64,000 nucleotides of DNA from Sedimentibacter sp. MB35-C1. Lineage in GTDB: Bacteria; Bacillota; Clostridia; Tissierellales; Sedimentibacteraceae. The translations under genes and the position numbers were made by a program. This document shows, one piece after another, positions 1-64,000 of this stretch (positions are counted from its first letter, which is position 1; every line of letters starts with the position of its first letter). The stretch spans positions 1,178,001 to 1,242,000 of the forward strand of contig NZ_CP133188.1 of the NCBI RefSeq assembly GCF_030913635.1, given 5' to 3'. The notes beneath the pieces are model-generated. The model did not search any database, was not told the origin of the DNA, and was given only the letters and a program-made list of their open reading frames with translations.

Positions 1-2
1 TT

Positions 3-1799
3 GAAATTGGTCTTCGCCATGATTTGGAGCAGATAAACTGCATGAATGAAGATGGAACAATGAATGCTGAGGCCGGTAAGTATAACGGCATGGACCGTTA
101 TGAGTGCAGGAAGGCATTTGTAAAAGATTTGGAAGAAAGCGGATTTATGCTTAAAATAGAAAAAACTGATCACAATGTAGGAACATGCTACAGGTGCCAC
201 AACATAATAGAGCCAAGAGTGTCAGACCAATGGTTCGTAAGCATGAAAAAGCTTGCGGAACCAGCCCTCAAAGCGAGCGAGGAAAAGAATGTTGAATTTG
301 TTCCGGAACGCTTTACTAAAATATATACTCACTGGCTTGAAAACATAAGAGACTGGTGTATATCTAGGCAGCTTTGGTGGGGACACAGAATTCCGGCATA
401 TTATTGCCAGGAATGTGGAGAAGTAATGGTTTCCAAGGAAGCTCCAGATAAATGTTCAAAATGCGGCAGTACCAACATCAAGCAAGACGAAGATGTTCTT
501 GATACGTGGTTCTCGTCGGGATTATGGCCATTTTCCACATTGGGGTGGCCAAATAATACAGAAGATCTGAAATACTTCTATCCAACGGATGTTTTGGTAA
601 CCGGCTATGACATAATATTTTTCTGGGTTGTTCGTATGGTATTTTCAGCTTTAGAAGCCACAGGTGAATCACCGTTTAAGCATGTGTTTATACACGGACT
701 TGTGAGAGATGCTGAAGGAAGAAAAATGAGCAAATCCTTAGGAAATGGAATTGATCCGCTAGAGGTTATAGACCAGTTTGGAGCCGATGCTCTCAGGTTT
801 ATGCTTATGACTGGAATCTCTCCTGGAAATGATACGCGATTTAATAATGACAAACTTGAATCAAGCCGTAACTTTGCCAATAAACTTTGGAATGCGTCAA
901 GATTTGTTCTGATGAACATTGAAGGGGACTTAATCAGCAAAGAAGAGGCAGAGAAAAACTACAGGATGGAAGATAAGTGGATAATTTCCAGAGCGAACAA
1001 AGCTGCTAAAGAGGTTAAAGAAAATCTCGACAAGTTTGAACTTGGCCTTGCTGCTCAAAGAGTGTATGACTTTATTTGGAACGAATACTGTGATTGGTAC
1101 ATTGAGATTGTTAAGCCAAGACTGTACGGAGATGAAGGCTCTGATAAGGATACTGCGAGATTTGTTCTCATAAAAGTATTAAAGGATATGCTTAAACTAC
1201 TACATCCGTTTATGCCTTTCATAACAGAAGAGATATGGTCATACCTTCCGGACACAAATACGAGACTTGTAAAGTCAGAATGGCCGCTGTATAAAGAGGA
1301 AGAAAACTTTGAAGAAGCGGAAGCAGCCATGGAATTTATTATGGAAGCTGTAAGAAGTATAAGAAACACAAGGGCTGAGATGAATGTTGCACCATCAAGA
1401 AAGGCAAGAGCCATTTTCGTACCAAACAAGGATCGTGCAGGTGAATTTATACAGTTAGGATCGCAGCACTTTGCTACACTGGCAAATATAACAGAAATCA
1501 AGATAGTTGATGACAAATCATTAATAGAAGAAGATACTGCGTCTTCAGTAATAGATGGAACAGAAATATACTTACCACTTTCGGATCTGATAGACTATGA
1601 GAAAGAAATAGAAAGGCTTGAAAAGGAAAAATCAAAGCTTGAAGGTGAGTTGAAAAGAGTTTATAATAAACTTAGTAACGATAAATTTATCAGCAAAGCA
1701 CCTGAGAATGTAGTAAACGAAGAAAAAGAAAAACAGACAAAATATCAGTCAATGATGGAAAAAGTAGTTGAAAGACTTGAACAGCTGAAAAACAAATAA
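3..1799 (+). CDS. valS: Valine--tRNA ligase, 3' part (5' end outside window)
   Basis: Class I aminoacyl-tRNA synthetase that charges tRNA-Val in the cytoplasm. The open frame runs in from the left edge (…EIGLRHDLEQIN…), so the TTG at 24 is not a real start; the N-terminal Rossmann half with the HIGH motif is missing. Visible parts are the editing-to-catalytic-domain region, two Cys-x2-Cys pairs near nt 410-470 that look zinc-binding, the KMSKS signature at about nt 724-738, the all-alpha anticodon-binding domain, and a Lys/Glu-rich C-terminal coiled coil from about nt 1600, typical of ValRS. A rho-independent terminator follows directly. Confidence 0.97.
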   Translation, partial: EIGLRHDLEQINCMNEDGTMNAEAGKYNGMDRYECRKAFVKDLEESGFMLKIEKTDHNVGTCYRCHNIIEPRVSDQWFVSMKKLAEPALKASEEKNVEFVPERFTKIYTHWLENIRDWCISRQLWWGHRIPAYYCQECGEVMVSKEAPDKCSKCGSTNIKQDEDVLDTWFSSGLWPFSTLGWPNNTEDLKYFYPTDVLVTGYDIIFFWVVRMVFSALEATGESPFKHVFIHGLVRDAEGRKMSKSLGNGIDPLEVIDQFGADALRFMLMTGISPGNDTRFNNDKLESSRNFANKLWNASRFVLMNIEGDLISKEEAEKNYRMEDKWIISRANKAAKEVKENLDKFELGLAAQRVYDFIWNEYCDWYIEIVKPRLYGDEGSDKDTARFVLIKVLKDMLKLLHPFMPFITEEIWSYLPDTNTRLVKSEWPLYKEEENFEEAEAAMEFIMEAVRSIRNTRAEMNVAPSRKARAIFVPNKDRAGEFIQLGSQHFATLANITEIKIVDDKSLIEEDTASSVIDGTEIYLPLSDLIDYEKEIERLEKEKSKLEGELKRVYNKLSNDKFISKAPENVVNEEKEKQTKYQSMMEKVVERLEQLKNK

Positions 1800-1814
1800 G
1801 AAAATTATATTGAA

Positions 1815-1848
1815 GACGGTTCTATATTTTAAATTATAGAGCCGTTTT
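1815..1848 (+). terminator. Terminator after valS
   Basis: An 11-bp stem (ACGGTTCTATA pairing with TATAGAGCCGT, one G-U pair) with a TTTTAAAT loop is followed by TTTTT. It lies only 16 nt before the next start codon, so the next gene is either read through or has its promoter inside valS. Confidence 0.85.
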
Positions 1849-1863
1849 TGAAAGGAGAATGGT

Positions 1864-2880
1864 ATGACATATCAGGAATTATTGGAAAGAGCAAGAGCAA
1901 GAATGGCACCGCAGTGCAGAGTATGTAAGGAATGCAACGGTGTTGTGTGCAAAGGGGAAATCCCGGGAACCGGCGGGAAGGGAAGTGCCGCTGCATTTAA
2001 AATTTGTGTAGAATTTCTGTCATCAGTTAAAATTAAAATGGATACAATTTATGAAAATAAAGGGCAGGATACTTCTCTTTCTATGTTTGGAAAAGCATTT
2101 AAATACCCGGTTTTTATCGCTCCTATCGGAGGAATGAGCTTGAATTACAACGGTGCTATTACTGAAGAAGAGTATGACGAGGCAGTGGTATTCGGTGCAT
2201 TAAATGCTGGAATCGCTGCATTTACCGGTGATGGTCCCAATGACAGTTTTTTTCTTGACAGCCTTCCAATAATTAAAAAAGCAGGAGGTGTTGCAGTACC
2301 AACGGTGAAACCTTGGAAGAACCATAAGGTTATGGAAAAAGTAAGGCTTCTTGAAAAGACCGATGCTATGGCATTTGCAATGGATATTGATTCTGCCGGA
2401 CTGATTAATCTGGCATTGGCAGGCAAGCCTGTATCATCCAAAAGTGTGGAGGAACTTTCGGAAATAACTGCTTCCACAAAAGTTCCGTTTATTATAAAAG
2501 GTGTAATGACTGCAGAAGGAGCGAAGAAAGCATTAGAGACGGGAGCATACGGTATCGTGGTTTCATCACACGGCGGCAGAGTTTTAGAGCATGCTCCGGC
2601 AACATGTTCGATGCTTCCTGAAATCAGAAAATCAGTCGGTAATAAGCTTAAAATATTTGTTGACGGAGGAATACGCTCCGGAGCAGACGTGTTTAAAGCG
2701 ATTGCTTTAGGAGCAGATGCTGTATTGATTGGAAGACCGTATGTAATAGCAGCATTCGGAGGAGGATCGGAAGGCGTTGAACTGTATACCGAGAAAATCG
2801 GTGCTGAGCTGAGAGATATAATGGTTATGACAGGCTGCAAAAATTTAAAAGATATAACTATAGATAAAATAATATTGTAA
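1864..2880 (+). CDS. FMN-dependent alpha-hydroxy-acid oxidoreductase (LldD/glycolate-oxidase family)
   Basis: A 338-residue single-domain TIM-barrel flavoprotein. The motif SSHGGR near residue 235 carries the catalytic His and the substrate-binding Arg of the L-lactate dehydrogenase/glycolate oxidase family. It is followed by the FMN-phosphate binding stretches FVDGGIRSGADV and ADAVLIGRP. The N-terminus has a Cys-rich patch (CRVCKECNGVVC), which clostridial members of this family often have and the classical enzymes lack. The substrate cannot be read from the sequence; L-lactate or another 2-hydroxy acid is expected, and an isopentenyl-diphosphate isomerase type 2 role is less likely. The start ATG has a good AAAGGAG site. 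Monocistronic between two terminators. Confidence 0.88.
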   Translation: MTYQELLERARARMAPQCRVCKECNGVVCKGEIPGTGGKGSAAAFKICVEFLSSVKIKMDTIYENKGQDTSLSMFGKAFKYPVFIAPIGGMSLNYNGAITEEEYDEAVVFGALNAGIAAFTGDGPNDSFFLDSLPIIKKAGGVAVPTVKPWKNHKVMEKVRLLEKTDAMAFAMDIDSAGLINLALAGKPVSSKSVEELSEITASTKVPFIIKGVMTAEGAKKALETGAYGIVVSSHGGRVLEHAPATCSMLPEIRKSVGNKLKIFVDGGIRSGADVFKAIALGADAVLIGRPYVIAAFGGGSEGVELYTEKIGAELRDIMVMTGCKNLKDITIDKIIL

Positions 2881-2991
2881 AGCCGTTGAAAAATAATTTT
2901 TATGTCTATGGGGTATGTCTATTGGTGAAAGATGTTCTCATCATCTACTTAACAAGTGTTTAGAAGTATAATCTAAGAATTTTATATAAAT

Positions 2992-3029
2992 AAAAAGCGG
3001 AAGAATCAACTGGATGCTTCCGCTTTTTA
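2992..3029. terminator. Bidirectional terminator
   Basis: AAAAAGCGGAAG pairs with CTTCCGCTTTTT across a 13-nt loop. A-tract and T-tract flank both sides, so it can serve the oxidoreductase gene on the + strand and the small gene at 3071-3223 on the - strand. Confidence 0.85.
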
Positions 3030-3070
3030 TTGAGTATAATTTTTTTCGCTCATAATAACACCTTATTTCA

Positions 3071-3223
3071 TTAGTCTTCTTCTTTTCTTAATCCTCTTTC
3101 GTGCAATTCACATTCATTCTGTATGCACTTGCTGTCTACATTGTATATGCAAGTTATAGTTCCGCATTTTCTAAAAGTCATTTTTGCAACAACATCTCTA
3201 ATATCTTTCACTGCTACGCTCAT
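3071..3223 (-). CDS. DUF1540-like small Cys-rich protein
   Basis: A 50-residue protein. The ATG at 3223 is preceded by a GGAGG site and is preferred over an upstream in-frame start. Four cysteines are arranged C-x4-C-x-Y-N-x4-C-x4-C in the C-terminal half, which resembles DUF1540, a small domain of clostridial and bacilli proteins thought to bind metal. The N-terminus (MSVAVKDIRDVVAKM) is amphipathic. Function is unknown. It is monocistronic. Confidence 0.65.
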   Translation of the reverse strand: MSVAVKDIRDVVAKMTFRKCGTITCIYNVDSKCIQNECELHERGLRKEED

Positions 3224-3480
3224 AATAATACCTCCATTTTTTATTTGATAATTTATTATACCATCTAAAATGCAATTTGTAAACAATAAAATGCAGAAAA
3301 ATATAAAAAAATTTTAGGAAAACAATTTCATATGCAACTTTTGCATAATTTTATTCAACAAATGCAGGGTTGCAGGATAAAAAAATTGTTGAACTTTGAA
3401 ATGTAAATTGCAAGTAAATTATTTTGTGTTTCAAAACAAGTACAAGTATGGTTTTTATATATTGCATGAGGTGTAAATGC
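3224..3480. other. AT-rich intergenic stretch, no gene seen
   Basis: Together with the terminator at 3481-3518 this makes a 350-bp gap between two minus-strand genes. It presumably holds the promoter of the small DUF1540-like gene. I find no open frame with a ribosome-binding site, no convincing -35/-10 pair on either strand and no folded RNA. Confidence 0.5.
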
Positions 3481-3518
3481 AAAAAATCGACACAGTTTAG
3501 ATCTATGTCGATTTTTTT
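3481..3518 (-). terminator. Terminator after the purine permease gene
   Basis: AAAAATCGACA pairs with TGTCGATTTTT across a 13-nt loop; T-tracts follow on both strands. It lies 55 nt beyond the permease stop codon. Confidence 0.85.
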
Positions 3519-3573
3519 ATAAATATTTACTTGCGTTCTATCGCTTAAGAATGTTTCTTATAATGATGGGGTG

Positions 3574-5031
3574 CTAAATAATTGCAAGCACTACAAAGTT
3601 TAATAGGAACAGCAGCGTTGAAATAAACAAAATAGGATGTATGTCTTTGAATTGACCTTTGCATATCTTTACTATACAGTAGAAAATGAAGCCTGCGGCG
3701 ATTCCGTAGGAAATGCTGTAGCCGAATCCCATAAATACGGATGCAAAGAATGCAGGTATTGCTTCGTCCAGATTCTCCCAATCAATTTTTGTAAATGATG
3801 ACATCATCATTACGCCTACGATTATAAGTACAGGAGATGTGGCTGCAGATGGTACTATTCCAGCAATCGGTGCTATTAATATACAGGCTATAAATAACAA
3901 AGCTGTTACAACACTGGTTAGTCCTGTTCGACCTCCGGCGCCTATACCTGCGGCACTTTCAACGTATGTTGTTGTGTTTGAAGTTCCAAATACTGCACCT
4001 ATAGATGTTGCTATTGCATCAGCGAATAAAGCCTTATCCATTTTAGACTTAAAACCTGTGCTTGTTTCCAAGGCATGTTGATCTTCTTCACTGAAAATTC
4101 CGCTTCTTCTACCTGTTCCTATGAATGTGCCTATTGTATCAAATGTATCTGACAAACTAAATGCAAATATTGTCATTAAAACAAGAGGTACTCGTGAGGG
4201 GTCTGCGAAAAGTGACTGAATTCCATTAGGACCGAATGCTGCTCCGAATGTTACCTTAAGTTCCGCAAAAGAGGATGCCAGACCTCCTGAAGTTAGAGTT
4301 ATTTGTGATAGATCGACAACCTTAAAAGGTATTCCAATTAAGGTTGTAGCTATAATACTTATAAGGACTGCTCCCTTTATTTTAAGAACAAGGAGGACAA
4401 CCAGCAGTACAAGACCTATGAGTGCCAGTTGTGTTGCAGGATTTGTGAAATCAACTAAAGACGGAACAATTCCACCATTTGTAACAACAGAAAAAATATT
4501 ATTATACGTTCCGTTTGCAGCAAACGCCTGATTGTTTATTGAAATGATGTTTGCACCTTCGGAAGTAAACTCTACAATATTTGCTCCCTTAATTCCTATG
4601 TATGCTATAAATATGCCGATTCCGCCGCTGATAGCATTTTGCAAATTTTCAGGAATAGCTTTTATTATGCTTTTTCTGATTTTTGTAATTGTAATAAATA
4701 TATTCAACAAACCGCACACAAACACAAGTGCCAATGCCTGTTCCCATGTGAAACCCAGAGCAAATACAACAGTGTATGTAAAAAATGCGTTAAGTCCCAT
4801 ACCGGGGGCTTGTGCATAAGGAACATTTGCAAACAGACCCATTACTAGAGTACCAATTGCAGCAGCTATGATTGTAGCTAAAAATACCGCCTGCGACGGC
4901 ATTCCTGTTGCCGATAAAATTGCCGGGTTAACAAATATGATGTATGACATTGCAAAAAAAGTGGTGAATCCGGCCATTATTTCTGTTGACACATTTGTGC
5001 CGTTTTCTTTTAGTTTAAAAAAGTTGTCCAT
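3574..5031 (-). CDS. AzgA-type nucleobase (purine) permease, NCS2 family
   Basis: A 485-residue polytopic membrane protein with about a dozen hydrophobic segments. It begins MDNFFKLKENGTNV and carries AGFTTFFAMSYIIFVNP and PYAQAPGMGLNAFF, hallmarks of the AzgA/PbuG hypoxanthine-guanine permeases. The later motif SDTFDTIGTFIGTG contains acidic residues expected in the substrate site. It imports purine bases by proton symport in characterised relatives. A guanine-type riboswitch and terminator sit in its 5' leader (5113-5232), matching a guanine or hypoxanthine substrate. Transcribed alone, closed by the hairpin at 3481-3518. Confidence 0.93.
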   Translation of the reverse strand: MDNFFKLKENGTNVSTEIMAGFTTFFAMSYIIFVNPAILSATGMPSQAVFLATIIAAAIGTLVMGLFANVPYAQAPGMGLNAFFTYTVVFALGFTWEQALALVFVCGLLNIFITITKIRKSIIKAIPENLQNAISGGIGIFIAYIGIKGANIVEFTSEGANIISINNQAFAANGTYNNIFSVVTNGGIVPSLVDFTNPATQLALIGLVLLVVLLVLKIKGAVLISIIATTLIGIPFKVVDLSQITLTSGGLASSFAELKVTFGAAFGPNGIQSLFADPSRVPLVLMTIFAFSLSDTFDTIGTFIGTGRRSGIFSEEDQHALETSTGFKSKMDKALFADAIATSIGAVFGTSNTTTYVESAAGIGAGGRTGLTSVVTALLFIACILIAPIAGIVPSAATSPVLIIVGVMMMSSFTKIDWENLDEAIPAFFASVFMGFGYSISYGIAAGFIFYCIVKICKGQFKDIHPILFISTLLFLLNFVVLAII

Positions 5032-5112
5032 TATTCCTCCAAAATAAATTCATTTTATCTTAAATATTAACTGAGTTTACTATTTCCAAATTGAGAAGTA
5101 ATATTATAAATC

Positions 5113-5137
5113 AAAAAAAGCGAATAGGCTTATTCGC
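5113..5137 (-). terminator. Riboswitch-controlled terminator
   Basis: Read on the minus strand, GCGAATA-AGCC-TATTCGC is followed by seven T. It lies 29 nt downstream of the purine aptamer and upstream of the permease start, so it is the expression platform. Confidence 0.85.
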
Positions 5138-5165
5138 GTCATTAAATCAGAAAAAATAAACTTAT

Positions 5166-5232
5166 TCAATAGTCAAACAATTTAAGGTCGCTTGGTAGAA
5201 ACTCTGGAACCGTATTATCCACATTATATTGA
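5166..5232 (-). promoter_or_regulatory. Purine riboswitch aptamer, guanine class
   Basis: On the minus strand the segment shows the conserved AGTTTCTACC core, the CCTTAAA loop L3 and the P3 arms CAAGC/GTTTG. P1 is closed by TCAATA/TATTGA. The discriminator base in the GAC-TAT junction (position 74 in xpt numbering) is C, which pairs with guanine or hypoxanthine; adenine riboswitches have U there. It controls the purine permease by transcription termination. Confidence 0.93.
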
Positions 5233-5393
5233 TTCTTTAATATTTAATTTTGACATATGTATTATATATTAATTCAAAGTATTAGGCAAATGTATTTGTA
5301 ACAAAAAATCGATTTTCATATTCTGCTCAGAAGTCTAATATGCGTATTCGTTTATATTGGTCATTATGTGCGGTTATGAACAATCAAATAATA

Positions 5394-5430
5394 AAAAAGA
5401 CGATTCCTGTTCAATGCAGAAATCATCTTC
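5394..5430 (-). terminator. Terminator after the MacAB-like operon
   Basis: On the minus strand AAGATGATTTC pairs with GGAATCGTCTT (two G-U pairs) and is followed by TTTTTT. It lies 25 nt past the stop codon of the permease gene. Confidence 0.75.
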
Positions 5431-5454
5431 TTATTGCATAGTTCTATTTTTTTA

Positions 5455-6618
5455 TCACTCGTATCGCAATGCGTCTACAGGTTTTAATTTTGAGGCTTTG
5501 TTTGCAGGATATAGTCCAAAAAATACACCGACTGCAAGTGAAAAGACAAATGCTATTACAATTACAGGGATGTTGACTGAATATGTAATATCCATAACAT
5601 TGGATATTGCATATGATGCTATAATCCCTGAAAGTGCACCGATGATGCCCCCCAGACCGCTCATTACAGATGATTCGATTAGAAACTGTATTAGAATGTT
5701 GGCCCTGCCTGCACCTATTGCCTTGCGTACGCCTATTTCCTTTGTTCTTTCAGTCACAGTGACAAGCATTATGTTCATTATTCCTATTCCTCCTACCAGC
5801 AGAGAAATGCCTGCTATTCCGCCAAGCATTGCAGTAAGCATTGCTGTTGTTTCGCTAAGAACTTCCAGCATTTCATCCTGACTGAATACATTGTAGTAGT
5901 CTTCTTCTCCAAAGTACTCGAGAAGATAGTTTTCAATATTTTCCTTTGCAATGGAAGAATCTTCCGCAGAATTCGCCTGTACGGTTATGCTGCTTACCTC
6001 ACTAGTATTGTTTTGTCTCATTAGTGAGGTTACGGGAACTATTATTATATCGTTGCTGTCTCCTGATGAAGAAGAGCTTTTTGATTTAAGAACTCCCACT
6101 ACTGTATATTTTTCACCGCCAATTGAAATTTCCTTTTCCAAAGGATCATCTTTGTCGAACAGATCTTCAGCCGTAGTAGATCCAATAATGGCAATTTTAT
6201 TTCTGTATTTTACATCAACGGGAGTAATCGGTCTTCCGGATTCAACTTCATAATTATTTATACTCAAATAGTTTTCATTTCCGCCCATTATGCTTACATC
6301 GGTTGTTTCAATATCATATTTTACAGTTGAGCTTGAAGAGTAAACGGGAGTAGCGCTTTTCACTCCTTCAAGAACCTCTATGTCGTAGGTATCATTATAT
6401 TTAAGAGCTGATCTTCTCCCTCTTATACTAACGTTTATAATATTTGAACCCATGCTGGAAATGCTGTCTGCAACACCTGAAGTTGCCCCTTGCCCTATGG
6501 AAATAAGGACTACAACGGAAAATACTCCTATTATTATGCCCAGCATTGTCAGGAATGTTCTCATTTTGTTTGATAAAATAGACTGAAAGGCCATTTTTGT
6601 TACGCTTTTAATGTTCAT
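5455..6618 (-). CDS. MacB-type ABC transporter permease
   Basis: A 387-residue FtsX-like permease. An N-terminal membrane helix (FLTMLGIIIGVFSVVVLISIG) is followed by a large extracytoplasmic MacB core domain (about residues 40-260) and three C-terminal helices with the conserved RTKEIGVRKAIGA element that contacts the ATPase. It is the last gene of an adaptor-ATPase-permease operon, 15 nt after the ATPase gene. In the family such complexes are mechanotransmitters that expel peptides, antibiotics or lipids. In a monoderm cell the adaptor would work from the outer face of the membrane. The substrate is unknown. Confidence 0.9.
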   Translation of the reverse strand: MNIKSVTKMAFQSILSNKMRTFLTMLGIIIGVFSVVVLISIGQGATSGVADSISSMGSNIINVSIRGRRSALKYNDTYDIEVLEGVKSATPVYSSSSTVKYDIETTDVSIMGGNENYLSINNYEVESGRPITPVDVKYRNKIAIIGSTTAEDLFDKDDPLEKEISIGGEKYTVVGVLKSKSSSSSGDSNDIIIVPVTSLMRQNNTSEVSSITVQANSAEDSSIAKENIENYLLEYFGEEDYYNVFSQDEMLEVLSETTAMLTAMLGGIAGISLLVGGIGIMNIMLVTVTERTKEIGVRKAIGAGRANILIQFLIESSVMSGLGGIIGALSGIIASYAISNVMDITYSVNIPVIVIAFVFSLAVGVFFGLYPANKASKLKPVDALRYE

Positions 6619-6633
6619 CTCGGTCTCCTTTCC

Positions 6634-7317
6634 TTAGTCTGTCTGGGATGCCGGATTGTTAAGGAGCAGTCCGTCTTTGATTGTTATAGTGCGCTTTGCT
6701 TCTTTTGCAACCTCGCTGTCGTGTGTTATTAATACAATAGTTTTGCCATCTTTGCTCAGGTTTCGTATTAGGTTCATAACTTCGCCTCCGGATTTGGAGT
6801 CAAGATTGCCTGTGGGCTCATCTGCCAACAGAACAGGAGGATCGCCTGCCAATGCACGTGCTATAGCTACACGCTGCTGTTGTCCTCCGGATAACTCCGT
6901 AGGTTTATGTTCCATTCTGTCACTTAACCCTACCTTTTCTAAAGCGTCAAGGCTTCGTTGTTTTCTTTCCTTCGCATTCATACCTCTGTAAATAAGGGGC
7001 AATTCAACATTCTCAAATGCTGTCAGCTTTGGAAGCAGGTTAAATTTCTGAAATATAAAGCCTATTTTTTGATTTCTTATTTTTGAAAGCTGCTTTTCGT
7101 TATATGTACTTATTTCTTTTCCGTCCAAATAATATTCTCCAGTTGTTGGAACATCCAGGCATCCGATCATATTCATGAGGGTTGATTTTCCTGAGCCGGA
7201 AGGGCCTATTATTGAGAGAAATTCGCCTTCCTTTACATGAAGAGTTATTCCTTTGAGCACCTGCACCTGCACAGAACCCATATCATAAGTCTTGGTTATG
7301 TCTATTAGATTTATCAT
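6634..7317 (-). CDS. MacB/LolD-type ABC transporter ATP-binding protein
   Basis: A 227-residue nucleotide-binding subunit. Walker [10 protein letters not shown] is near residue 40, Q-loop FQKFNLLPKL near 90, signature [14 protein letters not shown] near 142, Walker B VLLADEPTGNLD near 162 and the switch His in LITHD near 198. This is the class that pairs with FtsX/MacB permeases. Its start codon overlaps the stop of the adaptor gene by 4 nt, indicating translational coupling. Energises the permease encoded just downstream. Confidence 0.93.
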   Translation of the reverse strand: MINLIDITKTYDMGSVQVQVLKGITLHVKEGEFLSIIGPSGSGKSTLMNMIGCLDVPTTGEYYLDGKEISTYNEKQLSKIRNQKIGFIFQKFNLLPKLTAFENVELPLIYRGMNAKERKQRSLDALEKVGLSDRMEHKPTELSGGQQQRVAIARALAGDPPVLLADEPTGNLDSKSGGEVMNLIRNLSKDGKTIVLITHDSEVAKEAKRTITIKDGLLLNNPASQTD

Positions 7318-8933
7318 TGCCTCGGACCTCCGCCTTGACCGCCGGGGCCTCCTGCTGGACCTCCTTGGACTCCTCCCATTCCGGGCATGCCCATGTTCAT
7401 TGTATTTGTTGTTGCATTGTTGGATTTAACAACCGTGTAAACTATTGTATCGCCCTCATTGAGTCCGCTTAGGATTTCAACTTGGTCATCGGTAGCAAGG
7501 CCCATTTCTACAACAACATCGCTGGTATTTCCGGATGAATCCTTTATCGTTACCATGTAGTTGTTTTTCTGCTTGTGGATTGCTTCAACAGGGATAATCA
7601 AAGTATCTTCGCTTATTTCAGAGATTATCTTAACATCTACGTTCATTCCTGACATAAGGCTTTTTCTGTCATCAAGCTTAACAGTTACGTCATATGTGGT
7701 AACTCCGTTGGATGTTGTTCCTTCCAATGATATTTTAGTTACGGTTCCTGTGAATTCCTCGTCAGGATATGTATCGCTAGATATATTTGCTTTCTGTCCT
7801 ACTGCTATTTTGTTGATATCGAGTTCATCAACTGCTATTACAACTTTCATGTCTTCCATATCAGCAATAGTCATCAATGCTGTTGATCTGTCAACTACCT
7901 CATCTTCTGAAACACTTATATTAAGGATAGTGCCGGTCATGGGAGAATATATAGTGTCTCCTTCTAGCATATCTTCAATTTGCGATTTATATTTTTTTAT
8001 TGAATTTTGTTTTTCTGATATTTCAAATTCCAAGTCTGTCCCTTCAATAACTGCTATTAAATCGCCTTTATTCACATATTTTCCGTTTTCTGTTTCAACG
8101 GATTTTATTTCTCCGCTAACCTTTGAAATAATTGCTTCTTCTTTTACTTCGTCTATTTCACCGTTTTGCATTGCTTGATATGTACCCTGATTGTTACTTA
8201 CGGAAACCCGAGCCGTGTCTCCTACACTGAAGCCTCCGGGGTTGGACATCCGTATTGTTACAAGATATCCAAACGTTCCGCCTCCCATCTGTACAGGTGT
8301 GCTGTCCTTTTCTGTTACAGTTCCTTCATGTGTTGAGAAATATTTTGTCATAAATACAGAGGCAGCATCTCCAATGGATATTTTTTCAAACTGTTCCTTA
8401 GAAAAGTATAAATTGATATAAGAATTGTCTGTATCCTTAACTGTGGCTATAGAAGAATTGCTGTTTATATTATCACCGGCTTCAATATCCAAATTTGATA
8501 TAATACCGGAAATAGGAGCGTAAATATTTAAATCTCCTTGGTTTTCGTATAAATCATTCAATTCTCTTTGAAGTTTTTCAATACTTAATTGAATACTGTT
8601 GATTTCTGTGCTTGTGTCGTCGTCAGTGTCGGATTTTAACGAAATGAGAACCTGGTCTGGCTCAACCACATCTCCTTCAGTAACGTAGATAGTATCTACT
8701 GTTCCATCAATTTCAGATTTAATAGATCTTTTGTCAGTTGGAGTAACCGTTCCGCTTTCTGAAACAGACATTGATATGTCTCCACTTGCAACAGTGTACT
8801 CAACTTCTGTTGTTGATGATTCATCCGCAGAGGTTGATGCAGCTTTTTGCTTGGCAGTTACAAATACAGTTACAGCGACAGCCGCAATAATGATTAGTAT
8901 AACTACTGTCAATCTTGCTTTTTTACTTTTCAT
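7314..8933 (-). CDS. HlyD/MacA-like efflux adaptor with two biotinyl-lipoyl-like segments
   Basis: A 539-residue membrane-anchored adaptor. One N-terminal helix (residues 7-28) is followed by a first lipoyl-like half (VDTIYVTEGDVVEPDQVL, about 80-105), a short coiled coil, a beta-barrel, and then a second lipoyl-like half (about 265-300 and 325-345). A HlyD_3-like barrel (VVIAVDELDINKIAVG) and membrane-proximal domain follow. The tail is rich in Met, Gly, Pro and Gln (MNMGMPGMGG then Gly-rich). It is longer than a standard MacA (about 370 residues). First gene of a three-gene operon with ATPase and permease; RBS AAAGGA before ATG at 8933. Confidence 0.87.
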   Translation of the reverse strand: MKSKKARLTVVILIIIAAVAVTVFVTAKQKAASTSADESSTTEVEYTVASGDISMSVSESGTVTPTDKRSIKSEIDGTVDTIYVTEGDVVEPDQVLISLKSDTDDDTSTEINSIQLSIEKLQRELNDLYENQGDLNIYAPISGIISNLDIEAGDNINSNSSIATVKDTDNSYINLYFSKEQFEKISIGDAASVFMTKYFSTHEGTVTEKDSTPVQMGGGTFGYLVTIRMSNPGGFSVGDTARVSVSNNQGTYQAMQNGEIDEVKEEAIISKVSGEIKSVETENGKYVNKGDLIAVIEGTDLEFEISEKQNSIKKYKSQIEDMLEGDTIYSPMTGTILNISVSEDEVVDRSTALMTIADMEDMKVVIAVDELDINKIAVGQKANISSDTYPDEEFTGTVTKISLEGTTSNGVTTYDVTVKLDDRKSLMSGMNVDVKIISEISEDTLIIPVEAIHKQKNNYMVTIKDSSGNTSDVVVEMGLATDDQVEILSGLNEGDTIVYTVVKSNNATTNTMNMGMPGMGGVQGGPAGGPGGQGGGPRQ

Positions 8934-9021
8934 AAATTATTCCTTTCTATAAAAACTATGTTGTATCATTAATATTAGAGTTGGAATGTGATAAAAATGT
9001 GTTGATATAAAATAATATATT

Positions 9022-9084
9022 TCAAAAAATAAAATCAGGACGTTTCCTGATATCCAGATAGGATATAAGAGGAAACGTCCTGAT
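9022..9084 (-). terminator. Strong terminator with 14-bp perfect stem
   Basis: ATCAGGACGTTTCC and GGAAACGTCCTGAT are perfect inverted copies 23 nt apart, with further inner pairing of TATCC/GGATA. On the minus strand the hairpin is followed by TTTTATTTTTT, which makes it the terminator of the CAP-protein gene at 9094. Confidence 0.85.
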
Positions 9085-9093
9085 GTGATTATT

Positions 9094-9906
9094 TTAGTTA
9101 GTGAACATTTGTGTCCAGTAAGATGTTCCGTTAGAATTTGTTACGTAGCCAACTCCTATTTTTGAGAAGTTTGATGAAAGAATATTAGCTCTGTGTCCTG
9201 CTGAGTTCATCCATGCAGTTACAACGGCTTCAGGTGTTTTTTGCCCGGATGCTATATTTTCACCCCAAGCTGACCAACTTATACCGAATTTTGTAAGCAT
9301 GCTACCAGCACTTCCGTAAGTGGGTGACTGGTGTGCAAAATAGTTATTATCCGCCATGTCTTGAGACTTAATTCTTGCAACATTGGAGATTGCAGTGTCT
9401 AATGTAAGTGCAGGAAGACCTTCCTTTTCTCTTTCTATGTTTACAAGCTCCACTACTTTTTGCTCGTATGCTGAAACAGATGTAACTGTGCTTTCTGTTT
9501 CGGCAGCAGTATTATCTTCAACTGTAGTAGTTGTTTCAGCCGGCGCTTCAGCAGGCGTTTGATTTTCAATTGTTTTAGTAGCTTCGGATTCGGTAGAATT
9601 ATCAACCGGAACTTCTACTTCTGCCTGAGTATCGGCAGGTGTTTCAGTTTCAGTAGTAGGGACATTATATTTAACAGTTTTTTTGCTAAATAAATTGCTG
9701 CAGTCGATTGAATTTAAATCTACAGTTTTTCCGTTAATTGTAAATTTATTTTTTACATTTGAGTTTGAAAATTCGCATGAATAATTTTTCAAATTACTAA
9801 AATTATACTTAGCTGTGCTTGTACAATTGCTTTCTGCTGCAAAGGCAGTTATTGGCGAAAGAGCCAAAGCTGCTGTCAATGTTAATGCTAATACTTTTTT
9901 GTTCAT
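9094..9906 (-). CDS. Secreted CAP-domain (SCP/YkwD-like) protein
   Basis: A 270-residue exported protein. The start ATG at 9906 is chosen because the upstream in-frame ATG overlaps the AGGAG site. The signal peptide is residues 1 to about 25 with an AFA-A type cleavage site. It is followed by an Asn/Lys/Ser-rich N-terminal region, a Thr/Glu/Pro/Ala-rich low-complexity linker (about 85-150), and a C-terminal CAP domain (about 152-270) with the conserved LVNIEREKEGLPAL start, HQSPTYG and GENIASG motifs. CAP proteins of this type are surface or matrix proteins of unknown biochemical role, some linked to sporulation. A structured leader lies upstream (9932-10020). Confidence 0.88.
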   Translation of the reverse strand: MNKKVLALTLTAALALSPITAFAAESNCTSTAKYNFSNLKNYSCEFSNSNVKNKFTINGKTVDLNSIDCSNLFSKKTVKYNVPTTETETPADTQAEVEVPVDNSTESEATKTIENQTPAEAPAETTTTVEDNTAAETESTVTSVSAYEQKVVELVNIEREKEGLPALTLDTAISNVARIKSQDMADNNYFAHQSPTYGSAGSMLTKFGISWSAWGENIASGQKTPEAVVTAWMNSAGHRANILSSNFSKIGVGYVTNSNGTSYWTQMFTN

Positions 9907-9931
9907 AAATTCACTCCTGTTCATTCTTTAA

Positions 9932-10020
9932 ATTTTTGGGAAGCGGTTAGCCCTAGCTTCTTTGGAAACTTTAGAACTTTAATGAGCTTTCCTTCATGAA
10001 AAGAGTATATCACCGGAAAA
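9932..10020 (-). ncRNA. Structured 5' leader of the CAP-protein gene, class not recognised
   Basis: Read on the minus strand, two adjacent hairpins are visible: GGAAA…TTTCC enclosing a loop with AAAGTTCTAAAG, then GAAGC-TAGGGCTAACC-GCTTC. They are followed by a short A/T spacer and the AGGAG site. GC content is higher than in the surrounding AT-rich spacer. I could not match it to a purine, lysine, TPP, c-di-GMP or c-di-AMP aptamer. It could be a regulatory leader or only an mRNA-stabilising element. Confidence 0.45.
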
Positions 10021-10232
10021 ACAAAAAAAAAACGCACAATAATTACTCTAATTGTAAAATGTGACAAAAATATTACAACATATTCAAGTTGAAAAAGATA
10101 ATTACAAAAATATTACAGATAACTTGTATTTATACAAAAACACTTAAGAAAGTATTAATTAGTTTAGCATTATTTATATAAATTCCATAATATTAACACT
10201 GGGATAATAAATGCCAAAACGAAAATAATTCC

Positions 10233-10261
10233 TTGACAATACAATAATTTTATATTATTAT
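10233..10261 (+). promoter_or_regulatory. Promoter of the tyrS leader
   Basis: TTGACA at 10233 and TATTAT at 10256, with a 17-bp spacer, about 35 nt before the first recognisable T-box stem I sequence. Confidence 0.65.
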
Positions 10262-10269
10262 TCCTTTAT

Positions 10270-10500
10270 TACATATTATCATAACTGTGAAAGAAGATAA
10301 GTAACATTTTGGTTACAAAAAAAGAGAGGGGATCGGACGGTGCAAGATTCTCAGTACAAAATGTGAAATACACTTCCGGAGTTGCCATGGGAGACCATGC
10401 GGTTGTCCGACCGATAAATCGGAGAGAGGCAATATTATTGCGAATTAAGGTGGTACCGCGGGTTATCTCGTCCTTTTTGGATAGATAGCTCTTTTTTTAT
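10270..10500 (+). promoter_or_regulatory. T-box leader (tyrosine specific) of tyrS
   Basis: The T-box sequence AAGGTGGTACCGCG lies at 10447-10460. A terminator follows at 10462-10499 (GTTATCT(C)GTCC pairing with GGATAGATAGC, then a T-tract). In the stem I region a GTGAAA-TAC-AC segment gives a likely specifier codon UAC (10369-10371), i.e. tyrosine, agreeing with the downstream gene. Uncharged tRNA-Tyr binding would stabilise the antiterminator and allow tyrS expression. Confidence 0.93.
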
Positions 10501-10546
10501 TAACTGCAAAAAATCAATTGAAAACTACTATAACGGAGGTATTGTT

Positions 10547-11779
10547 ATGAAGCAGGGAAATGTATTTGATGTATTGAAAGAGAGAGGATATATCGAGCAA
10601 TGCACGCATGAGGAAGAAATTCGTGAGCTGCTGGGGAAGGAGTCCGTTACATTTTATATAGGATTTGATCCAACGGCGGACAGTCTTCACATCGGCCATT
10701 TTATACAAGTAATGGTTATGTCAATAATGCAGCAGTATGGGCACAGACCTATTGCACTCCTCGGCGGAGGAACTACAATGATAGGTGATCCTAGCGATAG
10801 AACGGGCATGCGTTCTATAATGACGCAGGAAATAATTGCAAATAACGCTGAGAATTTTAAAAAGGTATTTCAAAAATTCTTAGATTTTTCGGATGATAGG
10901 GCAATAATGGACAATAATGCTGAATGGCTGCTACCGCTTAATTTTCTAGATTTCATGAGGGAAGTTGGCGTTCATTTTTCTGTAAATAGAATGCTGGCTG
11001 CAGAGTGTTATAAAAATAGAATGGAGCAGGGACTTACATTTTTTGAATTCGGATACATGTTGATGCAGAGCTATGATTTTTATGCGCTGAATCAGAAATA
11101 TAACTGTAAAATGCAGCTTGGCGGAAATGACCAATGGTCAAATATCATTGGAGGAATAGAGCTTACAAGAAAAAAAGCTAATGAGCAGGTTTATGGAATG
11201 ACATTTGCTCTCTTAACAAACAGTGAAGGAAAGAAAATGGGCAAGACAGAAAAAGGAGCGTTGTGGCTTGACAGGGACAAAACATCACCATATGATTTCT
11301 ACCAGTACTGGAGAAATATTGATGATGCAGATGTGGAAAAATGTCTGGCATTATTAACATTCCTGCCTATGGATGAGGTAAGAAGACTGGGACGCTTAGA
11401 AGGCTCAGAAATAAACAAAGCTAAGGAAATACTTGCTTATGAAATTACAAAGCTAATACATTCTGAGGAAGATGCCATTAAGGCACAGGAAGCTGCAAGA
11501 GCACTATTCGGGGCAGGAAAAGATTCTGAAGACATGCCTACAACAGAACTGACAAGAGCTGAATTAGGAAGCGGCATAGCCGTTATAGATCTTATGGTTA
11601 AGGCTGGATTAATTAAGAGCAAGAGCGAAGGAAGAAGATTAATTGAACAGTCGGGAGTTTCTGTAAATGACAAGGTTGTAGATGGTGTCAGCTCAGCAGT
11701 TACCGAAAAGGATTTTGAAGAAGGAAAGCTGATTATTAAAAAAGGAAAGAAAGTTTACCATAGAATTAAGTTGGTATAA
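10547..11779 (+). CDS. tyrS: Tyrosine--tRNA ligase
   Basis: A 410-residue class I synthetase. The HIGH-type motif reads ADSLHIGHF near residue 48, the KMSKS-type loop reads [11 protein letters not shown] near 228, and an S4 RNA-binding domain occupies about residues 345-405 ([20 protein letters not shown]). It charges tRNA-Tyr in the cytoplasm. ATG at 10547 follows GGAGG. It is regulated by the T-box leader immediately upstream and closed by the hairpin at 11824-11876. Confidence 0.97.
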
Positions 11780-11823
11780 AATTGCCATATAAACGCTTAA
11801 GAGTAATATTAGGTTTGATATAA

Positions 11824-11876
11824 AAATGGACTGTTGCATTGAGATTTTTAACCCTTAATGCAATAGCCCATTTTTT
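11824..11876 (+). terminator. Terminator after tyrS
   Basis: AAATGG…CT…TTGCATT pairs with AATGCAATAG…CCATTT with single mismatches and is followed by TTTTTT. Confidence 0.8.
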
Positions 11877-12041
11877 AGTGTATCTGTTGCGGATATTCTC
11901 TCAAAGGTGGCTGAGTTTTATTCTTATTTATTAAAAAAGCGTTTGTATAATTTTCATTTTCATTTAAAAATAAAAATTATTAATACTTTAAGGAAAATAT
12001 GGTAAAATATTAATAAATTATTTGAGAATAGGAGTGATTAT

Positions 12042-13433
12042 GTGTTAAACAGGCAGGTTATCGAAGACACATTAAATGCTGCACTTTCAACAGGCGGAGA
12101 TTTTGCGGAAGTCTTTGTTGAAGACAGAACCAACAATGGCATTTTAATGATCGGAGGCAAGGTTGAAAGTACCATGTCAGGAAGAGACTATGGAGTAGGT
12201 ATAAGAATTTTCAAAGGCTTCAACAGCGTTTATGCATATACAAACAAATCAGATCACGACTCACTGATAGAAACTGCAAAAAAGGCGGCTGCCGCTATTG
12301 AAGGAACTCAAAATGTAGTAACAATGAATCTTGAAAAGTCAAAAGTTAATAATATCAATAATATAATAATAAATCCTGAAACAATTGGAAAAACAAAAAA
12401 AGTTGATATTATGAGAAGGGCATATGATACAGCTTTTAACTACAGCGATCTTGTAACCCAGGTAACAGTAAACTATACAGACTATACACAAAATATCATG
12501 GTTGCAAACACAGAAGGGTTGTGGAGAGAGGACACTAGAGTTCGATCACGCTTGGGAATATCTTCTGTTGCGTCAAAAGATGGAGAAATGCAGTCAGGAT
12601 TTTTTGGACCTGGAGCAAGCAAGGGTTATGAATTTTTTGAAAATTTAGATGTTGACCATTATGCTAAAGAAGCTTCAAGAATTGCCGTAACAATGGTCAA
12701 TGCAAAGTACAGTCCGAGCGGAAAAATGCCGGTAATAATTGATAACGGATTTGGAGGAGTTATATTTCATGAGGCATGCGGTCATGGACTGGAAGCGACC
12801 TCTGTAGCTAAGGGGCTTTCGGTTTTTTCCGGAAAAAAAGGGCAGCAGATAGCGTCTCCTTTAGTAACGGCAATAGATGATGGTTCAATTCCCGGAGAAT
12901 GGGGCTCATACAATATAGATGATGAAGGAACAAAATCTCAGAGAAATGTTCTTATAGAAAATGGGATACTTAAAAGCTATATGGTTGACAGGCTAAACGC
13001 AAGAAGAATGAACATGGATATTACAGGATCATCAAGAAGACAGGGCTACAGGTACGCTCCTACTTCTAGGATGTCCAACACTTTTATAGATAACGGGAAG
13101 TCTACTCCAGAAGAAATTATTTCTAATACTGAGAGAGGAATTTATGCGAAGCACATGGGTGGAGGCTCTGTAAATCCAAGTACAGGAGAATTTAATTTTG
13201 CAGTAATGGAAGGCTATATTATTGAAAACGGTAAAATAAAAGATCCAGTAAGAGGTGCAACACTCATAGGGAAGGGAACTGATATACTAACTAAAATTGA
13301 TATGGTAGGAAATAATCTTATGCAAAGCCAAGGAATGTGTGGCTCGGTAAGTGGAAGTATTCCTGCAAATGTAGGGCAGCCTATGATAAGAGTCTCTGAA
13401 ATAACAGTAGGTGGAAGGGAAGGTGAAAAATAG
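12042..13433 (+). CDS. tldD: TldD-family metalloprotease
   Basis: A 463-residue TldD homologue, the metal-dependent subunit of the TldD/TldE heterodimer. The zinc-binding HExxxH appears as FHEACGHGLEA near residue 246. The TldD-typical GSSRRQGYRYAPTSRMSNTF follows at about 330. In characterised systems the complex cleaves unfolded peptides and matures peptides such as microcin B17. Start is GTG at 12042 behind GGAGTG; an overlapping ATG two bases earlier terminates at once. Its stop codon overlaps the GTG of the partner gene by one base, so the two are co-translated. Confidence 0.93.
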   Translation: MLNRQVIEDTLNAALSTGGDFAEVFVEDRTNNGILMIGGKVESTMSGRDYGVGIRIFKGFNSVYAYTNKSDHDSLIETAKKAAAAIEGTQNVVTMNLEKSKVNNINNIIINPETIGKTKKVDIMRRAYDTAFNYSDLVTQVTVNYTDYTQNIMVANTEGLWREDTRVRSRLGISSVASKDGEMQSGFFGPGASKGYEFFENLDVDHYAKEASRIAVTMVNAKYSPSGKMPVIIDNGFGGVIFHEACGHGLEATSVAKGLSVFSGKKGQQIASPLVTAIDDGSIPGEWGSYNIDDEGTKSQRNVLIENGILKSYMVDRLNARRMNMDITGSSRRQGYRYAPTSRMSNTFIDNGKSTPEEIISNTERGIYAKHMGGGSVNPSTGEFNFAVMEGYIIENGKIKDPVRGATLIGKGTDILTKIDMVGNNLMQSQGMCGSVSGSIPANVGQPMIRVSEITVGGREGEK

Positions 13434-14785
13434 TGGATATTAAACCATTGATAGAAAAAATATTTCAAAAAGGCAGGCAAAATGGACTAGGAGATATGGA
13501 AGTTTATTATTCCGCGGGAAACAGTCTTTCACTTAAAGTGTTTCAAAAAGATCTTGACGGTTACAGCCTTTCAGAAAGTGAAGGATTATCTTTGAGGGGG
13601 ATATATAAAGGAAAAATGGGATATTCCTACACAGAAAAGGTAGACGAATCCTCAATTGATTTATTAATCAAGAACGTTATTGAAAATGCTACTGTAATTG
13701 ATTCTGACGATGAAGAGTTCATTTATGAGGGATCAAAGGAATATAAAAATGTAAATACATATAATCAAAGTCTGGCGAAAGTATCTGAAGTTGATAAGAT
13801 AAGCTTTGTTAAAAATCTTGAAGAAGAAGCCTTCAGCATGGATAAGAGAATTACTTCTGTTGAAACATGCGTCTATGGAGATGGATATGGGGAAACGGTC
13901 ATGTCTAATACTAAAGGGTTGTATCTGCATGATAAAAGTAATATTGCTTATACATACGTTGTTGTAGTTGCAAAAGATGGCAATGACATAAAAACAGGCA
14001 TGGCATACCGAACCGGAAATGATTTTTCCAAGTTCAATGCAAAGGAAATATCAGGTGAGGCAGTGAAGGAAGCCGTATCGCTTTTAGGAGCTAAAACAGT
14101 AAAATCAAATGATTATCCAATTATTATTAGAAACAGTGCAGCTGCTGACTTACTGGAAGCATTCACAGGAATATTTTCGGCAGAAAACATTCAGAAAGAT
14201 CTTTCTCTTTTAAAAGGAAAACTAAACCAGCAAATAGGAAGCGAAAAATTTACATTGATTGATGATCCTTTTATGGAAGGTGGTCTTGCTTCAAGGTCTT
14301 TTGACGGTGAAGGTGTGGCGTGTAAGTATAAAAAAATAATTGATAAAGGAACTTTAAAAACCTACTTGCATAATTTAAAAACTTCGAAAAAAGATAAAAT
14401 TGACACAACGGGAAATGCAAGCAAGGGATCATATAAGTCTTCAATAGGAATATCGCCTTCAAACTTTTATATTGAAAAGGGAGATAAAACACTGGATGAA
14501 CTGATTTCATCAATGGCATCCGGAATTATGATTACTGAACTTCAGGGATTGCATTCCGGTTTGAATTCAATATCAGGAGATTTTTCTCTAGCGGCCTTGG
14601 GGTATGAGATAAAGAACGGCAAAATTACTGGACCTGTTGAACAGATAACAGTTGCAGGCAACTTTTTTGAGATGATTAAAAACATTGAAGAGGTTGGAGC
14701 AGATTTGAAGTTTGGTTTGCCGGGAGAAGCGTACATAGGCTCCCCATCCCTTAAAATAAAAAAGCTTGCAATAGCAGGAAAATAG
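13433..14785 (+). CDS. pmbA: TldE/PmbA-family subunit
   Basis: A 450-residue protein homologous to TldD but without the HExxxH zinc site, as expected of TldE/PmbA, which forms the heterodimer with TldD. Recognisable features are the N-terminal half ending in a Ser/Gly-rich GMAYRTGNDFSKF segment and the C-terminal LQGLHSGLNSISGDFSLAALGYEI block. Start is GTG overlapping the upstream TAG. Co-transcribed with tldD and terminated by the palindrome at 14811-14839. No obvious RiPP precursor or modifying enzyme lies nearby, so a general peptide-quality role is the default reading. Confidence 0.92.
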   Translation: MDIKPLIEKIFQKGRQNGLGDMEVYYSAGNSLSLKVFQKDLDGYSLSESEGLSLRGIYKGKMGYSYTEKVDESSIDLLIKNVIENATVIDSDDEEFIYEGSKEYKNVNTYNQSLAKVSEVDKISFVKNLEEEAFSMDKRITSVETCVYGDGYGETVMSNTKGLYLHDKSNIAYTYVVVVAKDGNDIKTGMAYRTGNDFSKFNAKEISGEAVKEAVSLLGAKTVKSNDYPIIIRNSAAADLLEAFTGIFSAENIQKDLSLLKGKLNQQIGSEKFTLIDDPFMEGGLASRSFDGEGVACKYKKIIDKGTLKTYLHNLKTSKKDKIDTTGNASKGSYKSSIGISPSNFYIEKGDKTLDELISSMASGIMITELQGLHSGLNSISGDFSLAALGYEIKNGKITGPVEQITVAGNFFEMIKNIEEVGADLKFGLPGEAYIGSPSLKIKKLAIAGK

Positions 14786-14810
14786 CAGGATAACAAAAAA
14801 TGAACAAAGT

Positions 14811-14839
14811 AAAAAGACAATCCGATCGGATTGTCTTTT
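14811..14839. terminator. Bidirectional terminator between tldE and the DUF378 gene
   Basis: AAAAGACAATCCGATCGGATTGTCTTTT is a nearly uninterrupted self-complementary stem, so it can end the converging transcripts from both sides. Confidence 0.85.
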
Positions 14840-14858
14840 GAATTGGTAAAATTGGTAA

Positions 14859-15056
14859 TTAATCTATTCTTTCGCGTTCATTGAATAATAAGGTTATACA
14901 GTATAAGCCTGCCAAACCTACAAGTCCATACACCAATCGGCTGAATATTGCAGTTTGGCCTCCAAATATAGCAGCTACAAGGTCGAACTGAAACAACGCT
15001 ATAAGACCCCAGTTTAAAGCTCCTATAATTACTAATACCAATGCAAATTTATCCAT
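14859..15056 (-). CDS. DUF378 small membrane protein (YuzA-like)
   Basis: A 65-residue protein with two membrane helices: LVLVIIGALNWGLIALF and FSRLVYGLVGLAGLYCITLLF. The GALNWGL motif in helix 1 identifies DUF378. Function is unknown. Preceded by AGGAGG at 15069-15074. It is convergent with tldE and divergent from the gene at 15212. Confidence 0.85.
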   Translation of the reverse strand: MDKFALVLVIIGALNWGLIALFQFDLVAAIFGGQTAIFSRLVYGLVGLAGLYCITLLFNERERID

Positions 15057-15149
15057 AGGTCAGAATCCTCCTTAAATTAATATATTTCTAGTGTTTCAAT
15101 AAATTTCTATATTATGCACAAAATCAAAAATTAAAAGGAGTGTATTCAA

Positions 15150-15178
15150 TTAACACATATTTTTTTTGTGAATATAAT
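15150..15178 (+). promoter_or_regulatory. Promoter of the 84-residue Cys-rich protein gene
   Basis: TTAACA at 15150 and TATAAT at 15173, 17-bp spacer, placing the start of transcription about 26 nt before the AGGAGG site. Confidence 0.55.
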
Positions 15179-15211
15179 AGCTTAAAATGTTATTTCATTA
15201 AGGAGGTTATC

Positions 15212-15466
15212 ATGGAAAATTTCGTACCTGAAGATATTGAAACAAATGAAGTAAAATCTCAGTGTGATTGTGACAGAATAGGCGGAAGAAGACAGGCGCC
15301 GCCGTGCATAAAAGACGAAGTTCTAGATTGTACATCAAATACAAATTTGTTGTGGTTCTTTTTATTGTTAGTAGCAATTGTATGCCAAAGCAATTGTAAC
15401 ATAGATTTAAATGCTTTGCTTTGGTTTTTCTTGCTTCTGGTTGTTATTTACAACAACTATTATTAA
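15212..15466 (+). CDS. Small Cys-rich protein with a duplicated hydrophobic segment
   Basis: An 84-residue protein that I do not recognise. The ATG at 15212 follows AGGAGG; longer in-frame upstream starts lack this. The N-terminal half is acidic then basic and has Cys at 18, 20, 32 and 40. The C-terminal half contains two near-identical hydrophobic repeats, LLWFFLLLVAI and LLWFFLLLVVI, about 22 residues apart, separated by a Cys/Asn linker (CQSNCNIDLNA). The protein ends YNNYY. It may be a membrane or spore-layer protein; this is inference from composition. Own promoter and terminator. Confidence 0.75.
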   Translation: MENFVPEDIETNEVKSQCDCDRIGGRRQAPPCIKDEVLDCTSNTNLLWFFLLLVAIVCQSNCNIDLNALLWFFLLLVVIYNNYY

Positions 15467-15473
15467 TTAAATT

Positions 15474-15507
15474 AAAAGTCTGCCCAATTTTATATGGCAG
15501 ACTTTTT
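15474..15507. terminator. Bidirectional terminator
   Basis: AAAAGTCTGCC pairs with GGCAGACTTTT across an 11-nt loop; it overlaps the 3' end of the minus-strand gene at 15490 and closes both converging units. Confidence 0.8.
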
Positions 15508-15771
15508 ATCATCATCTATTAATTCAATTTCAAGCTTATCAAAATTAACCTCATCAATGAAATCTTGAGGATAGAATGTTACATACTTAAATTTGGAAAA
15601 TTCTAAGTCGTGTTTTTTAAGCCATATGGGCACACTTAAATCAAGCTTCTGACATATTTCTTTTAGGCATTTATCCTTTTTTTCTGACATAGCTACATCT
15701 TCTTTATTTTTAACTACAATTGAATCAACCAAACGATTTTTACTTATTATTTTAGCCCATAATTTATACAT
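15490..15771 (-). CDS. Conserved-looking hypothetical protein, third gene of the selenoprotein operon
   Basis: A 93-residue soluble protein without a domain I can name. It is Lys-rich in the N-terminal half and acidic at the C-terminus (ends IELIDDDKKSAI). It has one Cys pair spaced by four residues (C-L-K-E-I-C) around residue 37. The ATG at 15771 follows AAGGTGAG and lies 13 nt after the stop codon of the selenoprotein gene at 15785, so it is almost surely co-transcribed with both selenoprotein genes. A role linked to them is inferred from position only. Confidence 0.65.
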   Translation of the reverse strand: MYKLWAKIISKNRLVDSIVVKNKEDVAMSEKKDKCLKEICQKLDLSVPIWLKKHDLEFSKFKYVTFYPQDFIDEVNFDKLEIELIDDDKKSAI

Positions 15772-15784
15772 GTCTCACCTTGTT

Positions 15785-16054
15785 TTAATACTGCGGTGTT
15801 ATAATAAAATTCTTGAACAAGAATCCACCGTAATTAATTTTTGCGCCTTTAATTTTTCTCCCTAAATCATTAGGAACTATAATGTCTATTCCGTCCACAT
15901 TGTACACATTATCACTTTTCGATTGTTTCGCCGAAACAATTTTATATGTGATACCGCTTCATCCTACAGGATAACTTACAAGTTTTATAGGAAAATTTTT
16001 TTCTTGCATTAAAGATAGCTTTTCTTTTGCCTTATCTGTAATACTAATATTCAT
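15785..16054 (-). CDS. HesB-like selenoprotein (in-frame TGA read as Sec), second gene
   Basis: An 89-residue product when the TGA at 15959-15961 is read as selenocysteine, residue 32 (context YPVG-U-SGITYK). The frame continues for 57 sense codons after it, ending FKNFIITPQY. The N-terminus MNISITDKAKEKL and the strand pattern resemble the HesB/IscA fold. The Sec sits where IscA proteins have their first ligand cysteine, and the C-terminal Cys-Gly-Cys is absent. A hairpin starts 18 nt after the TGA (15922-15940). The ATG at 16054 has AAGGAG overlapping the stop of the preceding paralogue. A redox or metal/selenium-handling role is plausible but unproven. Confidence 0.88.
15922..15940 (-). 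promoter_or_regulatory. Putative bacterial SECIS hairpin of gene 15785-16054
   Basis: ATTGTTTC-GGC-GAAACAAT on the minus strand: 8 bp with a loop starting GG, beginning 18 nt after the TGA. The same stem at the same distance occurs in the paralogue. Bacterial SECIS elements lie inside the coding region just after UGA and are read by SelB. Confidence 0.7.
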
Positions 16055-16063
16055 GGCCGCTCC

Positions 16064-16339
16064 TTAGCTAAATTTTGGAATGACTTCAAATCCTTTTTTA
16101 AATATCCCACTTGCGTAACTAATTTCTGCGCCTTTTATTGCACCATCAAGTTCATCTGATACAATTAAATCTATTCCGTCAACATTATAAATTTGGTCTT
16201 TATCTGATTGTTTCTCCGAAACAATGCCTATCTCGGCACCACATCAGGAATAGCCTGTAATTTTTAATTTGATTGGTTGTTTATTATTTTTCAGCTCAGT
16301 CATTTTTTCTCTGGCTTTATCTGTTAATTTAAAATTCAT
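16064..16339 (-). CDS. HesB-like selenoprotein (in-frame TGA read as Sec), first gene
   Basis: A 91-residue product when the TGA at 16244-16246 is read as Sec, residue 32 (context ITGYS-U-CGAEIG). The protein is a clear paralogue of the next gene: both start M-N-x-x-x-T-D-K-A and share IVSxKQS, YNVDGID and IKGA. Sec is followed by Cys-Gly, giving a U-C pair. The canonical C-terminal Cys-Gly-Cys of IscA is missing. Start ATG at 16339 follows GGAGG. It is first of three genes on the minus strand. Reading the TGA as a stop would leave a 31-residue fragment and an unexplained conserved downstream frame. Confidence 0.88.
16207..16225 (-). promoter_or_regulatory. Putative bacterial SECIS hairpin of gene 16064-16339
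   Basis: ATTGTTTC-GGA-GAAACAAT on the minus strand: 8 bp with a GGA loop, beginning 18 nt after the TGA. Identical stem and spacing to the hairpin at 15922-15940. Confidence 0.7.
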
Positions 16340-16459
16340 AATTTCCTCCACATCCATGTTTTATTTACTTAACTTTATAATTTATCTGATAACAGTTCAG
16401 TGACTATGTCACATTCATTAGTTTAACTCATAACAATTTTTTTATGTTTGTATATAATA

Positions 16460-17143
16460 TTATAATCTTGCTAAATTTTCAAGTAAATAAAAAATATTTT
16501 TATGATTTGATTTTTCATCAAGAATTATTTTTTTAATAATTTTAACGGGTCTGTCACTAAGAACATAAATATAATCAGATAAATCAACTGTTTCATTAAT
16601 ATCATGGGTTATAAACAGAACTGTTCGTTTGTTTTCGTTCCATAAATTTTTAAAAATGTGAATAATATCATTTTTTATTTTTAAATCAAGTCCTTTAAAA
16701 GGTTCATCCAAAATTAAAAAATCAGATGGGTATGCAAAAGCTCTGGCTAGCGATACCCTCTGGCACATTCCACCACTTAATTCACTGGGCTTTTGTTTTT
16801 CATATCCCTTTAGGCCTACTATGTCAATGTAGCTATGTATAATATCTTTCCTTTTTTCATCAGGATAAATATCTTTGAGAACAAAGTCTATGTTGTCGTA
16901 TACACTGTACCAGGGAAGAAGCCTGTGGTCTTGAAAAACGTAGGAATATACTGTGTTTTTAATTCCAGTTACCATACCGCCGTCAATATCCGTAAGGCAT
17001 GCAGCAATGTTTGCTATTGTTGTTTTGCCTACACCTGATGGGCCAAAAAGGCAAGTTATTTTATTTTCTTCGAAGGATAAGCTGAAATCCTTAAGAATTT
17101 CAACATCTCCATATTTTTTATAAACATTTTTAAGACTGATCAT
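16460..17143 (-). CDS. TauB/SsuB-like ABC importer ATP-binding protein
   Basis: A 227-residue nucleotide-binding subunit. Walker A GPSGVGKTT near residue 34, signature LSGGMCQRVSLARA near 122, Walker B FLILDEPFKGLD near 143 and LFITHD near 178. The ACLTD and short helical domain match the nitrate/sulfonate/taurine import class. It overlaps the upstream permease gene by 14 nt. Last gene of the unit regulator, binding protein, permease, ATPase. Substrate unknown. Confidence 0.9.
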   Translation of the reverse strand: MISLKNVYKKYGDVEILKDFSLSFEENKITCLFGPSGVGKTTIANIAACLTDIDGGMVTGIKNTVYSYVFQDHRLLPWYSVYDNIDFVLKDIYPDEKRKDIIHSYIDIVGLKGYEKQKPSELSGGMCQRVSLARAFAYPSDFLILDEPFKGLDLKIKNDIIHIFKNLWNENKRTVLFITHDINETVDLSDYIYVLSDRPVKIIKKIILDEKSNHKNIFYLLENLARL

Positions 17144-17885
17144 AATTCCTCAATTTAAATAATTTTTTTAGTATTGCTTCAAAAGTAATGCTCAATATTA
17201 TTATAATAATTGTCCATGCAAATAAATCAGGCATTTCAAGATAAACCTTGGAGTCGTAAAGGAAGCTTCCGATAGAGTACTTCGGAAGGCTGAGCACTTC
17301 AGCTGCCGATGTTACTTTCCAGCCTATTCCCAGAGCCGAAATCATAGCTGCCCTAATATATGGAAGAGCAGAAAAAAGATAAACTGAAAAAATAACACGA
17401 GATTTCCTGACTTTATATAATCTGCACATATCCAGGAGGTTTGAGTCAGCTGATTTTATTCCGGCCACCGTGTTCGTCCATATAATCGGGAAACACATTA
17501 AGAATGCCACAAATATAGGGACATTGGTATCACTGAACCACATGATTGCTATTATTATTATCGACATGACTGGAATTGTACGTATTGTTGATATAAAGGG
17601 ATTAAATAAATCATGTATTAAATTGTTTGTTCCGCATAAATAACCAAGCAGTATACCTGCTGTACAAGAAAGAGCAAATCCTGCAAGAGTACGGTACGTA
17701 CTATAAAATATTGTTATGTAGGTGTTTTTACATTTCAAAAGATTTAGTAAGGCATTAAAAGCTGAATAAGGAGAAGGCAGGTAAATTTCCTGCCCTATAA
17801 CCAAGGATAATATCTCCCACATAGAAACCCAAAATAATACTATAAATATTTTTTGCTTACTACTGTTCAAAATAAAATGCTTCAT
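17130..17885 (-). CDS. TauC/SsuC-like ABC importer permease
   Basis: A 251-residue membrane protein with about six helices and the BPD_transp_1 EAA-like loop (…ALGIGWKVTSAAEVLSLPKYSIGSF…). This segment is typical of SsuC/TauC/ThiX permeases. Its start lies 26 nt inside the 3' end of the binding-protein gene and its end overlaps the ATPase gene, so all three are translationally coupled. Confidence 0.9.
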   Translation of the reverse strand: MKHFILNSSKQKIFIVLFWVSMWEILSLVIGQEIYLPSPYSAFNALLNLLKCKNTYITIFYSTYRTLAGFALSCTAGILLGYLCGTNNLIHDLFNPFISTIRTIPVMSIIIIAIMWFSDTNVPIFVAFLMCFPIIWTNTVAGIKSADSNLLDMCRLYKVRKSRVIFSVYLFSALPYIRAAMISALGIGWKVTSAAEVLSLPKYSIGSFLYDSKVYLEMPDLFAWTIIIIILSITFEAILKKLFKLRNYDQS

Positions 17886-18894
17886 CAGGTAAAGTTCCTC
17901 CTACGGAAGCAGGATTAGAATCAAACAAAATTTTGTAGAAACCATCCAGACTTGATTTTATATCTTTTGCCGGGATAAAGGTTATTCCGCAATTGGGGAT
18001 TGCTTTTTCAACCAGAGCTGCGCTTGGCATTATTTCATTTTTTTCAACTAGCACAGAGGCATCCTTTGGATTTTCATTAACCCAGTTGACAGATTCTTTG
18101 TATTGGCTTAAAAATTCTTCAACAAAATCCATATTGCTTTCTGCAAATTCTTTATTAACTACAATGCAGCCAGTGTACAATTCACTGGAATTTGAAGATG
18201 CCTTCTTCCATTCTTCGTTTAAATCAAGCAGGATTTTAACATTGTTATTCTTCATTGAAACCTGAGTTACAAACGGTTGCGGAAGAAGCGCGACTTTTGT
18301 GTCTTCAGCTATGACAGATTGTGCCAGAGTTGCATGATCTGTTGAATAATCTAGCTCAACTTTTCCATTAAGTTCATTTTGCTTAAGAATATAGTTCATG
18401 GCAAAATCAGGAGTAGAACCTTTGGCACTCATGCCAAGAGTTTTTCCTGAAAGTTCCTCAATTGAAGAAATCTCTTCTGAGCCTACAATGTATAAATTTC
18501 CCACTGTGTTTACTGCCATAATTTGCACCTTGCCTCCCGTTTTATTATATAGGACAGATGCGAGATTTATAGGAAGAGACGAGATTTGTATGTCACCTTT
18601 TATGATTTTTGCTGAAAGTGCGTCCGGTGCGCTTTCGGCTATATATTCTACATTATATTTTTCGCTGTTTAAAGCTTTCTCATCAATCAGTTTTATCATT
18701 CCTATTGATGTGGGCCCCTTCAGACCTGCTATCATTATATTTACAGGTTCGGAATTTTGCTGGCTGTCCGGTTGGTTTTCTTCAGCTCCTTGAGATTCAG
18801 CAGGTTCGGAAGTCTGAGGCTGTGTATTATTTGTACATCCTGCCATTACGGCAATAATTAAGACAATTGATAACAATAAACTTACCTTTTTCAT
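17860..18894 (-). CDS. NMT1/TauA-like substrate-binding lipoprotein
   Basis: A 344-residue exported binding protein. The ATG at 18894 (MKKVSLLLSIV) is preceded by GGAGG; an in-frame TTG before it lies in that site. The signal peptide ends in a lipobox AVMAGC at about residue 20, followed by a Ser/Gln/Pro/Glu linker. The mature part begins VNIMIAGLKGPTSIGMIKLI and has the two-lobe NMT1 layout with IEELSGKTLGMSAKGSTPDF near residue 155. Compared with ThiY or SsuA I see no diagnostic ligand motif. It follows the TM1266-like gene by 25 nt. Confidence 0.88.
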   Translation of the reverse strand: MKKVSLLLSIVLIIAVMAGCTNNTQPQTSEPAESQGAEENQPDSQQNSEPVNIMIAGLKGPTSIGMIKLIDEKALNSEKYNVEYIAESAPDALSAKIIKGDIQISSLPINLASVLYNKTGGKVQIMAVNTVGNLYIVGSEEISSIEELSGKTLGMSAKGSTPDFAMNYILKQNELNGKVELDYSTDHATLAQSVIAEDTKVALLPQPFVTQVSMKNNNVKILLDLNEEWKKASSNSSELYTGCIVVNKEFAESNMDFVEEFLSQYKESVNWVNENPKDASVLVEKNEIMPSAALVEKAIPNCGITFIPAKDIKSSLDGFYKILFDSNPASVGGTLPDEAFYFEQ

Positions 18895-18919
18895 ATTTTC
18901 CTCCAAATAAATTTTAATA

Positions 18920-19165
18920 TTATTTTTTTGACAATGCGCTTTTTACGCTTATGTTCTTAATCTTTCCCAGTCTTCCTGTTAAAGCACCAATTTCGTCGGT
19001 GGTGCCGTCCACAATCAGTGATATTACATTTACACCTTTTTCTTTATACGGGATGCCCATCCTTCCTACAATAATGAAAGCAAATTGATGTAAGATTTCA
19101 TTTACCTCAAAGATATGCGTTAAATCCTCGATCACAATTCCTACTACACCTATTCTTTTATCCAT
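18920..19165 (-). CDS. TM1266-type putative [FeFe]-hydrogenase system regulator
   Basis: An 81-residue ACT/NikR-C-like protein. RIGVVGIVIEDLTHIFEVN, IIVGRMGIPYKEKGVNVISLIVDG and TDEIGALTGRLGKI match the 'iron-only hydrogenase system regulator' family (TM1266), normally found beside hydE/F/G maturation genes. No DNA-binding domain is present. The ATG at 19165 follows AAGGAGG. Here it heads an operon with an ABC importer and lies behind an attenuator-like leader, so it may sense something connected with the imported compound. The biochemical role of the family is not established. Confidence 0.85.
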   Translation of the reverse strand: MDKRIGVVGIVIEDLTHIFEVNEILHQFAFIIVGRMGIPYKEKGVNVISLIVDGTTDEIGALTGRLGKIKNISVKSALSKK

Positions 19166-19181
19166 AAGACCTCCTTAAAAT

Positions 19182-19271
19182 AAAAAATTCCTTGCAGACA
19201 CAAGGAATAAAAGCCATAACTAGTATGTACTTATGCTTTTCCTTGCTCTCAGACAACCTTGAGCTCAGATT
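19182..19271 (-). promoter_or_regulatory. Attenuator leader of the TM1266/ABC-importer operon, ligand unknown
   Basis: Read on the minus strand: a 13-nt imperfect direct repeat (TCTGAGCTCAAGG, TCTGAGAGCAAGG), then a hairpin AAGGAA…AAAGC-ATAA…TTAT-GGCTTT…TTCCTT (19202-19244), then a terminator ATTCCTTG-TGTCTG-CAAGGAAT-TTTTT (19182-19208). The CCTTG strand can pair with any of three CAAGG copies, so the upstream hairpin and the terminator exclude each other. The layout fits a riboswitch or protein-controlled attenuator. Apart from an isolated CTGAGA it lacks the TPP core. Confidence 0.6.
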
Positions 19272-19287
19272 TATTTAGCTGAATATA

Positions 19288-19476
19288 TTAAATCAAATCA
19301 TCCTTAGAAATGTTAAAATATTGAGCAAAGCTTGCCAAATAGAATTCTGATGGCTGTTCTTCACCATTCTCATATAATTTAATTCTTTCTCTCGGCACAT
19401 TAAGTGCAACACTCAGTTCTTGTTTGGTCATTTCCTTATCTTTACGGATTTGTCTCAACTTTTTACCTAATGTCAT
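19288..19476 (-). CDS. Small XRE-family HTH regulator
   Basis: A 62-residue protein that is a single Cro/CI-type helix-turn-helix: KKLRQIRKDKEMTKQELSVALNV…ERIKLYENGEEQPS. It ends shortly after the fifth helix, so there is no effector domain. The ATG at 19476 follows GAGGTGG; an upstream in-frame ATG overlaps that site. It is upstream of the TM1266 leader on the same strand and may be a separate transcript. Target unknown. Confidence 0.85.
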   Translation of the reverse strand: MTLGKKLRQIRKDKEMTKQELSVALNVPRERIKLYENGEEQPSEFYLASFAQYFNISKDDLI

Positions 19477-19647
19477 TATGCCACCTCTTTGCATTTAATA
19501 TATATATTATATCAAAATATGATAATTTTACAATTATAATTTAATTATATAGCAATATAAAAAATATCAATATATAGATGCTCTTTTTTATGTGGTACAT
19601 TAAATATAATTGAAGACTGTATAAAATAGGTTCTCAGGGATGAAAGG

Positions 19648-19685
19648 AAGCTTTGTTATATGTTATTAAACAAAGCTTTTTTTAT
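19648..19685 (+). terminator. Terminator-like hairpin upstream of the GNAT gene
   Basis: AAGCTTTGTT-N11-AACAAAGCTT followed by TTTTT. No + strand gene lies upstream of it within the spacer, so it is either an attenuator of a short leader transcript or a barrier. Confidence 0.65.
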
Positions 19686-19749
19686 TGTATGTATTGATTG
19701 ACTTTATATTGAAATGATATAATATAAAAAACAAGTAGGGAGTGGCACT

Positions 19750-20187
19750 ATGATCTCAACAAGATGGTTTCAAGGAAAAAACAATATAAAAGATGCTGTA
19801 AGCTTAAGGCAAGAGATATTTGCCGGAGAATTAAAGTTAATTAATTATCTGGTACATGATATGTATGATGAATTTGCTTTTAATACAGTCATATATGATG
19901 ATGGTGTTCCTGCGGGCACAGGAAGGTTGCTGTTTAAAGAAGGCAGGTATCATATAGACAATGTGTGTGTTGTAAAAAAATACAGAGGGATGCATTACGG
20001 TGATTTAATTGTGAGGATGCTTGTCAGAAGAGCCGTAAATATGGGAGCGGATAAAACATATGCGGAGGTAGGAGAAGACTGCATGAAATTGTTTGAAAAT
20101 ATAGGGTTTGAGACTGTACAATCAGATTGTAGTAAATTCTTGATGGTAAAACACGGAGATGTTGGAGGAAGCTGTTGTAAGCATTGA
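19750..20187 (+). CDS. GNAT-family N-acetyltransferase
   Basis: A 145-residue single GNAT domain. The acetyl-CoA loop region reads VVKKYRGMHYGDLIVRMLVRRA near residue 80, and the C-terminal strand YAEVGEDCMKLFENIGF is typical. Substrate is unknown; ElaA-like or YjcF-like small-molecule acetyltransferases are the nearest by feel. The C-terminus carries GGSCCKH, a Cys-Cys-x-His end that might bind metal or anchor something. The ATG follows AGGGAGTG. Apparently monocistronic. Confidence 0.85.
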   Translation: MISTRWFQGKNNIKDAVSLRQEIFAGELKLINYLVHDMYDEFAFNTVIYDDGVPAGTGRLLFKEGRYHIDNVCVVKKYRGMHYGDLIVRMLVRRAVNMGADKTYAEVGEDCMKLFENIGFETVQSDCSKFLMVKHGDVGGSCCKH

Positions 20188-20232
20188 TTATCAGATTTTA
20201 CTGCTGTTGAAAAAATTATAATGATAAACAGC

Positions 20233-20261
20233 TGGACAAAATAAATGGCGCAGTATATAAT
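20233..20261 (+). promoter_or_regulatory. Promoter of the tRNA-like leader / gltX
   Basis: TGGACA at 20233 and TATAAT at 20256, with a 17-bp spacer. Transcription would start near 20268, about 13 nt before the tRNA-like element. Confidence 0.6.
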
Positions 20262-20280
20262 TATTTCATTAAATGCAATT

Positions 20281-20345
20281 ACTCATAGTTCAATGAACGC
20301 CACCCTCTCAAGGTGGAAAGGGGTTCGAATTCCCAATGAGTACCA
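20281..20345 (+). ncRNA. Compact tRNA-Glu-like element (anticodon CTC) in the gltX leader
   Basis: A 65-nt cloverleaf is visible: acceptor ACTCAT/ATGAGT (6 perfect bp), D-arm GTTC-AAT-GAAC (4 bp, 3-nt loop), anticodon arm CCACC-CTCTCAA-GGTGG (5 bp, anticodon CTC for Glu), three-base variable region, T-arm GGGG-TTCGAAT-TCCC, then A-CCA. The anticodon arm differs at two of 17 positions from the tRNA-Glu form I know for clostridia (CCACCCTTTCACGGTGG). The D-loop and acceptor are too short for a normal translating tRNA. It is either a decayed tRNA gene or a tRNA mimic regulating gltX, which starts 71 nt downstream behind a terminator. Confidence 0.65.
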
Positions 20346-20357
20346 TTAGATTTGAGG

Positions 20358-20382
20358 GACGGTTATATTTACCGTCTTTTTT
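20358..20382 (+). terminator. Terminator between tRNA-like element and gltX
   Basis: GACGGT-TATATTT-ACCGTC followed by six T, located 12 nt after the encoded CCA and 34 nt before the gltX ATG. Confidence 0.8.
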
Positions 20383-20416
20383 GTTCAGTACATAAGCACA
20401 ATAAACGGAGGAAAAA

Positions 20417-22063
20417 ATGGATTATAAAAAGCTGGCTGAAATTTTATTTCCAGACATACACGAAACTGTTGAATATTATGAAAATGAAGTTTTTCCAAAG
20501 AGGAACATACCTGAAGGTGCAAAGGTAACAAGGCTTGCTCCTAGTCCTACAGGTTTCATTCATTTGGGAAATCTGTACGGAGCATTTGTTGATGAAAGAT
20601 TGGCCCACCAAAGTGGCGGAGCATTCATGTTGCGTATAGAAGATACGGATGAAAAGCGTAAAGTTGAAGGATCTGTTGAAATTATTATTTCATCCCTTAA
20701 ATATTTTGGGTTGAATTTTGACGAAGGTGCATTGCTGGATGGTGAGGAAGGAAACTATGGGCCATACTATCAAAGCAATAGAGGTAAAATCTATCAGTGC
20801 ATTGCAAAGCATTTGGTTGAGCAGGGAAGAGCATACCCATGCTTCTGCACAGAGGAAGAACTGGAAGAAGTAAGAACACAACAAACGGATGAAAATGTCA
20901 ACACAGGTTATTACGGTAAATGGGCAAAGGACAGAAACCTGACTTTGGAAGAGGTACAGGAACACTTAGACAATAATGAAGAGTTTGTTGTAAGATTCAA
21001 GTCCATGGGTACAGAAGAAGGAACTTTTGATATAGTTGACGCTATTAGAGGAAGTTTAACGATACACGAAAATTATCAAGATATTGTAATATTAAAAACA
21101 AATGGTATACCTACATATCATTTTGCGCATGTTGTGGATGATCACCTAATGAGAATTACTCACGTTGTAAGAGGTGAAGAGTGGCTTTCAACGCTTCCTA
21201 TTCATTACGAAATTTTTAATACTTTGGGATGGAAAACACCGACATATTGCCATACAGCACATTTGATGAAAATTGATAACGGAGCGAAAAGAAAGCTCTC
21301 AAAGAGAAAAGATCCTGAGCTTGGACTGGGATTTTACATGGAACTGGGTTACCACCCGGCTGCAGTAAGAGAATATCTGCTGACAATTTTAAATTCTAAT
21401 TATGAAGAATGGAGAATGGCGAATCCGGATACTTCATCAGAAGAATTTGAATTTACCCTTGAAAAAATGAGCAATTCCGGAGCGCTGTTTGATTTGGATA
21501 AATTGAACAACATAAGTAAGGATGTAATGCTTAAAATACCTGAAGAGGAAATTTATGAGTTCCTGCTGAACTGGTCGAAAGAACATAAGACAGAAATTTC
21601 AGAAGCTCTTGAAAATAATAGAGAATCGGTTATCAAGCTGCTTTCAGTGGGAAGAAGTGGCAACAAGCCAAGAAAAGACCTTATGTATTGTAGACAGATA
21701 TTTGAATTTATTCAGTATTACTTTGATGAATATTTTGGAATAACTGACAGCTATCCTGAAAATATTAGTGAGGATGAAGCGAAAAAACTTCTTAGTGCAT
21801 ATTTGGAAACATATGACCATGCTGATGATCAAAGCAGCTGGTTCGAAAAAATAAGGACAATAGCGCAGGAAAACGGATATGCTGCAAAACCGAAGGATTA
21901 TAAGAAAAATCCCGAAATGTACAAGGGTCATGTTGGCGATGTAAGCACTGTCATAAGAATAGCTCTTGTAGGAAAGAGCAACTCGCCTGACATATGGGAA
22001 CTGCAGCAGATAATGGGAGAAGAAAAGGTAAGAAACCGAATGTCTAAAGCAATAAAAGAATAA
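20417..22063 (+). CDS. gltX: Glutamate--tRNA ligase
   Basis: A 548-residue class I synthetase. The HIGH-type motif reads APSPTGFIHLGNLYGAF near residue 40. FMLRIEDTDEKR follows near 70 and the KMSKS-type loop is RKLSKRKDP near 290. The C-terminal half is the alpha-helical anticodon-binding domain. It carries about 35 extra residues before the catalytic core and is longer than the usual 480-500, as in the clostridial long form. It charges tRNA-Glu (and possibly tRNA-Gln in organisms using the amidotransferase route). The ATG follows ACGGAGG. Its leader holds the tRNA-Glu-like element and a terminator. Confidence 0.95.
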   Translation: MDYKKLAEILFPDIHETVEYYENEVFPKRNIPEGAKVTRLAPSPTGFIHLGNLYGAFVDERLAHQSGGAFMLRIEDTDEKRKVEGSVEIIISSLKYFGLNFDEGALLDGEEGNYGPYYQSNRGKIYQCIAKHLVEQGRAYPCFCTEEELEEVRTQQTDENVNTGYYGKWAKDRNLTLEEVQEHLDNNEEFVVRFKSMGTEEGTFDIVDAIRGSLTIHENYQDIVILKTNGIPTYHFAHVVDDHLMRITHVVRGEEWLSTLPIHYEIFNTLGWKTPTYCHTAHLMKIDNGAKRKLSKRKDPELGLGFYMELGYHPAAVREYLLTILNSNYEEWRMANPDTSSEEFEFTLEKMSNSGALFDLDKLNNISKDVMLKIPEEEIYEFLLNWSKEHKTEISEALENNRESVIKLLSVGRSGNKPRKDLMYCRQIFEFIQYYFDEYFGITDSYPENISEDEAKKLLSAYLETYDHADDQSSWFEKIRTIAQENGYAAKPKDYKKNPEMYKGHVGDVSTVIRIALVGKSNSPDIWELQQIMGEEKVRNRMSKAIKE

Positions 22064-22097
22064 TTATAAAAAACACAAATATTTCAGAGAGGGCATT

Positions 22098-22739
22098 ATG
22101 ATATATACACACATAATTTGGGATTTCAACGGAACGCTGCTTGATGATGTTATGGCAGGAATAAAGAGCGAGAATGTGCTGCTTTCCAGAAGGAATATGC
22201 CTTTGATAGAAAATATCGAGCAATATCACAAATATTTTTGTTTCCCCATTGTTGAATACTATAAAAAACTTGGGCACGATTTTGATAAAGAGGATTACAA
22301 TGACCTTGCAATTGAATGGGTTACTGAATATCTGAAATTTTCGAGAGAATCAATGCTTCACGACGGTATCCGTGAGGCATTGGACAAATTTAAATCCGAG
22401 GGCTGCCGACAGATAATTTTATCAGCTTCGGAAAAAGAGATGCTGACCAAACAGGTTAGGGAGCTGAACATACACGAATATTTTGATGAAATACTTGGGT
22501 TAGACAATATCCATGCCTACAGTAAGTCTGAAATGGCAAAGGAATGGGTGAAAGGTGAAAAACCGAGGAAGGCACTTTTCATAGGAGATACTACACATGA
22601 TTATGAGGTTGCCTGCGGCATGAATGTAGACTGCGTCCTGGTAGCCAAAGGGCATCAAAGTAGAAGTACCCTTTTAGAATGTGGTGTACCGGTATTTGAT
22701 ACGTTTTATGATATGCTAAGCTATTGGGAGAAACAGTAA
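22098..22739 (+). CDS. HAD-superfamily hydrolase
   Basis: A 213-residue phosphoglycolate-phosphatase-like HAD protein. Motif I is WDFNGTLLDD (residues 7-16), with the nucleophile Asp present but Asn in place of the usual second Asp. Motif II is ILSASEK near 115; motif III is around KWVKGEKPRKA; motif IV is FIGDTTHDYE near 172. A helical cap domain lies between motifs I and II. Follows gltX by 34 nt and is probably co-transcribed. Substrate unknown. Confidence 0.85.
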   Translation: MIYTHIIWDFNGTLLDDVMAGIKSENVLLSRRNMPLIENIEQYHKYFCFPIVEYYKKLGHDFDKEDYNDLAIEWVTEYLKFSRESMLHDGIREALDKFKSEGCRQIILSASEKEMLTKQVRELNIHEYFDEILGLDNIHAYSKSEMAKEWVKGEKPRKALFIGDTTHDYEVACGMNVDCVLVAKGHQSRSTLLECGVPVFDTFYDMLSYWEKQ

Positions 22740-22799
22740 GAAGATGAAGTAATCAACCTTTACGCTCGAGGAGCGAATTTATATATGAGGTGATCTGAA

Positions 22800-23342
22800 T
22801 TGGAAAAGTATGTCGCTCTTTTGCGTGGCATAAATGTAAGCGGTAAAAATAAAGTATCCATGCCTTTATTGAAAGTGGCATTTGAAGATATAGGATTTTT
22901 AGATGTTAGAACCTATATCAATAGTGGAAATGTTCTTTTTTCGAGCGATATACGTGATAAAAAAGAACTGGTCAACCGGTGCGAATCTATCATAACAGAA
23001 AGATTTATGTTAAATATTCCTGTGGCAATTGTATCTAAAAAAGAATTAGTAGAAGCCTTAGACCATGCACCACAATGGTGGGATAATGATAAAAAAGTAA
23101 TTAATCAGGCTATTTTTCTTATTCCGCCTGTCACTATAGAAGAAGTATACAATTCAGTTGGAGATGCTAAACCAGAATATGAACAGGTTGATTACTATAA
23201 AAATGTTATTTTTTGGTCTGCACCAAGGGAAACCTTGTCAAAAACGAGATGGTATAAAATTGCCAGTTCACCAGTAAATAGTAAGGTGACAATTAGGAAT
23301 GCCAGTACGGTGAAAAAAATACTTTTGCTATCGAATGAATAA
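22800..23342 (+). CDS. DUF1697 family protein
   Basis: A 180-residue protein matching DUF1697: VALLRGINVSGKNKVSMPLLK at the N-terminus, YINSGNVLFSS near residue 40, and KTRWYKI toward the C-terminus. Function is unknown. Starts with TTG at 22800, supported by GAGGTGAT 6 nt upstream; no ATG is better placed. Confidence 0.88.
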   Translation: MEKYVALLRGINVSGKNKVSMPLLKVAFEDIGFLDVRTYINSGNVLFSSDIRDKKELVNRCESIITERFMLNIPVAIVSKKELVEALDHAPQWWDNDKKVINQAIFLIPPVTIEEVYNSVGDAKPEYEQVDYYKNVIFWSAPRETLSKTRWYKIASSPVNSKVTIRNASTVKKILLLSNE

Positions 23343-23411
23343 TTTAATATGATCACACCTTCTGTTGGTGCTTTAACGTAGACTCCAACATAAAATTTGA
23401 CTTATTACGAA

Positions 23412-23447
23412 ATTGAGCGGTTGCATCTTTATGCTGATGCAACCGCT
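23412..23447. terminator. Perfect 13-bp hairpin between DUF1697 gene and feoB
   Basis: GAGCGGTTGCATC pairs with GATGCAACCGCTC across an 8-nt loop. T-rich sequence follows on both sides but without a strong run, so it is a likely shared terminator of convergent units. Confidence 0.6.
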
Positions 23448-23526
23448 CTTACTTTGCCTATAAGCCCTATATAGTCCAAATGAATGTCGGAATCTTTTTT
23501 GGATGCATTTAATTCAATTTTGCATA

Positions 23527-25632
23527 TCAAAAAATGATTTTGTAAATACTTGCAGTTACAAAGCAGACCGCAAATGCTATTGCAGTAGGTATTATAAAGG
23601 CTGCAACAGTCCATTTAATGCTACCGGTCTCTTTTTTTATTGTCCATAAAGTTGTGGAGCACGGCCAGTGAAGAAGGCTGAACAGCATGACATTAAGTGC
23701 TGTAAGTACGGTCCACCCATTATCCAAAAGTAAGTTCCTCAACTGTCCTATACTCTCAAATTCTGTGAGGGTTCCTGTGGAAAGATATGCCATAAGCAAT
23801 ACAGGAAGAACAATTTCGTTAGCTGGTAACCCTACTATAAATGCCATTAGTATAAAACCGTCAAGTCCTATAATTTTCCCGACAGGGTCTAAAAATTCTG
23901 CAACATGTGCAAGAATACTTATATCTCCTACATATATATTTGCTAACATCCATGTGACTAAACCTGCTGGAGCTGCTACTATTATAGCTCTTGACAAAAC
24001 AAATATAGTTCTGTCAATAATTGATGTGTACAGCAGCCTTCCAATTTGGGGAACTCTGTAAGGTGGTAGTTCTAACGTAAAGGTTGAAGGTATTCCTTTC
24101 AATAGAGTTTTCGAAAGAAGGTATGACACTAAGAGAGTAACACATATACCGATTAAAACCATCAAAGTTATGAAAATTGATGGAACAAGCCCGTTTACGA
24201 GTGAACTTGATGTGATTGCAAAAAATGCAGATGCAATTGCAATAATTGTAGGGAATCTTCCGTTACACGGAACGAAATTGTTTGTAATCACTGCAATAAG
24301 CCTTTCTCTTGGAGAATCAATTATTCTGCAGCCTATAACTCCGGCAGCATTACACCCGAAGCCCATGCACATAGTTAAACATTGCTTGCCGTGAGCGCAT
24401 GCTTTTTTAAAAAGATGATCAAGGTTGAAGGCTACCCTGGGAAGATACCCTAAGTCTTCAAACAATGAAAAAAGAGGAAAAAAAATTGCCATTGGAGGCA
24501 GCATGACTGAAACAACCCAGGCCAATGTACTGTAAACGCCGTCAACTAAAGCACCTATTATGTATTCGTTAGTGCCAGCATTTACCAATAATTCTGATAG
24601 GTGAGGCTTAAGCCCGAATAATAAATTGCTTAGAAACTGCGAAGGAATGTTTGCGCCTTGGATTGTAATCCAGAATATCAAACCCAAAAGAGTAAGCATG
24701 ATGGGTATGCCAAATATTTTGGAGGTTATTATGTCGTCTATTTTTTTATCGCGGTTAATTTTTTTTGTATCTTCTTTAACATAGCGCATCTTTAATTTAT
24801 TTGCATAATTATAATTCATTTCTGAAATTTTTTCTCTTATGTTTGTATTGCATGATTCTATTCCTGTTGATTCAATTATTGACAAAGCACTTTCTTTGCT
24901 CAGATGATTTTCTTTTTTATATGAAAAAATATCAGGAGAGCTATCCAAAAGCCTGAGAGCAGTCCATCTTTCGTTTGAAATATTTAATTTTCTCAAATGG
25001 GGTATTAATTCAGATATTTTTTCTTCGGTTTTATCATCATATTTCAATAAATTAGGCGAGTATTCCAGCCTGTTATAGGAAACTTTTTCAATAGTATTTT
25101 TCAGTTCGTCCATTCCAACTCCGCTTCTGGCAGAAGTAAGTACTATTGGAATGTTTAGTTCTTTTTCGAGCCCTTCTTTATCAATTGTAATATTTTTCTT
25201 TTTTGCTTCATCGATAAGGTTAATACATAGTATTAACTTGTTTGTTATTTCAGAAATTTGAAAAACTAAATTCAAATTTCTCTCAAGGCATGTTGCATCT
25301 GCAACAACAACCACGGCATCATAGTCTCCATAACATATAAAATCCCTTGAAACTTCCTCGTCTTTAGACGCTGCAAACAGTGAATATGATCCGGGAAGGT
25401 CAACTAACACATATTCTGCGTCATTATGTGTGAATTCACCTCTAGCTGAAACAACGGTCTTGCCCGGCCAGTTGCCGGTATGCTGTTTTAATCCGGTCAA
25501 ATAGTTAAATACTGTGCTCTTACCGGTATTTGGATTACCTGCGAGAGCTATTACGTGCTGAAAGTCAGATTTAGAAATGTTAAAAACGTCCTTCATCGAG
25601 TCAGTTTTAACAGATTGTGCGGTCATCGCCAT
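23527..25632 (-). CDS. feoB: Ferrous iron transporter FeoB
   Basis: A 701-residue membrane GTPase importing Fe2+. The N-terminal G domain shows G1 ALAGNPNTGKST (about residue 30), G3 DLPGSYSL near 78 and G4 near 140 (CINLIDEA). A helical GDI-like region follows, then about nine or more membrane helices with the two Gate motifs, including GFGCNAAGVIGCR and CNGRFPT. RBS GGGGGA before ATG at 25632. Downstream of feoA by 13 nt. An iron-responsive palindrome lies at the promoter of the pair. Confidence 0.96.
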   Translation of the reverse strand: MAMTAQSVKTDSMKDVFNISKSDFQHVIALAGNPNTGKSTVFNYLTGLKQHTGNWPGKTVVSARGEFTHNDAEYVLVDLPGSYSLFAASKDEEVSRDFICYGDYDAVVVVADATCLERNLNLVFQISEITNKLILCINLIDEAKKKNITIDKEGLEKELNIPIVLTSARSGVGMDELKNTIEKVSYNRLEYSPNLLKYDDKTEEKISELIPHLRKLNISNERWTALRLLDSSPDIFSYKKENHLSKESALSIIESTGIESCNTNIREKISEMNYNYANKLKMRYVKEDTKKINRDKKIDDIITSKIFGIPIMLTLLGLIFWITIQGANIPSQFLSNLLFGLKPHLSELLVNAGTNEYIIGALVDGVYSTLAWVVSVMLPPMAIFFPLFSLFEDLGYLPRVAFNLDHLFKKACAHGKQCLTMCMGFGCNAAGVIGCRIIDSPRERLIAVITNNFVPCNGRFPTIIAIASAFFAITSSSLVNGLVPSIFITLMVLIGICVTLLVSYLLSKTLLKGIPSTFTLELPPYRVPQIGRLLYTSIIDRTIFVLSRAIIVAAPAGLVTWMLANIYVGDISILAHVAEFLDPVGKIIGLDGFILMAFIVGLPANEIVLPVLLMAYLSTGTLTEFESIGQLRNLLLDNGWTVLTALNVMLFSLLHWPCSTTLWTIKKETGSIKWTVAAFIIPTAIAFAVCFVTASIYKIIF

Positions 25633-25645
25633 AATTAGTCCCCCC

Positions 25646-25867
25646 TTACATAATTTCTATAAGGCTTGATTCTTCTTTTCTAAGTGCGATCATTGCCCCA
25701 CGAATTCTAAATACTGTTAAATTGTTTTTTGGACCTTTCCTTAATACTTCTATATTTGCCCCATTAGTAACTCCTAAAGCTAGTAATCTTTCCTTTAGTA
25801 AATTTTGAGCATCGTTTTTTTTAACTTTTACGACTTCTCCTATATTTGCATGAGTCAAAACTTTCAT
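25646..25867 (-). CDS. feoA: Ferrous iron transport protein FeoA
   Basis: A 73-residue SH3-like FeoA: begins MKVLTHANIGEVVKVKK, with RLLALGVTNGANIEVLRKGP in the centre and a C-terminal IALRKEESSLIEI. It is required for FeoB activity in characterised systems. ATG at 25867 follows GAGGTGATAT. First gene of the feoAB operon. Confidence 0.94.
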   Translation of the reverse strand: MKVLTHANIGEVVKVKKNDAQNLLKERLLALGVTNGANIEVLRKGPKNNLTVFRIRGAMIALRKEESSLIEIM

Positions 25868-25907
25868 ATTATATCACCTCTGTCAGATTTGCATTAAAAT
25901 AATAAAT

Positions 25908-25921
25908 TTAGCTAAAGCTAA
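25908..25921 (-). promoter_or_regulatory. Palindromic operator, DtxR/IdeR-like, over the feoA start site
   Basis: TTAGCT-AA-AGCTAA is a perfect inverted repeat whose half-site resembles the TTAGGTTAG family of DtxR-type iron regulators. On the minus strand it lies just after a -10 TAATAT (25932-25937), itself 17 bp from a -35-like GTGTCA (25955-25960). A repressor bound here would cover the transcription start. The 307-bp gap between feoA and the next small gene otherwise shows nothing. Confidence 0.5.
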
Positions 25922-26174
25922 CTTCTAGCATATATTATGTTTTTTATTAAGTTTTGACACTATTTTTAAGAAAAATAAAATTAATTACAAATATTTAATA
26001 AAAACAACATTGTAAGACACTATGGCTTGTATATATAATGGACATGTAAAAATTCCCCCTCTATTTATTATATTTGATTGTTCAGTGTTTGAGCTAGGTT
26101 ATTCCTGGTTCTTTTTTTATTATTAGATATGCTTTCAATAAGAAAAAACCAAAATAAACTGTAAAGAAAGATTG

Positions 26175-26309
26175 TCACTTCTGATTTTCGTCAACATCTT
26201 TTTTTCTTTCTTCTACCTCAAAATCGTTTGGTATATATACATTTCCCGGGTTTGTTTGAGTTGTGTTTTTCATTTTTAGTTTATTTACAAGCTTTGTTAT
26301 AATAGCCAT
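26175..26309 (-). CDS. Small hypothetical protein upstream of feoAB
   Basis: A 44-residue protein that I do not recognise. The ATG at 26309 follows GGTGGTGAG, better than an upstream in-frame start. It has a basic amphipathic N-terminus (MAIITKLVNKLKMKN) and an acidic/Lys-rich tail (EVEERKKDVDENQK). It is 307 nt upstream of feoA on the same strand, with an independent promoter region in between. No cysteine or membrane segment. Confidence 0.5.
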   Translation of the reverse strand: MAIITKLVNKLKMKNTTQTNPGNVYIPNDFEVEERKKDVDENQK

Positions 26310-26528
26310 TTTCTCACCACCTTTATTGAAATAATGTTTTTTGTAAGGCTTGGACAAATGAGTATTTGCCTTTTATTTTATTATGATGATTTTTAATTTT
26401 GTTATTACTTCCTTTATAATACATATTTTCTAAAGTATAGTTAATTTTTAAAATAAATATCCATTAACTAAATCAGCAGTTTTGAATAACATAATGTAGA
26501 TAGCTTTTACAACTGGCGGAGGTAGAAA

Positions 26529-27284
26529 ATGGAGTATATATGCGAATTAAAAAATATCTCTAAAAGATTTCATACAATAAATAATGAAACAAAAGCTTTA
26601 GAAGATTTGTCTTTAAGAGTAAAAAAGGGAGAAATTGTGTCTATTGTAGGCCCGTCAGGGTCAGGAAAATCAACTGTATTGAATTTAATTGCAGGTCTGG
26701 AAGAACCATCTGCGGGTCAAATAAAGGTAAATACCGACAGTATAGGTTTTATGTTTCAAAAAGATCAGCTCTATGAATGGAGGAATATATATAAAAACTG
26801 TCTATTAGGACTGGAAGTAAAAAAAATGGCTACAGAGGAAAACAAAAATAAGGTGATGAATATGCTGAAAAATTATGGATTGTATAGTTTTAGAAACCAT
26901 TATCCTAGTCAGCTGTCTGGGGGCATGAGGCAGAGGGCGGCTTTGGTGCGAACATTGGCTGTAGAACCGGATTTGCTGCTGCTGGATGAACCTTTTTCGG
27001 CCTTAGATTATCAAACAAGATTATCTGTAGGAAATGAAGTTGGACAGATATTGAGAAAAGAAAAGATTACTACTGTATTGGTAACGCATGACATTCCGGA
27101 AGCTGTAAGTATTTCTGACAGAGTCATTGTATTTACTGAAAGGCCTGCAAGGGTAAAGAAAGATTATGAAATAAAATTTGATGAATGCGAAGGAGGAAGA
27201 ACCCCGATGAAATGCAGAAATACTTTGGAGTTTGGAGAATATTTCAGACAGATATGGAGGGATTTGGATGCGGGAGAAAATTAA
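26529..27284 (+). CDS. SsuB/TauB-like ABC importer ATP-binding protein
   Basis: A 251-residue nucleotide-binding subunit. Walker [10 protein letters not shown] near residue 41, Q-loop FMFQKDQLYEWR near 80, signature LSGGMRQRAALVRT near 130, Walker B LLLLDEPFSALD near 150, and VTHD near 185. This is the nitrate/sulfonate/taurine import class. It has a C-terminal extension after the D-loop region. The permease gene starts inside its last codons. No binding protein is adjacent. Confidence 0.9.
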   Translation: MEYICELKNISKRFHTINNETKALEDLSLRVKKGEIVSIVGPSGSGKSTVLNLIAGLEEPSAGQIKVNTDSIGFMFQKDQLYEWRNIYKNCLLGLEVKKMATEENKNKVMNMLKNYGLYSFRNHYPSQLSGGMRQRAALVRTLAVEPDLLLLDEPFSALDYQTRLSVGNEVGQILRKEKITTVLVTHDIPEAVSISDRVIVFTERPARVKKDYEIKFDECEGGRTPMKCRNTLEFGEYFRQIWRDLDAGEN

Positions 27285-28086
27285 GGCTGAGCCGATAAAT
27301 ATGTCTAAGGAGCATGAGCAATATTTAAGATCAATAAAAAAAGAAAAGAGTTTTATAAAGATAATGCAAATATTGATATTTGTTATTTTTATTGCTTTGT
27401 GGGAGTGGGCAGCAGTTAATAATCATGTAGATAGATTTTTAACTAGCACTCCAAGCGCAATTTTTGAACTTATTGTTAAATTTATAGAAGATGGAAGCCT
27501 CTTTAAACATTTATACGTGTCAACAACGGAAACAATCGCTGGTTTTTTTGTTGGAACAATCGCAGGTCTTTTAATGGCAATTTTATTATGGTGGTTTGAG
27601 CGGCTTGCTAAAATAACAGATCCCTATATTGTGATACTGAACAGTCTGCCAAAGACAGCGCTGGCACCCATAATAATTTTGTGGGCCGGAATGGGTTTTT
27701 CAGGTATAGTGGTTACCGCTGCATCCATATCTGTTGTTGTTACAACAATGACATTGTATACAGGATTTACAAGCGTGGAGAAGGATAAAATAGTATTGCT
27801 TAAAACCATGGGAGCAAATAAATATCAAATTTTAAAAAAAGTTATTATTCCCGCTAACATACCGAGCATTATGAGCGTAATAAGAGTGAATATAGGGTTG
27901 TCGTGGATAGGGGTAATTGTCGGAGAGTTTCTTGTTTCAAAGGCAGGTATCGGATATCTCATATTGTACGGAAGCCAGACATTTAAACTTGACTTGGTTA
28001 TGATGGGGGTTTTTGTACTGGGAGTTATAGCTGCAATAATGTACTTTTTTGCTGCATGGCTGGAGAAAAAGGTAATAAAGTATTGA
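27268..28086 (+). CDS. SsuC/TauC-like ABC importer permease
   Basis: A 272-residue permease with six membrane helices and the family's SWIGVIVGEFLVSKAGIGYLI coupling region near residue 215. The ATG at 27268 follows TGGAGGGA and overlaps the ATPase gene by 17 nt; a longer in-frame start lacks a site. The pair lacks a substrate-binding protein here; an orphan NMT1-type binding protein is encoded at 62391-63395. Confidence 0.88.
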   Translation: MREKIKAEPINMSKEHEQYLRSIKKEKSFIKIMQILIFVIFIALWEWAAVNNHVDRFLTSTPSAIFELIVKFIEDGSLFKHLYVSTTETIAGFFVGTIAGLLMAILLWWFERLAKITDPYIVILNSLPKTALAPIIILWAGMGFSGIVVTAASISVVVTTMTLYTGFTSVEKDKIVLLKTMGANKYQILKKVIIPANIPSIMSVIRVNIGLSWIGVIVGEFLVSKAGIGYLILYGSQTFKLDLVMMGVFVLGVIAAIMYFFAAWLEKKVIKY

Positions 28087-28161
28087 ATAACAGCATTCTT
28101 TGTTATATAATTAATAACTAGACAAATTTTTATACAATATGACAGCACAATGAGGTGTACT

Positions 28162-28701
28162 ATGGAATTAGGAGATAAGGTAAGATCATTAAGGCTTAAA
28201 CAAAAAATCAGCATAGAGCAGCTTTCTGTAATGACCGGGTTGAGTAAAGGGCTAATAAGCCAGATAGAAAGAGATATTACGGGGCCTTCAGTTGCATCAT
28301 TGTGGAAGATTTCGAAAGCTTTGAATGTGACCATGAATTATTTCTTTGATGAATATGATGATTTTAATAAAGTTGTCAGAAAAAATGAAAGAAAAAAAAT
28401 AATGATGAAAAATGGAGACAGGACTTATGAACTGCTTAGTCCTAATCTTAAAAAACAAATAGAAATGTTGTGGATTGAAATTGAGCCTAATGAATCTAAT
28501 TCTGAAGACCTGATAAGCCATGAGGGCGAAGAGTGCGGCGTTGTTATTAAGGGTAATCTTCAAGTTTTATCAGGTGATAAAGTTTACAATCTTGAAGAAG
28601 GGGACAGCATATATCTTGACAGTACCATACCACACAGATATATAAATCCAGGTTCCGAACAGTCAGTTTCCATATGGGCAATGGTACCTCCAAGTTTCTA
28701 G
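28162..28701 (+). CDS. XRE-family regulator with C-terminal cupin
   Basis: A 179-residue regulator. The N-terminal HTH (residues about 4-60) reads KVRSLRLKQKISIEQLSVMTGLSKGLISQIERD. A C-terminal cupin (about 100-175) contains ISHEGEECGVVIKGNL and GDSIYLDSTIPHRY. This PuuR/SinR-cupin class senses small molecules such as amino acids, polyamines or peptides. The ATG at 28162 is favoured because GAGGTG lies in front of it. It is followed by a terminator and then a DUF819-dipeptidase operon whose promoter carries a palindrome that it may bind (inference). Confidence 0.9.
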   Translation: MELGDKVRSLRLKQKISIEQLSVMTGLSKGLISQIERDITGPSVASLWKISKALNVTMNYFFDEYDDFNKVVRKNERKKIMMKNGDRTYELLSPNLKKQIEMLWIEIEPNESNSEDLISHEGEECGVVIKGNLQVLSGDKVYNLEEGDSIYLDSTIPHRYINPGSEQSVSIWAMVPPSF

Positions 28702-28773
28702 ATGTGTGGAAATTGAAGCCGTATGGAGTTGAATAAATATTAATTATTGAATAGTATATTTTAAGCTTTGCAT

Positions 28774-28806
28774 TAACCCCAGATTTTTTATTCTGGGGTT
28801 GTTTTA
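28774..28806 (+). terminator. Terminator after the XRE-cupin gene
   Basis: AACCCCAGA-TTTTTTAT-TCTGGGGTT followed by GTTTTAT. Confidence 0.85.
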
Positions 28807-28938
28807 TATCATAAAATATTTTTTATAGTCTGCTTGGATGAGAGCGAAGCTTGTAATTGCATGAGAAAGCGCTATGTAAATGCCTCTTGGACATACAATT
28901 CATAAAATCAAAATAAGTTCAATAAAATGAAAAAAACG

Positions 28939-28990
28939 TTGACATGGTTTTTATAATATACTATACTTGTAATATATTCAATATATTGAA
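28939..28990 (+). promoter_or_regulatory. Promoter and palindromic operator of the DUF819-dipeptidase operon
   Basis: TTGACA (28939) and TATACT (28962) are 17 bp apart. A perfect 14-bp palindrome TTCAATATATTGAA (28977-28990) lies at the expected transcription start, where a repressor would block initiation. The gap 28702-29019 holds nothing else beyond the terminator at 28774. Confidence 0.65.
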
Positions 28991-29019
28991 CACAGTAAAA
29001 CAATTATAGGAGGATTTAT

Positions 29020-30225
29020 ATGTCTAATTCATTTATCAGTCCTGATAACTTATGGGTGCTATGGGCAATAGTAACAGGATGGGCAGCTTTCAGTATTTAC
29101 TTAGAGCAAAAATACAAATGGGCTGCAAAGGTTTCGGGTGCTATAATAGCACTGGTGGGAGCAATGACTCTGTCTAACCTTAATATTATACCAACCGATT
29201 CATCAGTATATGATGTGATATGGAGTTATGTAGTCCCTCTTGCAATTCCGCTACTGCTTCTTCAATGTAATATAAAGAAAATATGGAAAGAAAGCGGACG
29301 AATATTGCTGATTTTTTTAATAGGAGCAATTGGTACAGTTGCGGGTTCAACAGCAGGGTTTTATTTGCTGGGAAAACATGTTCCGTATCTTGCTGAAATA
29401 ACAGGCATGATGACAGGCTCATATATCGGCGGAGGGGTAAACTTTGTTGCTCTGGCTGATTCGTTTGAAATTCCGGGAGAGATGGTATCTGCAACTATTG
29501 TAGCAGATAACATGCTGATGGCGCTGTATTTTCTGGCATTGATTGCAATTCCATCTTTAAAATTATTTAGAAAACACTTCAGACATCCGTATATTGATAA
29601 GGTTGAAAGTATTGAAACTTCTGAAGGTGAAACCAGTGCAGCAGCATTTTGGAAAGGAAAGGACATTTCTTTGAAGGATATTGCTTATGCAGTGGCTACA
29701 AGTTTTATTATAGTAGCTGTATCTTCTGAAGTATCAAAATTATTAGCGGAAATTATACCAACTTCTAATTTTCTGCTTAAACTATTTAATGTTATGCTGG
29801 GCAATCAATACTTGATTATTACTACGCTTACCATGCTGCTGGCAACTTTTATGCCCGGATTCTTTGGAAATATTCAAGGCGCTCAGGAAATAGGAACATT
29901 TTTAATTTACTTGTTCTTTGTTGTTATAGGAGTTCCTGCTTCTATTCCGCTGATTATTCAAAATTCACCCCTATTGCTTTTGTTCTGCGGAGTAATTGTT
30001 ATCATTAACATGACGGTGTCATTTGGAATAGGAAGATTGTTCAATTTCAGCGTCGAAGAAATAGTGTTGGCATCAAATGCGAATATTGGAGGACCTACAA
30101 CTGCTGCAGCAATGGCTATATCTAAAGGATGGAACGATTTAGTTGCTCCTATTATGTTAGTAGGAACCTTTGGGTATGTTATAGGAACGTATTCGGGAAT
30201 TATATTGGGAAACTTTTTAATGTAA
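29020..30225 (+). CDS. DUF819 family membrane protein
   Basis: A 401-residue protein with about ten hydrophobic helices and the DUF819 landmarks GSYIGGGVNFVAL near residue 135 and ASNANIGGPTTAAAMA near 355. This family is membrane-bound, function not settled; a transport role is likely. Its partner gene 13 nt downstream encodes a dipeptidase, so uptake of dipeptides or related compounds is a reasonable inference. ATG follows AGGAGG. Confidence 0.88.
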   Translation: MSNSFISPDNLWVLWAIVTGWAAFSIYLEQKYKWAAKVSGAIIALVGAMTLSNLNIIPTDSSVYDVIWSYVVPLAIPLLLLQCNIKKIWKESGRILLIFLIGAIGTVAGSTAGFYLLGKHVPYLAEITGMMTGSYIGGGVNFVALADSFEIPGEMVSATIVADNMLMALYFLALIAIPSLKLFRKHFRHPYIDKVESIETSEGETSAAAFWKGKDISLKDIAYAVATSFIIVAVSSEVSKLLAEIIPTSNFLLKLFNVMLGNQYLIITTLTMLLATFMPGFFGNIQGAQEIGTFLIYLFFVVIGVPASIPLIIQNSPLLLLFCGVIVIINMTVSFGIGRLFNFSVEEIVLASNANIGGPTTAAAMAISKGWNDLVAPIMLVGTFGYVIGTYSGIILGNFLM

Positions 30226-30238
30226 GGAGATATTTATA

Positions 30239-31213
30239 ATGATTTTTGACGGCCATTCAGATATCTGGTCAGATGTTACCAAAAAAACCTTAGATGGTGA
30301 AAAGGATATTTTAAGAAAGTACCATTTAAAAAAGCTACGTAAAGGAAGGATATCGGGCAGTATTTTTGTAATTTGGGTTGATCCGCCTTATACGGATAAT
30401 CCATATAAAAGAACTATGGAAATAATGGACTCAATAAATAAGGAACTAGAATTCTGCAAGAAAGAGTTAATAATTGCCAAATCTTATGAAGATATAGGCA
30501 AAGCTGTTGAGGAAGATAAGTTTTATATATTTATTGGACTGGAGGGGCTTAGCAGTATAGGCGGCAACCTTGAGTTAATTGATTCATACTATGATTTTGG
30601 TGCAAGACATGCATCGTTAACTTGGAATGAAGAAAATCTGCTTGCTACCGGAGTTAAGGGAAATCCGGATAGGGGACTCTCGGAACTTGGGAAAAAAGCT
30701 GTTGAAAAAATCAACAAAAAAAACATGCTTATGGATGTTTCTCACTTGAATGAAAAGTCGTTTTGGGATGTGGTTAGTACGACAGACGCTCCTATAATCG
30801 CTTCACATTCAAATTGCAGAGCCTTATGTAATGTTCCAAGAAACTTAACGGATGATCAGCTAAAAAAAATTGCAGAGACTGATGGATTGGTAGGCATTAA
30901 TTCATTTAATCAGTTTGTCCATAAAGATAAGAATAAACAAAATGTAGAAATGCTTGTAAGGCATGTCGCTCATATGGCTGAAATTATGGGAACCGATCAT
31001 ATAGGTGTGGGCATGGATTATTGTGACTTTTTAGATGATAGCTCAATGAACAGCTTCAGTTCACAAGAAACTTCGTATACAAGAGGTCTTGAGGATGCTT
31101 CTAAGAGCTATAACATTATTGAAGAAATGAGGAAAGCAGGATTTTCAAAAGAAGAAATTGAAAAGATTGCATACAAAAACTTCCACAGAGTTATAAAAAC
31201 TGTAATAAAGTAG
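30239..31213 (+). CDS. Membrane dipeptidase, M19 family
   Basis: A 324-residue cytoplasmic metallopeptidase of the renal dipeptidase family. N-terminal FDGHSDIW provides the first His/Asp metal ligands, EGL near residue 105 the bridging Glu, DVSHLNEKSFWDV the next His near 180, and SHSNCRALCNVPRNLTDDQL the HS(N)-R block. GVGMDYCDF is near 260. M19 enzymes cleave L,L and L,D dipeptides with two zinc ions. Co-transcribed with the DUF819 gene; no signal peptide. Confidence 0.93.
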   Translation: MIFDGHSDIWSDVTKKTLDGEKDILRKYHLKKLRKGRISGSIFVIWVDPPYTDNPYKRTMEIMDSINKELEFCKKELIIAKSYEDIGKAVEEDKFYIFIGLEGLSSIGGNLELIDSYYDFGARHASLTWNEENLLATGVKGNPDRGLSELGKKAVEKINKKNMLMDVSHLNEKSFWDVVSTTDAPIIASHSNCRALCNVPRNLTDDQLKKIAETDGLVGINSFNQFVHKDKNKQNVEMLVRHVAHMAEIMGTDHIGVGMDYCDFLDDSSMNSFSSQETSYTRGLEDASKSYNIIEEMRKAGFSKEEIEKIAYKNFHRVIKTVIK

Positions 31214-31257
31214 CTGCATTTAATTTTATCTTTAAAGTATGCTATTTATAAATCTGA

Positions 31258-31279
31258 AACCCGCTTTAGGCGGGTTTTT
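31258..31279 (+). terminator. Terminator after the dipeptidase gene
   Basis: AACCCGC-TTTAG-GCGGGTT followed by TTT. Confidence 0.85.
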
Positions 31280-31408
31280 CATTTTGTGAAAGCAATGTTT
31301 TGAATATGCTTGCAACAAAGACATATAATATCAAATGCACTAAAAAAATTGAATAAAGCACAATATTATGCTAAACTAAATGCATATTAAACAGAAAGGA
31401 AACATACT

Positions 31409-31957
31409 ATGAACGCGACACAAATAATTTATCCGTTAATATTTATATTTGCTGTTTATTTTGTTTTTTCAAATTTTAAGAAAACTCTTAAGCAGAAAAA
31501 AGAAAATATGAAGCCGTTGCTTTACCTTGATCAGGATGATAAGACAAGACATAATATAAGTGCTATCGTAATCATACTTGTAGTTGCTTTAGCTGTATTT
31601 TTGATTTCCGGAGCAATACGTACAAACAGCTTAAATCTTGAAGGATTTTTTTCAATGGTACTTTTGCCGCTGCTTATGGTGTTTTTGTACATACCTTTGA
31701 CAAAAAAGACCATGATTTCAACTTTAGGAATCCATAAGAGAGGAGCATTGATAAGGTGGGAAGAGATTAAAGGCATTAACTATTTAAAGCCTAACGATAA
31801 AAATCAGGTTAAGGCAAAAATAATATATGTTTTTGCAGGGAGAGATACAACAATGGAACTTACATTTAATAAGGGTGATTCACAGCTTGATATTTTTAAG
31901 GAGACAGCAAAAGAATACAGAAACATAAAGAAGAAGGAAAAGAAAAGTGGAAAATAA
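31409..31957 (+). CDS. Membrane protein with C-terminal soluble domain, function unknown
   Basis: A 182-residue protein with helices at about residues 5-22, 50-70 and 82-98. A soluble C-terminal domain follows, containing TMISTLGIHKRGALIRWEEI and an RDTTMELTF strand. The LGIHKRG…RWEEIKGI pattern is like PH-like domains of small clostridial membrane proteins (DUF5673-like). The last 10 residues overlap the tatD start by 11 nt, so it is coupled to tatD. Confidence 0.75.
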   Translation: MNATQIIYPLIFIFAVYFVFSNFKKTLKQKKENMKPLLYLDQDDKTRHNISAIVIILVVALAVFLISGAIRTNSLNLEGFFSMVLLPLLMVFLYIPLTKKTMISTLGIHKRGALIRWEEIKGINYLKPNDKNQVKAKIIYVFAGRDTTMELTFNKGDSQLDIFKETAKEYRNIKKKEKKSGK

Positions 31958-32732
31958 ATTTATTGATAGTCATGTCCATTTAGATGATGAAAAGTTTGAT
32001 CATGATAGAGAAGCTCTGATAAGCTCTCTTTATGAAAATGGAATCGAACTTGTTTTAAATCCGGGATCTGATTTAGATACGTCAAAAGCGGCAGTAGGAT
32101 TAGCCGATAAATATCCGTTTATATTTGCAGCTGTTGGGTGTCATCCTCATGATTCAAGGCTTATGAATGATGATACAATGGATGCATTCAGGAGACTTTC
32201 TGAAAATAAAAAAGTATTGGGAATAGGTGAAATAGGTCTTGATTATTATTATGACAATTCCGATAGAGAAACACAGAAAATATGGTTTAGAGAGCAGATA
32301 AGACTGGCTAAGGAGCTTGATCTGCCGTACATAGTTCATGACAGAGATGCACACGAAGATGTTTTGAAAATTATGAAAGAAGAGCACTATTCAGGAACGA
32401 GAGGAATACTTCATTGTTATTCGAGCAGTGTTGAAATGGCAAAAGAATTTATTAAACTGGGGTTTTATATTTCTTTAGGAGGACCGGTTACTTTCAAGAA
32501 GTCAAAGACTCCAAAGCATGTGGCAAAAGAGGTGCCGCTTGACAAACTGCTGATAGAGACCGACTGCCCTTACCTTGCTCCAGAGCCGTTTAGAGGAAAA
32601 AGAAATGAACCTAAGCATGTTAAATTTGTTGCTGAGGAAATAGCACGTATAAGGGAAGTAAGCACAGATTTAATTGCGGAAAAAACAAAGGAAAATTTTT
32701 ATAGGTTATTTAATTTAAAGCAGGAGAGTTAA
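31947..32732 (+). CDS. tatD: TatD-family metal-dependent hydrolase
   Basis: A 261-residue TIM-barrel deoxyribonuclease-like hydrolase. FIDSHVHLDDEKF has the HxH metal site, GIGEIGLDYYY the Glu, YIVHDRDAHED and LHCYSSS further His ligands, and LIETDCPYLAPEPFRGKRNEP the Asp near residue 205. GTG start at 31947 lies inside the previous gene, preceded by GAAAAG; it is a weak site but the only plausible start. Followed 3 nt later by the glycosylase gene. Confidence 0.93.
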   Translation: MENKFIDSHVHLDDEKFDHDREALISSLYENGIELVLNPGSDLDTSKAAVGLADKYPFIFAAVGCHPHDSRLMNDDTMDAFRRLSENKKVLGIGEIGLDYYYDNSDRETQKIWFREQIRLAKELDLPYIVHDRDAHEDVLKIMKEEHYSGTRGILHCYSSSVEMAKEFIKLGFYISLGGPVTFKKSKTPKHVAKEVPLDKLLIETDCPYLAPEPFRGKRNEPKHVKFVAEEIARIREVSTDLIAEKTKENFYRLFNLKQES

Positions 32733-32735
32733 GCT

Positions 32736-33326
32736 ATGACATTGCTTCCAAGAAGTTTTTACGATAGGGATGCACGGTTGGTGGCAGAAGATTTAATAGG
32801 CAAGGTGATAGTGCGCAGTTATGAAGACAATGTTATTAAGGTAAGAATAACAGAAACCGAAGCATATATTGCCGATATTGATAAAGCAAGTCACGGATAT
32901 GGCGGAAAAGTAACTCCTAGAACAAAAGTGATGTTCGGACCACCTGGTTATACATATGTTTATTTTATTTATGGAATGTATTACTGCCTTAATTTTGTTA
33001 CTGAAAGGGAAGGGGTATGCAGCGCGGTGCTTGTGCGCGGAGCCGAACCGGTAGAAAATATACAGCAGATGTGTATTAACAGATACGGAAGGTTAATGGA
33101 TGACATTTCAAAATTACAGTTGAAAAATTTATGCAATGGACCTGGGAAGTTGTGTAACGCTTTAAGAATTACAAAGGATCATAATGGCATCGATTTGTGC
33201 GGCGGCGAAATATATGTGGAAGATGATGGGTTCGAAGATTTTAGCGTCAACAGAACTAAAAGAATAAATATCGATTATTCAGAGGAAGCAAAAGATTTTC
33301 TTTGGAGATATATTATTTGTAAATAA
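32736..33326 (+). CDS. DNA-3-methyladenine glycosylase (MPG/AAG type)
   Basis: A 196-residue base-excision repair glycosylase of the alkyladenine glycosylase fold. LVAEDLIGKVIV, ITETEAYIADIDKASHGYGGKVTPRT and YVYFIYGMYYCLNFVTE match the family: the catalytic Glu is in TETEAY and Tyr/His in the intercalating region. The start ATG is 3 nt after the tatD stop, so translation is coupled. Third gene of the operon. Confidence 0.92.
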   Translation: MTLLPRSFYDRDARLVAEDLIGKVIVRSYEDNVIKVRITETEAYIADIDKASHGYGGKVTPRTKVMFGPPGYTYVYFIYGMYYCLNFVTEREGVCSAVLVRGAEPVENIQQMCINRYGRLMDDISKLQLKNLCNGPGKLCNALRITKDHNGIDLCGGEIYVEDDGFEDFSVNRTKRINIDYSEEAKDFLWRYIICK

Positions 33327-33329
33327 TTG

Positions 33330-33370
33330 TTGACAAATTTGTTAAAAATAAATATAATTTGATTATCAAA
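33330..33370 (+). promoter_or_regulatory. Promoter and palindromic operator of the MarR gene
   Basis: TTGACA (33330) and TATAAT (33353) with a 17-bp spacer form a consensus promoter. The palindrome TTTGATTATCAAA (33358-33370) begins in the -10 box. A near copy TTTGATTATGAAA lies before the DegV gene at 33894-33906. Autoregulation by the encoded MarR protein is inferred. Confidence 0.65.
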
Positions 33371-33388
33371 ATAAATTGAGGTGGTTTA

Positions 33389-33832
33389 ATGAGCAATCAT
33401 GATACTCTGAATGAAATACTTGTTAGGCTTTTTGCAGATGTTCTGGATATAGAAGAAAAATGCTTAAAAGTCGGTGATTTTTCAGATCTATCAATATCTG
33501 AAATGCATGTCATTGATAACATAGGCATGGGCAGGGAAAGGACTATGTCGGATACTGCCAAGGATTTAAGAATTACATCGGGAACACTTACGACTGCTGT
33601 AGATAACCTTATTAAGAAAGGTTATGTAGTCAGAGAACGGTCGATAGAAGACAGAAGAGTGGTTAAAATTAAACTGACCGATAAGGGAATTGCCGCATAC
33701 AAATCACATGAGAATTTCCACAAGGATTTGGTTATTAGCGCTCTACAGCAGCTTGACAGCAAGGAAGAAGAGCTTTTAATAAAGGTTTTATCCAACATAG
33801 ATATATTTTTCCACAATAAATACAAGTTTTAG
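33389..33832 (+). CDS. MarR-family transcriptional regulator
   Basis: A 147-residue winged-helix repressor-type protein. The HTH reads TMSDTAKDLRITSGTLTTAVDNLIKKGYVVRERSIEDRRVVKIKLT, with the conserved wing DRR. The N-terminal dimerisation helices are residues 1-40. It is probably autoregulated and may control the DegV gene just downstream, since both have a TTTGATTAT(C/G)AAA box. Ligand unknown. The ATG follows GAGGTGG. Confidence 0.9.
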   Translation: MSNHDTLNEILVRLFADVLDIEEKCLKVGDFSDLSISEMHVIDNIGMGRERTMSDTAKDLRITSGTLTTAVDNLIKKGYVVRERSIEDRRVVKIKLTDKGIAAYKSHENFHKDLVISALQQLDSKEEELLIKVLSNIDIFFHNKYKF

Positions 33833-33893
33833 CACAGTAGAAATTCTAAATTATTTAGGGTTTCTGCATTCAAATACTTTTATTATCAAAAAA

Positions 33894-33906
33894 TTTGATT
33901 ATGAAA
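33894..33906 (+). promoter_or_regulatory. MarR-box-like palindrome before the DegV gene
   Basis: TTTGATTATGAAA differs at one position from the palindrome at the MarR promoter (TTTGATTATCAAA). It lies 14 nt before the DegV ATG. Confidence 0.4.
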
Positions 33907-33919
33907 ATGTGAGGTTAGC

Positions 33920-34762
33920 ATGGGTATTAGAATAGTTATAGACAGTACTTCAGATGTTACAGAGGATATTATTAAAAAACATAATATAAAAATGGTTCCT
34001 TTGACTGTAAATTTTGGAGAGGAATCATATATGGACAAAATTGAACTAAGTTCTACGGAGTTTTTTAAAAAATTAGTTAATGCCGAGAAGCTCCCTACAA
34101 CTTCTCAGGTTTCTCCCGGAACTTTCGTGGAAACTTTCAGTGAAATACTTCTTGAAGGGGATCAGGTTTTAGGAATATTTCTTGCTCCTGAATTAAGCGG
34201 AACATATGATTCTGCGCGAATAGCAAAAAACATGATAGGCAGTGATAACATACGGATTATAGATTCAAAAAGCGTGTGTCTTGGAGCTTTTGCCTTAATA
34301 TTGGAAGCAATAGAATTAGTTGAGCAGGGTAGACAAATTGACGAAATAGTAGAAGAGTTGGAAAAAGCAAAAGAAAAGATAGTTGCTGTGGCTGGGCTTG
34401 ATACGCTGAAGTATCTTGAAAAGGGAGGAAGGCTTTCAAAGGGGCAGGCAGTAGTAGGGTCGCTGCTGAATATTAAGCCCATGCTTGAAATCAAGGACGG
34501 AAAGCTAGCAGTAATCGAAAAAGTAAGAGGTAAGAATAAAACAATAAAGTGGTTTGATGAATGGATTGAAAAGAACGAGTTTGACTTATCGGATAAAACT
34601 TTGCTTTTATTCTATGCTCAAAATTATGACCAGTTGAAAATATTGAGAGAGACTTTGGAGTCAAAATATAAAATCAAAAATATTATTGAACAGGAAGTAG
34701 GTGCGGTTATAGGTACGCACTCAGGTCCGGGAGTTCTTGGATTAGGATTTTTAAACAAATAG
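33920..34762 (+). CDS. DegV-family fatty-acid-binding protein
   Basis: A 280-residue two-domain DegV protein. The N-terminal IVIDSTSDVTEDI, TTSQVSPGTFVETF near residue 60 (fatty-acid carboxylate site), LAPELSGTYDSARIA, the DSKSVCLG block, and the C-terminal GAVIGTHSGPGVLGLGF are all present. Such proteins bind long-chain fatty acids, and FakB members feed the fatty acid kinase FakA. No fakA is adjacent, so a role as FakB is possible but not shown. Confidence 0.92.
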   Translation: MGIRIVIDSTSDVTEDIIKKHNIKMVPLTVNFGEESYMDKIELSSTEFFKKLVNAEKLPTTSQVSPGTFVETFSEILLEGDQVLGIFLAPELSGTYDSARIAKNMIGSDNIRIIDSKSVCLGAFALILEAIELVEQGRQIDEIVEELEKAKEKIVAVAGLDTLKYLEKGGRLSKGQAVVGSLLNIKPMLEIKDGKLAVIEKVRGKNKTIKWFDEWIEKNEFDLSDKTLLLFYAQNYDQLKILRETLESKYKIKNIIEQEVGAVIGTHSGPGVLGLGFLNK

Positions 34763-34775
34763 CAATACATTTCTA

Positions 34776-34810
34776 AAAAGTCTGCCATAAGTAGAATGGC
34801 AGACTTTTAG
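34776..34810 (+). terminator. Terminator after the DegV gene
   Basis: AAAAGTCTGCCAT pairs with ATGGCAGACTTTT across a 7-nt loop. Confidence 0.85.
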
Positions 34811-34896
34811 CATCTTAGTGTGTCCCGGGTTATATTGCCTTAAAAAAAGGGCGATACATTATGACAATTTTAATCACTCTGCATCACCCACATGAT

Positions 34897-37218
34897 TTAT
34901 TTAATAGTTAATTCAGTTTTGTCTTCATCATTGATTGTAACAAAAACAGAGCTGTTTTCTGTTATTTCTCCTTTTAAATATGCTTCAGAAATTTCATCCT
35001 CAATGTATTTTTGAATAGTTCGTCTCAAAGGACGGGCACCATACTTTCTATTATATCCTTTTTCTAGGATGAAATCCTTCATTTTATCAGACACATCTAT
35101 TTGGATTTTCTTTTCTGCTCCTATTTGAATAACTTCTTTTAACATAAGTTTAACTATTTGGGCAAGTTCTTCTTTTGATAATTCGCTGAATACAATAATA
35201 TCGTCTATACGGTTTAAAAATTCAGGTCTAAAAGCCTGCCTCAGAGCATCTTTTACTTTTGCTTCCATTGCCTCATATTCTTTGTTTTCAAAGCCTATTC
35301 GGTTTGCTTTAATTGTTGTACCGGCATTTGAAGTCATTATAATAACTGTGTTTTCAAAGTTAACTGTTCTGCCTTGATTATCTGTAAGCCTGCCGTCTTC
35401 CAATATTTGAAGCAATATATTGAATACATCTTCGTGTGCTTTTTCTATTTCATCAAGTAATATAACAGAATATGGTTTTCGTCTGATTTTTTCAGTTAAA
35501 AATCCTGCTTGATCATAGCCAACATATCCAGGAGGCGCTCCGATTAATTTAGAAACTGTGTGTTTCTCCATGTATTCTGACATGTCAAGTCTTATAATTG
35601 TATCTTCATTTTCGAACAGTTCATATGCCAGAGTTCTTGCAAGCTCTGTTTTTCCTACACCTGTAGGACCTACAAATATAAAGGACGAAGGCTTTTTTCT
35701 TTTTCTAAAGCCTGATCGATTTCTTCTTATGGCTCTTGCGAGACTTGATACAGCAGGATGTTGCCCAATAACTCTTTTATGAAGTCTGCTTTCAAGGTTA
35801 ATTAGCTTTTCAGCTTCAGCTTCATTTATTTTCTGAACAGGAATTTTAGTCCATGCTTCAATTACATAGGCAATATCTTCAGTCGTAAGCTGCACATTCT
35901 CACAATCCATTGCAAGATCCTTAATCTTTGATTCAACTTTTAATTCATTTACTTTAAGTTCGGCTGCTTTTTCATAATCATCATTTTCGGCAGCGTCTTC
36001 TTTTTCTTCTCTTATAGATTTCAATTCTGATCTTAGTGCCTCAAGTTCTACTAATCCACTGTTTTTAAGGTTAGCTCTGGAACCTGCTTCGTCTATAACA
36101 TCAATAGCCTTGTCAGGTAAAAATCTGTCTGTGATGTATCTTTCAGACATTAATACTGCCTGTTCAATTACTTCGTCGGATATTTTCACATTGTGATATT
36201 GCTCATAATAATCCTTTATTCCTTTAACAATCTCAATAGAGTCGCTAATAGAAGGCTCGTCTATCATTACAGGCTGGAATCTTCTTTCTAATGCACTGTC
36301 CTTTTCTATGTGTTTTCGATACTCATCCAAAGTGGTGGCTCCGATTACTTGAACCTCTCCTCTTGCAAGAGCAGGCTTCAATATATTAGCAGCATTCATG
36401 GCGCCGCCCTCAGCTTCCCCTGCACCCACAATGTTGTGTACTTCGTCAATTACTATAATTATGTTGCCGGCTTTTTTGGCTTCATCAATTATTGCTTTCA
36501 TACGAGATTCAAACTGTCCTCTGAACTGAGTTCCTGCCACAACAGCTGTTAAATCAAGAAGATAAATTTCTGTGTTGAAAAGCTTAATTGGAACTTTATG
36601 TTCGGAAATTCTAACAGCAAGCCCTTCAGCTATTTTGGTTTTGCCCACTCCTGGCTCACCTATTAAAATAGGGTTATTTTTAGAGCGTCTGTTTAGGATC
36701 TGTATAACCCTGTCTACTTCTCTTTCTCTTCCGACAATTCTGTCCAGCTCTCCATATCTAGCCTGCTCAGTCAGATTAGTACCGTAAGTATCAAGGTATT
36801 TTAATTTTTTTCGTTTAACTTTCTCTTTTACCTTTGCTCCGGAAGTGCTGCTGCCTTTTGCAACATCCATTTCATTTTGTGCTTCTTCAGAAGGTTGAAA
36901 TCCATTGTTTGAATTGGAAATGCCAGAAAATGCCGAATTCATTAAATTCATAATGGAATTCATATTTTCATTGTCATCGCCTTCTACATCTTGTGTTAAT
37001 TTCTCTAAATCCATATCTCCTATAATTTCTGTGAGCTGATTATTAATATTTTCAAAATCCTCAGGTTTCATTCCACCCTGTCTCATGATTTGTTCCATAG
37101 GTGCCAGTCCTTGTTTTTTTGCACATGGAATACATAGACCGGTAGTCTGCATCTTGCCTTCAATTATTTTATTAACATATATAACAGCTACATTTTTTTT
37201 GCATACTGAACATAACAT
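34897..37218 (-). CDS. clpE: ClpE-like ATP-dependent unfoldase with N-terminal zinc finger
   Basis: A 773-residue Clp/HSP100 ATPase with two AAA+ modules. The N-terminus has a four-Cys finger (C-x2-C … C-x2-C within the first 35 residues) instead of the ClpC N-repeats, as in ClpE. Module 1 has Walker A GEPGVGKTK near 185 and Walker B VIDEVH. A short UVR-type coil (DYEKAAELKVNELKVE) lies between modules. Module 2 has Walker A GPTGVGKTE near 510 and Walker B LLDEIE. ATG at 37218 is preferred as it leaves a normal distance from AGGAG; an ATG three codons earlier abuts it. Partner protease ClpP is not in the window. Confidence 0.9.
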   Translation of the reverse strand: MLCSVCKKNVAVIYVNKIIEGKMQTTGLCIPCAKKQGLAPMEQIMRQGGMKPEDFENINNQLTEIIGDMDLEKLTQDVEGDDNENMNSIMNLMNSAFSGISNSNNGFQPSEEAQNEMDVAKGSSTSGAKVKEKVKRKKLKYLDTYGTNLTEQARYGELDRIVGREREVDRVIQILNRRSKNNPILIGEPGVGKTKIAEGLAVRISEHKVPIKLFNTEIYLLDLTAVVAGTQFRGQFESRMKAIIDEAKKAGNIIIVIDEVHNIVGAGEAEGGAMNAANILKPALARGEVQVIGATTLDEYRKHIEKDSALERRFQPVMIDEPSISDSIEIVKGIKDYYEQYHNVKISDEVIEQAVLMSERYITDRFLPDKAIDVIDEAGSRANLKNSGLVELEALRSELKSIREEKEDAAENDDYEKAAELKVNELKVESKIKDLAMDCENVQLTTEDIAYVIEAWTKIPVQKINEAEAEKLINLESRLHKRVIGQHPAVSSLARAIRRNRSGFRKRKKPSSFIFVGPTGVGKTELARTLAYELFENEDTIIRLDMSEYMEKHTVSKLIGAPPGYVGYDQAGFLTEKIRRKPYSVILLDEIEKAHEDVFNILLQILEDGRLTDNQGRTVNFENTVIIMTSNAGTTIKANRIGFENKEYEAMEAKVKDALRQAFRPEFLNRIDDIIVFSELSKEELAQIVKLMLKEVIQIGAEKKIQIDVSDKMKDFILEKGYNRKYGARPLRRTIQKYIEDEISEAYLKGEITENSSVFVTINDEDKTELTIK

Positions 37219-37548
37219 TTTTTTCATCTCCTATATTTGCAATACATAGTTTATAATTAACTATAACGAGTAATTTTATTTCTATAATACGTTTATTCAC
37301 ATTTTATTATTTTCCATAATTAATAGCTATACAAAGTCGATTATAATATACTTTTCTTAAAAATGCATTAAAAAATTTGCATTGTAACAGAAATTAAATA
37401 TTTATATGTCAAATAATCATATTTATTACCGATTTAAGGAATTATTTCATAAATCCTCATATTTTTGTTTTACAACCTTAGTTTTTTTGCAATTATTGCA
37501 ATATCTTATATTATTATGAAAATAAATTATTTATATATAAACTTTTTA

Positions 37549-37577
37549 TTGACATATTTCACATAAGGCAATATACT
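37549..37577 (+). promoter_or_regulatory. Promoter of the dap operon
   Basis: TTGACA (37549) and TATACT (37572) with a 17-bp spacer, ending about 30 nt before the lysine aptamer. The 37228-37548 stretch upstream is AT-rich and shows only the expected promoter side of clpE. Confidence 0.75.
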
Positions 37578-37605
37578 GTATAGAAATTAAATATTTTCAT
37601 GGGTA

Positions 37606-37751
37606 TATTACAGAGGATGCGAAGATCAATAGTAAAAGAACAACTTTGAAAGGGTGATTCGCCGAAGGGTTTTCCCTGGGCTTACGTTTAAGAGATGTAA
37701 TACTGTTTTTATAGGATGCTTCCCAATTCTATAAAAGAGAGCTGTAATGTG
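37606..37751 (+). promoter_or_regulatory. Lysine riboswitch (L box)
   Basis: P1 is ATTACAG/CTGTAAT. The conserved AGAGGATGCGAAGATC, GAAAGGGTGATTCGCCGAAG and CCCTGGGC elements of the lysine aptamer are all present in order. It precedes dapA and a terminator, so lysine should switch off the diaminopimelate pathway genes. Confidence 0.95.
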
Positions 37752-37778
37752 CTGGGCAGAAGGTTCAGTGTTTTTTGC

Positions 37779-37817
37779 AAGCGTCTGAGAGCCCTTTTGC
37801 TCTTATGTCGCTTTTTT
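37779..37817 (+). terminator. Riboswitch-controlled terminator before dapA
   Basis: AAGCG-TCT-GAGAGC-CCTTTT-GCTCTT-ATGT-CGCTT followed by a T-run; two stacked stems with an internal loop, 69 nt before the dapA start. Confidence 0.85.
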
Positions 37818-37885
37818 TATTATCATTTTTTAAAAAGCGGCATGAAAATTATTTATAAAAAAATAATTTTATAAGGAGAAAAGAA

Positions 37886-38788
37886 ATGATAGATTTTGTA
37901 AGAGGCTGCGGAGTGGCATTGGTAACGCCGTTTTCAAATGGGAAAATTGACTATAATACCCTGGAAAAACTTATTGACATGCATGTTGAACTGTCAGGAT
38001 CAATTATTGTGGCAGGAACAACAGGAGAAGCATCAACACTTACCGATGATGAATATCATGAATTAATTAAATTTGTTGTTGACAGAGTTAACAAGAGAAT
38101 ACCTGTTATTGCGGGTGCAGGAAGCAACTGCACATCTTCAGCAATTAAAAAAGCTAAATTTTGCGAAGAGGCGGGTGCTGACGGATTATTGATAGTAACT
38201 CCGTATTACAACAAAACTACTCAAAACGGTTTGATAAATCACTACAGATTAATTGCAGAAAATACAGCGCTTCCCATAATTGTTTACAGTGTTTCAGGAA
38301 GAACGGGAATGAATATAGAGCCAAGTACAGTATTAGAACTTTCAAAGATTAAAAATATTGTTGGAATTAAGGAAGCCAGCGGAAATATAAGCCAGGTTGC
38401 GGAAATTATAAGGATTTGTCCTAAGGATTTCTTTGTTTATTCAGGAAACGATGATATGGTTATTCCTTTGATGGCCTTGGGAGGTCATGGTGTTATCTCA
38501 GTAGTTGCCAATATAATGCCGTCTGAAACTAAAAAAATGGTTGATGACTTTAAAGATGGAAGGCTTATCGAGGCGAGAGATGCTCAGGTTGGTATGAATG
38601 GGCTTGTTAATGCCTTATTTATTGAAACAAATCCTATTCCTATTAAAGAAGCAATGGGTTTGATGAATATGTGCAGTTCTGAGGTGAGAGAGCCTCTTTA
38701 CAGAATGTCGGAAGAAAACAAAGAAAAACTGATTAGTGAAATGAACCGCTGCGGTATTATTATAACAAGCGGCGCAGGTAGAAGGTAA
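37886..38788 (+). CDS. dapA: 4-hydroxy-tetrahydrodipicolinate synthase
   Basis: A 300-residue TIM-barrel aldolase that condenses pyruvate with aspartate semialdehyde, the first committed step to diaminopimelate and lysine. The landmarks are GTTGEASTLTDDEY near residue 45, GADGLLIVTPYYNKTTQNGL (catalytic Tyr) near 100, and IVGIKEASGN with the Schiff-base Lys near 160. It heads the lysine-riboswitch-controlled dapA-dapB-dapH-aminotransferase operon. ATG follows AAGGAG. Confidence 0.96.
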   Translation: MIDFVRGCGVALVTPFSNGKIDYNTLEKLIDMHVELSGSIIVAGTTGEASTLTDDEYHELIKFVVDRVNKRIPVIAGAGSNCTSSAIKKAKFCEEAGADGLLIVTPYYNKTTQNGLINHYRLIAENTALPIIVYSVSGRTGMNIEPSTVLELSKIKNIVGIKEASGNISQVAEIIRICPKDFFVYSGNDDMVIPLMALGGHGVISVVANIMPSETKKMVDDFKDGRLIEARDAQVGMNGLVNALFIETNPIPIKEAMGLMNMCSSEVREPLYRMSEENKEKLISEMNRCGIIITSGAGRR

Positions 38789-38794
38789 AGATAT

Positions 38795-39463
38795 ATGAAT
38801 ATAGTTATATGCGGTATCAACGGTGCTATGGGGAAGGTTTTGGTAAAAGAGGCCAAATCATATGAAAATATAAATGTTATCGGTCATCTTTCACCGAGAA
38901 ATGGTTATTTAGGTCACGATATAAATGAACATGCAGATGTGGTAATAGATTTTTCCAACCCTTCCAATTGTAAATTTTTAATAGATTATGCTGTTAAAAA
39001 TAAATGTGCTTTGCTGATATGCACAACCGGATTTACCAATGAGCAGAAATCTGAAATGAAAAGGGCAGGGGAAAAAATACCTGTGCTTTTGTCCTCAAAC
39101 ACCTCATTGGGTATAAATGCGCTCAGAAAAATAATTAAGTGCATATCTGCTGAACTAAACAGCTTTGACATAAATATTATAGAAAAGCATCATAATAAGA
39201 AAATAGATGCACCTAGCGGTACTGCCAAAACAATTGCCAAGGATATAATGAAGGCAACCGGAAGAGATTATGTAGATACACTTGCGATGAGAGCCGGCAC
39301 AATTCCGGGAGAGCATACGGTTATGTTTTCCGGTGTGGATGAAATACTTGAAATAAAGCATACGTCATTTTCGAAAAATATATTTGCAAGAGGAGCCTTG
39401 GAGTTAGCTTCGAGGCTCTCCTTAAAACAGAAAGGATTTTATAGCACAGAAGACTTTTTTTAA
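38795..39463 (+). CDS. dapB: 4-hydroxy-tetrahydrodipicolinate reductase
   Basis: A 222-residue reductase, short for the family (about 240-270). The N-terminal nucleotide-binding GINGAMGKV near residue 8 is present, as are the VVIDFSNP element and the EKHHNKKIDAPSGTA motif (catalytic His-His and Lys) near 132. The missing length is in the N-terminal domain between the first strand and VVIDFSNP. It makes tetrahydrodipicolinate from the DapA product. It starts 6 nt after dapA, with only a weak ribosome site, so it is probably translationally coupled. Confidence 0.94.
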   Translation: MNIVICGINGAMGKVLVKEAKSYENINVIGHLSPRNGYLGHDINEHADVVIDFSNPSNCKFLIDYAVKNKCALLICTTGFTNEQKSEMKRAGEKIPVLLSSNTSLGINALRKIIKCISAELNSFDINIIEKHHNKKIDAPSGTAKTIAKDIMKATGRDYVDTLAMRAGTIPGEHTVMFSGVDEILEIKHTSFSKNIFARGALELASRLSLKQKGFYSTEDFF

Positions 39464-39562
39464 AATGGCAAAAATAAATATGACAAGTGAACTAATTTTA
39501 TTGACACGAATAGGTGATTTACAAGAGCAAATAAAAAAATCAGATTAAATATGGAGGCAAAA

Positions 39563-40264
39563 ATGTTTTTACAAGACCCATACCAAATAGCAAAGTATAT
39601 AAAAGATGCAAAAAAATCAACACCTGTTAAGCTTTATATTTCAGGGGTTACTATAAATTTGAATAATTATAACATGAAAATTTTTTCGTCAGGGGATATG
39701 GCCATCTGTATAGGAGAATATGGAGATGCTCAGAGGCTTTTATCAGAAAATCCTCAAATAATAAATTATCATTTGGAATATGATAGAAGGAACTCTGCTA
39801 TTCCGCTTCTGGATACAAATGAAATAAATGCAAGAATAGAGCCGGGAGCAATTATACGAGACATGGTAGAAATAGGCCGGGATGCAGTTATTATGATGGG
39901 AGCAGTTATCAATATAGGCGCTGTAATAGGTGAAAAAACTATGATTGATATGAACGCAGTTGTCGGAGCAAGAGGAACAATCGGTAAAAACGTACATGTA
40001 GGGGCAGGATCAGTTATTGCCGGAGTTCTGGAGCCGCCAAGCAAGCAGCCCGTTATTATTGAAGATGATGTTTTGATTGGTGCAAATGCAGTTGTTCTTG
40101 AAGGAGTAAAAGTTGGGAGAGGTGCAGTTGTTGCTGCAGGAAGCGTAGTGACAGAGGATGTGCCGGAAGAGGCTGTGGTTGCAGGCAGCCCTGCAAGGGT
40201 AATAAAGTATAAGGATAGCGGGACAACGGAGAAAACAAAACTTCTTGATGATTTGAGAGGCTAA
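39563..40264 (+). CDS. dapH: Tetrahydrodipicolinate N-acetyltransferase
   Basis: A 233-residue hexapeptide-repeat acyltransferase. The N-terminal DapH domain ([19 protein letters not shown]) is followed by a left-handed beta-helix of I/V-G-x4 repeats from about residue 90 to 200. It acetylates tetrahydrodipicolinate, committing this organism to the acetylase branch of DAP synthesis. The ATG at 39563 follows GGAGG; the ATG twelve bases upstream overlaps that site. Followed 2 nt later by the aminotransferase gene. Confidence 0.93.
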
Positions 40265-40266
40265 CC

Positions 40267-41427
40267 ATGAATGACGAAAGATATATATTAAAAACCTACA
40301 ACAGGCTGGACTTAGAAATAGACAAAATAAGAGGAAATTATATCTATACGAAGGATGGCAGAAAATATCTTGATTTTTTTTCCGGAATAGCGGTTAATAA
40401 CCTTGGATATGACAGAGATGTAATAAAGGCAATGACTGATAAGATGCAGGACTATACCCATATTTCCAATTATTTTTATGATTCAGACAGGGATGAGCTG
40501 GCAAGGATTCTAATAGAAAGTTCAATGGAAGGAAGAGTTTTTTACACCAATTCCGGAGCTGAAAGCACAGAAGCAGCTCTAAAGCTTATCCGTAAATGGG
40601 GAAAAGAAAACAAAAAAAATAAAATACTTACAGCGAAGAATTCTTTTCACGGAAGAACTACAGGGGCTCTGGCTCTCACAGGACAGAAAAAATACCGCAA
40701 GGATTTTGAACCATTAATAAGCGGTGTTGATTATTTCACGTTCAATGATTCTGAAAGTCTTGCTTCAATGGTTGATGAAGATACAGCGGCTGTATTTTTG
40801 GAAGCTGTACAAGGTGAAGGCGGAGTAATACCCTTGACTAATGAATTTGTTGAGGAATTAATGAAGCTGAAGAATAAATATAACTTTTTACTGGTTATGG
40901 ATGAAATACAAACAGGCTTAAGGCGATGCGGAACAATGTTTGCGTACAAGAATTACAACATTAAACCCGATCTGATTCTGCTTGCTAAGTCTTTGGGAGG
41001 AGGGCTTCCTCTGGGAGCGGTGATAGTATCAAAGCATCTAGAAAATGTTTTGAGCGTAGGTGATCACGGTTCAACGTTTGGAGGTAATCCTGTTGCGTGC
41101 GCAGGAGGACTTGCTGTCCTTACAAAACTGACAAATCCGATTTTTGCGGAAGCAATAAAAGAAAATGCTTCCTACCTTTATAAAAAACTATTCTCTCTTA
41201 AAAAATCCTATCCTGAAGTAATAAAGGATTTAAGGGGTATTTCAATGATGCTTGGACTTGAAGTCGGAGAATATGCACTAATGATTAAGGAAAGAGCAAT
41301 GAAGGAAGGAGTTCTTATAAATATAACAGGGGGTACAGTCATAAGAATAATTCCTCCGCTTACAATAACATCAAACGATATTAATTTATTTATAAATGTA
41401 TTAGAAAAGATTGTATCAACAATTTAA
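40267..41427 (+). CDS. Class III PLP aminotransferase (ArgD-like), likely N-acetyl-diaminopimelate aminotransferase
   Basis: A 386-residue fold-type I enzyme of the acetylornithine/4-aminobutyrate transaminase family. NSGAESTEAALKLIRKWG near residue 95, SFHGRTTGALALTG near 125, MDEIQTGLRRCG near 220 and the PLP Lys in LLAKSLGGGLPLGAV near 240 are present. Its place right after dapH suggests it transaminates N-acetyl-2-amino-6-oxopimelate. Bacillus uses a class I enzyme (PatA/DapX) there, so this would be a non-homologous replacement. Acetylornithine aminotransferase remains possible. Confidence 0.85.
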   Translation: MNDERYILKTYNRLDLEIDKIRGNYIYTKDGRKYLDFFSGIAVNNLGYDRDVIKAMTDKMQDYTHISNYFYDSDRDELARILIESSMEGRVFYTNSGAESTEAALKLIRKWGKENKKNKILTAKNSFHGRTTGALALTGQKKYRKDFEPLISGVDYFTFNDSESLASMVDEDTAAVFLEAVQGEGGVIPLTNEFVEELMKLKNKYNFLLVMDEIQTGLRRCGTMFAYKNYNIKPDLILLAKSLGGGLPLGAVIVSKHLENVLSVGDHGSTFGGNPVACAGGLAVLTKLTNPIFAEAIKENASYLYKKLFSLKKSYPEVIKDLRGISMMLGLEVGEYALMIKERAMKEGVLINITGGTVIRIIPPLTITSNDINLFINVLEKIVSTI

Positions 41428-41461
41428 TGTGTTTGAATTGCGGACATGTGTTTTAAAAAAG

Positions 41462-41490
41462 TTGACATATTATTGGAACTGTGTTATTGT
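41462..41490 (+). promoter_or_regulatory. Promoter of lysC
   Basis: TTGACA (41462) and TATTGT (41485), 17-bp spacer. lysC can thus be transcribed independently of the riboswitch-controlled operon. Confidence 0.65.
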
Positions 41491-41534
41491 AATAAAGTTA
41501 TATTTTATCAGGCATTGATAAAGGAGGGAAAGAC

Positions 41535-42857
41535 GTGTTAAAGGTAGCAAAATTCGGAGGTACTTCAATGGCTGATGCAGATCAGTTCAGAAAAGTGAAG
41601 GCAATAATAGAAAGTGAAAAAAATAGAAAATATGTAGTTGTTTCTGCTCCGGGAAAAAGGTTTAAGGAAGATAATAAAATTACTGATTTATTATATTTGA
41701 CTAATGCACATATTAAATTTTCGGTACCATACATGACCATATTTAATATCATTGAAGATAGATTTAATTCAATAAAGGAAGAATTAAAATTAACGATAGA
41801 TCTTAAAAAAGAATTTGACACTATTAAAAAGAATCTGGACAACAAGTGTGATGAGGACTATATTGTAAGCAGAGGCGAATATTTAAGTGCAATGCTTTTA
41901 GCAGATTATATGCATTGTGATTTCATCGATTCGAAGGATATTATTTTCTTTAACTATGATGGAACCGTCAATATAGAAAAAACAAATGAAGAGCTTAAGA
42001 AAAGGCTAGAAAATTCCGAAAGAGCAATTATTTCAGGGTTTTACGGTTCATATCCTGACGGCAGCATAAAGACATTCTCAAGGGGAGGATCAGATATAAC
42101 GGGTTCAATAATAGCCTCTGCCATAGGAGCGGATATTTATGAAAATTGGACGGATGTTTCAGGTTTTATGATAGCTGATCCGAGAATTATAAAAAATCCA
42201 AAACAAATAAAGAGAATAACATATCAGGAGCTTAGGGAGCTGTCTTATATGGGGGCTTCCGTACTTCATGACGAAGCTGTTTTCCCTGCACGCCAAGCAG
42301 GGATTCCAATAAACATAAGAAACACAAATGAGCCCGATAATTCGGGAACAATAATAGTCGGAGACGAAAAATCATATGAAGGCAACGGTGATGACCATGT
42401 AATTACAGGTATAGCCGGAAAGAAAAATTTCACGGTTTTCTATGTTCATAAGGAACATATGGCAAATGAAATTGGCATCATAAGAAGAGCTCTTGAGGTT
42501 TTTGAGGATAGAGGAATTAGCATTGATCATATACCTTCAGGCATAGATAGTTTCTCAATAGTGCTTCCTACAGAGAGTGTTGAAAGAATAACCCACGAAT
42601 TGGTAGAGGAGCTAAAAGAAAAATGCATGGCAGAATATGTTCATGCTCATAAAAACTTGAGCCTTGTAACTACAGTAGGCGTCAAAATGGCTTTCAAACC
42701 GGGTATTTCCGCAAAGCTGTTTAATGCATTGGGCGAAAATAACATCAATATACGCATGATCGATCAAGGATCAAGCGAAATTAATATAATAGTTGGTGTT
42801 GAAGATAATGATTTTGAAAAGGCAATAAGAGCAATTTACAATGCTTTTGTAAAATAA
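41535..42857 (+). CDS. lysC: Aspartate kinase
   Basis: A 440-residue aspartokinase, first step of the aspartate-derived amino acid pathway. The N-terminal KFGGTSMADADQF and the central SRGGSDITGSIIASAIGADIYENWTDVSGFMIADPR give the kinase active site. Two ACT domains from about residue 300 on provide feedback control. Resembles the YclM/type III class. GTG start at 41535 follows AAGGAGGG. It has its own promoter without an L box, but adjoins the dap operon. Confidence 0.94.
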   Translation: MLKVAKFGGTSMADADQFRKVKAIIESEKNRKYVVVSAPGKRFKEDNKITDLLYLTNAHIKFSVPYMTIFNIIEDRFNSIKEELKLTIDLKKEFDTIKKNLDNKCDEDYIVSRGEYLSAMLLADYMHCDFIDSKDIIFFNYDGTVNIEKTNEELKKRLENSERAIISGFYGSYPDGSIKTFSRGGSDITGSIIASAIGADIYENWTDVSGFMIADPRIIKNPKQIKRITYQELRELSYMGASVLHDEAVFPARQAGIPINIRNTNEPDNSGTIIVGDEKSYEGNGDDHVITGIAGKKNFTVFYVHKEHMANEIGIIRRALEVFEDRGISIDHIPSGIDSFSIVLPTESVERITHELVEELKEKCMAEYVHAHKNLSLVTTVGVKMAFKPGISAKLFNALGENNINIRMIDQGSSEINIIVGVEDNDFEKAIRAIYNAFVK

Positions 42858-42877
42858 ATTCAGTAAAAAATAATTTA

Positions 42878-42900
42878 GGGCGCCGAAAGCGCCCTTTATT
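42878..42900. terminator. Terminator between lysC and the UPF0316 gene
   Basis: GGGCGC-CGAAA-GCGCCC followed by TTTATT; a GC-rich stem shared by convergent genes. Confidence 0.85.
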
Positions 42901-42903
42901 GTG

Positions 42904-43437
42904 CTATTTCAAATATCCTCCCAGCATTGTTTTGATATCATTGACTGTTATATATGCATTTGGAGTTGTTTGCTTTATAAGCTTAACTGCTTCAGGTATC
43001 TTTTTTCTCTTTAACTGAATAAATAGAAGAGCCTTTTTATTATCATTTTTACCTTTGCCATCAATAATCGTAACTCCATAGCCTTGTTCGCGCAGAATTT
43101 CAGCCAGCTTTTCCCCAGTTTCGGCAGCTACCACAACCTGAATTGACGCAAGCCCTACGGCTATTTTAGATTCTATTGTAACACCGATATAATTTCCAAG
43201 TGAAAATGCTGCTGCATAAACAAGAGCTTTAAAAGGGTCTTCGGTTATATTGTTAAGTACAGAGCTTACCACTACCAACCATATTGTTATTTCTATAAAT
43301 GCAAGTATGGTTCCTTTTACTCGCTCACCTTTGTTAATGTATACCAGTCTGATAGTAGAAACAGAGACTTCCACTATCTTAGCGCAAAATATAATGATAT
43401 ACAAAAGAGGACCACTCATGTTCATTAAAAACTCCAT
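42904..43437 (-). CDS. UPF0316/DUF5698-DUF2179 membrane protein
   Basis: A 177-residue protein with three N-terminal membrane helices, the motif EVSVSTIRLVYINKG near residue 23, and a C-terminal DUF2179-like soluble domain (GYGVTIIDGKGK then a KKALLFIQLKR strand). These are uncharacterised, and DUF2179 domains are thought to bind small molecules. Convergent with lysC, divergent from trmB. Confidence 0.9.
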   Translation of the reverse strand: MEFLMNMSGPLLYIIIFCAKIVEVSVSTIRLVYINKGERVKGTILAFIEITIWLVVVSSVLNNITEDPFKALVYAAAFSLGNYIGVTIESKIAVGLASIQVVVAAETGEKLAEILREQGYGVTIIDGKGKNDNKKALLFIQLKRKKIPEAVKLIKQTTPNAYITVNDIKTMLGGYLK

Positions 43438-43625
43438 ATTTCACCTCATATTGTTTGTTACCGATATTCTACTTTATTTAGGAAATATATGCAATAGATA
43501 ACTTTTGCCACAAATTAATATTGTTAATTAATTAAAAATAAGGTAAAATTCAAGTTAGATACAGATATATAAAGCAGCTGGGGGAGCCCTCAAGCTGGAG
43601 TCATCATTATGGTAAGGAGAAAAAC

Positions 43626-44270
43626 ATGCGATTGAGATACGTTCCCGGTCAGTATCAGTATTTAAAGGACTGTGAAAGAGTGATTACTGAACCGGAAAGT
43701 GCAGGACATAAATTAAATGAAGTATTTAAAAATGATTATCCTATACATGTGGAATTAGGATGTGGCAAAGGAGGGTTTTTAAGAAAAACTGCGTTGAAAA
43801 ACCCTCATGTAAACTTTTTTGGATTTGAAAAAAGTGTTAAGGTTGCATATAGATGCGCAAAAGCTGTCTTTGAAAATGACCCGCCAAACTACTACATTGT
43901 TTATTCTAACGGAGATATATTAAAAGATGTTTTTAAACCGAAAACAATTGAAAGAATTTATTTAAATTTTTCAGACCCTTGGCCAAAACCTTCGCATTAC
44001 AAAAGAAGGCTTACACACAAAAGTTTTTTGGATGTATATAAGTTGGTTCTTACAGATAGCGGAGAAATACATATGAAGACAGATAATAATGATTTGTTTG
44101 AATATTCTGTCGAGCAATTTAAAGAAAACGGTTGGGGATTTCTTATGATTACACGAGATTTGCATGGAAGCTCTTATCTTGAAGACAATGTTATGACCGA
44201 ATATGAAGAGAGGTTTATAAATGAAGGTAAAAAAATTAATAAGCTTATTGTGAGGAAGACAAATGAATAA
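43626..44270 (+). CDS. trmB: tRNA (guanine46-N7)-methyltransferase
   Basis: A 214-residue SAM-dependent methyltransferase. The SAM site reads HVELGCGKGGFLRKTA near residue 40, and NFFGFEKSVKVAYRCAKAV follows. The catalytic LNFSDPWPKPSHYKRRLTH is near 115, and TDNNDLFEYS near 153. It modifies G46 in tRNA variable loops. ATG follows AAGGAG. Overlaps the DUF1294 gene by 8 nt. Confidence 0.95.
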   Translation: MRLRYVPGQYQYLKDCERVITEPESAGHKLNEVFKNDYPIHVELGCGKGGFLRKTALKNPHVNFFGFEKSVKVAYRCAKAVFENDPPNYYIVYSNGDILKDVFKPKTIERIYLNFSDPWPKPSHYKRRLTHKSFLDVYKLVLTDSGEIHMKTDNNDLFEYSVEQFKENGWGFLMITRDLHGSSYLEDNVMTEYEERFINEGKKINKLIVRKTNE

Positions 44271-44547
44271 AGTAATGTTTGCAACAATATATTTAATTTG
44301 TATAAACCTAATATCATTTATTGTATTTTTTATAGATAAAGAAAAGGCTAAGAGAGACAAGTGGAGAGTTAAGGAGAAAACAATGCACACATTAAGCTTC
44401 ATAGGAGGCGTATTTGGCAGCATTGCTGCAATGAAGTTATTCCACCATAAAACAAAGAAACGAGGATTTGTTATAATTACAATTGCTGCACTTCTTTTTA
44501 ATATATATGTATATTATGAGATATACAATTATATCATTATGCTGTAA
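44263..44547 (+). CDS. DUF1294 small membrane protein
   Basis: A 94-residue protein with three hydrophobic helices (residues 5-25, 45-62 and 68-90) and the DUF1294 signature FFIDKEKAKRDKWR with TMHTLSFIGGVFGSIAAM. Function unknown. It overlaps the end of trmB by 8 nt and is presumably translated from the same mRNA. Confidence 0.88.
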   Translation: MNKVMFATIYLICINLISFIVFFIDKEKAKRDKWRVKEKTMHTLSFIGGVFGSIAAMKLFHHKTKKRGFVIITIAALLFNIYVYYEIYNYIIML

Positions 44548-44634
44548 TATAAAGAATTGAAGATTTGTATAGAATTGTAACTTTTTAATTTTTAGCGCAC
44601 AAAAATTTTTATAAATTGAAATAGAGGTGATATT

Positions 44635-45111
44635 TTGAAAAAAGTCAATAAAACAAATGCTATGAGAATTTTAGACTCTATTAATATTGATTATGACTAC
44701 ATGAGCTATGAAAGTAACGATGGAAATATTGACGGAGTTTCGGTGGCCCATAAAACAGGTAAAGATCCTGAAACAGTGTTTAAAACACTTGTAGCAACAG
44801 GACACAGCAAAGAGTTGTATGTCTTTTGCATTCCAGTTGAATATGAACTTGATTTGAAAAAGGCTGCCAAGGCATCCGGCGAGAAAAAAATAGAAATGCT
44901 TCCGTTACGTGAACTTACCAAAAATACAGGATATGTCAGAGGAGGATGCTCTCCTATAGGAATGAAGAAACATTATAAAACATTTGTGGATGAATCTGCA
45001 CTGTTGCAGGATAAAATTCTTGTAAGTGCTGGGGTAATAGGCACACAGATTATAATTAAGCCTGATGACCTGGTAAAAGCAGCGGAAGCTTCCTATGCGG
45101 ATATAATTTAG
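44635..45111 (+). CDS. ybaK: Cys-tRNA(Pro)/Cys-tRNA(Cys) deacylase, YbaK family
   Basis: A 158-residue YbaK/EbsC-type trans-editing factor that hydrolyses Cys-tRNA(Pro). The family core DPETVFKTLV, the central Lys-containing ELDLKKAAKASGEKKIEML and the GYVRGGCSPIGMKKHYKTFVDESA block are all there. TTG start at 44635, supported by GAGGTGATA. Confidence 0.93.
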   Translation: MKKVNKTNAMRILDSINIDYDYMSYESNDGNIDGVSVAHKTGKDPETVFKTLVATGHSKELYVFCIPVEYELDLKKAAKASGEKKIEMLPLRELTKNTGYVRGGCSPIGMKKHYKTFVDESALLQDKILVSAGVIGTQIIIKPDDLVKAAEASYADII

Positions 45112-45151
45112 GAAACATAGGCGAATATTAAAAAAAAATATCGGAGAACAA

Positions 45152-45838
45152 ATGGAACTAAACATAATATACGAAGACAAGCATATACTATGTCTTGTTA
45201 AGCCTCAAGGCGTACCTTCGCAAAGCGATAAATCAAATGACGAGGATTTGATGACTGCAGCGATGAAATATGTACAAAAAAAAGACAATAAGATGTATTT
45301 AGGGTTGGTGCATAGACTTGACCGTCCGGTAGGTGGTCTGATTATTTATGCAAAGACGGAATTTGCAAATAAAGAGCTTTCTAGGCAAGTGCAGATGAGA
45401 GAAACACAAAAAGAATATTTGACAGTTGTTTGCGGCAGCGGGGAAACTGAAAAAGCAATTCTTCTCGAGAATTATTTGAAGAAATTGAAAACAATCAATA
45501 TGTCAAAGGTTACAGTGCAGGATGATAAGCAGGGAAAACTTGCAAAACTTGAGTATCAAGTGCTCGACTCTGTGGAAACTGAAGAATATGGCACACTGTC
45601 ATTGCTTAAAGTAAAATTATATACAGGTAGGCACCATCAAATTAGAGTGCAGCTTTCAAATGCTGGCTTGCCTATATGGGGAGATAATAAATACAACAAA
45701 GTTTTTGTTAAGAAAAAGGAATTTACTCAAATTGCTCTTTGGTCACATAAGTTTGGATTCAAACATCCTAAGACAAAGAAGGTTACAGAGTTTGTTTCGG
45801 AACCGTCTGCATATCCATTTACATTGTTTATGTTATAG
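45152..45838 (+). CDS. RluA-family pseudouridine synthase
   Basis: A 228-residue stand-alone catalytic domain. The catalytic HRLDRPVGG (Asp) is near residue 51, QKEYLTVV follows near 88, and TGRHHQIRVQ is near 158. There is no S4 domain. It modifies uridines in rRNA or tRNA; the exact site cannot be told. ATG follows CGGAG. Confidence 0.92.
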   Translation: MELNIIYEDKHILCLVKPQGVPSQSDKSNDEDLMTAAMKYVQKKDNKMYLGLVHRLDRPVGGLIIYAKTEFANKELSRQVQMRETQKEYLTVVCGSGETEKAILLENYLKKLKTINMSKVTVQDDKQGKLAKLEYQVLDSVETEEYGTLSLLKVKLYTGRHHQIRVQLSNAGLPIWGDNKYNKVFVKKKEFTQIALWSHKFGFKHPKTKKVTEFVSEPSAYPFTLFML

Positions 45839-45867
45839 GCAATTTAAAAAATATATTTTAGTAAAGC

Positions 45868-45908
45868 ATAGTAAGGGCAGTTAAGATATAGGCTTGACCG
45901 CCTTTATT
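45868..45908 (+). terminator. Probable terminator after the pseudouridine synthase gene
   Basis: AAGGGC…GTTAAG pairs with CTTGAC…GCCTT (one bulge, one mismatch, one G-U), followed by TATTTTT. Confidence 0.55.
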
Positions 45909-46006
45909 TTTAGTAAAAAACAATTATATTAAATACATGATATACCGTATAGCAAAATAGTGTTATAATATAGGTAATTTATTATTCAAGAAAGGACGGT
46001 AATATT

Positions 46007-46579
46007 ATGGAATATCGAAACGCTTCTTTAAGAGACATTGCTTCAATATTACTTCTTCAGAAAAAATATCACGTATCTACAGTGAGCGAAGAAGACAAAC
46101 AAGATGGATTTGTTACAACTTTATTTTCTGAAAAACAACTTAAAGATTTGATAGAAAAAGAAAACGGGCTTGCAATAGCATGCCATGGTGAAAGAATTGT
46201 TGCGTATGTTATGGCAGCTTCATGGCAGTTTTGGGAGCCATGGCCTCTTTTTCAAAAAATGATAGCAGATTTGCCTAATACAAGATACCTGGATACGGTG
46301 CTTTCAACGAATAATTCTTATCAATACGGACCGGTATGTATAGACAAAGAATACAGAGGCACTGAAGTTTTACCTAATCTTTTTGAATTTTCAAGATTGC
46401 AGATGAAAGAACGGTTCCCTATACTAATAACATTTATAAATAAAATTAATCCCAGATCATTTAAGGCTCATACTGAAAAACTGTGCCTTGATGTAATAAA
46501 ATCATTTGAATTCAATAATAATCAATATTATGAATTGGGATATGATATGTCTAAGAAAACTAGAGGCTCTAACCTTTAA
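46007..46579 (+). CDS. GNAT-like acetyltransferase
   Basis: A 190-residue protein with the overall GNAT strand order: an N-terminal EYRNASLRDIASILLLQKKY, a central IACHGERIVAYVMAASW, and GPVCIDKEYRGTEVLPNLFEFSR, where the acyl-CoA loop sits (R/Q-x2-G-x-G is degenerate). The C-terminal half includes TFINKINPRSFKAHTEKL. Substrate unknown. ATG 46007 follows AAAGGACGG. Confidence 0.75.
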   Translation: MEYRNASLRDIASILLLQKKYHVSTVSEEDKQDGFVTTLFSEKQLKDLIEKENGLAIACHGERIVAYVMAASWQFWEPWPLFQKMIADLPNTRYLDTVLSTNNSYQYGPVCIDKEYRGTEVLPNLFEFSRLQMKERFPILITFINKINPRSFKAHTEKLCLDVIKSFEFNNNQYYELGYDMSKKTRGSNL

Positions 46580-46618
46580 TTGTATTCCACAATTGAAAAG
46601 TAAATTTCGGAGGAATTT

Positions 46619-47467
46619 ATGAAGCGAAGTGACGGCACATTGGTAAAATCACTAAATCCTTTTATGAAAGTTATTCCTTATGTTATGGAAAAGCGCAGCG
46701 ATGCACAGAATTTTTCTAAGCAGGTTTTTTGTGCAGATACAATTGACCGGTATATTGCAGAGAAAAAAGAACAAGGCTTTAATATCAGGTATATGCATTT
46801 ATTTATAGCTGCTTATGTTCGACTTATTGCTGAAAGACCTCAACTAAACCGGTTTGTAATGAATAGTAAAATCTATCAGCGAAACGGCATTTTTGTTTCT
46901 ATGGCTGTTAAGCGATCTCTGAGGGATGATGGGGAAGAAACTACGGTGAAATTAGAGTTTACCGGTCAAGAGGATATTTTTGCTATAACTGAAATAATAA
47001 ATCGAAAAATATCTGAAGCAATATCATGTAAAAAAAATAATGATACAGATAAATTGGCGAAAAGAATAATGTCAATGCCGGGATTTGTTAAGAAAACTTT
47101 AGTCAGAAGTATAAAATTAATGGATAGGTACAATATGCTACCCAAGAGCGTTATTATGGCCAGTCCCTTTCATACGTCAATGTTTTTTACTTATTTGAAA
47201 TCAATAGATACAAATTATATTTATCACCATCTTTATGATTTTGGAACAACAGGTATTTTTGCTGCTTTAGGCAAGACTGTGAAAATGCCAATGGTAGAAA
47301 ATGATAAGATTGTTGTCAAAAAGTGCTGCATAATAGGTTATACTTTAGATGAGAGAATTTGTGACGGCTTATACTTTGCTAGATCGCTTAGATTTCTGGA
47401 AAAATATTTTAATAATCCACACCTCCTCGAAATATGCATCAATGAAAAGGTTGAGCATGTTAAATGA
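46619..47467 (+). CDS. Stand-alone E2-like (2-oxoacid dehydrogenase) acyltransferase-fold protein
   Basis: A 282-residue protein resembling the catalytic domain of dihydrolipoyl acyltransferases/chloramphenicol acetyltransferase (CAT-like fold). It contains ITEIINRKISEAI, SPFHTSMFFTYLKS, and a C-terminal DERICDGLYFARSLRFLEKY that aligns with the DHRxxDG active-site motif. The catalytic His is replaced by Glu. No lipoyl or subunit-binding domain and no E1/E3 genes lie nearby. It could be an enzyme with another chemistry or a binding protein. Confidence 0.75.
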   Translation: MKRSDGTLVKSLNPFMKVIPYVMEKRSDAQNFSKQVFCADTIDRYIAEKKEQGFNIRYMHLFIAAYVRLIAERPQLNRFVMNSKIYQRNGIFVSMAVKRSLRDDGEETTVKLEFTGQEDIFAITEIINRKISEAISCKKNNDTDKLAKRIMSMPGFVKKTLVRSIKLMDRYNMLPKSVIMASPFHTSMFFTYLKSIDTNYIYHHLYDFGTTGIFAALGKTVKMPMVENDKIVVKKCCIIGYTLDERICDGLYFARSLRFLEKYFNNPHLLEICINEKVEHVK

Positions 47468-47553
47468 TGGATTTTAAGTAAAGAGATGATAGTAAGGAAT
47501 AATTATTTATTTAGACTGAAATGATATGCTATATTAATTTGAAAGGCTGAAAT

Positions 47554-49353
47554 ATGATTTTAACACTTGAAAATATCAGCAAAAGCTTTGGACTTAAGCC
47601 TTTGTTGGACAATGTAAATTTATATATAGAAAGTAATGATAAAATTGGTTTTGTTGGAATAAACGGAACAGGTAAATCAACTCTGCTAAAAATTGCTGCA
47701 CAGATTGAAGAGCCTGACAGCGGAAATATTGTTTACAGAAATGGCGTAAGGGTTGGTTACCTTCCCCAGGTGCCTGAGTTTAGTGATAACTTGACGGTGC
47801 TTGAACAAATATTTCTAAATGCTTCTTCAGAAACAAAAGTGCTGATGGAGTATGAGGCAAAGACCATATTAAATAAGCTTGGAATAGATGAGTTTGATAA
47901 AAATGTAAGCCTTCTTTCTGTGGGGCAGAGAAAAAAGGTTGCAATTGCCAGTGCTTTGGTAAATCCGTGTGAGCTCCTGATACTAGACGAACCCACCAAC
48001 CATTTAGATAATGAAATGATTGCATGGCTTGAAAATTACTTGATAAAATACAGTGGAGCAATATTGATGGTTACTCATGACAGATATTTTCTAAACAGAG
48101 TTTCCAACAGAATAGTCGAACTACACAGAGGAAATTTATATGCCTATGAGGGAAATTATTCGAAATTCCTTGAGCTAAAAACTTTGCGTGAGGAAAGTGA
48201 ACAAAGTAGTGAGAGGAAAAAAAGGACGCTCTACAAAAAAGAATTGGCATGGATTCAGAGAGGAGCGAGAGCAAGGGGAACAAAGGCAAAGGGACGAATA
48301 CAAGAATTTGAAAAGCTCAAAGAACAAATGGGAACAGAAATTGATGATAAGTTGGAGGTTGGCTCGGTATCATCAAGGCTTGGCAAAAAGACAATTGAAA
48401 TTAAAAATATTTCAAAAAGTTATGGCGGGAAAAAAATAATAGATAATTTTGAATATATTGTTTTAAGAGATGCAAGATTGGGTATTGTAGGTGCCAACGG
48501 CTCCGGCAAATCTACATTGATGAATATTATTGCCGGAAAAATAAGCTCTGACAGCGGAAATGTTGAAATTGGCAGTACAGTCAAACTTGGCTATTTTGCA
48601 CAGGAAGCCGATAATATTGATGTTTCTGAACGTGTGATTGACTATATTAAAAATATTGCAGAAATAGTGGAGACCAATGACGGTAAAATAACGGCTTCCC
48701 AAATGCTTGAGAAATTTTTGTTTTCTTCGGATCTCCAGTACAATACTATTGACAGGCTTTCCGGCGGAGAAAGGCGAAGACTATTCTTGCTGGGTGTTTT
48801 GATGAAATCTCCAAATATTTTATTGCTTGATGAACCTACCAATGATTTGGATATAGAGACTCTGACAATTCTTGAAGATTATCTTGAGAGTTTTAAGGGA
48901 GCCGTAATAACTGTTTCGCACGACAGATACTTTCTCGACAAGGTAGTTAATACTATTTTAGAACTTCCAGGTGACGGAATCGGTGAAATAAAAGAATATA
49001 ACGGTGGATATTCGGATTATATTTCAGAAAAATCAGCTAATGAACGCAAAAATGTTGATGAGAAACAAAAAAAAGAAAAAAGTGTTACAAAAGAAATAAG
49101 AGAAAAACCAAAAAAGCTTAAATTTACCTATAGAGAACTGCGGGAATATGAAACAATAGATGATGATATAGCTCAGCTTGAAAACAATATATCTCATTTG
49201 GAAAACCAATTAGAAAAATATTCTACGGACTATGTCAAACTGCAGGAATTAATGGATGAAAAACATTTTCAGGAAAAAAAGCTTGAGGAAAAAATGAACA
49301 GATGGGTTTATTTGAATGATTTGGCTGAGAAAATTGAGAATAGTAAAAATTAA
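47554..49353 (+). CDS. ABC-F family ATPase (Uup/YfmR-like)
   Basis: A 599-residue soluble protein with two ABC domains: Walker A GINGTGKST near residue 36 and GANGSGKST near 313, signatures LSVGQRKKVAIASA and LSGGERRRLFLLG, and Walker B LLILDEPTNHLD and ILLLDEPTNDLD. A Lys/Arg/Glu-rich P-site-tRNA-interacting linker lies between them (about 205-275), and a C-terminal coiled coil (about 505-595). No membrane segment. ABC-F proteins act on the ribosome, and some give antibiotic resistance; the C-terminal coiled coil points to a Uup/YfmR-type role. Confidence 0.93.
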   Translation: MILTLENISKSFGLKPLLDNVNLYIESNDKIGFVGINGTGKSTLLKIAAQIEEPDSGNIVYRNGVRVGYLPQVPEFSDNLTVLEQIFLNASSETKVLMEYEAKTILNKLGIDEFDKNVSLLSVGQRKKVAIASALVNPCELLILDEPTNHLDNEMIAWLENYLIKYSGAILMVTHDRYFLNRVSNRIVELHRGNLYAYEGNYSKFLELKTLREESEQSSERKKRTLYKKELAWIQRGARARGTKAKGRIQEFEKLKEQMGTEIDDKLEVGSVSSRLGKKTIEIKNISKSYGGKKIIDNFEYIVLRDARLGIVGANGSGKSTLMNIIAGKISSDSGNVEIGSTVKLGYFAQEADNIDVSERVIDYIKNIAEIVETNDGKITASQMLEKFLFSSDLQYNTIDRLSGGERRRLFLLGVLMKSPNILLLDEPTNDLDIETLTILEDYLESFKGAVITVSHDRYFLDKVVNTILELPGDGIGEIKEYNGGYSDYISEKSANERKNVDEKQKKEKSVTKEIREKPKKLKFTYRELREYETIDDDIAQLENNISHLENQLEKYSTDYVKLQELMDEKHFQEKKLEEKMNRWVYLNDLAEKIENSKN

Positions 49354-49381
49354 ATATAAGAAGCAGAGAACTTTAGATATT

Positions 49382-49413
49382 AATAGGGCTAGTACATAGC
49401 CTTATTTTTTTGC
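49382..49413 (+). terminator. Terminator after the ABC-F gene
   Basis: AATAGGGCTA-GTACA-TAGCCTTATT followed by TTTTT. Confidence 0.8.
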
Positions 49414-49432
49414 TGAGTTTTTTTATGCATTT

Positions 49433-49483
49433 ATTGACTGGATGGTCAATATAATGTATAATGAAATTGACTATATAGTCAAT
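49433..49483 (+). promoter_or_regulatory. Promoter with two operators for the TetR-ABC exporter operon
   Basis: TTGACT (49434) and TATAAT (49457) are 17 bp apart. An operator ATTGACTGGATGGTCAAT (49433-49450) overlaps the -35, and a perfect palindrome ATTGACTATATAGTCAAT (49466-49483) lies just downstream. Their centres are 33 bp apart, about three helical turns, so two dimers would bind on the same face. Confidence 0.75.
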
Positions 49484-49503
49484 AATTAACTGGAGGGTTA
49501 TGC

Positions 49504-50109
49504 GTGTCGTGTGAAACTAAAAAAGATAAAATACTATCGGCAAGCCTTAAAGAGTTTGCTGACAATGGATTTGACAAAGCCAGCACAGACAAAATAAGCA
49601 GGGATGCAGGTGTATCAAAAGGGCTTGTTTTTCACTATTTTAAAAACAAGGAAAATTTATATATAACAACTATAAATATGTGCATAGATGATGTCTTTGA
49701 AGCATATGAAGGGTTTGATTATTATGATCCGGACTTTTGTTCGGCTCTTACAAAGTTAATAGAATTAAAATATAATTTTTTTGTAAAGAATCCTTTGCAT
49801 TACAGTTTGTTAGTTAAAAGTTTTTATAATTCTCCTAAAAAACTTCAGAAAAGGTTGGCAGTCAGATATTCTGAGATAAAGCAGATTGGTATAGATATTG
49901 TTGTTGATATGATAAGTCATTTGCCATTGAAGAATGATGTTGATAAAGAAGATATTGTAACTGTTATTATGGGGATAACAAATGTTATCGAAGGAAGGTA
50001 TTTGTCTTATTTTATCGATAATGACAGCAATTTTGATAAATATTATGATCTTGTTAAGAATGACTATATTAAACTTATTAATATAGTTATGTTTGGAATT
50101 TTAAACTAG
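49504..50109 (+). CDS. TetR-family repressor
   Basis: A 201-residue TetR regulator. The N-terminal HTH reads LKEFADNGFDKASTDKISRDAG…KGLVFHYFKNKENLY. The helical C-terminal ligand and dimer domain has no recognisable family. GTG start at 49504 after GGAGGG. First gene of an operon with ABC ATPase, permease and adaptor, and its probable operators are at 49433-49483. It likely represses the exporter until its substrate binds. Confidence 0.9.
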   Translation: MSCETKKDKILSASLKEFADNGFDKASTDKISRDAGVSKGLVFHYFKNKENLYITTINMCIDDVFEAYEGFDYYDPDFCSALTKLIELKYNFFVKNPLHYSLLVKSFYNSPKKLQKRLAVRYSEIKQIGIDIVVDMISHLPLKNDVDKEDIVTVIMGITNVIEGRYLSYFIDNDSNFDKYYDLVKNDYIKLINIVMFGILN

Positions 50110-50126
50110 ATTAAGAGGGAATGTAT

Positions 50127-50834
50127 ATGAATGAAAAGATACTGAGGGTTGAAGAGCTAAGCAAAAATTATCAGATGGGTGAAGTAACTGTGAAGGCGCT
50201 TAAAAATGCCAGCTTTGAGGTGAAAAAAGGTGATTTTGTTGTAATATTGGGACCGAGCGGTTCGGGTAAAAGTACTCTTCTCAATATAATAGGCGGTATG
50301 GATACTCCCACAGACGGCAGAGCTTATTTTAATAATGAACTTATAACAAATATGAGTGACAAGGAACTCACATATTACAGAAGAAATAAAATAGGTTTTG
50401 TTTTTCAGTTTTATAATTTAATGGCTACATTGACTGCAAAGGAAAATGTAGAACTTGCATCGGAGCTTTGTGAGAATGCTATTGGAATTGATGAGGTACT
50501 TGAGTCAGTAGGGCTTGGAGACAGGGCTGATCATTTTCCATCACAAATGAGCGGCGGAGAACAGCAGAGAGTTGCCATAGCAAGAGCAGTTGCAAAGAAT
50601 CCACAGATTTTGCTGTGCGACGAACCCACAGGTGCATTGGATTTTGAAACGGGTATTCAGATATTAAAAGTACTAAAAGATGTAAATAAGAAATATGGAA
50701 ATACCGTTATTGTAATAACCCACAATTCGTCAATTGCACAGATGGCGGATCAGGTTATTAAAATGAGAAGCGGAAAAATAACTGAAATAACAGTTAATGA
50801 AAATCCAATAGCTGCTGAAAGGATTGAATGGTAA
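50127..50834 (+). CDS. LolD/MacB-like ABC exporter ATP-binding protein
   Basis: A 235-residue ATPase. Walker [10 protein letters not shown] near residue 40, [19 protein letters not shown]-loop region near 90, signature [14 protein letters not shown] near 140, Walker [13 protein letters not shown] near 160, and VITHN near 194, where the usual His-Asp of the H-loop reads His-Asn. The ATG at 50127 leaves the right distance to GAGGGA; an upstream ATG abuts that site. It overlaps the permease gene by 7 nt. Confidence 0.92.
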
Positions 50835-53176
50835 TGAAAAAGCTTGATAAAAGACTTTTTAGAATGATCAAGACTACCAAAGGTCAATACATTGCAGTGC
50901 TTGCAATCATAGTAACGGGTATTTTCGTTTTTACTGCGGTCAGTAATTCTGCTATTAACTTAAGAGACGCAATTGATGAATACTATGTGGAAGCAAATTT
51001 TGCAGATATCTTTATAAAAGGTACAGGAATACCGGGAAATCTAGAAGGAAAGCTCTTAGGAGATCACGAAATTAAGCAAGTAGATGCAAGAATTGTATTT
51101 GATACAAAGATGATAACTGACAATGAAAATAGCAATGTTGATATACGGGTAGTTTCTGTGGATAAACATGAGAATGAAATAAGTAAGTTGTTTATTAAAT
51201 CAGGCAAAAGAGATTTGAATGAAAAAAATGTAATCGTTATAGAGCAGTTTGCTTCAGCCAGAGGTATAAAGATCGGTGATTCTATACAGATAAAAATTAA
51301 CGGTAAACAGCATGAATATAATGTTTCAGGGATAGCATCAAGTTCGGAGTATGTGTATATGATGCAAAACGAGCAGACATTGCTTCCAGACCCTGAGGGG
51401 TTCGGCATTGTTTTTATTGAAGAAAATTATTTGAGGAATGTTTATGGGTCAGGCGGCAATTTCAATGAAATGCTGGTTAAACTTAATGAAGGAGGAAATG
51501 TAGAAAAAACTGCGGAATACCTTGAAAACAGGCTCGACGATTACGGCGTTACGAGAGTAATTAAGAAATCTGACCAGTTGAGCAACAGTATGCTTTCAGA
51601 GGAAATTTCCGGTTTGGAAATGATGTCGAAATCAATTCCGGTTGTATTTTTGGTTTTTGCTGGCATAATGCTTTCCACAATGCTGTCAAGAATAGTTAAA
51701 AAGGACAGGACATCAATAGGTGTATTAAAGGCATTGGGATTTATGAACAGTGAAATAGTTATTCATTACCTAAAATATGCTGCATCGGTAGGATTTATAG
51801 GAGGGCTTGCAGGGTCACTTATAGGAACTGCATTGTCAGGAATGATGACAAATTATTATCTTGTTTTCTTTAATATTCCAATGTTGACAGTAAAAGTTTA
51901 TTATTATAGAATATTTGTTTCGGTTCTGCTATCATTGATGTTTTGTGTTGCTGCTGGTTTCTGGGGTGTAAAAGGAATTTTGAGTATAAATCCTGCTGAA
52001 GCTATGAAACCCGAGTCTCCTAAGCAAGGCAGGAGAATATTTATAGAAAATATAAAACCAATTTGGAATCATGTTCCATTTTCATGGAAGATTGTTTTAA
52101 GAAGTATATTCAGAGAAAAAAAGAAGTTTGTTTTCATTGGAGCGGCAGTTTCTATAACTTGCGGTATGATGATTATGACAATATGGATGATAAATGTAAT
52201 GGATGTAATGTTTAACAAGCATTACGGCGAATTTATAAAGGCTCAGTATAATGTAAGCTTTGATGGATTTAAGAATGATGATGTTGTGAACGAATTTAAA
52301 GAATCCATAAGTATAAAAAATATGGAGGGCAGAATAGAAATACCGTTTGAAATAATAAACGGGAAAAAATCAAAAATTGTTAATATTATAGGCTTAAAGA
52401 AGGATACGGTTTTTTATGATTTTATGGACATGAATGGTAATAAGGCTTATATTCCTTCTGATGGAATATTAATTTCATCAAATCTGGCAAATGCTTTGAA
52501 TATTAAAATGGGAGACGAAATATTACTGGACAGCTTTGTTGACGATGACAGCAACTATGTGAGAGTAAAGGGAATCATCAAGCAATCGTTGGGGATAAAC
52601 GCGTATATAGATATTGATTATCTTAGAGAGTGCTTTCTTGACAAGAGAACTATTAATGGTGTTTATATAAATTCTGACGACGATGTTATTAATAAACTTG
52701 AAGATATGAAAAATATTACTGTGCAGTCACAGTACGATATGAAAAAAGCATTTGAGGAGTTTACTGCGATTACAGCTATGTCTATGGGATTTATGGTTGT
52801 GTTTTCAGGGCTTTTAGGTTTTATAATCGTATACAGCATGACGCTTATGAGTATAAATGAAAGAACATTGGAATTTTCATCGCTCAGAGTAATGGGTTTT
52901 TCAAAAAAGGAAATATTCAGCATGCTGATTCGTGAAAATATGATTATGACGGTAATAGGAATCGTGGCAGGTATACCGATGGGGTTGTGGCTGATTGCTT
53001 ATTTAGGTGAATCATTTACTACGGATGTTTATACAATGAATGAGCCTGTCAATCTATCAAATATAGTTGTTTCAATAATTCTTACTATAGTATTTATTAT
53101 GCTTGCTCAGTTAATGACGTATGCGAAAATAAACAAGCTTGATTTTATGCAAGCATTAAAAAACAGAATATCATAA
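50828..53176 (+). CDS. FtsX-like ABC exporter permease, two FtsX domains
   Basis: A 782-residue permease. N-terminal helix FRMIKTTKGQYIAVLAIIVTGIFVF, a large extracytoplasmic domain (about 50-250), three helices with the IGVLKALGF element (about 265-385), then a second half with helix, extracytoplasmic domain and three C-terminal helices with SSLRVMGFSKKEI (about 615-770). This duplicated arrangement is typical of bacitracin- or lipoprotein-export-like permeases (BceB/YxdM or LolE-like). It works with the ATPase just upstream and the HlyD adaptor downstream. ATG at 50828 or 50834. Confidence 0.9.
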   Translation: MVMKKLDKRLFRMIKTTKGQYIAVLAIIVTGIFVFTAVSNSAINLRDAIDEYYVEANFADIFIKGTGIPGNLEGKLLGDHEIKQVDARIVFDTKMITDNENSNVDIRVVSVDKHENEISKLFIKSGKRDLNEKNVIVIEQFASARGIKIGDSIQIKINGKQHEYNVSGIASSSEYVYMMQNEQTLLPDPEGFGIVFIEENYLRNVYGSGGNFNEMLVKLNEGGNVEKTAEYLENRLDDYGVTRVIKKSDQLSNSMLSEEISGLEMMSKSIPVVFLVFAGIMLSTMLSRIVKKDRTSIGVLKALGFMNSEIVIHYLKYAASVGFIGGLAGSLIGTALSGMMTNYYLVFFNIPMLTVKVYYYRIFVSVLLSLMFCVAAGFWGVKGILSINPAEAMKPESPKQGRRIFIENIKPIWNHVPFSWKIVLRSIFREKKKFVFIGAAVSITCGMMIMTIWMINVMDVMFNKHYGEFIKAQYNVSFDGFKNDDVVNEFKESISIKNMEGRIEIPFEIINGKKSKIVNIIGLKKDTVFYDFMDMNGNKAYIPSDGILISSNLANALNIKMGDEILLDSFVDDDSNYVRVKGIIKQSLGINAYIDIDYLRECFLDKRTINGVYINSDDDVINKLEDMKNITVQSQYDMKKAFEEFTAITAMSMGFMVVFSGLLGFIIVYSMTLMSINERTLEFSSLRVMGFSKKEIFSMLIRENMIMTVIGIVAGIPMGLWLIAYLGESFTTDVYTMNEPVNLSNIVVSIILTIVFIMLAQLMTYAKINKLDFMQALKNRIS

Positions 53177-53195
53177 TTATAAATTGGAGGGCAAA

Positions 53196-54389
53196 ATGAA
53201 AATAAGATATAAAAAGAAGTACTTAATATTAACAATATTCTTAGTGTTTGCTTTTATTGTTGCTTTTTCAGTATTATCAGGTGGACGGAACTCTTACGAA
53301 GGAAATACGGCAAAGGCAAAAAAAGGTACCATACAAAGTACACTGGAAGAAACAGGAACGGTTTTTTCAAAAAGAGTAAATACATTTTACTCGGATATGA
53401 GCCAAAGGGTAAAGGTACTCAATTTTTCAATAGGAGATAAGGTGAAAAACGGGGATATAATATTAACCTACGAAAACAGCTATGACCTGGAGATAGAAAG
53501 AGCAAACAAGCAGATTGAGGCGATAACGGCACTGTATAACGAGACAGTTAAAGGAGCGGATTTTCAAGAAATATCAAATTTAAGACTCAATATAAGCACT
53601 ATTGAAAGCAGCCTTGAACTTGCTAAAGATAATTTAGAAAAGATCAAGAATTTGTACGAAAATAGTGCGGTTAGTGAGGTAGAATATAAGGAAGCGGAAA
53701 ACAATGTTTCTTCTTTGGAAAATCAGCTTCAGGAAGCAAAAAATAACTATGATTTAATGATGCAGGGAGTATCCGGTAATGTTAAAAAGCAGTACGAAGC
53801 ACAGATAGAGGAAATAATGGTTCAAATAAAAATAATTGAACAAAAGATTGAACAGTCATCTGTAAAAGCTGAATTTGACGGAATTATTACTGAGCTGAAT
53901 GTACATCAGGGAAGTATGACAAAGACAGGTGTTCCGGTTGTTGAAATACAGGACGAAAACAGCCTTGGAATTTACGTAGAAATACTGGCAGAAGATACAG
54001 CTAAAATTGTTACAGGAATGCCTTTCATAATCAATGCGGGAAATAATTCATATGAGTTGAAAATCAATAGAATTTACCCTAAGGCTGAATCAACAATATC
54101 CGAGCTGGGAGTCGAGCAGAAAAGGGTAAGAATAGAAGCAGACTTCATAGAAGATATGAAAATAAAAATTGGAACTGAAGTAGATACCGTAATTATTCTG
54201 GAAGAGAAAAAAGATGTTCTTATGGTGGATAGAGATGCTGTATATGAGAAAAGCAAAAAAGAATATGTGACTGTTATAGAAGATGGAAATGAAGTTGAAA
54301 GAGAAGTAACTACAGGATTAAAAAATGATGACTATGTAGAAATAACATCTGGAATTAATGAAAATGAAGTAGTATTAATTGAATACTAA
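53196..54389 (+). CDS. HlyD-family efflux adaptor
   Basis: A 397-residue membrane-fusion-type adaptor. Start ATG 53196 behind GGAGG (an in-frame TTG is inside that site). One N-terminal helix (about 8-28), lipoyl-like half (KVLNFSIGDKVKNGDIIL), a coiled coil of about 95 residues rich in Asn/Glu/Lys, second lipoyl half (AEFDGIITELNVHQGSMT), then beta-barrel and C-terminal membrane-proximal parts. Completes the TetR-regulated tripartite-like exporter. In a monoderm it would sit on the outer face of the membrane. Confidence 0.9.
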   Translation: MKIRYKKKYLILTIFLVFAFIVAFSVLSGGRNSYEGNTAKAKKGTIQSTLEETGTVFSKRVNTFYSDMSQRVKVLNFSIGDKVKNGDIILTYENSYDLEIERANKQIEAITALYNETVKGADFQEISNLRLNISTIESSLELAKDNLEKIKNLYENSAVSEVEYKEAENNVSSLENQLQEAKNNYDLMMQGVSGNVKKQYEAQIEEIMVQIKIIEQKIEQSSVKAEFDGIITELNVHQGSMTKTGVPVVEIQDENSLGIYVEILAEDTAKIVTGMPFIINAGNNSYELKINRIYPKAESTISELGVEQKRVRIEADFIEDMKIKIGTEVDTVIILEEKKDVLMVDRDAVYEKSKKEYVTVIEDGNEVEREVTTGLKNDDYVEITSGINENEVVLIEY

Positions 54390-54509
54390 ATCCAATATTT
54401 TAATGACACATTTGCACAAGAAAAGTATAATATTTATGTACTATTATAGTGACATAAAATTATTTTGATGCAAAATTAGAAACAGCATAACAAATACAAG
54501 GAGATTGTG

Positions 54510-55913
54510 ATGAAATATAATTTAATTATTGTTGGGGCCGGACCGTCAGGCATATTTACTGCTTTTGAGTTTAACAGAAAGTACCCTGATAAAAAAATAT
54601 TGTTGGTTGAGCAAGGGAAAGCCATTGAAAAAAGAAACTGCCCAAAGGATAAAACGAAAAAATGCATTAACTGCCAGCCATATTGCAGCATAACAACCGG
54701 TTTTTCCGGAGCGGGTGCGTTTTCTGACGGTAAGTTGTCGTTAAGTCCTGAAGTTGGAGGAGACTTACCGGAATTAATAGGATATGAATACACTCAGGAA
54801 TTAATAAATTATACTGACGATATATATCTCAGCTTTGGTGCAGACACTAAGATAGAAGGAATCAATGCCAAGGAGGAAATAAAAGAGGTAAGAAGGAAAG
54901 CTATAGAAGCAGGGCTTAAACTGGTGGACTGCCCTATAAGGCACTTGGGAACTGAAAAAGCCCAGGATATTTATAGAAAAATACAGAATCATCTTCTGGA
55001 TAGTGGTGTTGAAGTTAAATTCGGAACAACAACAAAAGATATAATAGTAGAAAACGAGTGTGTAATAGGTGTTGTTACAACAGACTCATTAAAGAAAAAC
55101 CAGGAGGAAAAATTCTATGCGGACAATGTGGTAATATCAGCCGGTAGAAAAGGTGCCGACTGGGTAAAAGCACTTTGCGTAGAGCATAATATAAACCACC
55201 ATGCAGGAACAGTTGATATAGGCGTGAGGGTTGAAGTGCGAAACGAGGTAATGGAAAGAGTAAATAACATTCTTTATGAATCAAAGCTGATAGGTTATCC
55301 TGCTCCGTTTAAGGATAAGGTAAGGACATTTTGCCAAAATCCGGGAGGATTTGTAAGCCAGGAGAACTATGACGACAGCCTTGCAGTTGTGAACGGGCAC
55401 TCATACAAGGGAAGAAAATCTAACAACACGAACCTTGCTATACTAAGCTCTCATAATTTCAGTTATCCTTTCAATGAACCTATAAAGTATGGAGCCAAGG
55501 TTGCGGAGCTTTTAAATATGCTTGGAGATGGGAAAATTCTTGTTCAAAGATACGGAGATATTCTGGACGGTAAAAGGACATGGCAATCTGAGCTGTCCAG
55601 ATCAAATGTTGTTCCAACGCTGCCTGACGCAGTTGCCGGGGATATAACATCTGCAATACCATACAGGACGATGACAAATATTATAAACTTTATAGAAGCA
55701 CTGAATACGGTTGTGCCTGGATTTGCATCAACAGAGACATTGCTTTACGGGCCTGAGGTTAAGTTCTATAGCAATAAGGTTGAACTAAGTACAAATTTTG
55801 AAACAAGCATTAAAAATTTGTATTGCTTGGGAGATGCCAGTGGCTGGACACGCGGATTAATGATGGCTTCTCTCATGGGAGTAAGAATGGGACAAATATT
55901 AAGTAATAAATAG
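54510..55913 (+). CDS. NAD(P)/FAD-dependent oxidoreductase (COG2509-like)
   Basis: A 467-residue flavoprotein. Rossmann GAGPSGIFTAFEF near residue 8 with ENR-type FAD-binding. A Cys-rich insert (RNCPKDKTKKCINCQPYC) near 45 is followed by TTGFSGAGAFSDGKL, characteristic of this uncharacterised FAD dehydrogenase group. The C-terminus DASGWTRGLMMASLMGVRMGQ closes the FAD site. The ATG at 54510 follows AAGGAGA. The Cys arrangement C-x7-C-x2-C-x3-C suggests an Fe-S or metal site. Substrate unknown. Confidence 0.85.
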   Translation: MKYNLIIVGAGPSGIFTAFEFNRKYPDKKILLVEQGKAIEKRNCPKDKTKKCINCQPYCSITTGFSGAGAFSDGKLSLSPEVGGDLPELIGYEYTQELINYTDDIYLSFGADTKIEGINAKEEIKEVRRKAIEAGLKLVDCPIRHLGTEKAQDIYRKIQNHLLDSGVEVKFGTTTKDIIVENECVIGVVTTDSLKKNQEEKFYADNVVISAGRKGADWVKALCVEHNINHHAGTVDIGVRVEVRNEVMERVNNILYESKLIGYPAPFKDKVRTFCQNPGGFVSQENYDDSLAVVNGHSYKGRKSNNTNLAILSSHNFSYPFNEPIKYGAKVAELLNMLGDGKILVQRYGDILDGKRTWQSELSRSNVVPTLPDAVAGDITSAIPYRTMTNIINFIEALNTVVPGFASTETLLYGPEVKFYSNKVELSTNFETSIKNLYCLGDASGWTRGLMMASLMGVRMGQILSNK

Positions 55914-55994
55914 AAAATAACATAATATATTATACTATTGAATGTTGCAAAAGAAATTTTAACAACATCAAATTATTTGTTAGGGGGAAATAAT

Positions 55995-58685
55995 TTGGAA
56001 TGGTATAACAAAGGTAAAAAAGAAGTATTAAATGAACTGGTAACTAATTTAAGTTACGGGCTAAGCAACGAAGAGGCAGCTAAGAGGCTAGAGGAGTACG
56101 GAAGAAATGAGCTGGAGGAACAAGCAAAAAAGAGTTTTGTTTCAAAAGTTATTGCACAATTTGCAGATTTTTTAATTATTATTTTGTTGATTGCTGCAGG
56201 TATATCGGCATTTGTAGGCGAAAAGGAAGATGCTTTTGTAATATTGGCAATTGTAATAATAAATGCCATACTGGGTATCTACCAGGAGGGAAAGGCGGAA
56301 AAATCTGTAGAAGCACTTCAAAAAATGAGTGCACCGAACGCAAAAGTAGTAAGAGAAGGAATCGTTGTAACATTGCCGGCTGCTGAAATTGTACCGGGTG
56401 ATGTGGTGGTTTTAGAGGCCGGAGATATAATTCCTGCTGACATGAGGCTGCTGGACACCTCTAACATGAAAGTCGAGGAGGCATCTTTGACGGGAGAATC
56501 CGTTCCCGTGGAAAAGGATTCAAAATCTCAGATAGCAGGTAGCGTCGGAATAGGAGACAGGCACAACATGGGATTTTCAAGTACCATTGTCACTTATGGC
56601 AGAGGTAAAGGTGTCGTTGTGGGAACAGGACATAATACGGAAATTGGAAACATTGCTACAAAAATTCAGTCCTATGATGATGAGGAAACCCCTCTGCAGG
56701 TTAAGCTGAACCAACTTGGAAAAGTGCTGGGTACGCTTACAATTCTAATATGTATAGTTGTATTCTTACTGGGATCTTTTCAAGGAAGACAGGTTCTGGA
56801 CATGCTTTTGACTTCAATAAGCCTTGCAGTTGCTGCAATACCTGAGGGACTGCCGGCTATTGTTACAATAGTTTTGGCAATCGGGATGAACAGAATGGCA
56901 GGGAAGAATGCCATAGTTAAAAAACTTTTAGCGGTTGAAACATTAGGGGCTACATCCGTTATATGCTCAGATAAAACAGGAACACTCACACAAAATGAAA
57001 TGACTGTTGTAAAAGCATTTGTCGATGATAGAATTCTTGATATAGAAGGAGGAGGATACGATCCTGTCGGCGATGTTAAGTGTGATGGAAGAAGAATAAA
57101 TATAAACTCACTTCCCAATCTGAGAAACCTTGTATCTGTAGGTTCGCTTGCCAACGATGCACAGCTGGATAATTCGTCAGGCATATATAAAATAACCGGT
57201 GATCCAACGGAAGGAGCAATTATAACTTTTGCGGGAAAACTGGGACAAACTGCCGAACAGCTTAATATGGTATACCCTCGAATCGGAGAACTGCCATTTG
57301 ATTCTGTACGGAAGATGATGACAACGTTTCATTCAAATTACATTAACAACAAAGTAGTCTCTTTTACAAAGGGTGCTCCCGACATAGTTATAAGCAGGTG
57401 CACAAAAATAGCTTTGAATGGAAAGATTGTTGATTTTACAGATGAACTTAAGAATAGAGTGCTTTCAGTAAATAAAAGGTTCGCGCGTTCTGCATTGAGA
57501 GTACTTTCGATGGCATATAACATATGGAATGATGTTCCAGAAAATCCAAGCCCTGATTTTGTTGAAAAAGACATGATATTTGTGGGGCTGGTTGGAATGA
57601 TTGATCCGGCAAGACCTGAAGTCAAAGAGTCAATAAAACTTTGCAAAGCAGCAGGAATTGAAACGGTAATGATTACGGGTGATTACAAGGAAACTGCCTA
57701 TGCAATAGCAAAAGACCTTGGCATGGTAGAATCTGAAACTCAGGCAATAATGGGAGAAGAACTTGATAATTACTCAGATGAGGAGTTAAGAGAAGTCGTT
57801 AACAAGACAAAAGTTTATGCAAGGGTTTCACCGGAACATAAGGTTAAAATAGTTACTGCACTAAAAGATAACGGATATATAACGTCGATGACCGGTGACG
57901 GTGTGAATGATGCTCTTGCTCTTAAAAAAGCTGACATAGGGGTTGCAATGGGAATTACCGGAACTGATGTTGCGAAAAATACAGCGGAGGTTATTCTTAC
58001 GGATGATAATTTTTCAACAATTGTAAACGCTGTTGAGGAAGGAAGAATAATTTTCAGCAATATCAAAAAATTTGTTTTCTTTCTTTTAAGTTGCAATATT
58101 GGAGAGATACTTCTGGTTTTTTTAAGCATATTATTGGGGTGGGAAGTACCTTTGGTTCCTATTCAGCTTTTGTGGCTCAATCTTGTTACGGACAGCTTTC
58201 CGGCGATGGCTTTGGGAGTGGAGAATGCAGAACCTGGAATCATGAACCAGCCGCCTAGAAATACAAAGCAACCTATATTAGATAAAAGTATGATGGCTGG
58301 AATTGTATTTCAAGCAGTTGCAATTGCTCTTGCTTCGCTGCTCTCTTATTATTGGGCTTCAAGAATGTACGGCGTGGGAAAAGGCTTGATTCATGTCAGA
58401 TCAGTTGTGTTTACAACGTTGATTACGGCAGAGCTTTTGAGGGCATTTTCATCCAGGTCTCAAACATACACATTGTTTAAAATTGGATTTTTTTCAAATA
58501 TCAGAATGATTCAGGCTGTGCTAGTATCATTTGTGCTTACGGTTCTTGTACTGTATATTCCAATCTTAAATGAAATCTTTGATGTAATGCCGTTAACAAT
58601 GTTGGACTGGCGTATAATACTAACATTTGCATTTATTCCAATGCTGGTGGGAGAGCTATATAAAGATTTGTTTAAAAATAAATAA
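55995..58685 (+). CDS. P-type Ca2+-transporting ATPase (type IIA)
   Basis: An 896-residue cation pump. The start TTG at 55995 is chosen since AGGGGGAAA precedes it and homologous proteins start near here. The N-terminal cation ATPase domain (GLSNEEAAKRLEEYGRNEL) is followed by helices 1-2, the actuator TGES (SLTGESVPVEKD near 155), the phosphorylation motif CSDKTGTLTQNEMT near 320, the MTGDGVNDALALKKADIGVAMG hinge near 620, and four or more C-terminal helices with LVTDSFPAMALGVE. Closest to SERCA/PMCA1-type bacterial Ca2+ pumps (LMCA1-like). Confidence 0.93.
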   Translation: MEWYNKGKKEVLNELVTNLSYGLSNEEAAKRLEEYGRNELEEQAKKSFVSKVIAQFADFLIIILLIAAGISAFVGEKEDAFVILAIVIINAILGIYQEGKAEKSVEALQKMSAPNAKVVREGIVVTLPAAEIVPGDVVVLEAGDIIPADMRLLDTSNMKVEEASLTGESVPVEKDSKSQIAGSVGIGDRHNMGFSSTIVTYGRGKGVVVGTGHNTEIGNIATKIQSYDDEETPLQVKLNQLGKVLGTLTILICIVVFLLGSFQGRQVLDMLLTSISLAVAAIPEGLPAIVTIVLAIGMNRMAGKNAIVKKLLAVETLGATSVICSDKTGTLTQNEMTVVKAFVDDRILDIEGGGYDPVGDVKCDGRRININSLPNLRNLVSVGSLANDAQLDNSSGIYKITGDPTEGAIITFAGKLGQTAEQLNMVYPRIGELPFDSVRKMMTTFHSNYINNKVVSFTKGAPDIVISRCTKIALNGKIVDFTDELKNRVLSVNKRFARSALRVLSMAYNIWNDVPENPSPDFVEKDMIFVGLVGMIDPARPEVKESIKLCKAAGIETVMITGDYKETAYAIAKDLGMVESETQAIMGEELDNYSDEELREVVNKTKVYARVSPEHKVKIVTALKDNGYITSMTGDGVNDALALKKADIGVAMGITGTDVAKNTAEVILTDDNFSTIVNAVEEGRIIFSNIKKFVFFLLSCNIGEILLVFLSILLGWEVPLVPIQLLWLNLVTDSFPAMALGVENAEPGIMNQPPRNTKQPILDKSMMAGIVFQAVAIALASLLSYYWASRMYGVGKGLIHVRSVVFTTLITAELLRAFSSRSQTYTLFKIGFFSNIRMIQAVLVSFVLTVLVLYIPILNEIFDVMPLTMLDWRIILTFAFIPMLVGELYKDLFKNK

Positions 58686-58688
58686 TAA

Positions 58689-58719
58689 ACGGAGGACGGA
58701 ATTTTTCCGTCTCCTCCAT
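58689..58719. terminator. Hairpin after the P-type ATPase gene
   Basis: GGAGGACGGAA pairs with TTCCGTCTCCTCC with a two-base bulge. No long T-run follows; weak candidate terminator for convergent genes. Confidence 0.5.
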
Positions 58720-58782
58720 TATCGATAAAGCTGCCAAGGAGGCAGATTGTTGTTAATTTATATAACCATTTATTACATCTTT

Positions 58783-60153
58783 TTATTTAAAGAGCACTTT
58801 TCCAAGCTTGACAGTAAAGTCATGAATTTCATTTGCGCTTATTCCGCTGTAATTTAATGAAAATACTAATCTGTTGTTTTTATGGCTTATGATATTCAGC
58901 AGTATGCAAGAATTTTTTGCATCTTTTGCTATTTGAGATTCATTTTTAATTGTTTTTGCTTCGCATACTATGTGAAGACCTGAATCCGAATTTATTATTT
59001 CCAAGTTATCTTTATATTCTGTTTTTAAACTTCCTGTAAGAAGCATACTCTTCTTTTTGTACACTCTTTTTATTTTCCGAAGATGTTTCAGCATATATCC
59101 ATCCTTCATGAAATTTGCCAATACAATCTGATCTATTTTGGAAGTTGACTGAGTATGTCTTGTTTTAATAAGACTGTATTCAGTCAGAAGTTTTTTCGGC
59201 AAAACCATGAAACTGATTCTTAGTGATGGCAAAAGCATTTTGGAGAATGAGCCGAGATATACAACACAATCGTTTTTATCCATTCCCTGAAGGCAAGGAA
59301 TAGGCATCCCTCCGTATCTTATCATTGCGTCGTAGTCATCTTCTATAATAAGGCCATCATTTCTATATGCCCATTCTAAAAGTTCCATACGTTTATTTAC
59401 AGGCATTATCGTTCCAAGGGGATACTGGTGTGACGGACTTATATAAATAAGCCTTGCATTACTTTTCAGAAGTTCATTAACAGGAAATCCATTATCTGTG
59501 ACAGCTATATGTTCTATGTTGAACATGTAATCTTCAAATATGTATTCAGCTTTGTTGAATCCTGGTTTTTCAATTGCTACGGTGTTGTAATTTTCCTTAA
59601 TTATTCCTATTAGTATTCCTAGAAGATATTGAACCCCGGCACCGACAATTATCTGTTGAGGACTTGTATGGCCTCCTCGCATTGTATTTACAAAATTTGC
59701 AATTTCCTCCCTTAAAATTTTTTCTCCTTGAATTGAACCACTGCTATAAATATCTGTATATTCATCAGAAATAACTTTGTTATACAGCCTTTTCCAAGAA
59801 GATGAATCAAAGCTGTCTTTGTCTACGCCGTCATTAATGTATTCTGTTTCATTTGAATGACTCAATATTTTTTTTTGAGGTTTGGAATTTATTTCAAAAT
59901 AATATTCGCTTAAATCACATACATAGTAGCCTCTCTTTGGAGAATTTTCTATATAACCTTCAGCGACAAGCTGACTGTACGCGTTTTCTATAGTAGTCTT
60001 GCTCAAGTTTAAAGATGAAGATGCCTCTCTGATTGAAGGAAGCTTTGAATCCGGTTTTAATAAACCTGAGGTTATTTCTGATTTAATATATTCATACAGC
60101 TGTATGTATAATGCTTTTTTGCTGTTCTTATCAAAAACAGGCGATATTATCAT
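58783..60153 (-). CDS. MocR-family regulator (GntR HTH fused to aminotransferase)
   Basis: A 456-residue fusion. N-terminal GntR-type winged helix (LYEYIKSEITSGLLKPDSKLPSIREAS, through about residue 75), short linker, then a fold-type I aminotransferase-like domain with EDDYDAMIRYGG near residue 235 and the PLP Lys in SFSKMLLPSLRISF near 300. In the family PLP or an amino-acid adduct regulates DNA binding (PdxR, GabR). Target genes are not evident. Divergent from pgeF. Confidence 0.92.
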   Translation of the reverse strand: MIISPVFDKNSKKALYIQLYEYIKSEITSGLLKPDSKLPSIREASSSLNLSKTTIENAYSQLVAEGYIENSPKRGYYVCDLSEYYFEINSKPQKKILSHSNETEYINDGVDKDSFDSSSWKRLYNKVISDEYTDIYSSGSIQGEKILREEIANFVNTMRGGHTSPQQIIVGAGVQYLLGILIGIIKENYNTVAIEKPGFNKAEYIFEDYMFNIEHIAVTDNGFPVNELLKSNARLIYISPSHQYPLGTIMPVNKRMELLEWAYRNDGLIIEDDYDAMIRYGGMPIPCLQGMDKNDCVVYLGSFSKMLLPSLRISFMVLPKKLLTEYSLIKTRHTQSTSKIDQIVLANFMKDGYMLKHLRKIKRVYKKKSMLLTGSLKTEYKDNLEIINSDSGLHIVCEAKTIKNESQIAKDAKNSCILLNIISHKNNRLVFSLNYSGISANEIHDFTVKLGKVLFK

Positions 60154-60330
60154 AATTCCTCCTTATCTGACATGTTCAAATATATAAAATTAAACACATA
60201 TAATAATTACACATTTATTTTAGCATAACATAAAAATAAAATATACATATACTTGTTCATCATATACAAAAAAAAATCAATGTGATATAATTTTGCATAT
60301 AATATCAGTATTATTAATAAAGGAGCTGCC

Positions 60331-61134
60331 ATGTACAGACTGAATAAAAAACAAGATTTTGAATATATCACTTTTCCGTCTTTTGAGAAATATAATAACC
60401 TGCTGCACTGCTTTACCACAAGAAAAGGAGGGGTAAGCTGCGGAGCATTTGAATCCATGAACATAGGGTTCAGTACGGGGGATAGTGATAAAAATGTTAA
60501 AACAAATATAGAAATAATGTCAAAAAGACTTGGTATAAGAGTTGAAGATATTGTGGAGACAAACCAAACTCATACGAACAATGTTAAGTACGTGTCGGAG
60601 GAACATAAGGGAAAAGCATTTGAAGAATCACCTTTTAAGGATATTGACGGTATATATACAGATAAAAAAAACTTAGCTCTCATGTCCTTCCACGCTGATT
60701 GTACCCCTGTTTTTTACTATGACCCTATAAAAGAAGTAATTGCCCTTGCCCATGCAGGATGGAGAGGGACATTGCTGAATATAACCGGAAAGATGGTCAG
60801 AGAAATGGTAAACAAGTTCAGATCTAATCCTAAAGATATAATCACTGCAATAGGGCCTTCGTTAGGGCAGTGCTGCTTTGAAGTTGATAAGGATGTTGCG
60901 GACATGTTTCTCAATGAGAATAAAGAATTCAGAAATTTTATGGAAACTAATAAACCAAAATATTTTTTTGATTTATGGGGAATAAACAAATACTTACTGA
61001 TGCAAGAGGGTATACGAGAGGAAAATATCGAACTTTCCGGTATATGCACCAAATGCAATAACGACTTGTTTTTTTCACACAGAGGTCAAGAGGGCAGGAG
61101 GGGTTTGCTTGCCGGAGTAATTATGATGAAATAG
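60331..61134 (+). CDS. pgeF: Purine nucleoside phosphorylase-like, peptidoglycan editing factor (PgeF/YfiH)
   Basis: A 267-residue multicopper-polyphenol-oxidase-like (laccase domain) protein. MNIGFSTGD near residue 45, SFHADCTPVFYYDP near 125 (Cys and His), AHAGWRGT near 145 (second His), and the C-terminal CTKCNNDLFFSHRGQEGRRG are diagnostic. Reported activities include purine nucleoside phosphorolysis and peptidoglycan editing. ATG follows AAGGAG. Confidence 0.92.
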   Translation: MYRLNKKQDFEYITFPSFEKYNNLLHCFTTRKGGVSCGAFESMNIGFSTGDSDKNVKTNIEIMSKRLGIRVEDIVETNQTHTNNVKYVSEEHKGKAFEESPFKDIDGIYTDKKNLALMSFHADCTPVFYYDPIKEVIALAHAGWRGTLLNITGKMVREMVNKFRSNPKDIITAIGPSLGQCCFEVDKDVADMFLNENKEFRNFMETNKPKYFFDLWGINKYLLMQEGIREENIELSGICTKCNNDLFFSHRGQEGRRGLLAGVIMMK

Positions 61135-61257
61135 TTTGTGCCTGTTATGGGCGCATATCAATATATAAGAGGTATAATATATTTAAATAAATTATTCATA
61201 TCCCGGGTACATGCTAAATATAATAGTAAATATAAAGACGTGAGGAGGGTTTGAAAA

Positions 61258-62313
61258 TTGGCTTATAATAAAATTATATCTCTGATATTGATTATTTGTT
61301 TGGCAGTAGGTATAACAGGATGCAGTACTTTAGATATGATGGTAGGTCTTAAGGAGGGCAATAATCCGGATATAGCAGAATTGGAAGACATGTCAGATTT
61401 TGAAATTGTAGAAGATGCCATAGGAGAGGAAGTTGACGAGGAACCTGTAATCGAAACAGTGACGGTAAATGCCGAAGATACGAAAATGGCTGATATACTT
61501 GCTTATTATGAGGACGAAAACGGATTTGTAGTTCCGGTAAATACAAAAATTCCATGGGAAGAAGGAATTGCAAAGGCTACACTTAGAAGCATGGTCGCAG
61601 GCAGTGAAACAGAAAAAAGAATTGCTCAGTCTGGACTTCATGGAGTATTGCCGGAAGGGACTGAGATAAGGGGTATGTCTATTAAAGATGGGCTTTGCAG
61701 AGTTGATTTTAGCAAAAATGTATTAAATTCTTCTTCATATGAACAGGAAGAAAATATGATTTCAGCTATTACATATACGCTTACTGAATTCTCTACAATA
61801 AATAAAGTTGAATTGCTTGTAGAAGGTCAGGCGTTGGCTTCATTACCTAAAGGATATGCTATAGATACTGCGTTTGAAAGGGAAAACATTAATTTGTACG
61901 GCTCTGCGGATGGCGTTAATCTAACGGTTTATTATAAAGCCCCTGATACAGAAGTTGCCGGTCATTATGTACCTGTTACTTTTTCTGCCAGTAAAATTGA
62001 CAATCCAGCAGTTTCCGTCGTGGAAAAATTATTTAACGGTCCTCCCGAAGATACAGTGCTGAGTAATAATATTCCTGTAGGAATAAATTTAAGAGATGTA
62101 AATGTTAAAGGCGATACCGCGGTTGTAAATTTAGGTGTTGAAGCGGTTAATTTGTCTGAGGAGGAGTTTTCTGATATGGATGCAATAGTTGTTCTTTGCT
62201 TAGAACAATTTGGTGTTGCTGATGTAGAGTATAGCATTGAAGGGCTTTCATTCCAGGAGGCCGGCTTGGATTTCACCGATAGTGGTATAATGCCTGTGTT
62301 TAATCAGTATTAA
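61258..62313 (+). CDS. GerM-type sporulation/germination lipoprotein
   Basis: A 351-residue lipoprotein. TTG start at 61258, preceded by GAGGAGGG. Signal peptide with a lipobox at residue 21-22 (GITGCST). Acidic linker (about 35-75), then two GerMN domains of about 120 residues each: ISAITYTLTEFSTINKVELLVEGQ in the first and IVVLCLEQFGVADVEYSIEG in the second. The tandem GerMN arrangement is typical of GerM proteins of spore-formers. Confidence 0.9.
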   Translation: MAYNKIISLILIICLAVGITGCSTLDMMVGLKEGNNPDIAELEDMSDFEIVEDAIGEEVDEEPVIETVTVNAEDTKMADILAYYEDENGFVVPVNTKIPWEEGIAKATLRSMVAGSETEKRIAQSGLHGVLPEGTEIRGMSIKDGLCRVDFSKNVLNSSSYEQEENMISAITYTLTEFSTINKVELLVEGQALASLPKGYAIDTAFERENINLYGSADGVNLTVYYKAPDTEVAGHYVPVTFSASKIDNPAVSVVEKLFNGPPEDTVLSNNIPVGINLRDVNVKGDTAVVNLGVEAVNLSEEEFSDMDAIVVLCLEQFGVADVEYSIEGLSFQEAGLDFTDSGIMPVFNQY

Positions 62314-62321
62314 TTTAAAAG

Positions 62322-62384
62322 GAAGAATCTCTAAATGAGATTCTTCAACTTCGTATAAGGCTTCAGCATAGGCTGAAGTTTTTT
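62322..62384 (+). terminator. Two hairpins after the GerM gene
   Basis: GAAGAATCTC-TAAAT-GAGATTCTTC (62322-62346) is followed by CTTCAG-CATAGG-CTGAAG (62361-62378) and six T. The second is the functional terminator. Confidence 0.75.
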
Positions 62385-62390
62385 AGTGAG

Positions 62391-63395
62391 CTACTTGTAG
62401 TTTTCTTTAGCTTTATTTGCAAATTCAGGTGTTTGAATTTTATCATATGGAGCGCCTTCTTCAATTTCACCTGCTGTTTTCATAATATCTATTAATCTGT
62501 TGTAGCCTTCCTCACCTAACACTAAATCTGGGTTCCAAGTATCTAAGTCTTTGTAAGTCTGTACTATCTTTGCTATAAATTCTGCATCTGAATCAGGGAA
62601 TTGCGGCAGTATTGCTTCAGCAACTTCCTGAGAAGTATGCTCATCAACCCATACCATACCCTTATACAGAGCATTTGAAAAACCTTGAATTATATCAGGG
62701 TTTTTTTCGATATAGCTTCCTAAAGAGCTGTAGCAGGTATATGGTATATATCCTGCGAGAGATCCTACAGATTCAAGTACATAGCCGTTTCCTTGAAGCT
62801 CGAATGTAGATGCTAACGGCTCAAATAATGTGGTGTAATCTGCTTCACCTGATTGAAATGCTCCTGCCATCATGTCAAACTGCACATCTGTCCTGACATC
62901 AATATCTACTCCGGGTGTCAGACCGCTTTGCTTAATAACATATTCCAATGTCATTAAAGGAACTCCGCCTTTACGTCCGCCGAGTATGGTTTTGCCTTTT
63001 AGCTTATCAATTGTAAAATCATCATCTTTTTCTCTTCCAACTATAAAGGACCCGTCTCTTTGGGTTAACTGTGCAAAGTTAACTGCATGATCTTCTCTTC
63101 CCTGAAGATATACATATACGCTTGCTTCAGGTCCCATAAATGCAATATCCGCTTCTCCGCTAACCATAGCTGCCATACATTTATCAGCTCCGCCGCCGTT
63201 GGTAAGATCAATTTTCAGTCCCTGTTCTTCAAAAAAACCTTTTTCAATGGCCACATATTGAGGTGCGTAGAATATTGAGTGTGTGACTTCAATAAGTCTG
63301 ACATTTGTCATTTGCTCTTCTTGCTGTTGGCATCCTGTCATTAGCAGCGAAGACATGAGCACAACAACAATAAGTAAAGAAATAATTTTTTTCAT
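62391..63395 (-). CDS. Orphan NMT1/TauA-like substrate-binding lipoprotein
   Basis: A 334-residue exported binding protein. ATG at 63395 follows GGGAGGG; a GTG start six bases upstream is less likely. Signal peptide ends in LMTGC (Cys 22). Then SIFYAPQYVAIEKGFFEEQGLKIDLTNGGGADKCMAAMVSGEADIAFMGPEAS, a clear NMT1/ThiY/SsuA domain. FTIDKLKGKTILGGRKGGVPLMT is the hinge region. No permease or ATPase lies next to it; an SBP-less ATPase/permease pair of this class is at 26529-28086. Confidence 0.92.
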   Translation of the reverse strand: MKKIISLLIVVVLMSSLLMTGCQQQEEQMTNVRLIEVTHSIFYAPQYVAIEKGFFEEQGLKIDLTNGGGADKCMAAMVSGEADIAFMGPEASVYVYLQGREDHAVNFAQLTQRDGSFIVGREKDDDFTIDKLKGKTILGGRKGGVPLMTLEYVIKQSGLTPGVDIDVRTDVQFDMMAGAFQSGEADYTTLFEPLASTFELQGNGYVLESVGSLAGYIPYTCYSSLGSYIEKNPDIIQGFSNALYKGMVWVDEHTSQEVAEAILPQFPDSDAEFIAKIVQTYKDLDTWNPDLVLGEEGYNRLIDIMKTAGEIEEGAPYDKIQTPEFANKAKENYK

Positions 63396-63606
63396 AAACA
63401 CCCTCCCAAATTAAGTTTCAGTTATTATAATATTCAAATTAAACGCAAATAGTTACTGATAATATCGGATGTAAAAGCAAATAAAAATAAGTGGAAAAAG
63501 TGGTGCCGTTATGGTATATTTAGATTGTTTGTAATATTCGAGTTAATTTTATGTAAATTATATAAAAGTGTAATAACTACTTAAGGAAATGGGAGAAGGT
63601 AATTTT

Positions 63607-64000
63607 ATGGATGTGACATTTTCGAGTTTTTTGGTGCAGATTACATCTAATCCTTTATTGCTGGTAACTACCTTGTTGACTCTGGGAGTAATCATGGTTA
63701 ACGGTTGGACGGATGCTCCGAATGCTATAGCAACCTGTGTTTCAACACGTTCAATTACTGCTAGAAATGCAATTTTTATGGCAGCAGTTTTTAATTTTTT
63801 TGGTGTTTTTATAATGACAATGATAAATTCAAACGTTGCACAGACAATATATAATATGGTGGATTTCGGAGGGAACTCCAGAGAAGCGTTGGTTGCGTTA
63901 TGTGCAGCTTTGTTTGCAATTGTTACATGGGCTACCGCTGCGTGGTGGTTTGGAATCCCTACAAGCGAAAGCCATGCTTTAATTGCCGGAATTTCAGGTG
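63607..64000 (+). CDS. Inorganic phosphate transporter, PiT family (5' part)
   Basis: 131 codons visible, running off the right edge. Begins MDVTFSSFLVQI after GGGAGAAGG. The PiT signature GWTDAPNAIATCVSTRSI (residues about 32-50) and three hydrophobic segments, with TWATAAWWFGIPTSESHALIAG near the window edge, identify a Na+- or H+-coupled phosphate permease. The C-terminal part and any phoU-like partner are outside the window. Confidence 0.93.
   Translation, partial: MDVTFSSFLVQITSNPLLLVTTLLTLGVIMVNGWTDAPNAIATCVSTRSITARNAIFMAAVFNFFGVFIMTMINSNVAQTIYNMVDFGGNSREALVALCAALFAIVTWATAAWWFGIPTSESHALIAGISG

Follow-up and report, generated by a model that had tools for sequence, protein, structure and literature searches.

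HesB-like selenoproteins (TIGR01911, HesB_rel_seleno; NF038090, IscA_HesB_Se) are an already known family of proteins of anaerobes. They have the IscA/HesB fold and carry a single selenocysteine (Sec) where IscA has its first cysteine, with a SECIS element directly downstream. The Sec of these proteins lies in a U-x-G-P motif (PMC13188914), and the HesB-like selenoprotein of Methanococcus maripaludis has been shown by 75Se labelling (PMC11097638). Another described system, the SAO (Sec-assisted organometallic) operon, brings ABC transport together with CU-motif selenoproteins (PMC13188914). The Hes1/Hes2 pair of Sedimentibacter is an undescribed, genus-specific, divergent and duplicated branch of the known HesB-like selenoprotein family; what is new is this branch with its own genomic context. 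In the literature searched, the one paper in which Sedimentibacter and selenoproteins both come up has no relation to the pair.

The window, a 64,000-nucleotide stretch of the complete, single-contig Sedimentibacter genome of 3.62 Mb, contains two adjacent minus-strand genes separated by 9 nt. Hes1 (16064..16339) is a predicted selenoprotein of 91 residues with the motif S-U-C-G at residues 31-34, and its paralogue Hes2 (15785..16054), also a predicted selenoprotein, has 89 residues and the motif G-U-S-G at 31-34. Both reading frames are open only when the TGA at codon 32, predicted to be read as Sec (16244..16246 in Hes1 and 15959..15961 in Hes2, minus strand), is read through. Starting 18 nt past each TGA there is the same SECIS-like hairpin on the minus strand, ATTGTTTC-GG(A/C)-GAAACAAT, which takes the form ATTGTTTC-GGA-GAAACAAT in Hes1 (16207..16225) and ATTGTTTC-GGC-GAAACAAT in Hes2 (15922..15940). 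The original prediction was exact on the gene pair, the position of the TGA and the hairpin; the translations also agree with it on the U-C-G and U-S-G contexts and on the lack of the C-terminal Cys-Gly-Cys of IscA in both proteins. Its view of a single Sec-based centre in each protein is too simple for Hes1, as every copy except two shows a vicinal Sec-Cys (UC); Hes2 copies mostly have Sec-Ser, Sec-Ala or Sec-Asn.

Around 20 Sedimentibacter species carry one or both Hes genes. The TGA is found at the same codon in 14 full-length Hes2 copies and in 18 intact Hes1 copies, of which a single one belongs to another genus (G025). The median pN/pS was 0.42 before and 0.29 after the TGA in Hes1, and 0.32 before and 0.33 after it in Hes2, i.e., the constraint at the protein level past the TGA is equal to or stronger than that before it. 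Judged from these ratios, both genes are under purifying selection on both sides of the TGA. Moreover, the Sec/Cys position was the sole invariant column in an alignment of 33 homologues. As had been anticipated, codon 32 of the relatives encodes Sec or Cys, and random stops are not the pattern. Conserved coding on both sides of the UGA, combined with Cys/Sec exchange in homologues, is what characterizes a selenoprotein gene. If the TGA were instead an ordinary stop, the Hes genes would be decaying or programmed-truncated, as might be read from the lone TAA at codon 32 in a degraded copy (G010) and from the Hes2 of G013, which has TTA (Leu) at this codon and a damaged hairpin. Some species do without Hes2, and the Sec-containing Hes1 is kept in G013. 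However, the TGA and the frame are kept in more than 30 intact copies with purifying selection past the TGA, the hairpin is conserved, and Cys occurs only where sel genes are missing. Conservation rules out the reading as a stop or a pseudogene, to which we give a negligible probability.

The sequence of the hairpin is constrained beyond its coding need. Over codons +6 to +12 past the TGA, the synonymous codon entropy was 0.08 in Hes1 as compared with 0.55 elsewhere in the gene (permutation p 1e-4), and 0.21 as compared with 0.74 in Hes2 (p < 5e-5). The Ser codon of the hairpin is TCG in 18/18 Hes1 and 14/14 Hes2 copies, while another invariant Ser is encoded by four codons, and GTT, ATT, GAG and AAA are invariant over the hairpin in Hes1. 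All seven inner stem pairs are standard in each of the 33 distinct sequences, with a double compensatory change at two pairs. This synonymous constraint rules out that the hairpin merely follows from the coding of IVSxKQS. The identity of the Hes1 and Hes2 hairpins reflects this constraint but also common descent: since the tree indicates one duplication, the hairpin in common was inherited and then constrained. Folding of single sequences gave little signal in Hes2 (z -0.17) and a moderate one in Hes1 (z -2.3), and is insufficient alone; the case for a SECIS element is carried by the comparative evidence. An Rfam scan gave nothing usable. When the 3.62 Mb genome was searched for the TGA plus hairpin pattern with at most two mismatches, no further independent site was found, the third match being the Hes2 hairpin read on its other strand. 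A hairpin directly downstream of the UGA that is conserved beyond coding need, and that decays where the UGA is lost, is again a feature of a selenoprotein gene. In HesB-like selenoproteins that are more distantly related within the order, this place is taken by another stem, which likewise shows compensatory changes. In addition, a small helix, GCC-N6-GGC, precedes the main Hes1 hairpin (window positions 16226-16237); the GCC arm is invariant in 18/18 copies, where it faces either GGC or GGT.

All four genes of the Sec machinery, which the original prediction had named as a point to check, were found in the host genome: selA (624 bits), selB (395 bits, over the cut-off), selC, the tRNA-Sec gene, and selD (L009:5287-6351). 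The latter is itself a selenoprotein gene with an in-frame TGA, which makes residue 20 of the stretch translated a Sec (ASGUAAKIGP). Among the 25 Sedimentibacter genomes searched, selA and selB were both missing in G017 and G021 only; G022, a draft genome that is 81% complete, has selA at a contig end but gave no match to selB. Cys (TGC) at codon 32 of Hes2 is found exclusively in G017 and G021, where the hairpin no longer pairs, and the association of TGC with the absence of selA and selB was significant among the 18 Hes2-bearing genomes (Fisher p 0.0065). The G021 copy is truncated, and the two Sec-to-Cys copies may represent one shared event.

Hes1 and Hes2 gave weak matches to Fe-S_biosyn and HesB/IscA models, all below the curated cut-offs. 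Hes1 scored 22.6 bits with TIGR01911 (cut-off 66.35) and 38.6 bits with NF038090 (cut-off 85); Hes2 scored 28.5 bits with NF038090 and gave no match to TIGR01911. Two further Hes members that were tested also stayed below the curated cut-offs, while one order-level relative reaches that of TIGR01911 and other relatives come closer than Hes. As Hes1 and Hes2 fall below every curated HesB/IscA cut-off, genome annotation has probably overlooked such genes or taken their TGA for a stop. The AlphaFold model of Hes1 (pLDDT 94) has the IscA/SufA fold, with Z scores of 10.7 to SufA and 10.4 to IscA, and in an alignment with A. aeolicus AQ_1857 the counterpart of the Sec/Cys position is the Cys in GGCSG, a motif of that protein. 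In the tree, Hes1 and Hes2 are sister clades derived from one duplication. Common ancestry and a common fold with the HesB-like selenoproteins are thus indicated by profile matches, tree and structure. Taken jointly, we hold with high confidence that Hes1 and Hes2 are selenoproteins with UGA-32 decoded as Sec, that they have the IscA/SufA fold and that they arose by one duplication.

The pair nevertheless differs from the described members of the family. In place of U-x-G-P, Hes1 has U-C-G-A and Hes2 has U-S-G-I, so neither protein shows the motif, and the two are duplicated, lack the C-terminal Cys, and have other neighbours and another promoter motif. The A-type Fe-S carriers IscA, SufA and ErpA share with Hes the fold (Z 10-11) and the position of residue 32. 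In contrast to these carriers, Hes proteins lack the C-terminal Cys-Gly-Cys and have Sec in place of Cys, and of the three ligand cysteines of IscA/SufA position 32 alone is left, as Sec. Tandem copies as such are not unique to the genus: G088, from another family of the order, has three HesB-like genes in a row (G088:C41:14076-15029, L098) with one in-frame TGA each, and pairs are found in a few other genomes. The host genome also encodes a third, distant IscA-like protein (G000:C1:73771-74028, L011), in which the ligand position (GYRTNG) holds no Cys and no Sec. Another HesB-like protein (L108, G146:C1) has Cys-Cys as its ligand-site residues, and its penultimate codon is TGA (YKUK), which may encode a C-terminal Sec.

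Upstream of Hes1, a -10-like TATAAA (16374-16379) and a palindrome, TGTGACATAGTCACTGA (16397..16413, minus strand), of the form TGTGAC-N3-GTCACTGA, mark a predicted Hes promoter with a putative Crp/Fnr-family operator. The palindrome, with at most two mismatches, is present before 19/22 leading Hes genes at a distance of 61-81 nt, also at Hes loci away from the importer described below and where Hes2 leads. In the host genome there is one zero-mismatch site, and one-mismatch matches are near chance level. A promoter palindrome specific to Hes speaks against its being simply co-transcribed with the importer genes. A gene of the Crp/Fnr family lies divergent to Hes1 in G014 and G024, with the palindrome in between, and in G009 the same palindrome precedes an unlinked orthologue of this gene. 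The orthologue was found in 11 of the 17 genus genomes searched, all 11 with the palindrome and Hes; all four genomes without a palindrome-bearing Hes are without it, as are two genomes that have the palindrome (Fisher p 0.006). In the host genome the Crp/Fnr protein is encoded at 1662707-1663381 of contig 1. The palindrome is probably bound by the Crp/Fnr regulator.

Directly upstream of Hes in most of the genus lie, in this order, genes for a TM1266-family protein, a substrate-binding protein, a permease and an ATPase. In the window all four are on the minus strand. The TM1266-family gene (18920..19165), the first of the importer operon, scored 115.5 bits against the curated TIGR03959 cut-off of 60.8. 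It is followed by a lipoprotein substrate-binding protein (17860..18906; SsuA/NMT1-like, with a GLKGPTSIGM stretch), an ABC importer permease (17130..17885) with SaoP as its best NCBIfam match, below cut-off, and a taurine/SaoA-like ATPase (16460..17143), below all cut-offs. The proposal of a defined operon with a third gene was therefore incomplete, as the conserved neighbourhood is this upstream set. The third gene (15490..15771, minus strand), encoding a 93-residue protein of unknown family, usually lies downstream of Hes2 and is apart from Hes in several genomes; this speaks against an essential role, and it is probably a non-essential part. It had no Pfam or NCBIfam match, and a fold comparison of its model (pLDDT 81) with PDB gave nothing below E 0.05.

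The importer family was present in 99/391 Clostridia genomes. The order TM1266, substrate-binding protein, permease, ATPase recurs outside the genus, where TM1266 directly precedes the importer in several unrelated loci, but Hes1/Hes2 after the importer were found in Sedimentibacter only, with no Hes beside the importer at the loci examined outside the genus. Within our sample, G018 has the importer without Hes, and the Hes loci of G009, G011 and G025 lie away from it. We conclude that the association is real, though not obligatory. A sequence search of the substrate-binding protein against PDB gave a lone significant match, 3hn0, labelled a nitrate transport protein, and did not identify the substrate. 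In a few other Clostridia (L168, L195 and L196) members of the importer family have [FeFe]-hydrogenase-like genes about 5 kb away or less; the host genome has three hydrogenases, none of them adjoining the Hes/importer locus. Together with TM1266, the nearby genes hint at a link to hydrogenase or iron metabolism, a weak lead.

The same neighbourhood raises the question of an organometal role like that of SAO. Our comparison is based on a review (PMC13188914) and the NCBIfam models. In both systems selenoproteins stand beside a sulfonate/taurine-type ABC importer and vicinal Sec/Cys occurs, here as the UC motif of Hes1, and the permease has SaoP as its best and the ATPase SaoA as its second-best NCBIfam match. 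However, the cut-offs of SaoA, SaoP and SaoX are not reached at the Hes locus, where the scores are far lower (90 of 295, 141 of 360 and 26 of 300 bits). Also, the selenoproteins belong to another family, the importer subunits have no Sec, and this importer family occurs widely across Clostridia, with no adjoining Hes at the loci examined. An SAO-like role is therefore unlikely in our view.

In several other families of the order the HesB-like genes have different surroundings. A TACCC-N5-GGGTA palindrome was found just before 7/16 of them by strict matching (background 0.155 per kb), 27-51 nt before the start (L097, L098, L099, L103, L106, L107 and L110), with near matches in L094, L100 and L109. 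Some follow an ArsR-type regulator (L097, L098 and L100), mostly with a glutaredoxin and then DUF1858 and a holin-like protein; others follow DsbD-like plus TlpA-like genes. Examples of such neighbourhoods are L097 6452-8385, L100 4558-6770 and L101 5039-6649. The palindrome resembles CsoR/CstR operators, a hint that the wider family may be controlled by copper or reactive sulfur. CstR members of the CsoR/CstR family sense reactive sulfur species (PMC10318464), and with the glutaredoxin, DsbD-like and TlpA-like neighbours this would fit Hes1/Hes2 acting as thiol/selenol redox or persulfide carriers and not as metal carriers. On the other hand, both those genes and the palindrome are missing around Hes1/Hes2, and CsoR-type sites, themselves putative operators, could equally mean copper. 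We regard a redox or persulfide role as possible but rather doubtful, ranking it a little above the SAO-like role and below a metal or cluster carrier.

Hes1 and Hes2 are most likely redox-regulated soft-metal or Fe-S carriers. They stem from a HesB-like selenoprotein that was duplicated once in Sedimentibacter; Sec stands where IscA has the first of its three ligand cysteines, and the C-terminal Cys-Gly-Cys has been lost. UGA-32 is almost certainly decoded by SelB and tRNA-Sec via the hairpin just downstream. In the mechanism that we propose, the pair would be transcribed from its own promoter under a Crp/Fnr-family regulator. The proteins may form homo- or heterodimers in which the Sec, or the Sec-Cys pair of Hes1, would bind a soft metal or an Fe-S cluster, and would probably handle something linked to the TM1266-type ABC importer just upstream. 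We give this carrier mechanism as a whole, with its promoter, dimers and importer link, about an even chance. A more specific version, a genus-specific, Sec-dependent two-partner system with a dedicated Crp/Fnr-type switch that processes a metal- or sulfur-containing compound from the importer, is tentative.

HesB-like selenoproteins are widespread in anaerobes, and the Hes branch offers points of entry that were missing for the family. These are the duplication of the gene, the exchange of Sec for Cys that has occurred naturally where the Sec machinery is absent, the conserved importer genes nearby, and the conserved palindrome of the promoter, for which there is a candidate regulator. Members occur in three type strains among the genus mates of the host, Sedimentibacter saalensis DSM 13558, S. 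hydroxybenzoicus DSM 7310 and S. acidaminivorans DSM 24004, which makes tests practical.
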